Shown here one piece after another: positions 1 through 36,027 of a DNA stretch of 36,027 nucleotides. Position 1 is the stretch's first letter; every line of letters starts with the position of its first letter. The translations under genes and the position numbers were made by a program. The notes beneath the pieces are model-generated. The model was given only the letters and a program-made list of their open reading frames with translations. It ran no database searches and had not been told where the DNA came from. Source of the DNA: a virus; IMG/VR virus record IMGVR_UViG_3300018067_000016, positions 1 through 36,027 of that record. One strand, given 5' to 3'.

Positions 1-186
1 AACGCCGGCCGTCTCGTCGGTGTCATACCACAGTTCGATGTTCGGATCGGGCGGCGCAGAGGTGCCCACCCACACGACATCGGTGGACCCACCAGCATGC
101 GCGTCGACGTACTGCTTGGTCGCAGCCTCCAGTGGATCTGTGGGGTCGGCGGGAAGCTGGATCGGAACGAGAGACTTACGGCTCAC
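1..186 (-). CDS. Tail-fibre-type protein, N-terminal part (cut by window edge)
   Basis: The frame opens with GTG at 186 and is still open at base 1, so only the first 62 residues are visible. They begin MSRKSLVPIQLPADP and contain PLEAATKQYVDAHAGG, a phrase typical of phage tail-fibre or appendage proteins, where 'ATKQYVD' often marks the join to a receptor-side module. The GTG overlaps the stop of the upstream 415-residue tail gene by four bases (GTGA), which supports both the start and translational coupling. The next residues (VVWVGTSAPPDPNIELWYDT) resemble short glycine/proline turns found in fibre repeats. The role is inferred from context and this phrase only. Confidence 0.7.
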   Translation of the reverse strand, partial: MSRKSLVPIQLPADPTDPLEAATKQYVDAHAGGSTDVVWVGTSAPPDPNIELWYDTDETAGV

Positions 187-1430
187 CCAACCACCACCGC
201 GGTGTACTCGCTGGCTGACGGGGCGACGGCGAAGCGCAGCGTGACGGTCTGCGTCGTCGTGCGCTCGACGTCACACTCGATGGTGTCCCATGGTGTGGTG
301 TTGCGGTACACGTTGACGGTCACGTCCCGTGAGTTGAGGTTGTGGGTGACCACCTGAGATGTCGCCCCGCCGATGGCGAAGTCGGCGTACTTGCGGGTGT
401 AGATGGAGTGGGTGTGGTCACTGCGTGCTGCAGTAGTAGCAGAGCCGGTGCCGGCGTACGCCACCGACACGGAGTCGGCACCGATGTTGAGGCTGCCGTC
501 AACGTTGATCACGTTGAAGATGGGGCCGGATGCCAGCAGGCCGTTGCCGGCGACGACGGTGTTCGTTCCACTGAACTGGACGAAGGGGAGAGGGGTCGTG
601 TTCAGCGTGATCGGTAGGTCAGCGGTGCAGGTCCAGCCAGTGTCGGCCTGGGTGGTGCCCAGCGCCACCATCAGCGACATGTTGGGGAACTTGGAAGCGG
701 CATCGGCGTCGGTCGTTCGCGTCCACGCACCAGCGGCGCAGAGGTAGATGCCGTTCTCTTGGGCCAACGTCTGGTTCTTGACGAGCACCCTGTCGTTGGC
801 GACGATGGAGATGCCATCGATGGTCTGCGGGGCCGAGAGGGTGATGTTGGCCGTCGTCGTCGCCCGAACAGGTGCAACCCAGGCCAGCCCAGCGGCGAGG
901 CTGTCGACGTAAGCCTTGTTCGCTGCGTCGGTCGAGTTGGTGGGCGTCGCCAGGCTGGTGATCTTCTGGCTGGCGAAGCTGACCGAGGTGTTCGGCGATG
1001 AGAAGTCACTGAGTTTGAGGAACTGGTGAGCAGTGACATCGTGGGCAGGCGTGCCATGGGTGTGGTCGGCGCGGGGAACGTTGGTCGACGCACCGTTGCT
1101 GCTGGCCGCACCGAACGTGGTCTGCGCTGTGACCGAGCCGAAACCCTCACGCCCATGCTTGTGGTCTTCACGGGCGTAGGTGGTAGCGACACCGACGACG
1201 CTGGTATCACTGACCGTCGACTGGGTGACTGTGGTGGCAGGGACCGCACCGGCACCACCCTGAGCAGCGACCCAGCCCGAGCCGTTGTACCAGTAGAGGA
1301 TGTTGCCGGTGGAGTCCATGTAGATCTGACCCTTGACCGGTGCCGATGGGGCCGACCCCAGGTTCTGGACGACGGCGTTCTGGAGTTCGTTCTTGGCCAG
1401 GTCGATGGCGGTGAGGAACTTGCGGGCCAT
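183..1430 (-). CDS. Tail fibre / minor tail protein with H-x-H repeats
   Basis: This is a 415-residue protein. The N-terminus contains GQIYMDSTGNILYWYNGSGWVAAQ (residues ~34-57, quoted in parts), a common opening of phage fibre and appendage proteins. Three similar phrases, YAREDHKHG, PRADHTHG and ARSDHTHS, carry D-H-x-H motifs. In T4-type fibres H-x-H motifs bind metal along the trimer axis, so the same is likely here. A middle stretch has STDAANKAYVDSLAAGLAW, again a fibre-like phrase. The ATG at 1430 has a GGAGAA ribosome site. It is followed by a coupled fibre gene (GTGA overlap) and preceded by another tail-associated gene, so it probably belongs to the host-recognition apparatus. No enzymatic motif is seen. 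Confidence 0.75.
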   Translation of the reverse strand: MARKFLTAIDLAKNELQNAVVQNLGSAPSAPVKGQIYMDSTGNILYWYNGSGWVAAQGGAGAVPATTVTQSTVSDTSVVGVATTYAREDHKHGREGFGSVTAQTTFGAASSNGASTNVPRADHTHGTPAHDVTAHQFLKLSDFSSPNTSVSFASQKITSLATPTNSTDAANKAYVDSLAAGLAWVAPVRATTTANITLSAPQTIDGISIVANDRVLVKNQTLAQENGIYLCAAGAWTRTTDADAASKFPNMSLMVALGTTQADTGWTCTADLPITLNTTPLPFVQFSGTNTVVAGNGLLASGPIFNVINVDGSLNIGADSVSVAYAGTGSATTAARSDHTHSIYTRKYADFAIGGATSQVVTHNLNSRDVTVNVYRNTTPWDTIECDVERTTTQTVTLRFAVAPSASEYTAVVVG

Positions 1431-1439
1431 GGCGTTCTC

Positions 1440-1964
1440 CTATGACAGGTACGCGATGCCGCTGAAGGCAGCGCTGAAAGTCAAGACGACTCGGGTGATT
1501 AGGGGGTAGGTGATGTTCCCGTCGACCGCGTCGCCAGCGCTGTCGACCACGGTGACGTTGGGGCGGAAGGTAAGACCGTGGTCGATCGTCCAGGTCGACG
1601 CCGAGGTCGACTGGTTGTGGACGTAGGCCAGAGCACCGCCACCACCACCCGAGAGCGTCGCCCACTGGGCGTTGTAGTCAGTGGCGTCGATCTTGGTCAG
1701 CGCCTGGCCGGCAGTGCCGCCAGCTGGCAGGCCATTGGTGGCCTCGCCACCTCCACCGCCACCTGTCTCGCCGTGCCACACCGGGAAGGCAGGGTCCCCA
1801 CTACGGAACGTGACCCACCCCATGCCCACGGCAGTAGGTCGTGCTCCGACGAACTCGGTGACGATGACGCCGGCCTCGCCGTAGACCTGGGGGATCTGGA
1901 CGGTCACTGCTGCCGTCTCGATCTTCACCGCCTTGGCTCGGTACAGACCGGGGAAGGTCGCCAT
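1440..1964 (-). CDS. Tail-associated protein, glycine-rich
   Basis: This 174-residue protein has a beta-rich N-terminal part (MATFPGLYRAKAVKIETAAV) and two glycine runs (GETGGGGGGEA and LSGGGGGALAYVHNQ) that look like flexible joints. The C-terminal part, STSASTWTIDHGLTFRPNVTVVDSAGDAV, resembles the phage fibre-tip type in which 'W.I.H.L...P.V.V.D..G' is recurrent. Together with its place just upstream of two fibre genes it is probably a small tail or fibre-tip subunit. The ATG at 1964 lies three bases after the preceding stop, with AGGT as a modest ribosome site. Function is inferred from context; no catalytic residues are apparent. Confidence 0.65.
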   Translation of the reverse strand: MATFPGLYRAKAVKIETAAVTVQIPQVYGEAGVIVTEFVGARPTAVGMGWVTFRSGDPAFPVWHGETGGGGGGEATNGLPAGGTAGQALTKIDATDYNAQWATLSGGGGGALAYVHNQSTSASTWTIDHGLTFRPNVTVVDSAGDAVDGNITYPLITRVVLTFSAAFSGIAYLS

Positions 1965-1966
1965 CG

Positions 1967-2374
1967 CTACCTCATGTAGAGGCGGAACGTCTGGGCGCTG
2001 ATCTCCCCGCCGTTGTCACCTGGGACGTTGTCGAACCCGATGGCGCAGCCGAGGTCGACGCCACGCACTGCGACGTAGCCCCGGGCGATGGCGATGGCCT
2101 TGCAGGCCTGACCGACTGCGCCGGCACCGATGGCCCGGATCGTCGGCATCTTCAGGTCGTTGAAGATGTAGCCCTGGATGGCGAAGGCGAGCGACTGCGG
2201 GGTGGTCGTGCCCTTGACCATGATGAGGCCCTCGGTGTCCTCGTCGGGATCGAGGCGCGAGAACATGGCTCGCTCGGCAGGACCAGGTTCGGGACGCGGT
2301 CGACGGGGTCGGTGATTGGGTGGTGCCACGCTTGGCGTGACCAGGTTCCAGCGATCCACGATCGGATCATCCAC
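1967..2374 (-). CDS. SpoVS-family (stage V sporulation protein S-like) protein
   Basis: Residues ~52-135 of this 135-residue protein match the SpoVS fold closely: IRAIGAGAVGQACKAIAIA, then RGYVAVRGVDLGCAIGF and a final short strand. The same order, I.AIGAGA.nQA.KA.AIARG...GVDL, occurs in bacterial SpoVS, a small dimeric Alba-like protein proposed to bind nucleic acid and known to affect sporulation or septation. Unlike the roughly 86-residue cellular proteins it has a proline/arginine-rich N-terminal extension of about 50 residues (PPNHRPRRPRPEPGP), probably disordered and basic. The start is GTG at 2374, eight bases after GAGGAG. It stands between the replication genes and the tail-fibre genes. 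Family assignment is strong; its role in the phage is unknown. Confidence 0.85.
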   Translation of the reverse strand: MDDPIVDRWNLVTPSVAPPNHRPRRPRPEPGPAERAMFSRLDPDEDTEGLIMVKGTTTPQSLAFAIQGYIFNDLKMPTIRAIGAGAVGQACKAIAIARGYVAVRGVDLGCAIGFDNVPGDNGGEISAQTFRLYMR

Positions 2375-2387
2375 GGCGAGTGCTCCT

Positions 2388-2402
2388 CAGGTCGTTGACC
2401 TG
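2388..2402. repeat. Small hairpin upstream of the SpoVS-like gene
   Basis: A perfect 6-bp inverted repeat, CAGGTC-GTT-GACCTG, lies in the 41-base gap between the RuvC-like gene and the SpoVS-like gene, directly upstream of the GAGGAG ribosome site. There is no T-tract, so it is a weak terminator at best. It could tune translation of the SpoVS-like gene. Confidence 0.4.
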
Positions 2403-2415
2403 GGAACCGACCGTA

Positions 2416-2952
2416 TCAGTGGAGGGCCAGCGGAGGTGGCTTCTTGCTGCGGCGCAGCTGCTCACCGTTCTCGCTCATCCACCACGCCGCCAGCAGTGCA
2501 GCCTCGGCGCGGCCATCATCCTTGACCCGCTTGAAGTCGTCGGCCCGAGACGGCCAGCGCTCACTGGCACGCCGACGAGACAGCGTCTTGTCCGAGGTGA
2601 GGCTGGCCTTGCGCTTCCACACCGAGGGCGAGACGTAGACGGTGCGTATCTCCAGCGTCGCCAGGGTGCCGACGATGATGCCGTAGTTCACGCCGTAGTT
2701 GAAGGCCCCAGCGGTACCGCGGCTCCGCTCTGCACCGGCACCCACGCGGGGCATGATCTGAGCCTGCTCGACCACCGCAACGAGGACCGGTCCATATCCC
2801 TCTATCAAACGGGGCAGCAGCGCGGCGTTGACGATCTTGCCGAGCCGCGGCATGTCCTCTAGCTCCTCGACGGCACCGCTCTCGGTGTGGAGGAAGGCGA
2901 GCGCTCCCGTCAACCCGGGGTCGATGCCCAAGACCCTGGTGCCGCGGGTCAC
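2416..2952 (-). CDS. RuvC-like Holliday junction resolvase
   Basis: This 178-residue protein has the RNase H-like resolvase layout: strand 1 with LGIDPGLTGALAF (D11), a second acidic site in VAVVEQAQ (E62), and a C-terminal VKDDGRAEAALLAAWW with D145/D146 and E150 that supplies the last metal ligands. RuvC-type enzymes cut four-way junctions symmetrically. In phages they resolve branched replication intermediates before packaging. Length is close to cellular RuvC (about 173). It is coupled to the upstream gene by an ATGA overlap and lies in the same operon as an Hjc-like resolvase and a Cas4-like nuclease. One copy of the dispersed ATAT motif falls in its codons 50-53. Confidence 0.85.
   Translation of the reverse strand: MTRGTRVLGIDPGLTGALAFLHTESGAVEELEDMPRLGKIVNAALLPRLIEGYGPVLVAVVEQAQIMPRVGAGAERSRGTAGAFNYGVNYGIIVGTLATLEIRTVYVSPSVWKRKASLTSDKTLSRRRASERWPSRADDFKRVKDDGRAEAALLAAWWMSENGEQLRRSKKPPPLALH
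2794..2805. repeat. Dispersed ATAT motif, copy in RuvC-like gene
   Basis: ATATCCCTCTAT; codes for L-I-E-G-Y with the unusual Ile codon ATA. Confidence 0.5.
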
Positions 2953-3440
2953 GGGGACCAGCGCATCGAACGACGCTCCACCGGGTCACGCCCGAGGCGA
3001 CGGCTCAACTCACGCGAGATCAGCTGGGCGCAGCGCTCGCAGTTGCCGTACACCACAGCGGTCAGCTTGCGCTGTGCATAGGCGACGAGCAAGTCCTGCT
3101 TGGCCCGGTCGATCGCCGGGTCCGTCGCCTGCTGGGCACGCGACAGGGTCACCTTGTCCTTGGCCGCACCCCAGTTCATCACCATGTGCTCGGCCTCCAT
3201 CCGCTTGACGGTGGCCTCGGCCTTCTCCTCTGCGACCTCGGCCTCTGCGAACTGGTAGGCGGCGTAGTTCTGCCACTGCACGAACTGGCTGAACAGCGCC
3301 ATCATCGTGGTGTCATCGACGCCGGTCAGATCGGGAGGGATCTCCGGGATATCAAACTGCGGTCGCCCGAAGAGTGGCTCGACGTTTGCCAAGCTTGGAC
3401 CGCTGGACCCGGGCGGGGGCGGGCGCTTCGACTTCGGCAT
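2949..3440 (-). CDS. Conserved-looking phage protein of unknown function between Cas4 and RuvC genes
   Basis: I chose the ATG at 3440 because GGAGGAGAACC directly precedes it; a longer open frame reaches 3563 but has no ribosome site and poor-quality residues. The 163-residue product starts MPKSKRPPPPGSSG, then has a helical part (FVQWQNYAAYQFAEAEVAEEKAE, residues ~54-76) that may form a coiled coil, and ends with a basic helix and a C-x2-C pair (YGNCERCAQLISRELSRR). It overlaps the end of the Cas4-like gene by 89 bases, with disordered tails on both sides, and couples by ATGA to the RuvC-like gene. Position suggests a recombination accessory role, but I do not recognise the family. Confidence 0.6.
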   Translation of the reverse strand: MPKSKRPPPPGSSGPSLANVEPLFGRPQFDIPEIPPDLTGVDDTTMMALFSQFVQWQNYAAYQFAEAEVAEEKAEATVKRMEAEHMVMNWGAAKDKVTLSRAQQATDPAIDRAKQDLLVAYAQRKLTAVVYGNCERCAQLISRELSRRLGRDPVERRSMRWSP

Positions 3441-4350
3441 GGTTCTCCTCCAGTTCCCAGCATGTGCTCCGGTACACGCAGGAGGAGCAGACCTTGTCGC
3501 CCGGTGCCTTGGCCCATATCGGCCTATCCGGTGCGATGCCGGCACGAATCCCCTGCGCCACATCCTTCGCCGTCTCCAGGACGGGAGCGATGAATGACTT
3601 ATTGTAGTCGACCACGAACTCCTTGGTCGCCTGCGTGAACTTGCTCTCGTACACGAAGATGATGCGCTCGTACGCCGGCCACGCCATCCACAGGTACAGC
3701 TGACCCTGTCGCATGTGGGAGCCGAAGGGGTGGCTGATGGAGAACCAGATGTCCTCGGCCGGCTTGCCGTCCAGGTACTGCTGGTAGAGCCGGGGTGCTT
3801 CGAACCGCAGGGTGCCCAGGCCGATGCTCTTGATCTCCACCAGCGCCTTGTCCTCGGGGAGGTGGACGGCGGCGTCGGCGTGGCCCTCCACCATGAAGTT
3901 GTTGTGGCGCAGCGGGTACTCCTTGTACTCCAGGCGCAGGCTCTGGCAGAACTGGCACTCCGCTGGGGACATGGCGTACCACTGGTGGCCGCACGACATG
4001 CAGTGCCACCAGCCGACGAGCACGCCCATCTCCCAGAACCACTGCTGCCACTTGGCGTGGATGGCGTGGCCCTCGGAGAAGACGTTGCTCATCCTGAAGC
4101 TGGGGTTGGCCTTGGACACCTTGCCGACCGGCGCTCCGGTGATGGCGTAGTAGTCGTGCCGGCCGCACCAGTCGGTCTTCGCCATGTCACTGGGGTGCAT
4201 GTGCTTGGACGAGTGGTCGTCGGGCCGGCCACCCGTCGCCGTCTTCATGACGTGGCGCTCCACCTGGGGGAGCAGCAGGCCACTGCTGGACTTGTACGTC
4301 CCCTTCAGTCGCTGCAGTGCTGAGTCACGGATCTCCCGGGGCAAAGTCAT
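3352..4350 (-). CDS. Cas4/RecB-type PD-(D/E)XK exonuclease
   Basis: This 332-residue protein has the Cas4 arrangement: one early cysteine (DWCGRH, C62), helix GHAIHAKW (H95/H98), nuclease core GHADAAV (D159) and LVEIKSIG (E172-I-K174), then MRQGQLYLW (Q217), and a C-terminal trio C288-x2-C291-x5-C297 (VCSSCVYRSTCW). C62 plus the trio would hold a 4Fe-4S cluster. Cas4 enzymes resect DNA ends. No CRISPR array or cas1 is in the window, so this is the phage recombination type. Between residues 117 and 135 a second C-x2-C/C-x2-C pair (CMSCG, CQFC) forms an inserted zinc ribbon, unusual for plain Cas4. It overlaps the Hjc-like gene upstream by 26 bases. Confidence 0.8.
   Translation of the reverse strand: MTLPREIRDSALQRLKGTYKSSSGLLLPQVERHVMKTATGGRPDDHSSKHMHPSDMAKTDWCGRHDYYAITGAPVGKVSKANPSFRMSNVFSEGHAIHAKWQQWFWEMGVLVGWWHCMSCGHQWYAMSPAECQFCQSLRLEYKEYPLRHNNFMVEGHADAAVHLPEDKALVEIKSIGLGTLRFEAPRLYQQYLDGKPAEDIWFSISHPFGSHMRQGQLYLWMAWPAYERIIFVYESKFTQATKEFVVDYNKSFIAPVLETAKDVAQGIRAGIAPDRPIWAKAPGDKVCSSCVYRSTCWELEENHAEVEAPAPARVQRSKLGKRRATLRATAV
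3516..3527. repeat. Dispersed ATAT motif, copy in Cas4-like gene
   Basis: ATATCGGCCTAT; codes for R-P-I-W with ATA for Ile. Closely like the copy at 10134. Confidence 0.5.
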
Positions 4351-4618
4351 CCTCTTCGATCAGGACCAGGCGACGCTTCTTCTTGCCCAGTGTGATGTGC
4401 AGTGCTGGTATCCGACCGTCCATCAGGGCGTGCCTGCGGAGCGCCTCCCAGTCGTCCTCCTTGATCGTGTACTGGCGGTTGCCGGTGGTCTTCTGCTCCC
4501 ATAACACGCCGGCCTCCCGGACGTCGTTGCGCTTGGACCATCCGCTGCCGCTGCCTGGCTGACGGACACCGCCACGGCGCTTGGCCAGGCGGTGCTCCTC
4601 CTTCTCCCACTCCTTCAA
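4325..4618 (-). CDS. Hjc-like / PD-(D/E)XK Holliday junction resolvase
   Basis: The 97-residue product has the signature of small archaeal-Hjc-type nucleases: an N-terminal acidic helix ending LAKRRGG, then QPGSGSGWSKRNDVRE (D32) and LWEQKTTGNRQYTI with E41-x-K43, and a final basic strand (GKKKRRLVLIEEDDF). The catalytic set is thus E5/E8, D32, E41 and K43. Such enzymes cleave Holliday junctions or act as single-domain structure-specific nucleases. The start appears to be TTG at 4618, overlapping the stop of the 46-residue gene upstream (TTGA); no ATG or GTG is available in frame. It is about as short as the family gets. Confidence 0.7.
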   Translation of the reverse strand: MKEWEKEEHRLAKRRGGVRQPGSGSGWSKRNDVREAGVLWEQKTTGNRQYTIKEDDWEALRRHALMDGRIPALHITLGKKKRRLVLIEEDDFAPGDP

Positions 4619-4755
4619 TCCTCATCCCAGTAGCCGTCACCTGGATCGGTGCCGTCGATGCCGTGGACAGGGCAGGTCAAGTCAGCGATGCGGAAGCCAC
4701 CTGTGTCACCGAACCACGGACAGGTGCAGTCTTCGGGGCGTGGGTCATCACTCAT
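4615..4755 (-). CDS. 46-residue cysteine-containing small protein
   Basis: A short gene reads MSDDPRPEDCTCPWFGDTGG, then FRIADLTCPVHGIDGTDPGD and a tyrosine/acidic tail. The C-T-C-P and T-C-P-V-H elements are the kind that bind a single zinc; 'CPVHG' endings are common in tiny actinophage proteins. The ATG at 4755 overlaps the preceding gene by eight bases (ATGAGTGA) and its stop overlaps the next start (TTGA). This exact fit into the operon is the best evidence that it is real. Function is unknown. Confidence 0.65.
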   Translation of the reverse strand: MSDDPRPEDCTCPWFGDTGGFRIADLTCPVHGIDGTDPGDGYWDED

Positions 4756-4972
4756 CGTCCAGCCACACGATCCGAGTCTTGCCACCGTGGCCGTGGACGT
4801 GTTCGATCGACTCCATGCCCTTCTCGTAGTGGACGACGCTTGACGGCCACTGGCTGACCCAGTGCAGCACGGCCACGTCGTCAGAGAAGAGGATGCCCTC
4901 GGCCACGACGCCGGTCCCCGAGATGCCGGTGACGTCCTCGTCGCGGTGCAGTTCGAACCGTCGCGCCGTCAT
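4748..4972 (-). CDS. Small conserved-type phage protein, unknown function
   Basis: The 74-residue product reads FELHRDEDVTGISGTGVVAEG near the start and VVHYEKGMESIEHVHGHGGKTRIVWLDDE (in parts) at the end. The two blocks, DV-GISGTG-VAEG and HGHGGKT-I-W, resemble a small all-beta family that I associate with actinobacterial phages and genomes. No enzymatic motif is evident, although the H-G-H pair could bind metal. ATG at 4972 overlaps the preceding stop by four bases. Calling it hypothetical is safest. Confidence 0.65.
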   Translation of the reverse strand: MTARRFELHRDEDVTGISGTGVVAEGILFSDDVAVLHWVSQWPSSVVHYEKGMESIEHVHGHGGKTRIVWLDDE

Positions 4973-5244
4973 GCCCTACTCCAAATCTTGCCGCACCTCA
5001 CGCACGTCACCAGGTCTTCCGAGAGTTCGCTGCGCTCGGTCGTGGGATGCGGGCAGAGCTTCTGAGTGGCCTCCCGCTCGGCTACCGCCATGGCATTGGC
5101 GAACCAGCCGACCATCGTTCCCGGGTCGACACAGGGAGTCGTCCTTCCCTCCAGTTCTTCCTTCCTGATGTCGTAGCCATCGAAGATGCGGCAGAACTCC
5201 TCGGCCCACACCATCGCGTCAGTGGTTTCGAGCAGCGTGCTCAT
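4969..5244 (-). CDS. Small zinc-ribbon-like protein
   Basis: This 91-residue protein has an N-terminal helical part (WAEEFCRIFDGYDIRKEELE), a middle VDPGTMVGWFANAMAVAERE, and a C-terminal C-P-H ... C-V-R-C-G-K-I-W. The last segment (residues ~73-88) looks like a minimal zinc ribbon (LCPHPTTERS ... TCVRCGKIWS). The arrangement 'variable helix plus CPH/CxxCGKxW' is frequent in small actinophage proteins. It couples to recA upstream and to the 74-residue gene downstream through ATGA overlaps, so it is co-translated with the recombination genes. Role unknown; nucleic-acid contact is a reasonable guess. Confidence 0.65.
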   Translation of the reverse strand: MSTLLETTDAMVWAEEFCRIFDGYDIRKEELEGRTTPCVDPGTMVGWFANAMAVAEREATQKLCPHPTTERSELSEDLVTCVRCGKIWSRA

Positions 5245-6299
5245 GCCTTCTTCACCTTCTTGCTCTTGGTGGGTAGGGGTGGAGGTGGCGGCGGGGTGTC
5301 ACCGAGCACCAGCTTGCGGACCTCGTCTTCGATGGTGGCCTGCAGGTCCAGGTCCTCACGCATGGAGGCCAGCACTGGCTCCTTGCCGTTCCACTTCTGG
5401 CCGGCGTAGTGGTACCAAGCACCCTGCCGGGTGATGATGTCGTAGGTCAGGGCGATCGCCCACAGCTGGGACGCCAGGTCGTAGTCGCCCTTCTGGAAGG
5501 GTCCGTAGTTGGTGAAGTAGAAGGGCGTGACGCCGACACGCATCGGCGGGGCCGTCTTGTTCTTCATCGCCAGCGCCTTGATGACGAGGCCGACCTTGTT
5601 CTTGCCGGCATCCAGCAGCCACTCGTCGCGCACCACCTCGACGCGGATGAAGTAGCTGAAGTTCTTGCCCTTCCCACCTGGGGTGGTCCGAGGGTCGCCG
5701 TACATCACCCCGATGCGGTCCCGCCACTGGTTGATGATGAGGCACAGGCAGTCGCGCTCGTCCACGGTGCGGCGCTGGGACTTGGGTGACTTCCGCATCA
5801 GCTTGTTGGTGAGGCGAGCACCCAGGCCAGGGAGCGAATCGCCCATCGCCCCCTCGCCCTCACCGCTGGGGATCAGAGCCGGGTAGGAGTCCAGCACGAT
5901 GGCGTCCACCGACTGAGCGTCGAGGGCTTCCAGCATGATCGTGTAGGCGTCCTCCATCACGTTGGTCAGGGCCAGCACCACGCGGGTGGTGTCGACGCCA
6001 AGCTCCTCGGCCCACTCCTTGTTGAAGTCCTCCGAGGCAACCCACAGCACCTGGTAGTCCGGGTTGATCATCATGTTGGCGGCGATGGTCTTCAGGACCA
6101 TGACCGTCTTGCCGTGGGATTCCAGGCCGATGATCTCATTCCAAACGTTCAGCGGCCAGCCCCCACCGAGGGCCAGGTCGAACGACAGTGAGCCAGTGGT
6201 GGCTCGGCGGAAGGTCGGGATCTCGCTGGCGTACACCAGCACCTCGGCCTTCATCTCCTTGTTGACCTGAGCGATCAGTGCGTCCACGGCGGTGGTCAT
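5241..6299 (-). CDS. recA: RecA-type recombinase
   Basis: The 352-residue length equals that of bacterial RecA. Residues ~31-50 (RATTGSLSFDLALGGGWPLN) match the RecA core opening. Walker A is GLESHGKT (residues 58-65, with H in place of the usual S), and Walker B is in DAIVLDSYPALIP. The loop preceding the C-terminal domain has GGKGKNFSYFIRVEV, equivalent to RecA's GGNALKFYASVR. A lysine-rich tail (TKSKKVKKA) replaces the acidic tail of E. coli RecA. It would form filaments on ssDNA and drive strand exchange for recombination-dependent replication. ATG at 6299 follows GGGGGACAC, and a promoter plus leader hairpin precede it. Confidence 0.9.
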   Translation of the reverse strand: MTTAVDALIAQVNKEMKAEVLVYASEIPTFRRATTGSLSFDLALGGGWPLNVWNEIIGLESHGKTVMVLKTIAANMMINPDYQVLWVASEDFNKEWAEELGVDTTRVVLALTNVMEDAYTIMLEALDAQSVDAIVLDSYPALIPSGEGEGAMGDSLPGLGARLTNKLMRKSPKSQRRTVDERDCLCLIINQWRDRIGVMYGDPRTTPGGKGKNFSYFIRVEVVRDEWLLDAGKNKVGLVIKALAMKNKTAPPMRVGVTPFYFTNYGPFQKGDYDLASQLWAIALTYDIITRQGAWYHYAGQKWNGKEPVLASMREDLDLQATIEDEVRKLVLGDTPPPPPPLPTKSKKVKKA

Positions 6300-6318
6300 G
6301 TGTCCCCCAACAGAAAGG

Positions 6319-6361
6319 ACGGGTGAAGGAGCAGCTTCCGCCGTCGCTCTCCCTCACCCGT
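6319..6361 (-). promoter_or_regulatory. Leader hairpin in the recA 5' untranslated region
   Basis: Arms 6319-6331 and 6349-6361 pair at 12 of 13 positions around a 17-base loop. The structure would start within about five bases of the predicted transcription start and end about 20 bases before the recA ribosome site. A strong stem at the very 5' end of an mRNA usually protects it from decay; attenuation is an alternative. Confidence 0.55.
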
Positions 6362-6372
6362 CTTCGGTGCCA

Positions 6373-6401
6373 AAGTTATCGAAGCGTAGGCGGATACGCA
6401 A
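6373..6401 (-). promoter_or_regulatory. Promoter for recA
   Basis: Read leftward, TTGCGT (6401-6396), a 17-base spacer and TAACTT (6378-6373) make a good housekeeping-sigma promoter in the gap between the 127-residue zinc-protein gene and recA. The start point would fall near 6366, giving a leader of about 67 bases that contains the hairpin at 6319-6361. Confidence 0.6.
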
Positions 6402-6418
6402 CTCATGAATGTGTTATT

Positions 6419-6802
6419 TCAGCCGGGTTGCCAGGACGAGGCCATCCCCTGCTGGAACATCCCGTTGTACCCGCAGTCGAAGCAGTGCGGAGCCGGTGGA
6501 GGGCCGCGACGAACGCCCTCCCCGGTCCTGCTGTAGTAGCGGTTGCTCCCGCACTCAGGGCACGGCTCGGCGTCGATCTTGTGGGCCTTGCCGCCCCGCC
6601 AGGTCGTCATCGCCCCCCACAGGTTGTCGATCGTCACCTTGGGCGGTGCCTGCTGAACCTGCTGCTGCGGCTGCTGGAACTGCTGGTTCTGTGGGTAGCC
6701 ACCCGGGACATAGCCAGGAGGAGGCTGCTGGGGCTGGGGGCGCGCCGGCTGCTGGCGCTGCCCGCCGAACTTGCGGGCGTACCACCCGGAGGAATCGCTC
6801 AT
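6419..6802 (-). CDS. Q/P-rich protein with C-terminal zinc ribbon
   Basis: This is a 127-residue protein in two parts. Residues 1-~52 are a glutamine/proline-rich, disordered segment (QQPARPQPQQPPPGYVPGGY and following). Residues ~75-115 hold a four-cysteine ribbon, CPECGSNRYYSRTGEG ... HCFDCGYN. A disordered linker attached to a nucleic-acid-binding ribbon resembles replication accessory or ssDNA-binding adaptors, but no family is recognised. ATG at 6802 overlaps the preceding gene (ATGA). It is the last gene before the recA promoter. Confidence 0.6.
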   Translation of the reverse strand: MSDSSGWYARKFGGQRQQPARPQPQQPPPGYVPGGYPQNQQFQQPQQQVQQAPPKVTIDNLWGAMTTWRGGKAHKIDAEPCPECGSNRYYSRTGEGVRRGPPPAPHCFDCGYNGMFQQGMASSWQPG

Positions 6803-6999
6803 GCCAGAGCTTCGGCCACTGTTGCCAGGGCCATGGCATCGGAGAGGAAGATCAACATGGCACCAGAGACACGCTCCTGCAGATCCTGGGCCGTGAGGCC
6901 GGCAGGATTGAGAGCAGTGGAGATGATCGAGCGGGCGTAGTCATCGGCAAGGCCGATGATCTGATCAGCCACGGTCGCCACTTGCACCTGAGTTGGCAT
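6799..6999 (-). CDS. 66-residue helical protein, unknown function
   Basis: The product is almost wholly helical (VADQIIGLADDYARSIISTAL, then LTAQDLQERVSGAMLIFLSDAMALATVAEALA). The alanine/leucine pattern could form a dimeric bundle. There is no ribosome site before ATG 6999; instead TACTAT lies seven bases upstream, suggesting a leaderless transcript. It couples to the zinc-ribbon gene by ATGA. Function unknown. Confidence 0.6.
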   Translation of the reverse strand: MPTQVQVATVADQIIGLADDYARSIISTALNPAGLTAQDLQERVSGAMLIFLSDAMALATVAEALA

Positions 7000-7006
7000 G
7001 GTGATG

Positions 7007-7012
7007 ATAGTA
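7007..7012 (-). promoter_or_regulatory. Possible -10 box of a leaderless promoter (66-residue gene)
   Basis: TACTAT, read leftward, ends seven bases before ATG 6999, and no ribosome site is present. Transcription would begin at or next to the A of ATG. No good -35 element is seen 16-18 bases upstream, so this is tentative. Confidence 0.35.
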
Positions 7013-7014
7013 AC

Positions 7015-8979
7015 TCATTTCCCCTTCGCTGCAGCCCAGGAGTACCCGACCTTGCTGGAAACGATAAGCGGGACCTCGCCCAGGATGGGTGACCCGTCGA
7101 GAGCACGGACGTTGGACATGGTGTGGGACACCAGCCCGAGGACCTCCTCGGCGTAGGCCTCCTCGCACCGCACGATGATCTCGTCGTGTACCTGCAGCAC
7201 CATCTGCGCTGGATATCCCGATATCCACTTGTGCATGTCCAGCATCGCCATCTTGGTGATGTAGCTGGCGAACCCCTGTACGAGGGCGTTGATGGCCTGG
7301 CGCTCGGCCCGCCAGCGCATCCACTCCTCGCCCTTGTAGTAGTTCATCAGGTCAGGGAGCCGGCGCAGCCTGCCGAAGGGGGGGATGATGATCGTAGGTG
7401 GGTCGGTCGAGGGGCTGGTCGGGTCGCAACGGTCACGGGCCTCGTACAGCACCCGCTTCTTCCAGGGTTCCAGCCCGCCGAACATCTCGTAGTAGCCGTC
7501 GATGAGCTTCTGCGCCCGACGCTTGGAGCACTTGGCCACGTAGGCGATCTTGTTGACGCCGGCCCCGTAGATGATGGCGAAGTTCTGGGTCTTGCCGACC
7601 GCCCGCTGCTCGTCGGTGACCTTGGTGAGGGGGATGTTCCACATGGCTGCCGCGGCCTGCTTGTGGACGTCGTCACCCCGCTTGAAGACGACCAGCATGT
7701 TGGGGTCGCCCGACTCGTAGCCGGCCACGCGCAGTTCGATCTGGTCGTAGTCGGCCACGATGAGGACGTGACCTGGACCGGCGATGAACAACTCGCGAAT
7801 GACCGAAGACTTCGGGATCTGGTGGAGGTTGGGCTTCTCCGCTGAGAACCTGCCGGTCACCGTGCCGTGCTGCTTGAAGCTGGTGTGCAGCCGGGGCAGG
7901 TCGGAGTCCCGGCGCGACAGGTACTTGTCGAAGCCGACGACGAAGGTGCCGCGCAGCTTCTCGTAGGCCGACCACTCCAGGAACAGGCGGGCCACCTCGT
8001 TGCTGTTGGCGTAGCGCTCCAGCACCGCCTTGTTCACCTGGGCGACGTCAGTCTTGGCTGTGCGATTGAGGGGGACCAGGCCCTGAGGCTCCAATGGGTG
8101 ACCGTTGACACCGACCGGCGTCTCCTTGCCCTTCTCCACCTCACCGAACAGGACGTAGCGCTTGGTGGCGAGGTTGGTCATCGGGATCTCGTCACCGATC
8201 AACTCGCCCACCTCCTTCTCGATCCGGGCGATGGAGTCGGTCAACTCGACGCCCACCTTCTCCATCGCGGTGAGGTCGATCGGGAAGCCGGCCGACTCCA
8301 TGTCCATGAGCACCGGGTACATGCTCATTTCGAAGTCGTAGACCTTCAGCAGGCCGCGGCGGATCAGCTTGGGCCACAGCCTGGTGAAGAGGTACCGGGT
8401 GTAGGTGAGGTCCTTGTTGAGGTACGAGGCGATCTCATCCAGGCCGAAGCGTTCGATGCCGGCCTTGCCCATCGACGGGTACCACTTCTTGCGGTCCTTC
8501 GGCTGGAACCAGTCGATCGTCAACTCCTTCAGCCCGTACTGAGGGAGTGACTCATCGATGACGTGCTGCACAACGAGGGTGTCGTGGTAGGGACCAGGTG
8601 GGATCTTGCCGTAGTACTTGGCGATCGTCTCCAGGTCGAACTTCAGGTGGTGGTTGAGCTTCGCCCGGTCGCTGAACAGCAGGGGTTCGATCAACTCGGC
8701 CACCTGGTAGGGGAACAGCTGCTTGGGTGGCGGGGCGTAGGTCGCCGGCACAACGTGCTCGACCATCCGCATCGACGGCTTGCCGGTCGGGGTCAGGCCG
8801 CGCTCGTCGTTCCAAAGCACCGAGGCCGGCGTCTTGGCCTTGCCTCCCACCGTGAGCCTGACCCCCTTGGGGTGACCGCAGGGGATCAGGAACGACTGGG
8901 CGGTGCAGCCGAGGCCGCACCACACCATCTCGTTGGTCTGGGTGTCGAGGCCAGTCGTCTCCAGGTCGATGACGAACAT
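7015..8979 (-). CDS. polA: DNA polymerase, PolA family, with 3'-5' exonuclease
   Basis: This 654-residue family A polymerase replicates phage DNA. Exo I is FVIDLETTG (D5, E7), Exo II is HHLKFDLE (D115) and Exo III is SYLNKD (Y186, D190), so proofreading should be active. Polymerase motifs are A, VADYDQIELR (D410), B, RAVGKTQNFAIIYG (K463), and C, LQVHDEII (H598-D599-E600). There is no 5'-3' nuclease domain. ATG at 8979 puts D5/E7 exactly where T7 gp5 has them, yet the frame stays open upstream and reads like a usual Exo N-terminal segment (YPHVLLTAEEVRGAVDLLRG) without a standard start codon; see findings. A strong hairpin occupies the region just upstream. Confidence 0.93.
   Translation of the reverse strand: MFVIDLETTGLDTQTNEMVWCGLGCTAQSFLIPCGHPKGVRLTVGGKAKTPASVLWNDERGLTPTGKPSMRMVEHVVPATYAPPPKQLFPYQVAELIEPLLFSDRAKLNHHLKFDLETIAKYYGKIPPGPYHDTLVVQHVIDESLPQYGLKELTIDWFQPKDRKKWYPSMGKAGIERFGLDEIASYLNKDLTYTRYLFTRLWPKLIRRGLLKVYDFEMSMYPVLMDMESAGFPIDLTAMEKVGVELTDSIARIEKEVGELIGDEIPMTNLATKRYVLFGEVEKGKETPVGVNGHPLEPQGLVPLNRTAKTDVAQVNKAVLERYANSNEVARLFLEWSAYEKLRGTFVVGFDKYLSRRDSDLPRLHTSFKQHGTVTGRFSAEKPNLHQIPKSSVIRELFIAGPGHVLIVADYDQIELRVAGYESGDPNMLVVFKRGDDVHKQAAAAMWNIPLTKVTDEQRAVGKTQNFAIIYGAGVNKIAYVAKCSKRRAQKLIDGYYEMFGGLEPWKKRVLYEARDRCDPTSPSTDPPTIIIPPFGRLRRLPDLMNYYKGEEWMRWRAERQAINALVQGFASYITKMAMLDMHKWISGYPAQMVLQVHDEIIVRCEEAYAEEVLGLVSHTMSNVRALDGSPILGEVPLIVSSKVGYSWAAAKGK
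7213..7224. repeat. Dispersed ATAT motif, exact copy in polymerase gene
   Basis: ATATCCCGATAT, extended to GGATATCCCGATATCC (7211-7226), a perfect dyad of 7-base arms; codes for W-I-S-G-Y-P. Confidence 0.65.
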
Positions 8980-8982
8980 CGA

Positions 8983-9030
8983 CTCACCGCGGAGGAGGTC
9001 GACAGCCCCCCTGACTTCCTCCGCGGTGAG
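8983..9030 (-). promoter_or_regulatory. Long hairpin ahead of the polymerase start
   Basis: Arms 8983-9000 and 9013-9030 pair at 17 of 18 positions (CTCACCGCGGAGGA and its complement form most of each arm) around a 12-base loop. It sits between the stop of the ssDNA-binding-type gene (9047) and the polymerase ATG (8979) and ends three bases before that ATG. The only ribosome-site-like bases (GGTGAG) are inside the stem, so translation of the polymerase should be sensitive to its opening. Confidence 0.75.
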
Positions 9031-9046
9031 AAGGACGTGCGGATAC

Positions 9047-9772
9047 CTACTCGTAGTCGTCCATCATCTCGTCTGCGATCTCCTTCAACTCCTTGCGAGG
9101 AGGGATCTGCAGGACCGTCTTGTCGTACAGCTTGAACGACTTCAAGCGATCCTCGTCGGGGACCGGGGTGTCGTAGTCCTCGGTCAACGCGGTGCGCTTG
9201 ATGGGGCTGACGTTGTACTGCGTCGACTGCTTCTGGCCCGACTTGTTCACCAGGAAGAAGCCCTTGGTCAGCGGCCCGATCTTGGCGTCGTTGGCGTAGG
9301 ACTTCAGCACACCGAACAGGCGTGCCCCCACATCCCAGGACTTCAGCGAGATGTCGCCGTTGGCGTCGAGGAGGAATACGTTGAAGGCCGACACTGCCTG
9401 GGGACGCACGCCCACCTCGCACAGCGGGCACTCCTCGCCCACCGTCTGCAGGCACACGTACGAGCGGGTGCTCTTGCCCTCCTTGGTCTGGCGGTCGACC
9501 CAGTGCCGGCGATACGCGATGTACGGGGCCTCTTCCGCGAAGGCGATGATCTGGCTGCGCTCCTCGGGGCGGAAGCCCTGGGCGAAGGTGGACGTGGAGT
9601 CCATCACCTCTTGGGAGCCGCCCCAACCACCACGCAGGGCGTCGTGAGCATCACCCCCAGCAGGAGGCGAGGACCGGTCAGCCGCACGCTTGCGAGGCGG
9701 TTGTGAGGACTCGTCGTCCTCTTCAGGCGGCTCCGCGAGGGTCGGCGGGGCTGGGGGTCGCTTGGATGGCAT
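9047..9772 (-). CDS. Single-stranded DNA-binding-type replication protein (gp32-like)
   Basis: The 241-residue protein has a disordered, charged N-terminus (residues 1-50), then a core with YIAYRRHWVDRQTKEGKSTR, a cysteine group YVCLQTVGEECPLCEVG (C107, C115, C118), FNVFLLDANG, and SYANDAKIGPLTKGFFLVNK. It ends acidic (EIADEMMDDYE). This order, with a small metal site in an OB-like core and an acidic tail, is what phage gp32-type ssDNA-binding proteins show, and it sits directly upstream of the polymerase. ATG at 9772 follows GAGGT. The acidic tail would contact partner replication proteins. Confidence in the exact family is moderate. Confidence 0.65.
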   Translation of the reverse strand: MPSKRPPAPPTLAEPPEEDDESSQPPRKRAADRSSPPAGGDAHDALRGGWGGSQEVMDSTSTFAQGFRPEERSQIIAFAEEAPYIAYRRHWVDRQTKEGKSTRSYVCLQTVGEECPLCEVGVRPQAVSAFNVFLLDANGDISLKSWDVGARLFGVLKSYANDAKIGPLTKGFFLVNKSGQKQSTQYNVSPIKRTALTEDYDTPVPDEDRLKSFKLYDKTVLQIPPRKELKEIADEMMDDYE

Positions 9773-9777
9773 GTGAG

Positions 9778-10242
9778 CTACCTCGATTTCGATGTGTCGT
9801 GATCGGCCTGGAGCGCAGCGAACGCTTGGCCTACTTCAAGTGCGAACGAGCGTGTCGGTGGGTGCCTGTTGAGGATCACCTTGTGCTTGTCAGCGAGCCG
9901 AAGGATACATTCGATCTGCTCCCGTGTCCACAACCGACGCCCCTTCGTCGGATGTTTCGCACCCGGCTTGGCCCGGGTGGGCTGGGACCGGTACGGGGAC
10001 CGAGGGAGCAGGCCCTGCGTCTCCCACAGACGGATCGAGTTCTGGCTGTAGCCCAGCGCCTTGGCGAGCGCTGAGATGGGGAAGAACTGGACGACCTTGC
10101 CCTCTACCACCCCATCGGTGGGGTGTCCATCCCATATCGGGCTATCGGTGGGGGTCGTCTCCTTCTTGCCACGGTTGACCGGCTTGCGCCGGCCGGGGTA
10201 GTCCAGGTCACCAAAGAGACGGTCGACCGACGAGTCACTCAC
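9778..10242 (-). CDS. MerR-like helix-turn-helix DNA-binding protein
   Basis: I chose GTG at 10242, which overlaps the preceding stop by eight bases. The 154-residue product has a basic N-terminal arm and a MerR-type motif, FPISALAKALGYSQNSIRLW followed by ETQGLLPRSPYR (residues ~53-84). A second helix-turn element, RRLWTREQIECILRLADKHKV, lies near residue 105, consistent with the winged part of MerR/excisionase proteins. It probably binds DNA as a dimer and could regulate phage genes or aid origin function. It carries one of the dispersed ATAT motifs in its own coding sequence (10134-10145). Confidence 0.7.
   Translation of the reverse strand: MSDSSVDRLFGDLDYPGRRKPVNRGKKETTPTDSPIWDGHPTDGVVEGKVVQFFPISALAKALGYSQNSIRLWETQGLLPRSPYRSQPTRAKPGAKHPTKGRRLWTREQIECILRLADKHKVILNRHPPTRSFALEVGQAFAALQADHDTSKSR
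10134..10145. repeat. Dispersed ATAT motif, copy in MerR-like gene
   Basis: ATATCGGGCTAT; codes for S-P-I-W with ATA for Ile. Confidence 0.5.
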
Positions 10243-10642
10243 TCTGTACGCGCTCCAGCATTGCTCGGGTGGCCTCACGCCACTGCACCAGTGGGGTCAT
10301 GGCCCAGGTCGGCATCTGTCCCCCGGGGTACAGCGACTGTACGACAGACTGGAAGATGTCATCGGCAGACACCTCGGTGTCGACGCGAGCCAGCCGAGGC
10401 CGGCCGATCTTGCCGTTGCTCGCCGGCTTGCCGGCACGGTACGCCGGCACCACGCCGTGCTCCTGGGAGCGGTGACGGGACTGGGCGTTCTTGGACTTGA
10501 AGTCGTCGCGTCCGCACTCCGGGCAGGGGTCGGCTGCGACGTGGGACATGGCGTGCCCGGACAGGGCCTGGGCGTTGGGGAACACCCGATCGCAATGCGG
10601 GCAGGGAAGCTGCTCCGGGACGTTGAGGTAGTTGCTGCTCAC
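10235..10642 (-). CDS. Two-finger C2H2 zinc-finger protein
   Basis: The N-terminus holds CPHCDRVFPNAQALSGHAMSH (C14, C17, H30, H34), a near-classical C2H2 finger with the F and L spacing, and then CPECGRDDFKSKNAQSRHRS followed by QEH (C40, C43, H57, H62). The rest (VDTEVSADDIFQSVVQSLYP ...) looks helical and may oligomerise. Tandem C2H2 fingers are unusual in bacteria and phages outside the Ros/MucR type, but recur in some actinophages. DNA or RNA binding is likely. ATG at 10642 overlaps the previous stop (ATGA). Confidence 0.75.
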   Translation of the reverse strand: MSSNYLNVPEQLPCPHCDRVFPNAQALSGHAMSHVAADPCPECGRDDFKSKNAQSRHRSQEHGVVPAYRAGKPASNGKIGRPRLARVDTEVSADDIFQSVVQSLYPGGQMPTWAMTPLVQWREATRAMLERVQSE

Positions 10643-10986
10643 TTGCGACGACGCTTCTTGGACTCAGCGATGCGCTGGGTGATGAGCATGACGCGGAACT
10701 CACTGCGCGTCGGACGGGTGCCCTTGGCGTACTGGTAGCCGGGGGGCCGGGTGTAGTGGCGATTGAGCAGTTCGCCGTAGTGGTTGATCGAGTCCCGCCG
10801 CTCCATCCCACAGCGCTCACAGCGCAGGGTGAGGGGGACTCCGAACATGGGTGTCCAGTTGCTGTCGTAGTCGAACCACGAATGGCCCAACGTGTTGCAG
10901 CGCAGGTAGCCCTGGTGCTCATGGTCGACGGTGGTCTGGAAGGCCTCCCCAAGGAGGCCTTCCAGATCAGAGATCGTCTCGCTCAA
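10639..10986 (-). CDS. Conserved-type phage protein with C-x2-C motif
   Basis: The 115-residue product includes YLRCNTLGHSWFDYDSNWTP, LTLRCERCGMERRDSINHYG and RPTRSEFRVMLITQRIAE, an arrangement I associate with small actinophage proteins: C ... GH..F near the start and CERCG in the middle suggest one zinc site (Cys, His, Cys, Cys). It ends in a lysine/arginine cluster (KKRRRK). The start is TTG at 10986, six bases after GAGGT. A candidate promoter lies just upstream at 11021-11050, so this gene may lead the transcript that continues into the zinc-finger, HTH and replication genes. Confidence 0.65.
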   Translation of the reverse strand: MSETISDLEGLLGEAFQTTVDHEHQGYLRCNTLGHSWFDYDSNWTPMFGVPLTLRCERCGMERRDSINHYGELLNRHYTRPPGYQYAKGTRPTRSEFRVMLITQRIAESKKRRRK

Positions 10987-11020
10987 TGTGTTACCTCGTA
11001 GGTGTGGTCACGGGAGTGTG

Positions 11021-11050
11021 ACACTACCCCACGTTAGTAACTAGAGGCAA
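11021..11050 (-). promoter_or_regulatory. Candidate promoter upstream of the C-x2-C protein gene
   Basis: Leftward TTGCCT (11050-11045), an 18-base spacer and TAGTGT (11026-11021) precede the TTG-start gene. Around the expected start point there are two similar words, GTGTGGTCAC and GTGTGACAC (11002-11024 on the plus strand), that could be an operator. Confidence 0.4.
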
Positions 11051-11222
11051 GACTCTTCTCGTCCTCCCATTCGTCAAGCGAGATCTCCAGAGCGCGCTCG
11101 ACCAGGAGGGTCTTGGAGACGACGCGACGGTTCGCCTCCTTGTCCAGGCGTGCCAACAGGGGTGCCGGCAGGCGCACCTGGATCTGCACGCGCTCGGTGT
11201 CGTAGGTCTTGGGACGGGGCAT
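11034..11222 (-). CDS. Ribbon-helix-helix DNA-binding protein
   Basis: The 62-residue size and pattern are typical of ribbon-helix-helix regulators: a basic start (MPRPKTYDT), a beta strand RVQIQVRLPAPLLARLDKEA leading into helix A, and VVSKTLLVERALEISLDEW as helix B, with S-K-T-L capping. These proteins bind short operators as dimers of dimers, often with 8-12 base spacing between half-sites. Start ATG 11222 follows a strong AAAGGAGGAACC. It lies immediately upstream of a candidate promoter, so it may be a small phage repressor. It is one of the best candidates to read the dispersed ATAT motif. Confidence 0.75.
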   Translation of the reverse strand: MPRPKTYDTERVQIQVRLPAPLLARLDKEANRRVVSKTLLVERALEISLDEWEDEKSLASSY

Positions 11223-11251
11223 GGTTCCTCCTTTCGGGAGCTTGGGGGGTG

Positions 11252-11737
11252 TTAGTCAGCGTCGTCGGGGTCGTCGTCATCGACCAGGAAGAAGGCGAAG
11301 TTCTCGCTCTCGTCGTAGATCGAAGACGCCTCGGCGTCGGTCAGCTTGCCTTCGAAGATGGCAGCGAGCAGTGCGTCCTCGTCCAGCACCACCTCGGTGC
11401 GGGTGCATTCCGCCAGGAGGTTCTTGCGTGTCAACAGCGCCATGGCAGCGACCTCGTTGAGCCGCTGGGATGAGCGACGGACGCGGCGGATGGCCGTGAC
11501 CTTGCGGTCCTTGGCCTTGCCGCCCTTGTACTCGGCGTAGGGCACCGGCTCGGTCAGTCGGAGAATGCGGTGACCACCCTCCTGTAGCTCGCCGGCCTGC
11601 TCTAGGACGCCCATGAGGGCTTCCTTGCCCTTCTTCTCGCGGTACTCGGAGCGCTCGCGCATCGACCGGTTCTGCAGGTAGTCGCCTACCTCTGTCTCTA
11701 GGTCGAGGGTGGATTGTCGCGGGCGCTTGGTTGGCAT
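11252..11737 (-). CDS. Acidic-tailed protein of unknown function
   Basis: The 161-residue protein starts very basic (MPTKRPRQSTLDLETEVGDY), continues with charged helices (RSMRERSEYREKKGKEALMG), a conserved-looking RVRRSSQRLNEVAAMALLTR, and ends in an aspartate run (DDDDPDDAD). A middle phrase, GELQEGGHRILRLTEPVPY, hints at a small beta sheet. Basic start plus acidic end fits a DNA-associated accessory protein, but I recognise no family. ATG 11737 has no ribosome site and is six bases from an excellent -10 box, so its mRNA is probably leaderless. Confidence 0.6.
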   Translation of the reverse strand: MPTKRPRQSTLDLETEVGDYLQNRSMRERSEYREKKGKEALMGVLEQAGELQEGGHRILRLTEPVPYAEYKGGKAKDRKVTAIRRVRRSSQRLNEVAAMALLTRKNLLAECTRTEVVLDEDALLAAIFEGKLTDAEASSIYDESENFAFFLVDDDDPDDAD

Positions 11738-11743
11738 GCCACC

Positions 11744-11772
11744 ATTCTAGGGCACAAGTGGGCAGGAATCAA
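11744..11772 (-). promoter_or_regulatory. Strong promoter for a leaderless transcript
   Basis: Leftward TTGATT (11772-11767), exactly 17 bases, then TAGAAT (11749-11744). The ATG of the 161-residue gene begins only six bases after the -10 box, so RNA would start at or next to the start codon. It is the best promoter match in the window and lies in the 38-base gap after the SNF2 gene. Confidence 0.65.
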
Positions 11773-11775
11773 CTT

Positions 11776-13323
11776 CTAGCCGTCGAGGAACTCCCGCAGG
11801 GACTGGAGGTCCAGTTTCAGCACGCCGCCCTTGTCGAACTCGCCGTCGATGAAGGCCCGGGCGACCTTGGCCTTCTGCTGGAGCATCTCGTACATGCGCT
11901 GCTCGATCGTGCCCTGGCCGTACATGTAGACGATGCGGATCTGCTTGAAGGCCGAGTCGGTGCGGTCGATGCGGGCGACCCGCTGGGCCAGCGCGCCGGC
12001 CGACCAGGGGAGGTCGTAGCTGATGAGGTGGCTCCCCTTGCCGAGGCTGATGCCGTAGGCCCCGGCGTCAGAGGACAGGAAGATGCGGCAGGCCGGGTCG
12101 TTGTTGAACCGTTCGATGCGGCGGTCCCTCTCCTGGGCCGAGGTGATGTCGCCGGTCAGGGTGGTGAAGGGGATCTTCAGCTTGACGAAGGCCTGGCCGA
12201 TCATCGCCAGCATCGGCTTGAAGAACGAGAAGATCACGACCTTGTGATCAGGGGCTTCGTGGAGGATTTCACTAACCGTCTCCACCAGGGCGTCCAGCTT
12301 GGCGTTCTCCAGGGGGAGGTTGTCCAGCAGGCCGGCCTGCTTCATCTCGTTGGCGTACTGGCTCCCCATCTTGGTGAGGGGGGAGTCGAACTCGTCGGCC
12401 GACCAGCGCAGCAGGCGTGGGTGGCTGGAGAGCATCCGCATGGCGAGCAGGCGGCTCATCACCGCACCCAGTGCCTCGCTGCCCTCGGCAGGGGCGTGGC
12501 CGTAGTGGGCGTTGACGTCGAAGTACCCACCGATGCCGGCAGCGATGGCCTTGTCCAGTGCCTCGCTCAGGTCCCGCCGCACGATGTCGTGGAGGCGCAT
12601 GGTGACGCGGTCGAGGACGACTGGCATCTCCATGTCGATCTTCTCGGGGAGCCACTCAGCGATGTCCTCGCGGGTCCTGCGGAACATCGCCGGCCCCAGC
12701 CGGCCGGCGAGCAGGTGAAGGTTGCGGTAGCGAGTAGGCCTCCCCCAGCCATCGCGCACGATGAACGTGCGATCGAAGAGGCCGAAGGTGCCCAGCACCG
12801 AAGGATCGATCGCCTCCATCAACGAGTAAAGCTCCTCGGGCCGGTTCTCCACAGGTTGTCCAGAGAGTCCGAGGCGCACTGTGGATTTCTTGGACAGGAC
12901 CTTCGACCGCTTGGAGGTCTTGGAGGCGAAGCCCTTCAACGCTGTGACCTCATCAAAGATGAGGAAGTCGACCGGCAGTAGCTCCTTGATCTCCTCCCAG
13001 TCATGCACAAGGCACTGGTAGTGGAGGATCGTGTAGTTGAACAGGTGGGCGCGGCGATATCCCGATATCCGCTGGCGCTTGTCGCCTTCGATCACCTGGA
13101 CCCTGGCTCGGGGGTCGACCTTGGCGATCTCCCGGACCCACTGGTACTTGGTGGACTTCAGGGCGAACACCGCTCCGTTGGTCACCACCCGCTGCTGACG
13201 CAGCCGGCGCACGGCGACCGCCGAGGTGACGGTCTTGCCCGACCCCATCACCATCGCCAGCAGCATGCAGTGCCGCTCCAGGATGCGGTCGACCCCCTCC
13301 ACCTGGTAGGGCCGAAGGTCCAT
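11776..13323 (-). CDS. SNF2-family DEAD/DEAH-box helicase
   Basis: The 515-residue protein has two RecA-like lobes. The first opens LRPYQVEGVDRIL, the usual SNF2 Q-like start, then Walker A AMVMGSGKT (K30), Walker B IFDEVTALKG (D124-E125) and motif III LGLSGQPVENRPEELYSLME. The second has TLTGDITSAQERDRRIERFN (motif IV/V region), LSSDAGAYGISL and QRVARIDR (motif VI). Such phage proteins translocate on duplex DNA and remodel protein-DNA complexes or recombination intermediates. Start ATG 13323 is four bases after the previous stop. It carries one exact ATATCCCGATAT motif, encoding R-I-S-G-Y-R (residues 85-90). Confidence 0.88.
   Translation of the reverse strand: MDLRPYQVEGVDRILERHCMLLAMVMGSGKTVTSAVAVRRLRQQRVVTNGAVFALKSTKYQWVREIAKVDPRARVQVIEGDKRQRISGYRRAHLFNYTILHYQCLVHDWEEIKELLPVDFLIFDEVTALKGFASKTSKRSKVLSKKSTVRLGLSGQPVENRPEELYSLMEAIDPSVLGTFGLFDRTFIVRDGWGRPTRYRNLHLLAGRLGPAMFRRTREDIAEWLPEKIDMEMPVVLDRVTMRLHDIVRRDLSEALDKAIAAGIGGYFDVNAHYGHAPAEGSEALGAVMSRLLAMRMLSSHPRLLRWSADEFDSPLTKMGSQYANEMKQAGLLDNLPLENAKLDALVETVSEILHEAPDHKVVIFSFFKPMLAMIGQAFVKLKIPFTTLTGDITSAQERDRRIERFNNDPACRIFLSSDAGAYGISLGKGSHLISYDLPWSAGALAQRVARIDRTDSAFKQIRIVYMYGQGTIEQRMYEMLQQKAKVARAFIDGEFDKGGVLKLDLQSLREFLDG
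13057..13068. repeat. Dispersed ATAT motif, exact copy in SNF2 gene
   Basis: ATATCCCGATAT; codes for R-I-S-G-Y-R. Confidence 0.65.
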
Positions 13324-13327
13324 GGCT

Positions 13328-13594
13328 CTAGCCTGCCCGCCGCTGGCCGATCTTCTTCGCCGGCACCCGCTTGGCCGGGGCGATGATGGGCGGCGGCTCG
13401 GGCTTGACGTGGGCTACGCCGACGATGGCCTTGGCACCAGCGTGCTTCCGCACCGCCTCCCGCAGGACCGAGTCGTCGTAGGGAGCGTGGACGTCGATGG
13501 TGCGGCCGTCGTCCAGGAGGAAACGGTGGATGACCCACTCGTAGACCGCCGTGTACGTGCCGTCGTCGTTCGCTTCCAGCTTGGTGATCACCAT
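13328..13594 (-). CDS. Small protein with basic tail, unknown function
   Basis: The 88-residue product has a beta-rich N-terminal part (DGTYTAVYEWVIHRFLLDDG, RTIDVHAPYDDSVLREAV) and a proline/lysine-rich tail (PPPIIAPAKRVPAKKIGQRR) that could bind DNA or protein partners. No ribosome site precedes ATG 13594, but TAGAGT sits six bases upstream, the same geometry as at 11744, so it may be leaderless. It directly precedes the SNF2 gene and may assist it. Family not recognised. Confidence 0.6.
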   Translation of the reverse strand: MVITKLEANDDGTYTAVYEWVIHRFLLDDGRTIDVHAPYDDSVLREAVRKHAGAKAIVGVAHVKPEPPPIIAPAKRVPAKKIGQRRAG

Positions 13595-13600
13595 TGTGTC

Positions 13601-13606
13601 ACTCTA
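13601..13606 (-). promoter_or_regulatory. Possible -10 box of a leaderless promoter (88-residue gene)
   Basis: TAGAGT, read leftward, ends six bases before ATG 13594, in a spot with no ribosome site. The -35 region is poor (near ACTACG), so this rests on the -10 match and the repeated geometry. Confidence 0.35.
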
Positions 13607-14047
13607 CCCACCCATCAACTCCTCGTAGTTGAACCTGGTGCCCAGAGCGTTACGGATGGTCCACACTGGACCTCCTAGAGAAAGACACTCCTGGTTGTAC
13701 ACGAAGGCGTACTTCTCCACGTCGACCGTGTCGGTGACGAAGTCACGCCCGTCCCTGGTGAGCCGCCAGAAGCCGACACGGTTGGAGCCATCTGCACGCT
13801 CGCCTGGTTGCGCTTCGATCAGCCCCCAGTGATGACTCATCGTGGCGTCACCGCCTGGCAGGTTGTATCTGAGGCAGAGCGGCGGGACGTAGCTGTAATC
13901 GAACGGGTCGATGTTGTAGAGGACGATCAGCATGCGTGCTGGAACGTGATACAGCGTGCGGCGGTACACCTGGACGCGCTGACGACATAGGGTGCAAGAC
14001 TCCCCATTCCTGAAGGGGGTGCCCGGTACGTAGTCGCCGTTGATCAC
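13604..14047 (-). CDS. Unknown protein with an early C-x2-C pair
   Basis: I prefer the GTG at 14047, which overlaps the primase stop by four bases (GTGA); an ATG at 14074 in the same frame is the alternative. Neither has a clear ribosome site, so coupling decides. The 147-residue product has ESCTLCRQRVQVYRRTLYHV near the start (C-x2-C), a helix MLIVLYNIDPF, a winged-helix-like segment HHWGLIEAQPGE ... VGFWRLTRDGRDFV, and ends IRNALGTRFNYEELMGG. It could be a small winged-helix DNA-binding protein. Position next to primase and helicase suggests a replication accessory role. Confidence 0.6.
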   Translation of the reverse strand: MINGDYVPGTPFRNGESCTLCRQRVQVYRRTLYHVPARMLIVLYNIDPFDYSYVPPLCLRYNLPGGDATMSHHWGLIEAQPGERADGSNRVGFWRLTRDGRDFVTDTVDVEKYAFVYNQECLSLGGPVWTIRNALGTRFNYEELMGG

Positions 14048-14973
14048 AGTCCGAGGCGTCGGGTACTGGCCCATGAGGCCAGGAGCATGTCATCGTCAGC
14101 GACGTCGCCTACGTCCTTCGCTGCAGCACCGTCTTCATCCACCAGGCCGTCGTAGCGCCAAGGGACCACAGCGCAGCCGCCGCGGCGCAGCATCGGCCCC
14201 AGGATCTCCGCTCCGTCGTGGCCGGCCTGATCGTTGTCGAGGGCCAGGTAGACGGTCGAGAAGGCCAGTGAGAGAAGGCGGGCCTGGTCCTTCGATACCC
14301 AGGCCCCGAGTGAAGCGACAGCCGGGATCCCGAGGCCGAAGAGACGCACCGCATCGAGGGGTGATTCAACGAGTACTGCCTGGTCATGGGACTGGATGAG
14401 AGAGTAACCGAACAGGGTGGTCGACTTGGGGACTCCCTCGGGGAGGGTCAGCACGCTGCCGGCCTGTCGGTACTGGGCACCGAGCAACTCACCGTCCGGT
14501 GTCCTGATCGGGAGCACCACCTGCTTGGTGTCGGCCGAGTACCTCACTCCGTAGGCGTCGAGGGCCTCCCGCCGAAGAAAGCGCCGCTCCATGAAGCGGC
14601 GTGGCACCTCCCGGAAGACGTTGAAGAGGGTGAAGTCGGTGAGCCGATGCAGGAGTGGGACCACCACCTTCTGCGGCTCGGCACGGGCCTCGTCCCAGCG
14701 CCGCACCAGCGACTGGTGTTTGAGATCCATCTCCAAGTCTTCGGGGGCATATCCCAATATGTCAGTGTGCAGGCCGGTCAGCGTGCCGGAGTAGCCGCAG
14801 GCGAAGCAGTGGTGGAGGAACGTGACCTTGTTGATCGACCACGATGGGTGGACGTCGGGCTTGCCCGTGCGTTCCTCATGCATCGGGCACGCGCCCGATA
14901 TCTCCTTCGTCCCGTCTCGTAGACGCTGGACCCCGAGGTCCTCTAGTACCTGGAAGAGATCAATTGAGGGCAT
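14044..14973 (-). CDS. dnaG: DnaG-type DNA primase
   Basis: The start is ATG 14973 (a longer frame to 15075 is low-complexity and inside the helicase gene). The 309-residue primase has an N-terminal CHCC zinc site, CPMH (C29, H32) and HHCFACGYSG (C56, C59). The TOPRIM part has AVLVESPLDAVR (E203) and VYLALDNDQAGHDG (D246, D248), followed by KDVGD (residues 286-290). It lacks the C-terminal helicase-binding domain of cellular DnaG and is about half its length, normal for phage primases. It overlaps the DnaB-like helicase gene by 14 bases, a classical primase-helicase pair. A near-exact ATAT motif lies at residues ~71-75. Confidence 0.88.
   Translation of the reverse strand: MPSIDLFQVLEDLGVQRLRDGTKEISGACPMHEERTGKPDVHPSWSINKVTFLHHCFACGYSGTLTGLHTDILGYAPEDLEMDLKHQSLVRRWDEARAEPQKVVVPLLHRLTDFTLFNVFREVPRRFMERRFLRREALDAYGVRYSADTKQVVLPIRTPDGELLGAQYRQAGSVLTLPEGVPKSTTLFGYSLIQSHDQAVLVESPLDAVRLFGLGIPAVASLGAWVSKDQARLLSLAFSTVYLALDNDQAGHDGAEILGPMLRRGGCAVVPWRYDGLVDEDGAAAKDVGDVADDDMLLASWASTRRLGL
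14749..14760. repeat. Dispersed ATAT motif, copy in primase gene
   Basis: ATATCCCAATAT, one base off the exact form; codes for D-I-L-G-Y-A. A half-site, ATATCGGGC in the same reading, lies near 14899. Confidence 0.6.
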
Positions 14974-16228
14974 GCTCCGGTTCCTTGAACTCGGCCGGCG
15001 GGATCTCGTTGACCTGACCGCGGGACCAGTCCCAGCGGAGGATCGTCTCGGCACGGGGGCCGGAACGCGAGGCAAGCACCTTCATTCGGATAGTGACAGC
15101 GGACTGGTCGGACTCGGACTCATCGACACGTTCGACGCCGAGCAGGACGTCGGCCGACTGGCCGAACGCCTGGGTGTACATGGGGCTGAACATCGTCAGC
15201 CCGCCCTTCGAACGTGTCATCGTGGCCTGGGTGGTCCCGATGATCGGGATGGACTGGGACTGCGCCAGTTCCTTCAACCCGCGTGCAATCTCGGTCAGCG
15301 CCTGGGCTGACCCCTGTTCGATCTTCGGTGTCTCGGAGCGCATGAGGTACAGCGCGTCAACGAGCACCACGTCGGGGCGGTAGTCCATGATCTTGGCCTG
15401 CAGCCCCGAGATGGTCATGCCCGACAGGTCGGCCGAGGTGATGAACGAGCGCATCGACTCCAGGTTCCGCAGGGCATCATCGATCGCCTTGTACTCGCGG
15501 TTGTTGATCGTCCCGTTGAGGATCTTGGTGAGCGACACCTTGGAGTAGAGAGACATCAAGCGGTCGTGCTGCTCGGCGTTGGACATCTCGAAACCGATGA
15601 ACAGCGGGACCTTGGCCTGGGCGTGGATGTGCTTGGCCATGGCGAGCAGGGTGGCGCTCTTGAAGGCCTTGGGCAAGCCGATCAGGACCACGAACTGCTC
15701 GGGCTGCAGCCCGCCCGTGACGTAGTCGATGCCCTGGAAGCCGGTCGGGATGCCGCGCAGGTAGCCGGGATCGGAGCGCCGATCTTCCATCGTGTCCAGC
15801 AGCCCTGTTCGCTGGTCGGTGAGGTCCAGGTCGAGAGCGGCGTTGGTTTCGCGAGCCACCTGCAGCAGGCCCTGCTTGATCACGTCGAGCATGGAGTCGA
15901 GAGAGCCTGGCTCGTCGGTGGCGTTGAGCAGGGTGATGGCCTCGGTCAGCATCTCGGTGGTGATGGAACGCTTGCGGCGCTGACGCAGTCCGTCGAGGAA
16001 GAACGCCAAGGGCAGCGGTGACACCGGCCAGTCGTACGAGGGGAACTTGTCCTTCATCACCTCCAGGTCGGCCGGCTGGCCGTACCGACGCCAGTGCTCG
16101 GTGAGGTACTCGTAGACCCGGCGATATCGATCGTCGGAGAAGAAGTCCGGTGTGATCTTGCCGGCCACCGCGATGGCGATGGCCTGGTCGTGGATCAGCT
16201 TCGACAGCAGCCCCCGCTGTACGTCCAT
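14960..16228 (-). CDS. dnaB: DnaB-like replicative helicase
   Basis: The 422-residue protein has a short N-terminal helical domain (LSKLIHDQAIAIAVAGKITP, then PDFFSDDRYRRVYEYL) as in DnaB, a linker, and a RecA-like core: GIPTGFQGIDYVTGGL, Walker A GLPKAFKS (184-191), IGFEMS (E214), Walker B DVVLVDALYLM, and GTTQATMTRS (Q334). It would unwind the fork 5'-3' as a hexamer and recruit the downstream-encoded primase. The P-loop has F189 where the canonical G-x-G-K glycine is expected, a deviation worth noting. It ends where the primase gene begins, with overlap. Confidence 0.88.
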   Translation of the reverse strand: MDVQRGLLSKLIHDQAIAIAVAGKITPDFFSDDRYRRVYEYLTEHWRRYGQPADLEVMKDKFPSYDWPVSPLPLAFFLDGLRQRRKRSITTEMLTEAITLLNATDEPGSLDSMLDVIKQGLLQVARETNAALDLDLTDQRTGLLDTMEDRRSDPGYLRGIPTGFQGIDYVTGGLQPEQFVVLIGLPKAFKSATLLAMAKHIHAQAKVPLFIGFEMSNAEQHDRLMSLYSKVSLTKILNGTINNREYKAIDDALRNLESMRSFITSADLSGMTISGLQAKIMDYRPDVVLVDALYLMRSETPKIEQGSAQALTEIARGLKELAQSQSIPIIGTTQATMTRSKGGLTMFSPMYTQAFGQSADVLLGVERVDESESDQSAVTIRMKVLASRSGPRAETILRWDWSRGQVNEIPPAEFKEPEHALN

Positions 16229-16229
16229 G

Positions 16230-16655
16230 TCAGGTGTAGTCCTCTCCCCGGATCACTTCGCGGCCCAGCTGGCCGTAGCGATCAAGGCGTTGTGGGTCGG
16301 AGTCGTAGACGACCTGCAGACCTTCTCGATACGGCAGCAAGGAGCAGAACTGATCGAGAGAAACGTACTGCAGGGAGTCGTAGGGCAGGGGCATCGCGTC
16401 GAGGAACGCCGCAGCCTGGTCGGCTGCCTCCTCGCTGATGAACGTGACGATCTCTGCCCCGAAGTCGGGGAAGCGCCGCTTGTTGGTGGCGAGCCGGCGC
16501 AGTGGCGTATCAAGCCAGTGCCAGTGGGTGGTGAAGTGCGGGTGACTCCACCGATGGCGCTTCTCGTCTTCCACCTTCTCGACGGTGACGAGCACGCCTT
16601 CCAGAACGACGATGTAGTGCGGCCGTACAGAGACGGCTAAGTCACCGTGCTCCAT
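16230..16655 (-). CDS. Protein of unknown function next to the helicase
   Basis: The 141-residue product has a short beta part (HYIVVLEGVLVTVEKVEDEK), an HFTTHWHWLDTPLRRLATNK stretch, and ends QVVYDSDPQRLDRYGQLGRE followed by VIRGEDY. The last part looks like the end of an alpha/beta Rossmann-like domain, and similar 'YDSDP.R..RYG..G..V..G.D' endings occur in other phage proteins that I cannot name with certainty. It lies one base upstream of the helicase. It has no ribosome site and follows the foldable element at 16688-16789, which may govern its expression. Confidence 0.6.
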   Translation of the reverse strand: MEHGDLAVSVRPHYIVVLEGVLVTVEKVEDEKRHRWSHPHFTTHWHWLDTPLRRLATNKRRFPDFGAEIVTFISEEAADQAAAFLDAMPLPYDSLQYVSLDQFCSLLPYREGLQVVYDSDPQRLDRYGQLGREVIRGEDYT

Positions 16656-16687
16656 GGCGAACGCGTAGAAGGGTCATCGGCAGCTGC

Positions 16688-16789
16688 TCCCATAGCCTCG
16701 TTGGATTGTGCCCCAGTCCGTCCCCCCGATGAGGTTCCGCTTCAGCGAAGCCTCATCGGTACCCCCCACCGGGGGGCCGAGCTATGGGA
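16688..16789. other. Multi-branch foldable intergenic element
   Basis: Within the 172-base gap between the winged-helix gene and the 141-residue gene, TCCCATAGC (16688-16696) pairs perfectly with GCTATGGGA (16781-16789), extended by three pairs past a one-base bulge. Inside are two further stems: CCGATGAGG/CCTCATCGG (16726-16734 with 16751-16759, nine perfect pairs, inner stem CGC-TTCA-GCG) and CCCCCC/GGGGGG (16762-16767 with 16771-16776). The result is a closed three-way junction of about 100 nucleotides, without tRNA features on either strand. It could be a structured RNA, a leader or part of a replication origin. Confidence 0.6.
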
Positions 16790-16810
16790 CTCCGAACCGT
16801 AATACATCGC

Positions 16811-16826
16811 GGTTGCCGGCGCAACC
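16811..16826 (-). terminator. Short hairpin after the winged-helix gene
   Basis: GGTTGC-CGGC-GCAACC is a perfect 6-bp stem with a 4-base loop, one base past the stop of the 355-residue gene. No T-tract follows, so it may be a weak terminator or simply protect the RNA 3' end. Confidence 0.4.
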
Positions 16827-16827
16827 C

Positions 16828-17895
16828 TCAACCAAACTTGCGCTTCTTGTACACCGGCATCCCCCAGCCGACCAGGCGGTAGTCCTCGGGGTCACCCACC
16901 TCGCCCTCGGGCAGGGCTGCGAGACGAGCGCGAGCGGCATCGATCGCCGGCTTCTCGGCAGCGATCCGGGATTCGAACTGGTCGTGGAGACGCTGGTTCT
17001 CCTCGCGCCGCGCCCGATCGATCGCCGGGTCGGGCACCTCGGTGGTGCCCCACCACCCGGTGAACAGCTGCCAGGGGGTCTGCCCATCGCGCAGTTCAAG
17101 CGTTGAGTGCGGGTCGGCCAGGTCATCGAAGAACGCCATGAACATCGCTTCGACGTGCTCGGGGGTGTACCCGTGCTTCAAGAACATCGTGTCGATGTAG
17201 CCCGAGGCCGGTCCCCGATGGCTGGGGCGGTGGCTCTTCCAGAGCGGGTAGTGGGGGATGACCTCGGAGTACCAGAGCGTGTCGAACTGGCGGGCCAGAA
17301 CCGTCCCGGGCCGATCGCCGGCACCCACAGGGGCCGAGGTGGGGTCCTCCCCGATCACCCCCGAAGGGTTCAAGTCCCCTTGATGTTCGCGCTCGTACTT
17401 CAAATCGGGCCTCCCTTGGTCGCACTCGCGGTGGACAGGCAGCTTGCCGTGGAGCCACCCCTCCTTGGGCTGGACGGGGAAGCTGCAGACGCAGCACGCC
17501 CCCGTCCAGCGGTTCACCTTGCGGACGTGGGGGTTCTGGTGGGCCGCAGGCCCATACGACGACCAGTTCTTCTCCGTAGGAGAAGAACGTTCTTCTTCTG
17601 ATGCATTTGCATCGCGCTTTGCATCGAAGAGCAGGGCATACGAGTAGCTCTGGTGGCCGGTCGCAGTGACCCTCGGGGTGCGGTGGATGAACCCCAGTTC
17701 CTCGGCTCGGATGAGCAACCGGGACACCGTCGACTGGTCCAGGTTGACCCGGCGCGCAAGCTCCCGCGTGGATGGGTAGGGGTCGGGCAGGTACTTGGTC
17801 AGCGCCCGCAGGACCGACAGCAGGTGCCGCCAGGTGTGCTTGGGTATCTCACTCGGCCGCTTGAAGCTGCTGATCTGGACTGCTACTGTTGTCAC
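16828..17895 (-). CDS. Winged-helix DNA-binding protein, possible replication initiator
   Basis: I start at GTG 17895, preceded by GTAGGAG; a longer frame to 17940 has no ribosome site. The 355-residue product has a helix-turn-helix near residues 30-80 (PSTRELARRVNLDQSTVSRL, LIRAEELGFIHRTPR), of the MarR/replication-initiator winged type. A cysteine/histidine group follows at residues ~140-165 (GACCVCSFPVQPKEG ... VHREC), probably a small zinc fold. The C-terminal half has WKSHRPSHRGPASGYIDTMF and long helices. It lies directly upstream of the helicase-primase genes, a typical site for an initiator or helicase loader. This role is inference. Confidence 0.65.
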   Translation of the reverse strand: MTTVAVQISSFKRPSEIPKHTWRHLLSVLRALTKYLPDPYPSTRELARRVNLDQSTVSRLLIRAEELGFIHRTPRVTATGHQSYSYALLFDAKRDANASEEERSSPTEKNWSSYGPAAHQNPHVRKVNRWTGACCVCSFPVQPKEGWLHGKLPVHRECDQGRPDLKYEREHQGDLNPSGVIGEDPTSAPVGAGDRPGTVLARQFDTLWYSEVIPHYPLWKSHRPSHRGPASGYIDTMFLKHGYTPEHVEAMFMAFFDDLADPHSTLELRDGQTPWQLFTGWWGTTEVPDPAIDRARREENQRLHDQFESRIAAEKPAIDAARARLAALPEGEVGDPEDYRLVGWGMPVYKKRKFG

Positions 17896-17943
17896 GGCTG
17901 CTCCTACTTTCTGTTGGCTCCACCGCTGAGAGTAACGCACGCG

Positions 17944-17971
17944 AAGAGGCCCCCCGAAAGGGGGGCCTCTT
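17944..17971. terminator. Strong bidirectional hairpin (GAAA loop)
   Basis: AAGAGGCCCCCC-GAAA-GGGGGGCCTCTT is a perfect 12-bp stem with a 4-base loop, in the gap after the VWA gene and before the winged-helix gene. It would end the leftward VWA transcript; only two T residues end the stem, so termination may be imperfect. Confidence 0.7.
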
Positions 17972-17983
17972 GACGTTCCGGGG

Positions 17984-17995
17984 ATATGGCGATAT
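17984..17995. repeat. Dispersed ATAT motif, copy at the stop of the VWA gene
   Basis: ATATGGCGATAT, starting right at the stop codon, outside most coding constraint. Its reverse complement matches the copy at 35066 over 15 bases (GATATCGCCATATCC, as against the same word there). Confidence 0.6.
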
Positions 17996-18675
17996 CAGGC
18001 GGTGGCGACCTTGCCCGTCTTCGGGTCGATCTCCTCGCCGGCCTCGTTGAAGACCTTGCCGGCCGAGTCGACCGTCACGCGCATGCCCGCCATGTCGTGG
18101 GTCATGCCGCCGCGGTAGGCCGTGGACATCGTGGACATGGTGTCGTACGTGTTGACGTGGGCTGCACCCGTGCCGGCCGAGCGCACGATGTTCTGGACGC
18201 CGAGACGGGTGCCCTGGTCCCAGGAGTCGGCACCCATGCCGAGGAAGATGAACTGCCAGTTGTAGACCTCGGTCTGCGTCTTGATCTTGGCCGTCAGCTG
18301 CTCCCAGGTGTACTCGCGGGAGGCGTTCTCCTGACCGTCCGTCTGAATGACGATGATCACCTTGTCGGGGCGATAGTCCTCGGACAGGCCCTCCAACCGG
18401 AGGCCAGTGACGATGAGCATCCGGCCGACCGCGTCGCGCAGCGGGGTGTTGCCGCGAGGCGAGAGGCGGTACTGACCGAACTCCCCGAGCGGCCCGTCGT
18501 GGATGACGTGGAACGGGTCCTCGCCGTCGAAGTCAGCGAGCAGCAAGCTGCAGTCGCCCTCGACCTTCTGCTGCTCGGAGAGGAAGTGGTTGATCGCTCC
18601 CTCGGCGTCGTGGCGGATCGGTTCCATCGAACCAGACCGGTCGATGATGATGCTGATGTGTGTGGCGTCCCTCAT
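17995..18675 (-). CDS. VWA-domain protein with complete MIDAS
   Basis: The 226-residue protein is a von Willebrand factor A domain. The metal-ion-dependent adhesion site is complete: IIIDRSGSM gives D12-x-S14-x-S16, GNTPLRDAVGRM gives T77, and VIIVIQTDGQ gives D113. The fold continues with WQFIFLGMGADSWDQ and a beta-type C-terminus (GMRVTVDSAGKVFNEAGEEI). VWA proteins bind a partner's acidic residue through Mg and often work with MoxR-type ATPases; none is found here. The stop is followed at once by an ATAT-N4-ATAT motif (17984-17995) and the terminator hairpin. ATG 18675 follows CAAGGAGGACG. Confidence 0.85.
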   Translation of the reverse strand: MRDATHISIIIDRSGSMEPIRHDAEGAINHFLSEQQKVEGDCSLLLADFDGEDPFHVIHDGPLGEFGQYRLSPRGNTPLRDAVGRMLIVTGLRLEGLSEDYRPDKVIIVIQTDGQENASREYTWEQLTAKIKTQTEVYNWQFIFLGMGADSWDQGTRLGVQNIVRSAGTGAAHVNTYDTMSTMSTAYRGGMTHDMAGMRVTVDSAGKVFNEAGEEIDPKTGKVATA

Positions 18676-18722
18676 GGGGCGTCCTCCTTGTTTGTCGGGT
18701 TCGGTGGGGGGAAGTGGGGATG

Positions 18723-18989
18723 TTAGCCCCAGCGCTCCTGGTGCTTCGCCAGGCGCATCTTCAAGCGGTAGGCGATGGAGTCCGACCAGCCGTCGAGGTG
18801 GTCGACCAGCTTGGTCAGGTCCTCGGCGCTGAACGCCACCCGGATGAGCGGCTCCTCGGAGTCGCCGTTGAGGGTGGCTCGGGGCGGCGGTGCCGGCGCT
18901 GCGGGTGCCTTCTTGGCGGCGATCTTGCGTGCCGGGGCCTTGGTCGGTGCGGGAGCGGCCCGCTTGGTCTTCGTGGTTGTTGGTGCCAT
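18723..18989 (-). CDS. Histone-H1-like basic-tailed protein
   Basis: I start at ATG 18989. The 88-residue product begins with a lysine/alanine/proline tail (TTTKTKRAAPAPTKAPARKI, then AAKKAPAAPAPPPRA) like the tails of H1-like and mycobacterial HupB-type proteins, followed by a folded part (LIRVAFSAEDLTKLVDHLDG, then SIAYRLKMRLAKHQERWG). Such tails bind DNA nonspecifically. There is no ribosome site; the start lies eight bases after an extended -10 box, so the mRNA would be almost leaderless. Role unknown; it may coat or bend phage or host DNA. It is co-transcribed with the VWA gene. Confidence 0.65.
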   Translation of the reverse strand: MAPTTTKTKRAAPAPTKAPARKIAAKKAPAAPAPPPRATLNGDSEEPLIRVAFSAEDLTKLVDHLDGWSDSIAYRLKMRLAKHQERWG

Positions 18990-18999
18990 AAGTGCATAT
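18988..18999. repeat. ATAT-type motif over a promoter and start codon
   Basis: ATAAGTGCATAT, a diverged copy (TTAT half), overlaps the -10 box at 18998-19003 and the ATG at 18989. Confidence 0.35.
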
Positions 19000-19003
19000 C
19001 GTA
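18998..19003 (-). promoter_or_regulatory. Extended -10 promoter for the H1-like and VWA genes
   Basis: Leftward TGGTACGAT contains the TGN extension and a TACGAT -10 box (19003-18998). A -35 is weak (TTCGCG, 17 bases up). The ATG of the H1-like gene begins eight bases further on. The ATAT-type motif ATAAGTGCATAT (18988-18999) overlaps both the -10 box and the start codon, so a protein bound there would block the promoter. Confidence 0.5.
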
Positions 19004-19027
19004 CCACCGTTGGCTTGAAACGCGAAA

Positions 19028-19049
19028 GAGCGGCCCCGAAGGGCCGCTC
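19028..19049 (-). terminator. Rho-independent terminator
   Basis: GAGCGGCCC and GGGCCGCTC form a perfect 9-bp stem; in the leftward RNA the loop is UUCG, an especially stable tetraloop, and the stem is followed by UUU. It would end the transcript of the two helix-turn-helix genes at 20224-19071. Confidence 0.75.
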
Positions 19050-19070
19050 CTTGCTCACCCTCCCAGGCGA

Positions 19071-19496
19071 TCAGGCTGCCGAGTCAGCTGCCAGATTGTC
19101 GAGGTCCTCCACCAGGTGGCGAAGGGCCGTCTCCATGGTGCGGGCCTTGCGGCCTTCGACGGTGCGAGCGTTCGTCGCCCGCACGATCGAGGTCAGCATC
19201 GCCTGCATGGTGCGGACGCGTGTCTCAGCGTCACGAACACGGTTGGACGACCAGCCGCGCACCTCGTCCAGGGTGCCGACGATGCGGTAGATCCACTGAG
19301 AGCGGTGGCCGGCCGGATCACACGGCACGTTGATGCTGTCATAGTCCCCGAGGAAGTTACGCAGATCGAAGATCGCCGCTCGCACCTCGTTGTACCGGAA
19401 GCCGAGGGCCACCATCATCTGGTTGATGTTGGCCCCCTCCGGGTGGTTGACGAGGTAGTCCCACAACTCGTCGCGTCGCGTCTCACGAACGCTCAT
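19071..19496 (-). CDS. Winged-helix-type protein
   Basis: The 141-residue protein opens with a helix-turn-helix-like part, RDELWDYLVNHPEGANINQM, MVALGFRYNEVRAAIFDLRN, then a short beta wing (GHRSQWIYRIVG). The rest is a long charged helical tail (RVRTMQAMLTSIVRATNART ... ALRHLVEDLDNLAAD), apt for dimer formation. ATG 19496 overlaps the upstream gene by ATGA, so the two DNA-binding proteins are made together from the promoter near 20259. Likely an early regulator; the target is unknown. Confidence 0.65.
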   Translation of the reverse strand: MSVRETRRDELWDYLVNHPEGANINQMMVALGFRYNEVRAAIFDLRNFLGDYDSINVPCDPAGHRSQWIYRIVGTLDEVRGWSSNRVRDAETRVRTMQAMLTSIVRATNARTVEGRKARTMETALRHLVEDLDNLAADSAA

Positions 19497-20224
19497 GCTG
19501 CTCCTCCTGTGATCTTCTGCAACTCACCGTCCCAGTCGACGTTGAGCGTCCCGGCCATGCGGAGGTCGAGAAGGTTGAGCAGCGCCCGGATCTTGTCGAG
19601 GGAGGAGCGGAGCAACTCCATCTCATCGTCGGAGAACCCGACGTCCTGGGCAGCCTGCAGAGCATCTTGGAGACGGCGCTGGGCGTAGGCCAGGTGGCCT
19701 TCGATCTCCACGAAGCGGATGGACTTGGCCTCGGCCTTCTGCGCCTTCTGGCGCTGAGTCATCTCCCGGGTCTGGCGGCGGCGCTCGGCAATGTCCTTTG
19801 CCTCGTCCACCACGCTGGTCCCCTTGCGCTGGGCACGGGAGCGCGCCGTCTCGGTGGTGTTGGCGAGAGAGGAAGCGCCACGGCGGTGCGTGACCTGGGT
19901 GATCGGGACACCTTCCGCAGAGGCCACGGCCTCTGCAACGTCGGCCTTCTCGGACTCCAGAGCCGCCAACTCCATGGCGTCGGTCAGGGAGTGCGTACGA
20001 TTCGTACGCACCCACTCGTCGTAGCCCTTGGCGTACTTGCGGATCAGTGCATCGCTGCGACCGACCGCCCGGGCGTAGGCGCGGAACTTGTACATCGGCC
20101 CAGCCGGATCGAGGGTCTGCTGCCAGCGGTACTTGGCGAGCGCTTCAGAGGAACGCTCGGCGCTGACCTCCAGCTTCTGGTCCTTCTCGATCACCTCCTG
20201 CGGGATCGTGATGGATGTGGTCAT
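19493..20224 (-). CDS. Helix-turn-helix / coiled-coil DNA-binding protein
   Basis: I start at ATG 20224, preceded by GAAGGAGAGACAC; the longer open frame to 20416 runs through the promoter. The 243-residue protein has an N-terminal GPMYKFRAYARAVGRSDALIRKY (residues ~41-63, quoted in part), which looks like a helix-turn-helix, then long charged helices (RRRQTREMTQRQKAQKAEAK, YAQRRLQDALQAAQ) that likely form a coiled coil, as in KfrA/ParB-like plasmid proteins. It is the first gene of its transcript. It could bind sites dispersed over the phage genome; this is speculation. Confidence 0.6.
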   Translation of the reverse strand: MTTSITIPQEVIEKDQKLEVSAERSSEALAKYRWQQTLDPAGPMYKFRAYARAVGRSDALIRKYAKGYDEWVRTNRTHSLTDAMELAALESEKADVAEAVASAEGVPITQVTHRRGASSLANTTETARSRAQRKGTSVVDEAKDIAERRRQTREMTQRQKAQKAEAKSIRFVEIEGHLAYAQRRLQDALQAAQDVGFSDDEMELLRSSLDKIRALLNLLDLRMAGTLNVDWDGELQKITGGAA

Positions 20225-20258
20225 GTGTCTCTCCTTCAGTGAGATATTCGGTGCGGGG

Positions 20259-20287
20259 ACGGTACCAGTTGGGTAGAAGGGCGTCAA
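20259..20287 (-). promoter_or_regulatory. Leftward promoter of the regulatory/replication block
   Basis: TTGACG (20287-20282), 17 bases, then TACCGT (20264-20259). The 5-of-6 -35 match and ideal spacing make this a clear housekeeping-type promoter. It would give a leader of about 30 bases with a good GGAG ribosome site before ATG 20224. Confidence 0.65.
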
Positions 20288-20330
20288 CCTAAGGAGAAAG
20301 AAACACCGATACGTGTGTAAGGCTCCCCGG

Positions 20331-20594
20331 ATGCTTCTCGGGATCTTCGCTGTCTGGCTCGCCATCCTGCTCGCTGAGTCGTGGCTGGAGATGCCAGGAT
20401 GGGCCTGGCGTGCCACCGCTGCGGTGCTGGGGGTCGCCTGGATATGCCTCTATGACTGGCACCACTGGTGGCAGGGAGTGGGGATAGGTGGGGGAGCCGT
20501 CGCGTTAGGCCTGGTCATGGACTTGCTGCTGGTGCTCACGGACTTTGTTAGGGTGCAAGTCCTTAACCGAACCGGGCCAAGGAGGCCATTGTGA
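20331..20594 (+). CDS. Small membrane protein (about three spanning helices)
   Basis: I start at ATG 20331, with AAGG eight bases upstream; a GTG at 20313 is the alternative. The 87-residue product has hydrophobic helices MLLGIFAVWLAILLA, ATAAVLGVAWICLYDW and GIGGGAVALGLVMDLLLVLT, separated by short polar turns, and a basic end (NRTGPRRPL). It could be a holin-like or other small inner-membrane protein, but no lysis gene is next to it. It is one of only two rightward genes and shares a GTGA overlap with the next. A dispersed ATAT-type motif lies at 20442-20453. Function unknown. Confidence 0.6.
   Translation: MLLGIFAVWLAILLAESWLEMPGWAWRATAAVLGVAWICLYDWHHWWQGVGIGGGAVALGLVMDLLLVLTDFVRVQVLNRTGPRRPL
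20546..20554 (+). promoter_or_regulatory. Candidate extended -10 promoter for the acidic rightward gene
   Basis: TGTTAGGGT contains a TGN extension and the actinobacterial-style -10 box TAGGGT (20549-20554). TTGCTG at 20523-20528 is too far (20 bases) to be a good -35. The transcript would carry AAGGAGG (20579-20585) before GTG 20591. Confidence 0.4.
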
Positions 20595-21436
20595 CCATGA
20601 ATCTTGTGCTAGGAGCCGGCGAGATGCCGGTGAAGGCACTGACCGCTTCGCTCCAGGACCTCTGGGACAAGGCACGCGAGACGAACGACAACTTCTGGTT
20701 CGTCGTGCAGGCCAAGGCCGAGCCGACCGCCACCGACAAGGCACTGGTGGCCTGGTTGGTCAAGAACGACGTGTGGTACTCGCTCGTCAGCGACGGCACC
20801 GACTACGACCCCATGTACGACGAGGAGTCCCAGGAGGTGACGCCGGTCAAGCGCCTCGCTCCCGGCGTCGTCAAGATGATGCAGGAGGGACCGGAGGAGG
20901 GCGAGACGGCCCAGCTGCTGGCCCTGTTCGTCAGCGACGACTTCTCGGCCGAAGAGGACCGCTGGCTCAACGACGTCGGCGCTGCCGTGCAGGAGGCCGG
21001 CTACGTCGTGCGTGCCCTCAACGACGGCCTCGTCGTGGTCGATATGACCGACGACGGCGAGGACCACGCCGACGAGGACGAGATCGAGGACGAGGCCGAG
21101 TCCCAGTCGCTGGCCGAGAAGCTGGACGAGATGAACCGTGAGGAGCTGATCGCCTACGCCCAGGGCCTGGACATCACCTTCCCGCCGCGGACGCGCATCA
21201 ACACGATGATCGCCACCATCCTCACCGCCGATGCCGGCGCGTCGGGTGCCGAGGAGCCACTGGAGGACGAGACGGGTCCCGAGGAGCCATCGATCCTGGC
21301 CTCGGTGAGCAACCTGCCGCCCGTCACTCAGGCGGCGGGACTGTCGGCCCCGGCGATGCTGATCATCATCTCGGGCGGGCTGGTCACGGCGCGTGTCATC
21401 ACGGCCGAGACGGCTGATGCGCTGGTGAATGCCTGA
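20591..21436 (+). CDS. Acidic protein with HeH/LEM-like motif, unknown role
   Basis: GTG 20591 follows an ideal AAGGAGG. The 281-residue protein has an N-terminal folded part (SLQDLWDKARETNDNFWFVV, VKNDVWYSLVSDGTDYDPMY), an acidic linker (DEDEIEDEAESQ), and at residues ~175-215 the helix-extended-loop-helix phrase LDEMNREELIAYAQGLDITF, PPRTRINTMIATIL, as in HeH/LEM and SAP-like nucleic-acid-binding motifs. The C-terminal part is hydrophobic at SAPAMLIIISGGLVTA, perhaps one membrane-spanning helix. It is transcribed against the rest of the phage and ends at the inverted-repeat region. It may be a head- or DNA-associated protein; uncertain. Confidence 0.6.
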   Translation: MTMNLVLGAGEMPVKALTASLQDLWDKARETNDNFWFVVQAKAEPTATDKALVAWLVKNDVWYSLVSDGTDYDPMYDEESQEVTPVKRLAPGVVKMMQEGPEEGETAQLLALFVSDDFSAEEDRWLNDVGAAVQEAGYVVRALNDGLVVVDMTDDGEDHADEDEIEDEAESQSLAEKLDEMNREELIAYAQGLDITFPPRTRINTMIATILTADAGASGAEEPLEDETGPEEPSILASVSNLPPVTQAAGLSAPAMLIIISGGLVTARVITAETADALVNA

Positions 21437-21466
21437 CGATGTCACATTCTGTAGAGTGAGGGTTCA

Positions 21467-21551
21467 CCAGCCTTAGGGCTGGCGGCGGGGGAGAGATTCC
21501 GCCCTCTTCCTCCCGGGGTGGGAAGGCTGGTCCGCCGCTGGCCTTTCCACC
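21467..21551. terminator. Inverted-repeat region between converging genes
   Basis: CCAGCC-TTAG-GGCTGG (21467-21482) is followed by a second stem formed by GGTGGGAAGGC and GCCTTTCCACC (21518-21528 with 21541-21551, ten of eleven paired). The rightward acidic gene and the leftward 488-residue tail gene both end here, so the pair likely stops transcription from both sides. No long T-tract is seen. Confidence 0.5.
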
Positions 21552-21555
21552 TGCC

Positions 21556-23022
21556 CTACGACCAGGGTGACACGATGTTCTGTTCGCTCGGTGCTGCCGG
21601 CGTGAGGTACGGCAGCACCGGGCCGGCATAGGGCACCAGGGGGCGCGGCTCGTTCCACATCGGGTCCCCTGGGTAGAGCACGTCGAGGTGGCCGTGGACC
21701 TGGATGCCGGCCGGCACCCACTGGTACGCCAGCCCCTGCTTCGCCGCCTCGGCATCGGTGAGCGGCGTCGAGGCGTCCACCTTCCAGGCGAACAGCCGGC
21801 CGAAGGTGGAGTTGCGGAGGTTGTACCAGCAGCTGTAGCTGGCGTGGGCGTTGGCCGTGCCGCCGTACCAGCTGAAGTCCTCATGCGCCCCGTACTTGGT
21901 GTCGCCGTCGAAGTAGGGCCAGTCGTTGCCGTTGTCGGGCAGGTTCCCCGGCTCCGCGCACACCTGGTCGACGTCGAAGACCCCGCTGCCGATGGAGGTG
22001 TCGTAGGGCATGAACTCCAGGCGCAGCATCCCCGACACAGCCTCACCGATGTCGCGGATCGTGCGGACGTGGGTGAAGCCGCTGCCGAGCGGCCACGACG
22101 GCGTCCACTCGCCATCGCTCAGTGGCTCGTAGCCCCAGTTCGCCATCGTCACGCGGTAGTCGGCGTCCCAGGTGATCAGCCCGACCTTCAAGGTGCCGGC
22201 ACCACGCACCTGCATCTGGATCGTCAGGCCGCTCTCACGTCGCCGGCCGTAGAGCAGCGGGAAGATGTCGCTCTCCAGGACCAGGGGCAGGGTGGTGCCG
22301 GTGACCCGGCCGCAGTTCGTGCCGGCACCAGGCGGGGCCTCTGCGACCCGGGCGATCGAGCCGTTGCTACGCCAGAAGTTCGTCGTCTGTTCGAAGCTCG
22401 GGTTGGGGACCAGGTTGAGCCGCTGGGGGTAGATCCAGACGTGCTGGGTGCGCGCCGTCTCAAAGGGGACCGCCGCCCGTTCGACCAGCAGCGTGCCTGT
22501 GGAGGCGTTGGGCATCGTGGCGGCGTCAGCGCCGGCCGACACATCGTCCCAGTAGAACAGCACCCGCTTGCTGGACAGTGTGGTGTCGACGGCCGGCACC
22601 ACGCCATCGCTGGCGTGCAGCAGAGGGGGATCCAGGAACCCGGCGTCGGTGACGAACATCAGGTTGTCGGACGCTGGTGCGCCGACGTCGAGAGCGAAGC
22701 CGATCGCCTGCACTGGTGTCGTCACCGTCCCAGGTGGGATCACGAAGCGAGAGGACAGGGCGATCTCGGCCACATGACGGGAGCCGACCGTGGAGACGGT
22801 CACCGTCAGGGCAGGGCCAGCGACGTAGGTGCTGCCCCACCCGAGGCTGTTGACCAGTGTGGGGACCTTGTTGATACCGGCATATGCCGTGGTCGTTGCT
22901 GCACCGTCGCCCTCGCCGTAGACCAGCGCCGGTGCCTTGGGGAACAGGTACATCTGCACGCTGCCCCCGGCCCAGCCCGCCTTCAACGTGGAGAGGAAGG
23001 CCGAGGTGAAGTAGTGACTCAC
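21556..23022 (-). CDS. Minor tail protein with carbohydrate-binding-like domain
   Basis: The 488-residue protein has an N-terminal part with FTSAFLSTLKAGWAGGSVQM, MYLFPKAPALVYGEG and a beta-rich stretch. A jelly-roll-like domain starts at NLVPNPSFEQTTNFWRSNGS (residue ~205) and runs through GLTIQMQVRGAGTLKVG to FDVDQVCAEPG, the usual carbohydrate-binding-module framing (N.vpNpSFE ... y.DgD). The C-terminal part (FDGDTKYGAHEDFSWYGGTA) ends it in the same fashion. It probably sits at the tail tip and touches host glycans. The start is GTG 23022, overlapping the giant tail gene's stop by four bases. Last gene of the tail operon. Confidence 0.75.
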   Translation of the reverse strand: MSHYFTSAFLSTLKAGWAGGSVQMYLFPKAPALVYGEGDGAATTTAYAGINKVPTLVNSLGWGSTYVAGPALTVTVSTVGSRHVAEIALSSRFVIPPGTVTTPVQAIGFALDVGAPASDNLMFVTDAGFLDPPLLHASDGVVPAVDTTLSSKRVLFYWDDVSAGADAATMPNASTGTLLVERAAVPFETARTQHVWIYPQRLNLVPNPSFEQTTNFWRSNGSIARVAEAPPGAGTNCGRVTGTTLPLVLESDIFPLLYGRRRESGLTIQMQVRGAGTLKVGLITWDADYRVTMANWGYEPLSDGEWTPSWPLGSGFTHVRTIRDIGEAVSGMLRLEFMPYDTSIGSGVFDVDQVCAEPGNLPDNGNDWPYFDGDTKYGAHEDFSWYGGTANAHASYSCWYNLRNSTFGRLFAWKVDASTPLTDAEAAKQGLAYQWVPAGIQVHGHLDVLYPGDPMWNEPRPLVPYAGPVLPYLTPAAPSEQNIVSPWS

Positions 23023-26000
23023 TCTTCGTCTCCAAGGTAGAAGGGATCGAACGCCGGGCTGGTGCGTGCCGGCCCGACCAGTTCGGCTCCGGTGTCGGTG
23101 GGTCCACCTGGGTGGGTGCCGGCTGGACCAGTCAGGGACAGAGTCGCCACGAACAGGTCGGAGGAGACGGTCGTAGCGCTGCCGACACGGTAGAGCGACG
23201 CCCCGGAGAAGTGGACGTAGGGCGAACGGCTGGTGTTGGTTCCGGTCACCCGGCCCACGATGGCGATGGCCGGCACCACCCAGGCGGCGTTGGCTGGCAC
23301 GGTGCCGGTCACCGTGGCTGGTGCCCAGTTGCTCACTCCCCCGGTGAGTGCGGGAGTCGCCGCCAGGCCCGCGGCCATGCTGATGAAGTCGCCAGGCCGG
23401 CCACCTGAGGAGAAGAAGAACAGGTAGGGCTGCATCCCCGGGCCGGTGAACTCGGTGGCGCAGGAGATGGTGAAGGTGAAGACGTCACCGGGGTCGCACG
23501 GCGTGCCCACGTCGAAGGGGAAGATTTCCAGCGGGGGGTTGGGTGCCTGGTTGGCCTTCTTGCCGTCGCCACAGGTGATCAGCAGGTCGACGGTGGCGTC
23601 GGCCGGCGCTGTGTAGACGTGCATCATCCCCTTGCCGGTGACCGGCCCTGGGGCGAACCCGTACGTCCCGTTGGTGAAGAAGATCTTGTCGTAGCTCGCT
23701 GGGCTGGCCGGGATGCCCGAGCCGGTGGGCTTGGGGTAGGTGAGGTCGTGGATGCCGGCCCAGTTGCCGGTGCCGTTCATGAACTCGGAGTCGTCGGGCA
23801 GGATCATCACGTTGCCCGACTGCGTGACGTCGCAGTCGCACTTGGCGGCAGCATTGATCAGCGACCTCATGCCACCGACCGTGCCCCGGCCGCGGTAGAG
23901 GAAGCCGATCTTGCTGACCAGTGCTCGGTAGGAGTAGTCGCCCAGCCCTGGCTCATATGGCACGCCGAAGTTGTCTCCGATACGACGCAGCAGCGGCATC
24001 GGGGTGAAGTCGGTGTGGTACATGTCGAGCGACGACTCGACGTACTCACGGGTCATGTCGAACTCGTAGCCGTAGATCTGCAGCCAGCGCTTCAGGTCGC
24101 CACCGTTGGTCCCACCGCGCTGCTGGTCGTCCAGGTAGCGGTAGTACGGAGGCAGCCCGTTCCACAGGTGCTCGGCGTGGTGGAAGTTGCGCGGGATCAG
24201 GCAGGAGTGGACCGCCGAGCGCACCCAGTCGAAGCCGATCTTGAAGAACAGGGCGTAGTAGTACCAGCGCCCCGGGGTCAGGCCCGGAGCAGCCGACGTC
24301 TCGGGAGGGCGAGGGTCGAACTGGTTGGGCGTCATCAACTCGGTGTTCTTCATCGGGTCGTACGCTGTGACCGTCCCGCCCGACGTGTAGGCAGCGTTGC
24401 CGGCCGAGTCGCGCAGGGTGATCGAGTTCGCCGTGACCGCCTGGACGAAGAAGGCACCGTTGGCCTTGGTGTTGCCGACCACCCCTCGGACGAGGACGAA
24501 GTCATCGACGGCGAAGGTGTGGGGGTCCGAGGTGGTGACCACGATCGGCGTGGCGTTGGTCGCTCCCGTGATCGTGTAGTCCACGATGGTGGACAGGTCG
24601 CTGTAGATGTAGCCGCTGGGATACAGGCCGGCCTTGGTCATCCGCATGATCGCCTGGCCGTCGTTGACCGTGGCCGGGTAGCCCATGGAGGCGCGGATGA
24701 TCGCCACCTCGGACCACGTCGGGTTCACGATCAGCTGCGGCGGGATGTTCCACTCGATCTCGATGGTGTCGTAGTTGATCGGCTGGGCGTAGAGGCCGCC
24801 CTTGCCGACGCCAGACGGAGTCCACCCCGGCAGGGTCGTCGGATATCGGATGGCCGTCTGCTGGGTGCGGGTGCTGGTCGAGCCACGGACGTAGTCGCCG
24901 CCCAACACCTGGCCCTCGACAAGGGTGCGCTGCACCGTGAAGGCCGGCTGCTCCCACCACTTCGACGTGTCGTCCTGCTCGGTCCCCGGCCACCAGGGGC
25001 GGTCGAGAGAGGGCGGGTAGATGTCCAGCTGCGGGCCGATCGGTGCCGGCGTGAGCACGGTCGACGGGCCGGCCTCGCCGCGCACCAGGGCGGTGGTCGG
25101 CCCGCGTGGTGCCGGCACGATGGTGGTCGTGGGGCCTGGCTTCGACGGCTCCAGGTCCGAGGTGGGACCAGGAGGAGACGGTTCGATGTGCATGGAGCGC
25201 GTGGCCCCGACCGGCTCCAGCACCACGTTCTCTCCGGTGAAGGCGGTGAAGGCCCCCGAGTCCGAGGCGATGCCGGCGAAGGAGTTGATGTTCCACCCGA
25301 ACTTCTCGGTGCCACCGGGGGCGTTGCTGGCCCCGACACCGTTGGTGATCGAGACGTTGGAGATCCAGCCCTTCAGCGGCAGCTTGCCGTCCTCTCCCCC
25401 ACCGATGGTCACCTGCTCGGTGTTCATGTACAGAGCGGTGACAGGAGGGTCATCGAAGGTGACGGGTTCGCCCTGGAGCGTCCAGTCGGTCGACACCGGG
25501 ACCAGGGGTGTGCCCACCGGGGTGAGCACGTCGTCGGCCAGCCACCAGGACACCACTGCACCAGTGGTGGAGTAGTTGGTAGTGACCGCCAGCCATCCCC
25601 ACTCCACCGCATCGTCGTCCCACATGCCTTCGACCACGGCGCTGATGTCGTTGGTCTTGCCATCCGCCGAGGCCCAGAAGGTGAACGAGTTGCCCTTGCG
25701 GCGCAACGAAAAGCTGCAGCCGAGGTTGGTCGCCGGGTTGTTGGTGTTCCACTTCTGGACGATCACCTGCTCGGTGTCGAGCGGCGCAGCCGTGAAGTTG
25801 ATCCTCACCATGATGCTGAAGTCGCTGGTCACGGTCGAGAGGTTGGGGACCGTGGCCCGGCAGTACTCGCCAGTTGAGCCAGCGAACGCTGCATATCCCG
25901 ATATGGTCGGCGTCAGCGACTGGTGCAGCGTGATGGTCTTGCCGTTGGCCTCGTTGAAGACCGTCGTGAAGTCTGGCTTCCTCAGAGACTCCTGGTCCAG

Positions 26001-29000
26001 GCGGAAGACTTCCTGGGCAGCAGCGGTGTTGTAGATATGCAGGTAGGAGATGCGCCCGCCGAACCAGCTGGTGTCACCCTCGGTAGCCCCGATCCAGAAG
26101 GGGCCGTTGCCCTGCACCAGGCCGGTGGTGGGATAGGTGGTCACCACCGGGGTGCCGATCACCTTGTAGGAGTCCCCGAAGTCCAACGTCTCGTAGAGGG
26201 TGAGGGTCTGCTGGTTGGGCACCGACATGTCGATGTTCAGCCTGACGTAGCGGTACGAACCGTTGATCGGCATGCCGATGCGCGGAGAGGTCGTCGTGTA
26301 CTCAGTGGCACCAGTGGCGTTGGTCCAGGTGAAGAGGAACTCACCCGCTGGTGACAGGCGCACCAGGTACGAGTGGTTGTTGCCGGCCGACCAGCGTCCG
26401 CAGATGGTCTGAATCGGACCCTCGTAGTGGGACACGGGCGGCTCCTCGGAGTCCACCACCAGCTGGCCTGTCCAGCGGTCGGGGGCGAGCCGCATCGTGA
26501 TCGACATCGACCCGGCGATGGCCGGGAAGGCGGGAGGGCCGGCCGCCGTCGTCGTGGCGTAGTTGCCGAGGGTCCCGGGGAAGTAGACGTAGCCCGAGTC
26601 GACCGCCTCCTCATCAGCGGACTGGTTCCGCACGACGGTGACGGTCTGGCCGGTGACAGCCGTGATGGTGGGCGACGCCGGGTCGATGGCCAGGCAGGTC
26701 TGGTCGATCAGCAGGGCCTCGGTGTCCTGGAGGGGCACACCACCGGGACCGAACGAGGTGCGAAACGAGATGTTGCTGATCGCCCCGTCGAAGTAGTTGC
26801 CGATGATCAGCGTCGCTATCGAGGCGAACATCGGTCCCGAGGTGGGTGTCTCGGAGAGACGGGTCCAGTCCCGGTTGTTGTCGGAGGTCCAGAAGCGGAC
26901 GTAGCCAGAGGTGCCCGACTCGTAGGAGACGGCCACCCGCTTGGCTGCCTGGGGGAGCAGATCGAGCACGGGAGACTCGATGAAGTTGTCGTAGTTGTTG
27001 CCGTCCGTCGACCACCAGAAGGCCAGGGTCCCACGGCTGGTGAGCAGGAAGGTCCAGCCGACGAGGCCAGCGCTGCCCGACTTGGTCATGATCGCCCGGT
27101 TGCGCCGCGGCGGCGTCCAGTCGTTGGCGATCAGGCGGGCTTCGATCACGAACGAGGTGTTGTCCTGGAAGGCCACCTCGTTGGGGACCGTGAGGAAGTT
27201 GCTCTGGGTCCCGGGGAACACGATGAAGCCGAAGTCCACCGGCACGAAGTTGCGCCGCACCGTGACCGTGCCGACCGGCAGGGCGATCGTGCCGGCGTGG
27301 GGGTTGGCCGGAATGTGCTCGGAGGCCAGGCGGAACATCTCGTAGCTGGTCGACACCTCCGACCCGAAGATCGACATCTCGTAGAGACGCCCGTCGAAGG
27401 CAGCCCCGATGACCAACGGCGACGTCGAGTTGAAGACCGTGCCAGTTAGGCCACTCTGTCGGGTCCCCAGCACCTTCCAGGTGATGCCGTTGTCGGGCGA
27501 GAGGTAGAAGTCAGCGATGCGGAAGCCGCCGATGATGTCGGTGTCGATCCGCGCCACCTGGGGGGAGTCGCTCGCCGGCACCGGCTCGGGACAGGTCAAC
27601 GTGTAGAAGACCGAGCCGTCGATGGAGTAGAGGAACTGCAGGCACCCGCTGACGCTCATCATCACGGCGTAGGAGCGCTGGCCGGCGTTTGCCCACTTGG
27701 AGATGATGGTCTGGTCGGTGAATGGGGGCCAGGTGCGCGGGAGGATCTTGAAGACGAACGAGGTGGGGCCGGTGATCTCTAGGGTCGATGCGTCAGCCAG
27801 TACCAGGTCGTTGCTGAGTGTCCCGGGGAACTGGATGTAGCCGCTGTCCTTCGGGGCCGGGTTGCGGACGACGGCGACTGACTGGCCCGTCCCTGCGGTC
27901 AGGGAAGTGGTGAGGCTCGGGTCGACTCCGATGAAGTTGTCGGCGTCGAGGCGGAAGACCTCGTTGCCTTCGACCGGCGTGGCCCCGGACCCCGTGCGGA
28001 TAGAGACATATCCGATGTCCCCGTCGATCGACGGGCCTGAGGTGACCGTGGATGACCACCACCCTGCTCCGATCCGCAACGGATTGGTGCTGTTGCCGAT
28101 CGGAGAGGCTCCCGCGGCGACGTTGAAGCTCGCCGTCCACGAAGCAGCAGCAGGAGGGGTGAGGCTGTCGACCAGCGAGTACCACACCTTGTGCCCAGCA
28201 GCCCCGGAGGGGTCGAAGAAGATGCTGTACCAGACCCACTGCCCGTTGGCGTCGAGGGTGGTGCGGTTGAGATGGCGGAAGTACGAGGTGTCGTTGGGAC
28301 CCCAGGAGAAGAGCAGGCCATATGGGCCAACCACCACCCGGTAGACCAGGCCCTTGCCGACCGGAATGCTGAAGTAGTTGGGGGTCGTGTCGCGCTGGCG
28401 CATCCGCAGGATGATGTACATCGCCGTAGAAACGTCGAGGGCAGCGGCGTCGGGGATCTCCAGGTAGTTGCCCGACGTGCCGGGGAAGGTGGCGTAGCCA
28501 GGCCCGATCGCCTTGGGCGTGGTGGTGATGGCTGCAGCCGTGCCGGCCGGCAGCGACGCTGCGAACGAGGTGGCCCCGGGGACCACGCCACCGAGGTCGA
28601 CGTTGCCATCGAAGCGGATCGTCTCGATCCCGTCGTCCTCCTCCGAGAAGAAGTACATGCGGCCGGTGAACTGGGCACCGAACAAGAAGTTGCCGAGGTT
28701 CAACGCCACCGAGCCGGCCAGCTGGGGCGTGGAGCCGGCACCGACACCGGTCACTGCCGTGCCGAGAGCCGTCCACGTCACCTTCAGGAACTCGTCCTCG
28801 TTCTGAACGCTGTACCAGTAGAGGCACTGGCCGCTCGACACTGTGACCTTGGCCCTGATCCACACGTCCATGCCGACCTTCAGGCCAGGGATGTCGGCGT
28901 TGGCCTGTATGGCTCCGATGACACCGCTGGTGGTGTTGAGCACCTGGATCAACGGCCGCAGCCCGGTGTCCCCCATGATGAGTTGGGCCTGGCCGTTGTT

Positions 29001-29180
29001 CCACACCCCCATAGCGGCATATGGGGTGATGGAGCCGAAGCGCACCCGCGTCGTGAACTGCAGGGTGCCCATGGAGGACAGCTGCGCTCGGCTGATCTTG
29101 ACGTAGTTGCCCTGCGCTCCGGGGAACGTGAGGAACCCAGCCGCCTTGACGGGGGTGGTGCCGAGGGGGGTGACAGACAT
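23019..29180 (-). CDS. Giant modular tail/adhesion protein (2053 residues)
   Basis: The protein begins with six repeated concanavalin/LamG-like modules of about 210 residues, each opening with a close variant of G-(Y/F)-x-x-F-(P/A)-G-(T/S)-x-(G/S)-x: LTFPGAQGNYVKI (residue ~17), ATFPGTSGNYLEI (~230), IQFPGTLSNDLVL (~450), IVFPGTQSNFLTV (~650), VYFPGTLGNYATT (~865) and AAFAGSTGEYCRA (~1100). A hinge of five 11-residue proline/glycine repeats follows (~1333-1387). Near residues 1660-1790 is a baseplate-type domain, YRYLDDQQRGGTNGGDLKRW ... LLRRIGDNFGVPY, typical of the TIGR02242/gpI-like family. It likely links the baseplate to an extended receptor-binding arm. Starts at ATG 29180. Confidence 0.8.
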   Translation of the reverse strand: MSVTPLGTTPVKAAGFLTFPGAQGNYVKISRAQLSSMGTLQFTTRVRFGSITPYAAMGVWNNGQAQLIMGDTGLRPLIQVLNTTSGVIGAIQANADIPGLKVGMDVWIRAKVTVSSGQCLYWYSVQNEDEFLKVTWTALGTAVTGVGAGSTPQLAGSVALNLGNFLFGAQFTGRMYFFSEEDDGIETIRFDGNVDLGGVVPGATSFAASLPAGTAAAITTTPKAIGPGYATFPGTSGNYLEIPDAAALDVSTAMYIILRMRQRDTTPNYFSIPVGKGLVYRVVVGPYGLLFSWGPNDTSYFRHLNRTTLDANGQWVWYSIFFDPSGAAGHKVWYSLVDSLTPPAAASWTASFNVAAGASPIGNSTNPLRIGAGWWSSTVTSGPSIDGDIGYVSIRTGSGATPVEGNEVFRLDADNFIGVDPSLTTSLTAGTGQSVAVVRNPAPKDSGYIQFPGTLSNDLVLADASTLEITGPTSFVFKILPRTWPPFTDQTIISKWANAGQRSYAVMMSVSGCLQFLYSIDGSVFYTLTCPEPVPASDSPQVARIDTDIIGGFRIADFYLSPDNGITWKVLGTRQSGLTGTVFNSTSPLVIGAAFDGRLYEMSIFGSEVSTSYEMFRLASEHIPANPHAGTIALPVGTVTVRRNFVPVDFGFIVFPGTQSNFLTVPNEVAFQDNTSFVIEARLIANDWTPPRRNRAIMTKSGSAGLVGWTFLLTSRGTLAFWWSTDGNNYDNFIESPVLDLLPQAAKRVAVSYESGTSGYVRFWTSDNNRDWTRLSETPTSGPMFASIATLIIGNYFDGAISNISFRTSFGPGGVPLQDTEALLIDQTCLAIDPASPTITAVTGQTVTVVRNQSADEEAVDSGYVYFPGTLGNYATTTAAGPPAFPAIAGSMSITMRLAPDRWTGQLVVDSEEPPVSHYEGPIQTICGRWSAGNNHSYLVRLSPAGEFLFTWTNATGATEYTTTSPRIGMPINGSYRYVRLNIDMSVPNQQTLTLYETLDFGDSYKVIGTPVVTTYPTTGLVQGNGPFWIGATEGDTSWFGGRISYLHIYNTAAAQEVFRLDQESLRKPDFTTVFNEANGKTITLHQSLTPTISGYAAFAGSTGEYCRATVPNLSTVTSDFSIMVRINFTAAPLDTEQVIVQKWNTNNPATNLGCSFSLRRKGNSFTFWASADGKTNDISAVVEGMWDDDAVEWGWLAVTTNYSTTGAVVSWWLADDVLTPVGTPLVPVSTDWTLQGEPVTFDDPPVTALYMNTEQVTIGGGEDGKLPLKGWISNVSITNGVGASNAPGGTEKFGWNINSFAGIASDSGAFTAFTGENVVLEPVGATRSMHIEPSPPGPTSDLEPSKPGPTTTIVPAPRGPTTALVRGEAGPSTVLTPAPIGPQLDIYPPSLDRPWWPGTEQDDTSKWWEQPAFTVQRTLVEGQVLGGDYVRGSTSTRTQQTAIRYPTTLPGWTPSGVGKGGLYAQPINYDTIEIEWNIPPQLIVNPTWSEVAIIRASMGYPATVNDGQAIMRMTKAGLYPSGYIYSDLSTIVDYTITGATNATPIVVTTSDPHTFAVDDFVLVRGVVGNTKANGAFFVQAVTANSITLRDSAGNAAYTSGGTVTAYDPMKNTELMTPNQFDPRPPETSAAPGLTPGRWYYYALFFKIGFDWVRSAVHSCLIPRNFHHAEHLWNGLPPYYRYLDDQQRGGTNGGDLKRWLQIYGYEFDMTREYVESSLDMYHTDFTPMPLLRRIGDNFGVPYEPGLGDYSYRALVSKIGFLYRGRGTVGGMRSLINAAAKCDCDVTQSGNVMILPDDSEFMNGTGNWAGIHDLTYPKPTGSGIPASPASYDKIFFTNGTYGFAPGPVTGKGMMHVYTAPADATVDLLITCGDGKKANQAPNPPLEIFPFDVGTPCDPGDVFTFTISCATEFTGPGMQPYLFFFSSGGRPGDFISMAAGLAATPALTGGVSNWAPATVTGTVPANAAWVVPAIAIVGRVTGTNTSRSPYVHFSGASLYRVGSATTVSSDLFVATLSLTGPAGTHPGGPTDTGAELVGPARTSPAFDPFYLGDEE
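25020..25184 (-). repeat. Five tandem 11-residue hinge repeats in the giant tail protein
   Basis: Read as protein, EPSPPGPTSDL, EPSKPGPTTTI, VPAPRGPTTAL, VRGEAGPSTVL and TPAPIGPQLDI follow without gap; G-P at positions 6-7 is invariant. The unit is exactly 33 bases. It separates the six lectin-like modules from the baseplate-type end, so it is probably a stiff hinge. Confidence 0.75.
25893..25904. repeat. Dispersed ATAT motif, exact copy in giant tail gene
   Basis: ATATCCCGATAT; codes for T-I-S-G-Y-A at the start of the sixth lectin-like module. Confidence 0.65.
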
Positions 29181-29182
29181 GA

Positions 29183-31291
29183 CTACGTGTTGGCCAGACC
29201 ACCGTCAGCGGTCACCCACAGGCCATCGTGGATCAACTCGTCGGGGGTGTAGTAGGAGGGGTAGTTCGCTGCCGACACCGTCTCGTCGTACTTGATCGGA
29301 TCGATGCGGGGGATATGCAGGTCGTCCACGATGACGTCACCGATCTCACCCACCGTGATGGGTGTCGGGGAGTAGCGCACGAAGGTGAAGCTGATCAGAG
29401 CGTTGGCGAGCGGGGTGGTGTTGGGCGACGACTTGCGGGCGATGACCACGTCCCAGTCGACGTACCCGGGCGTCGATGGTGGGCCGCCAGCGCCGGCATG
29501 AGGGTTGGGGTTGGAGCGCACGACGTAGTCCCACCACGACCCATCCGCTGCCGACATGATGATGTGGTCACCGACGTCCACCGCTGCCAGGTTGGCCGTG
29601 CGGTTGTCGCTGCCGGCGGAGGGCAGTGTCGTGTCTCGCGCCGATATCGAGATATGCAGGAAGTCAGGGTCCGACGAGGTCGAGTCGTCGTAGAGCCGGT
29701 AGTACGTGGCGGTCGGCTCGGGCGGGCTGATGCCGGCTTCGAACTTCCAGCTGCTGGTGAACAGGGTCTGCACCGGAGCCGGGGGAGGACCACTGAACAC
29801 CAGCGGCTCCACGTACACGGTGCCGCTCTCTGACGGGGGCCGCGAGGTGGTCAGCCAGGTCACCTCGCACCAGTCCACGCCCTGCACCGTGAGCGTGGCC
29901 CGGTAGATGTCACCGAGAGCGACGCGGGTCCCGAAGTCGACCATCTCGTAGCCGAGGAGCCGACGAATCACGGCGTCCACGGTGTCGCGCACGTTGAGGC
30001 GGTTGAACACCTCGGCCACCTGGATGTTGACCCGGATGAACAGGTTGGTCCACAGGTCGTCGCACATGCGCGGGCCGGCCACGACCGTGGAGCCGATCAG
30101 GATCTTGTCGGCCATGGTCTGCTCGACACGGTTGCAGAGCCGCTCCATCTGGGCGTCGGTACAGGTGTCCTGACTGGACGACAGCGTCGGTGCCACCCAC
30201 ACCTTGACCGCCGTGTACACCGTGCCGTAGGCCACGCTCTTGGCCACGCCGGCCGTCTGCATCGCCAGGTCGGCGTAGTCGTTGAGGGTGACCGCACGGC
30301 TGCGGATGCGTGCGCCGGCACGGGGGATCGAGAAGCGCATTGATTCGACGGACTCGCGGTCAGCACCACCGCTGGGCGGCAGCGGGTTGGTCACCGACAC
30401 CTGCCACTGTTCGAAGAAGCCGGCCATCGGCACGATGGTGGTGATCTTGTTGGCCCCGACCTCGTTGGCAGCGGCACCGATGCCGTAGCGGTAGGTGGCG
30501 AACAGCTGGGCCTGAGCGGCAGGGATCCGGCCCGACGTGTTGTCCCCGAAGCAGACGTGGGTGAAGCCCTGGTCGTCCAGGTAGGTGGTGAACACCGACT
30601 GGGTCGGGCGTGCCGTCGCCAGGTCGGTGGTGTAGGTCCACACGATCTGCTGGTAGCCCTCGCTCGACACGATGCGGAGCGAGCCGGCGAAGATGCCCTG
30701 CTGCCGGAGGATGAACTCGGTGTTGGCGACACCGAAGGCCGTCCCGATGGACTGGTCCCGCACCGTCACGCCCTCCTGGGCGAGCACGGGGACCAGCACG
30801 GGCGGATCGCTGGGCGTGAACGTCACCGAGTTGACCGTCTCGAACACGACGGAGTCCCCCGTCGTCTCGGCCGAGGAGTAGCACTTCGTGCCGGCCGGCA
30901 CGGTGATGGGGTCCATCGGGTCGGTGGGGTCGGGCGTGTAGGGGGTGAGCATGAGGTCCACCGACGCCGCCGCCGAGCCGGTGGGCTTGTAGCCCAGCAT
31001 GTCTGCGATGTAATACACCGACTGGGGGCGGATGGCCGTGGCCAGGTAGGCCTCGCTGGCCGTCCGGTCGATGTAGAAGTTCAGGATGTCACTGACGTAG
31101 GCGAACAACTCCAGGATCACGGTGCCGAAGTCGGTCGTCTCGCCCACCGTGGTCCACTCGGGCATGATCGTGTGAGCCAGGCGCACCAGTTCGGAGCGCA
31201 GCGCCGTGAAGTCGCGGTTGGTGTAGTCGAGGATCAGTCGGTTCTTCAGGCCTTCGTCGTCTAGCGAGACGAGCACGCCGATGTCGGACAT
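29183..31291 (-). CDS. Baseplate J-like protein
   Basis: The 702-residue protein has the gpJ/T4 gp6 N-terminal signature: LILDYTNRDFTALRSELVRL, TTDFGTVILELFAYVSDILN and FYIDRTASEAYLATA. A middle domain has ADMLGYKPTGSAAASVDLML, the repeat-like VPAGTKCYSSAETTGDSVVF, and GNTSG-type turns (CFGDNTSGRIPAAQ). Baseplate J forms the wedge ring of contractile tails. The last third (residues ~510-702) is an extension with FTSSWKFEAGISPPEPTATY, typical of add-on domains in large phages. It follows the gp25-like gene by ten bases and precedes the giant tail protein by three bases. Confidence 0.85.
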   Translation of the reverse strand: MSDIGVLVSLDDEGLKNRLILDYTNRDFTALRSELVRLAHTIMPEWTTVGETTDFGTVILELFAYVSDILNFYIDRTASEAYLATAIRPQSVYYIADMLGYKPTGSAAASVDLMLTPYTPDPTDPMDPITVPAGTKCYSSAETTGDSVVFETVNSVTFTPSDPPVLVPVLAQEGVTVRDQSIGTAFGVANTEFILRQQGIFAGSLRIVSSEGYQQIVWTYTTDLATARPTQSVFTTYLDDQGFTHVCFGDNTSGRIPAAQAQLFATYRYGIGAAANEVGANKITTIVPMAGFFEQWQVSVTNPLPPSGGADRESVESMRFSIPRAGARIRSRAVTLNDYADLAMQTAGVAKSVAYGTVYTAVKVWVAPTLSSSQDTCTDAQMERLCNRVEQTMADKILIGSTVVAGPRMCDDLWTNLFIRVNIQVAEVFNRLNVRDTVDAVIRRLLGYEMVDFGTRVALGDIYRATLTVQGVDWCEVTWLTTSRPPSESGTVYVEPLVFSGPPPAPVQTLFTSSWKFEAGISPPEPTATYYRLYDDSTSSDPDFLHISISARDTTLPSAGSDNRTANLAAVDVGDHIIMSAADGSWWDYVVRSNPNPHAGAGGPPSTPGYVDWDVVIARKSSPNTTPLANALISFTFVRYSPTPITVGEIGDVIVDDLHIPRIDPIKYDETVSAANYPSYYTPDELIHDGLWVTADGGLANT
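29644..29655. repeat. Dispersed ATAT motif, copy in baseplate J gene
   Basis: ATATCGAGATAT, a perfect ATATC/GATAT dyad with centre GA; codes for H-I-S-I-S, including one ATA. Confidence 0.55.
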
Positions 31292-31300
31292 CTGGATCTC

Positions 31301-31738
31301 CTAGAGGGGTACGGCCGGGGTGGCGTCGTGCAGAGCTTCGATGTGACCCGGCAGGGTCCGACCGAAGAACTCCGACGACGGCAGTTGAACGGTCAAGAGG
31401 CTGGGGCCGGTCAGCGACGAGGCCTGATAGCTGATCTTCACGTCCACCTGGGCCTCGGGCACGCCCGAGGTTTCGATGATGACGTACTTGATGGTGCAGC
31501 GGGGCACCATGTTGGCGAGCCGCGTGCGGACGATGGAAGCGGCGTCCTGGCGCTCCAGTTCGTCACGGGGGTCGAACAGCGCCGACTGCAGGTCGCACCC
31601 GTGGTGGGGACGGAACACGCGCTCGCCCTGGTTGGTCATCAGGGCGTCGATGACCTGGGCGCGCACGATCTCGTCGTAGTTGATGGTGCTGCCGATCTTG
31701 CCACCCTGCACGCGGAAGGGAACAGCGAGCGCTCTCAT
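31301..31738 (-). CDS. gp25-like baseplate wedge protein
   Basis: I start at ATG 31738, which overlaps the hub gene's stop by four bases; the longer open frame has no support. The 145-residue product reads RVQGGKIGSTINYDEIVRAQ, VIDALMTNQGERVFRPHHGC and DLQSALFDPRDELERQDAAS, with the gp25/GPW order (a loop, then 'l.t..GEr...p.fG...'). In T4 and other contractile tails gp25 joins the wedges to the sheath. The C-terminal part (VDVKISYQASSLTGPSLLTV) is beta-rich as expected. Confidence 0.82.
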   Translation of the reverse strand: MRALAVPFRVQGGKIGSTINYDEIVRAQVIDALMTNQGERVFRPHHGCDLQSALFDPRDELERQDAASIVRTRLANMVPRCTIKYVIIETSGVPEAQVDVKISYQASSLTGPSLLTVQLPSSEFFGRTLPGHIEALHDATPAVPL

Positions 31739-32937
31739 ATCAGTCCTCGCAGTCGGGGATCGTTCCAGGAGGAGATCCAGCGCTTCTTGTCGGTGTCGAG
31801 AGACAGCGACGGCCGGCCCTTGGGCGGGTCCTGCTGCTCCCAGAATGGCTTGTGTGGCGTCTCGGTGAAGCCGGGGGTCGGGTCCTTGCCAGGCCGGGTG
31901 AGGAACAGCACCGTCTGGTACTGCTGGTCGGTGGCGTTGTGGCCCACAGCGCGGACGAACCACTTGCCGTCACCCTCGGGCTGGAAGTACTTGGTCGCCG
32001 CCGTGACCACCTCGACGCACATGCCAGGCCAGATGTCAGCGTCGCCCCAGATGCGTGCCACCCCCGACTCGGCCCACCCATCGGCCCGTGTCTGCCATGC
32101 GTCCACGAAGACCTGGGCCTCCACCTGGTCACGGATCAGCTGGGTCGATTCGAACACGAAGCCGGCGAAGTCACCGGACTGGGTGATGGTCTGCGCCTCG
32201 TTGCCGGTGGTGAAGTAGCCGAACTTGATGCCGAGGTTGTCCTTGACCATCTCGGACATCTTCTGGCTGGAGAAGTCGATCAGGGTGCGGTCGGTGGTCC
32301 CGAGGCCGATGCTGGACTGGCCCGACACCAGCCGGCAGTAGGGGCCGACCTCGCGGAAGACCTTCAGCGGGTCGATGATCTGGACCACGCCGTAGCGGGG
32401 GTACACCGACCAGCCGATCCGCTTGGCGAGGTTGGTGATCATCGTCCAGTCGCTCTCGTCGGTCTGAGCGAGGCTCCCCCATAGGTGGGTATGCGAGTGT
32501 CCACCTGCGCCCAGGCCGGCGTTGTTCACCAGGTCGCCGGCCACCGCTGTCGCCGTGCGGTTGGTGAAGAAGCGCGGCTTGCCTTCGAACATCACCTTGG
32601 AGGGACCGAGAACGCTCAACGTGAACGTCAGCTGGCTGGCTGCCTGCTGCTCGTCGGTGACGCTGGCCACGTAGCCCTGGAACAACTCCGTGCGCGGTGG
32701 TGCCCCGTAGTAGAAGGAGATGGGCGAGTCGACGATGCCGTCCGTCGTCGTCAGCGAGGTGGAGATCATCGAGATGGTCGCCGCATCGTGGCTGCCCTCG
32801 GTGACGATCATCTCCAGGTTCCTGGCCACGACGTCGAACTCCTCGCCCTTCAGCTGTGGGCTGAAGACCGGGACCCGGCCGCGCATGGACCGGCCGGCAG
32901 TGCCACCCGCAGAGGGGTCGAGAGAGGTCATCGTCAT
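31735..32937 (-). CDS. Baseplate hub protein (VgrG/gpD/gp27-like)
   Basis: This 400-residue protein has the hub fold order: a beta barrel start (KGEEFDVVARNLEMIVTEGS, DSPISFYYGAPPRTELFQGY), VASVTDEQQAASQLTFTLSV, then WTMITNLAKRIGWSVYPRYG and DPLKVFREVGPYCRLVSGQS, comparable to the gpD/gp27 'l..ia...g..' segments. The last part, DADIWPGMCVEVVTAATKYF, is the usual barrel that contacts the spike. It begins at ATG 32937, sharing one base with the preceding stop (TGATG). Hub genes stand before gp25 and baseplate J in contractile-tail phages, as here. No separate spike gene was recognised. Confidence 0.75.
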   Translation of the reverse strand: MTMTSLDPSAGGTAGRSMRGRVPVFSPQLKGEEFDVVARNLEMIVTEGSHDAATISMISTSLTTTDGIVDSPISFYYGAPPRTELFQGYVASVTDEQQAASQLTFTLSVLGPSKVMFEGKPRFFTNRTATAVAGDLVNNAGLGAGGHSHTHLWGSLAQTDESDWTMITNLAKRIGWSVYPRYGVVQIIDPLKVFREVGPYCRLVSGQSSIGLGTTDRTLIDFSSQKMSEMVKDNLGIKFGYFTTGNEAQTITQSGDFAGFVFESTQLIRDQVEAQVFVDAWQTRADGWAESGVARIWGDADIWPGMCVEVVTAATKYFQPEGDGKWFVRAVGHNATDQQYQTVLFLTRPGKDPTPGFTETPHKPFWEQQDPPKGRPSLSLDTDKKRWISSWNDPRLRGLI

Positions 32938-33278
32938 CAGGCCACCGGCAACCTGAGGAACTCACCCGGCATGAGATCCAGCGGGTACCAGACGTGCGGG
33001 TTCATCTCGGCCAGGACGTGCCACCGGTTGGGGTCATCGAGGATCTTGAACCCGAGGAAGGGGAAGTTCTCCAACTCCTTGGCGTAGTAGGCGGTCGTAG
33101 CACTGGCAGTGTCCTGCTCGGTGGTGACGCGGTAGAGCGCCTCGCGCAGGTCGGTGCGGATATGTAGCGACGTCTTACCCACGTCGCCAGCGAGCAGCGG
33201 ATAGCCCCGGGTGCTGTAGGAGTGGGAGAGGGTGGCCTGTCGGTCAGACACCTCGTAGCGGGAGCCGGGCGGGATCAT
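32937..33278 (-). CDS. LysM-like tail protein (gpX/gp53 type)
   Basis: The 113-residue product ends PNRWHVLAEMNPHVWYPLDL followed by MPGEFLRLP, the ending of LysM-type gpX and gp53 tail proteins ('w..ia..N.......l..G..l.iP'). The N-terminal part (RGYPLLAGDVGKTSLHIRTD) is probably a small beta domain, and LENFPFLGFKILD sits before the LysM part. It usually caps the central tube or links hub and peptidoglycan-binding parts. It overlaps the endopeptidase gene (ATGA) and the hub gene (TGATG). Confidence 0.68.
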   Translation of the reverse strand: MIPPGSRYEVSDRQATLSHSYSTRGYPLLAGDVGKTSLHIRTDLREALYRVTTEQDTASATTAYYAKELENFPFLGFKILDDPNRWHVLAEMNPHVWYPLDLMPGEFLRLPVA

Positions 33279-34849
33279 GTGCCGATGTCCACGTTTGGAT
33301 CGTTGCCCGGATCGGTGCCGTCAGCGAAGTGGTTACCGCTAGTGGCATACACCCGGATGCCGTAGTTGAACTGGATGGAGTTGGCCGAGTAGTTGGTGAT
33401 GGTGACATCCTGAGAGGGCGAGGCGGCGTGGAGAACAGCGAATGAGTTATCGCCCTTCGACCACAAGAAGCCCACATGGCCGGTTTCGGGAGTCGGATCA
33501 TCCGGGTGGAGATGGCGCAGGAGGACGTCACCCTTGATGCCACTCTTCATGATGGTGTCGAAGATCTTCTGCGAGGACAACTCACCTTGGGGCTGGCCGA
33601 AGCCCCACAGGCGCTCGACAAACTTGTTGTCGCCGAAGGTGCCCTTCATCCCGGCAGTGCTGACGATGTTCCCGGAAGCTTTGCCGTCAGCGAACTTGGC
33701 CCAGCCCAGGTTGGAGGCGATCTGGTCACCGTCAGGGTTCAGGGAGACGAACCCGGCCCACACGAAGCTGGAGCAGTCGGCACTGCCCCACAGTGCGTTC
33801 CGTGCGCCATTCGCTCCGACGTACTTCGTACCAGCCTTGTCGGACTCGTACTTGGCGTTGTCAGCAGCGCGCCCACCGATCGTGTGCTCGTTGCTGAGAG
33901 CGTTGCCATCGGCATTCAGCAACGTGCTGTCACCGTTCAGCCCGATGGCCGGCCGCTCGTTGTCTTCGTTGTTGCTCGGCCACTCCAGTTCCGAGAAGGT
34001 GAAGTTGAACTCCGGGGCCTTCGGAATGTCGTAGGGGATGGTGCGGTCGACGTTGACCGTCTCGGTGGAGAACGTGCCGATGTCCCGCACCGGACCCATG
34101 TAGATCACGCGCATCGTGAGAGCGATCCGCATGCGGGTCGGCGTCATCTCATGGGTGAACTTCTCGTAGATGATCTGGCTGTTGATCGGCCGACCCTGCA
34201 CCGTGATGTCCTTGGAGAACACGACGGTGACGTCACGGGGATTGACCATCATCACGCCCGAGTCAGGGATGGTGTTGTTGGCCCCCGTCCCTCCCGGTAT
34301 CACATTGCGGACCACCAGGTCGAAGTAGTCCATGTCCTCCAGCACGCCGCGGTTGCCGGGGGCCATCGCCTCGGTCTGGCGATCGAAGAACAGTTCGAAG
34401 CTGAACTCCAGGATGCTGGGCGGTGCCACCAGGTTGCCCGAGTCGAAGATCGTGTTGAAGGGGTCCAGCGCACCCTGGTCCAGGTAGTTCACGTACTGCC
34501 GAGTGATGGTCGTCGGGTTGTACATGAAGTAGAGCCGGCACGTCGAGGGCAGGTCGGCCGGGTTCGTCTGAGCACGACGGATGTAGCCGCGCATGACGTT
34601 GGCCGAGGACTGGTTGCCGCTCGCCCCCTGCTTCAGGAATGGCATCCCGTGCCCACCGGCCTCCCAGGAGGCGAACGGTGGGTTGGTGCGCCAACGGGTC
34701 GTGCCGGCACCAGTGATGGCGGTTCCGTAGTCGAGCCACTCATAGCCCGACGTCGTCTGCTGCCGGCCCTGGGCATCGGTGGCCGTCCGGGGGGTGACGA
34801 ACGTCGGGGTGCGAGAACTGGTCGTAGGGACGAAGGTGTTGACAGCCAT
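33275..34849 (-). CDS. Tail protein fused to NlpC/P60 cell-wall hydrolase
   Basis: The 524-residue protein has two parts. Residues ~100-300 read CRLYFMYNPTTITRQYVNYL, SILEFSFELFFDRQTEAMAP and MRIALTMRVIYMGPVRDIGT, a beta-rich part seen in tail-tube-end or baseplate proteins. Residues ~345-510 form an NlpC/P60 peptidase: SADCSSFVWAGFVSLN with the catalytic Cys at about 358, and TGHVGFLWSKGDNSFAVLHA with the His at about 457. NlpC/P60 enzymes cut peptide stems of peptidoglycan, so this tail component probably opens the wall during DNA entry. ATG 34849 shares one base with the preceding stop. Confidence 0.8.
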   Translation of the reverse strand: MAVNTFVPTTSSRTPTFVTPRTATDAQGRQQTTSGYEWLDYGTAITGAGTTRWRTNPPFASWEAGGHGMPFLKQGASGNQSSANVMRGYIRRAQTNPADLPSTCRLYFMYNPTTITRQYVNYLDQGALDPFNTIFDSGNLVAPPSILEFSFELFFDRQTEAMAPGNRGVLEDMDYFDLVVRNVIPGGTGANNTIPDSGVMMVNPRDVTVVFSKDITVQGRPINSQIIYEKFTHEMTPTRMRIALTMRVIYMGPVRDIGTFSTETVNVDRTIPYDIPKAPEFNFTFSELEWPSNNEDNERPAIGLNGDSTLLNADGNALSNEHTIGGRAADNAKYESDKAGTKYVGANGARNALWGSADCSSFVWAGFVSLNPDGDQIASNLGWAKFADGKASGNIVSTAGMKGTFGDNKFVERLWGFGQPQGELSSQKIFDTIMKSGIKGDVLLRHLHPDDPTPETGHVGFLWSKGDNSFAVLHAASPSQDVTITNYSANSIQFNYGIRVYATSGNHFADGTDPGNDPNVDIGT

Positions 34850-36027
34850 CAGTTGGACCGCACCATTCGCTTCTTCATCTGCTCCTCCAACTGATCGGCC
34901 ATTTGAGCCACAACACGCCGCACGTCGATGCCGTTGCTGGAGGGTGGCCCACCAGCAGCATTGATCACGAACTGGTTGTGGAAGACCATCCCGCCCGAAC
35001 TACGGGACGATGCACTGTCGTTGACCATGAACTGGTCGTAGCTGCTCGGGCCGAAGGTGTTGGGGATATCGCCATATCCAGCTTCCTTGGCAGCCGCCAG
35101 GCCCAGCTGCTTGTTCTTCTCGCTCAGTTCAAGGCCAGGGCGGTACCCGAGCCAGGGGTCGAAGTCCGTGCCGCCACCCGACAGCGTGAACATCGCCTTC
35201 AGGTTGACGTAGGGGTCGAGCAACTCCTCGTTCTTGCTGATGCCGAACTGACGGCGTCGGTCGGGACCCATGCTGCCGAGCATGTTGATCTGCGTCAGGC
35301 CGTAGCTCAGGTCCTTGGAGCCGTTCGGGTCGTTGTGGAAAGCAGTCGGGTCCCAGTCGCTCTCCCGCTTGGCGATGCCGACGACGGTAGGGATCGCTGC
35401 GTTGGCGAACCCCGCCGCATGGGCGATCTTGGCCACCATGGCCCCGGTAGACAGCCCGGTGGGGTCGACGCCCAACACCTTCAGTGCTGCCGTCAGAGAG
35501 GTGGCACCCGTGCTGGTGAGGTCGCTACCACCTCCGCCGCCGCCTCCTCCGCCTCCACCTCCACCTATCGTGGACCACAGGGAGCCGAACCACGACTTTG
35601 CCTGCCCCTGCGACTGCAGACCGCCAAAGTTGAACGTGCCGGCCGCTCCGACCAGGGCGTTGTAGAGGCCAGGATCGAACCCCAGCGGGCCAGTAGCGCC
35701 AATGTTGGCACCGGGATCGTTCATCCCGAAGGCCCCCATGAACAGTGTCATGACGGCAGGGACGAGGCCACCAATGGCCGTTATGGCGGCATCCTTGGTG
35801 CTGAAACCGTTGAACAGGTTGAAGATGCCACCGAGGCCACCCAACGGGTTGTTGCCGATGGCAGTGGTACCAGCAGTCGCATACGTCGGGTACGGAGGGA
35901 CGTAGACGCCGGCCGTCGATCCCTGCGATCCGGGGACCTGAGCCGGAGTCGGCCCCGTACCTCCGACAGCTGGAACATCAGCGGCCATGGCTGTCTGCCA
36001 CACCCCCATTGAGCCGTTGTAGGTCCA
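34849..36027 (-). CDS. Lytic-transglycosylase tail protein (cut by window edge)
   Basis: The frame is open to the right edge, so the true start is likely outside; the first in-window ATG is at 36009 and no ribosome site supports it. Residues after the ATG include a hydrophobic stretch (AITAIGGLVPAVMTLFMGAF), thirteen consecutive glycines (~residues 150-162), and a transglycosylase domain, AIPTVVGIAKRESDWDPTAF (catalytic Glu near 214) and SYGLTQINMLGSM. Such enzymes cut glycan strands at infection. With the membrane-like stretch and position it may be the C-terminal part of a tape measure protein, but the gene start is unseen. A motif copy lies at 35066-35077. Confidence 0.75.
   Translation of the reverse strand, partial: WTYNGSMGVWQTAMAADVPAVGGTGPTPAQVPGSQGSTAGVYVPPYPTYATAGTTAIGNNPLGGLGGIFNLFNGFSTKDAAITAIGGLVPAVMTLFMGAFGMNDPGANIGATGPLGFDPGLYNALVGAAGTFNFGGLQSQGQAKSWFGSLWSTIGGGGGGGGGGGGGSDLTSTGATSLTAALKVLGVDPTGLSTGAMVAKIAHAAGFANAAIPTVVGIAKRESDWDPTAFHNDPNGSKDLSYGLTQINMLGSMGPDRRRQFGISKNEELLDPYVNLKAMFTLSGGGTDFDPWLGYRPGLELSEKNKQLGLAAAKEAGYGDIPNTFGPSSYDQFMVNDSASSRSSGGMVFHNQFVINAAGGPPSSNGIDVRRVVAQMADQLEEQMKKRMVRSN
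35066..35077. repeat. Dispersed ATAT motif, copy in transglycosylase gene
   Basis: ATATCGCCATAT within GGATATCGCCATATCC; codes for G-Y-G-D-I-P. Confidence 0.55.

Follow-up and report, generated by a model that had tools for sequence, protein, structure and literature searches.

The gene for a family A DNA polymerase on the minus strand of a bacterial virus, IMG/VR record IMGVR_UViG_3300018067_000016 (positions 1 to 36,027; this whole stretch of 36,027 nt is called the window) has no ordinary start codon before the segment that encodes the beginning of its exonuclease domain, and comparison with related sequences suggests that the polymerase is probably begun by re-initiation at an ACG codon at 9054, its most likely start. 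The gene order on this strand is SSB-type gene, family A polymerase, small genes, and RecA; an SSB is annotated at the same place in Streptomyces phage Alone3. The features of the junction are as follows.

9047..9772, minus strand: SSB-type gene, 241 aa, ending ...DEMMDDYE (phrog_1192, E=7e-7; phrog_14578, E=8e-7)
9064..9066, minus strand: in-frame TGA, the upstream limit of the polymerase frame (from the sequence)
9058..9060, minus strand: second in-frame ACG, a less well placed alternative (from the sequence)
9052..9054, minus strand: proposed polymerase start ACG, with an 8-nt overlap ACGAGTAG (9054-9047) with the SSB-type gene (position of the ATG or GTG of relatives L025, L027, and L171; ACG also in L003)
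9047..9049, minus strand: TAG stop of the SSB-type gene (from the sequence)
8980..9054, minus strand: predicted polymerase leader (M)SRYPHVLLTAEEVRGAVDLLRGES, strand 1 and helix 1 of the 3'-5' exonuclease domain (relatives' alignment, constraint, Klenow alignment, AlphaFold model)
9013..9030, minus strand: 5' arm of a hairpin in the leader
9001-9012, minus strand: hairpin loop, 12 nt, containing most of a GGGGGG run
8983..9000, minus strand: 3' arm of the hairpin, in the leader
8977..8979, minus strand: ATG chosen by a standard ORF caller, not conserved (ACG in L003), 3 nt past the hairpin
7015..9054, minus strand: family A DNA polymerase with 3'-5' exonuclease, 679 aa if begun at ACG 9054 (PF00476, PF01612)

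The SSB-type gene ends ...GAG ATG ATG GAC GAC TAC GAG TAG, and the polymerase frame, which is +1 of the SSB-type frame, is open across this stop. An earlier note, made from the sequence of the window alone, had stated that, before ATG 8979, the polymerase frame is uninterrupted as far back as a TGA and offers no NTG or ATH codon on the way. Both statements are borne out: the TGA lies at 9066-9064, and none of ATG, GTG, TTG, CTG, ATT, ATC, or ATA occurs in the polymerase frame between it and ATG 8979. After the TGA the frame reads TGG ACG ACT ACG AGT AGG TAT CCG CAC GTC CTT CTC ACC GCG GAG GAA GTC AGG GGG GCT GTC GAC CTC CTC CGC GGT GAG TCG ATG(8979), with in-frame ACG codons at 9060 and 9054, neither of which that note had listed. 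The AG of the SSB stop and the G that follows it form the polymerase-frame AGG (Arg) codon. As this is the Arg of an R-x-P motif, translation in this frame probably begins no later than the stop.

Several lines of evidence bear on whether the leader is genuine polymerase sequence. The polymerase domain PF00476 is matched at E=2.2e-78 and the exonuclease domain PF01612 at E=1.4e-6, with the first strand-helix present before Exo I, and a match to PHROG 17 (DNA polymerase) begins inside the leader. The relatives given by a scan of IMG/VR span 33-100% identity; the closer ones mostly align across the leader, and over 30 relatives possess it. Among 20 aligned sequences (relatives at 40-87% identity) the leader Pro is invariant, and most read R-x-P-H-V-(L/I)-L-T...E...AV. 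A profile of the relatives aligns the leader with the start of the Klenow exonuclease domain (ILDEETLKAWIAKLEKAPVFAFDTET), at a score of 6.7 bits that is weak by itself. In an AlphaFold2 model, residues 1-20 have pLDDT values of 83-95 and form a short strand and a helix (9-19) that precede the Exo I strand (24-31); in this model a start at 8979 would delete strand 1 and helix 1. The Klenow alignment, the modelled strand and helix, and the conservation in relatives thus uphold the proposal of the earlier note that the leader is the start of a family A exonuclease domain, and alignment and model together identify it as the predicted true N-terminus of the polymerase and as real coding sequence. 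A comparison with homologues, which that note had suggested, found the leader conserved and nearly always begun with ATG or GTG. Every close homologue has the leader, and the observation that the note had named as contrary evidence, homologues starting without it at the equivalent of ATG 8979, was not made.

The closest informative comparison is with L003, a separate genome from a different sample whose polymerase is 87% identical to that of the window; L002 and L023 are identical copies of the window sequence. The SSB-type gene of L003 also ends GGACGACTACGAGTAGG, 17 nt that are identical in the two genomes, and its leader, RHPRVLLTGEQVRGAVDLLLREDTF, is likewise without a canonical start before it. 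L003 retains ACG AGT AGG x CCG, and its codon equivalent to ATG 8979 is ACG. Over the first 19 leader codons the two genomes differ by 15 substitutions that change four residues, versus 9.0 expected under random placement (P=0.00045), and over the full leader 8/24 residues change in the polymerase frame versus 15/23 in each of the other frames. Because substitutions are biased to the synonymous sites of the polymerase frame, the leader behaves as translated in that frame. PHVLLT is retained unaltered in the window, and the leader there has neither a stop nor a loss of frame. Chance, one of the origins that the earlier note had entertained for the open leader, is excluded by homology, by frame-specific constraint, and by structure. 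A sequence or assembly error that conceals a normal start, also raised there, might be suspected in a metagenomic assembly, but the same junction occurs in three assemblies, the identical L002 and L023 and the diverged genome L003 from another sample, and this explanation is scarcely credible. All other genes with a clear boundary share an ATG, GTG, or TTG there between the window and L003, a few gene pairs being ambiguous or out of frame. A GTG within the L003 leader was considered as a common start and rejected, since the corresponding codon of the window is GTC and a start there would forfeit most of the leader. Searches of viral contigs for further relatives with the same junction, by junction pattern and by alignment, gave only those already known, and a scan of genome contigs gave only relatives at about 32% identity or less.

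How the relatives begin their polymerases indicates what may have been lost. In about 30 of ~33 distinct relatives with a visible junction, an ATG or GTG stands in frame some 3-21 codons ahead of the leader Pro, commonly 3-4 codons ahead of it and often at, just past, or overlapping the SSB-type stop, as in TAG-NNN-ATG (L009, L014), TGA-CGT-ATG (L025), TGA-GTC-GTG (L171), GTGA (L013, L239), and TGATG (L026, L184). Read from the sequences, this geometry is that expected of translational coupling. Four codons before the Pro, L025 and L027 have ATG, L171 has GTG, and the window has ACG 9054, so that the N-terminus (M)SRYPHVLLT predicted for the window stands beside MRRAPHLIL (L027), MRRRPHVLLT (L171), and MARRPHVLLT (L025). 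The exceptions, with no in-frame ATG or GTG, are the window (with L002 and L023), L003, and L173. In L173, a 5.3-kb contig, the region 1050-1160 offers only a TTG 22 codons upstream, and a GTG at the base of its hairpin, which precedes a G6 run, misses the frame by one base; this junction could reflect error, a TTG start, or slippage.

From these patterns a mechanism can be proposed in which the lineage of the window and L003 has lost an ordinary ATG or GTG before the leader. Ribosomes terminating at TAG 9049-9047 would step back and re-initiate at ACG 9054-9052, across the 8-nt overlap, and the product would be fMet-SRYPHVLLT..., a low dose of polymerase coupled to SSB. We infer initiation at ACG, the re-initiation route, and the low polymerase dose alike. 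In Escherichia coli, re-initiation or leaky events at non-AUG codons have been recorded close to stops: given mutant initiator tRNAs, re-initiating ribosomes can start at such codons, and when recycling fails, non-canonical codons that lie 3' of a stop are used (PMC2268962). An overlap of -8 is a recognised short class among termination-reinitiation pairs (PMC10666635), and the candidate start lies within a few nucleotides of the upstream stop in just this class (ACGAGTAG, 9054-9047); the canonical NTG start of such pairs is absent, with no NTG or ATH in frame. It is the 8-nt overlap, taken with the coupling-like geometry of the relatives and the reports of non-AUG re-initiation, that favors re-initiation at ACG. 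The Shine-Dalgarno match before ACG 9054 is weak (-3.0 kcal/mol, versus -7.2 for the SSB-type gene and -8.4 for RecA). As a start codon in bacteria ACG performs poorly, and no documented natural case was found in the literature searched. An ATG would arise if TAC in the SSB-type gene changed silently to TAT, yet neither lineage shows this; TAC is preferred 222:20. The start-less arrangement is known from two lineages only, the window and L003. If the weak start has been selected, its likely purpose, we conjecture, is to keep polymerase low relative to SSB.

Another feature of the junction is the hairpin in the leader, formed by the top inverted repeat reported in the window (18-nt arms, 94% complementary, 12-nt gap). 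A hairpin in the same register occurs in L003, L031, and L171, with 16-17 of 18 pairs versus 2-11 in others. In a gapless alignment of these three with the window, 91.7% of cells are paired and six pairs are changed on both sides; the covariation score is reached by 0 of 500 shuffles, and slid registers of the alignment are at most 54% paired. Protein sequence and codon bias lead one to expect 12-13 of 18 pairs (13 for the window, in which 17 are observed), and the observed pairing is reached by 15 (the window), 7, 42, and 9 of 2000 synonymous shuffles in the four sequences, with no such excess in controls. That the hairpin is a mere by-product of protein and codon bias is therefore partly true, but the excess pairs and compensatory changes remain. 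The fold energy of the whole window leader is unexceptional against synonymous shuffles (z -1.35), and a search for a known RNA family gave only far-below-threshold matches.

Hairpins at this junction extend beyond the four sequences. Most relatives other than these carry, in the linker that separates the SSB stop from the leader, a hairpin of unrelated sequence, and in 28 of 36 relatives the strongest junction stem beats every control window in the same polymerase gene. Strong junction hairpins, in leader codons or linker, are seen in the window (8983-9030), L003, L031, L171, L180, L005, L010, L012, L018, L020, L022, L024, L026, L028, L173, L181, L188, and L218; they differ in sequence and loop (G6 or UUCG), and covariation supports the leader version. 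A GGGGGG run in the loop or just before the hairpin, encoding a linker Gly-Gly, is found in L005, L010, L012, L013, L020, L181, and L188, and this recurring run resembles a Shine-Dalgarno sequence or, alternatively, might be a slippery run. Elsewhere in the window an inverted repeat (6318-6362, 14-nt arms, 93%) lies a little ahead of the RecA-like gene, which starts at 6299; this suggests that further gene junctions also have hairpins, and similar repeats occur at 10932-10969, 17939-17976, 16726-16759, and 19025-19052. On our reading, the junction hairpin may attenuate or process the mRNA between a much-needed SSB and a less-needed polymerase, or may be an operator like that of T4 gene 43.

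The earlier note had offered four explanations without choosing among them; with error and chance removed, a non-canonical start is the best supported, and its codon can be named as ACG 9054. A doubtful alternative is that some ribosomes undergo a programmed +1 shift, or a hop, where the SSB-type gene ends (GAC TAC GAG TAG G); such recoding would yield an SSB-polymerase fusion and leave the polymerase without a start of its own. The frame relation that it requires is real, as the polymerase frame lies at +1 to the SSB frame and continues open past the stop; in addition, the 17 nt GGACGACTACGAGTAGG are identical in the window and L003, a strong hairpin lies downstream, and a T4 gene 60-like hop can be drawn from the GAG before the stop to polymerase-frame GAG codons that, in both genomes, lie inside the hairpin and at its end. 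However, no P-site codon re-pairs after a +1 shift (GAG to AGU, TAC to ACG, GAC to ACG/ACU), and without a re-pairing slippery site recoding becomes less likely. A prfB-like Shine-Dalgarno stimulator is also absent (GATGGACGACTAC GAG TAG; weak aSD energies), a hop would skip constrained leader coding sequence, and ARAGORN found no tRNA gene, including no phage-encoded suppressor or unusual initiator tRNA, in the window, G001, and G002. The hairpin begins 16 nt past the TAG and also occurs in L171, L031, and L180, whose starts are ordinary, so it is no recoding signal; a main role as frameshift stimulator was rejected on this ground and because most others have it in the linker. It is rather unlikely that recoding across the TAG, through a +1 shift or a GAG-to-GAG hop, is the sole source of the polymerase, which would then exist as a natural regulated fusion to the SSB-type protein and have no start codon of its own.

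Initiation of the leader at a different non-canonical codon, ACG 9060, AGT 9051, or AGG 9048, is also unlikely. All three are in frame and conserved in L003, and retention of R-x-P implies that translation probably includes AGG 9048 or begins there, but only the two ACGs are one change from ATG, and ACG 9060 is further both from the position of the relatives' starts and from the stop. The idea that the window polymerase starts at ATG 8979, its leader being a relic kept by overlap or hairpin constraint, is very unlikely, as is any function of this ATG as a start. The codon exists, a weak GGTGA precedes it, and T7 gp5 also starts close to its Exo I motif. Against it, the codon is ACG in L003, strand 1 and helix 1 would be lost, and the leader shows constraint (P=0.00045) and an intact PHVLLT, with no stop or loss of frame. 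Burial of the GGTGA in the 3' arm of the hairpin also speaks against this start. The observation that opened this analysis is thus confirmed, and its first interpretation was in part right.

If re-initiation at ACG 9054 is true, a conserved replication gene starting at ACG would extend the natural start codons of bacteria and phages. It would also mean that gene finders cut functional N-termini at non-canonical starts, the choice of ATG 8979 dropping the first strand and helix of a proofreading domain. The occurrence across the family of a hairpin between SSB and polymerase suggests a common means of setting the ratio of the two proteins.

Comparison with known systems places the junction among several precedents. 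It resembles the prfB +1 frameshift in having a stop codon at the frame change and differs in having neither a re-pairing P-site codon nor an SD-like stimulator close upstream. With the T4 gene 60 bypass it shares a stop at the frame change, a nearby hairpin, and matched take-off and landing codons (GAG-TAG ... GAG, in the window and L003; GAG is a common codon and the match carries low weight), but the stretch that would be skipped here is protein-constrained coding sequence. The translational operator of T4/RB69 gene 43 is a hairpin whose loop is conserved and which lies about 40 bases before the start (PMC3014915). A conserved hairpin near a phage polymerase start is found here too, any repressor binding being putative, although it is longer, lies within codons, and has a variable loop. 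The cultured Streptomyces phages Alone3 (L250, 1311-1386) and BRock (L251, 1318-1386) have SSB, then a strong intergenic hairpin, then the ATG of PolA, the upstream gene of BRock being annotated only as hypothetical. They are alike in gene order, leader, and a hairpin between the genes; their hairpin is intergenic, however, and their polymerase has an ATG, in BRock with a strong SD as well. Conserved weak starts are known in infC and pcnB (AUU) and in Staphylococcus aureus ccpN/cvfC1 (PMC13009471). These share with the window a conserved, inefficient start presumed to hold dose low, but theirs are ATH, with an extended SD in S. aureus, whereas the window has ACG, a weak SD, and coupling to the upstream gene. 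The termination-reinitiation pairs with short -4, -1, or -8 nt overlaps (PMC10666635) are likewise unidirectional, with a start a few nucleotides inside the upstream gene, an 8-nt overlap, and little SD, but their start is NTG where the window has the proposed ACG.
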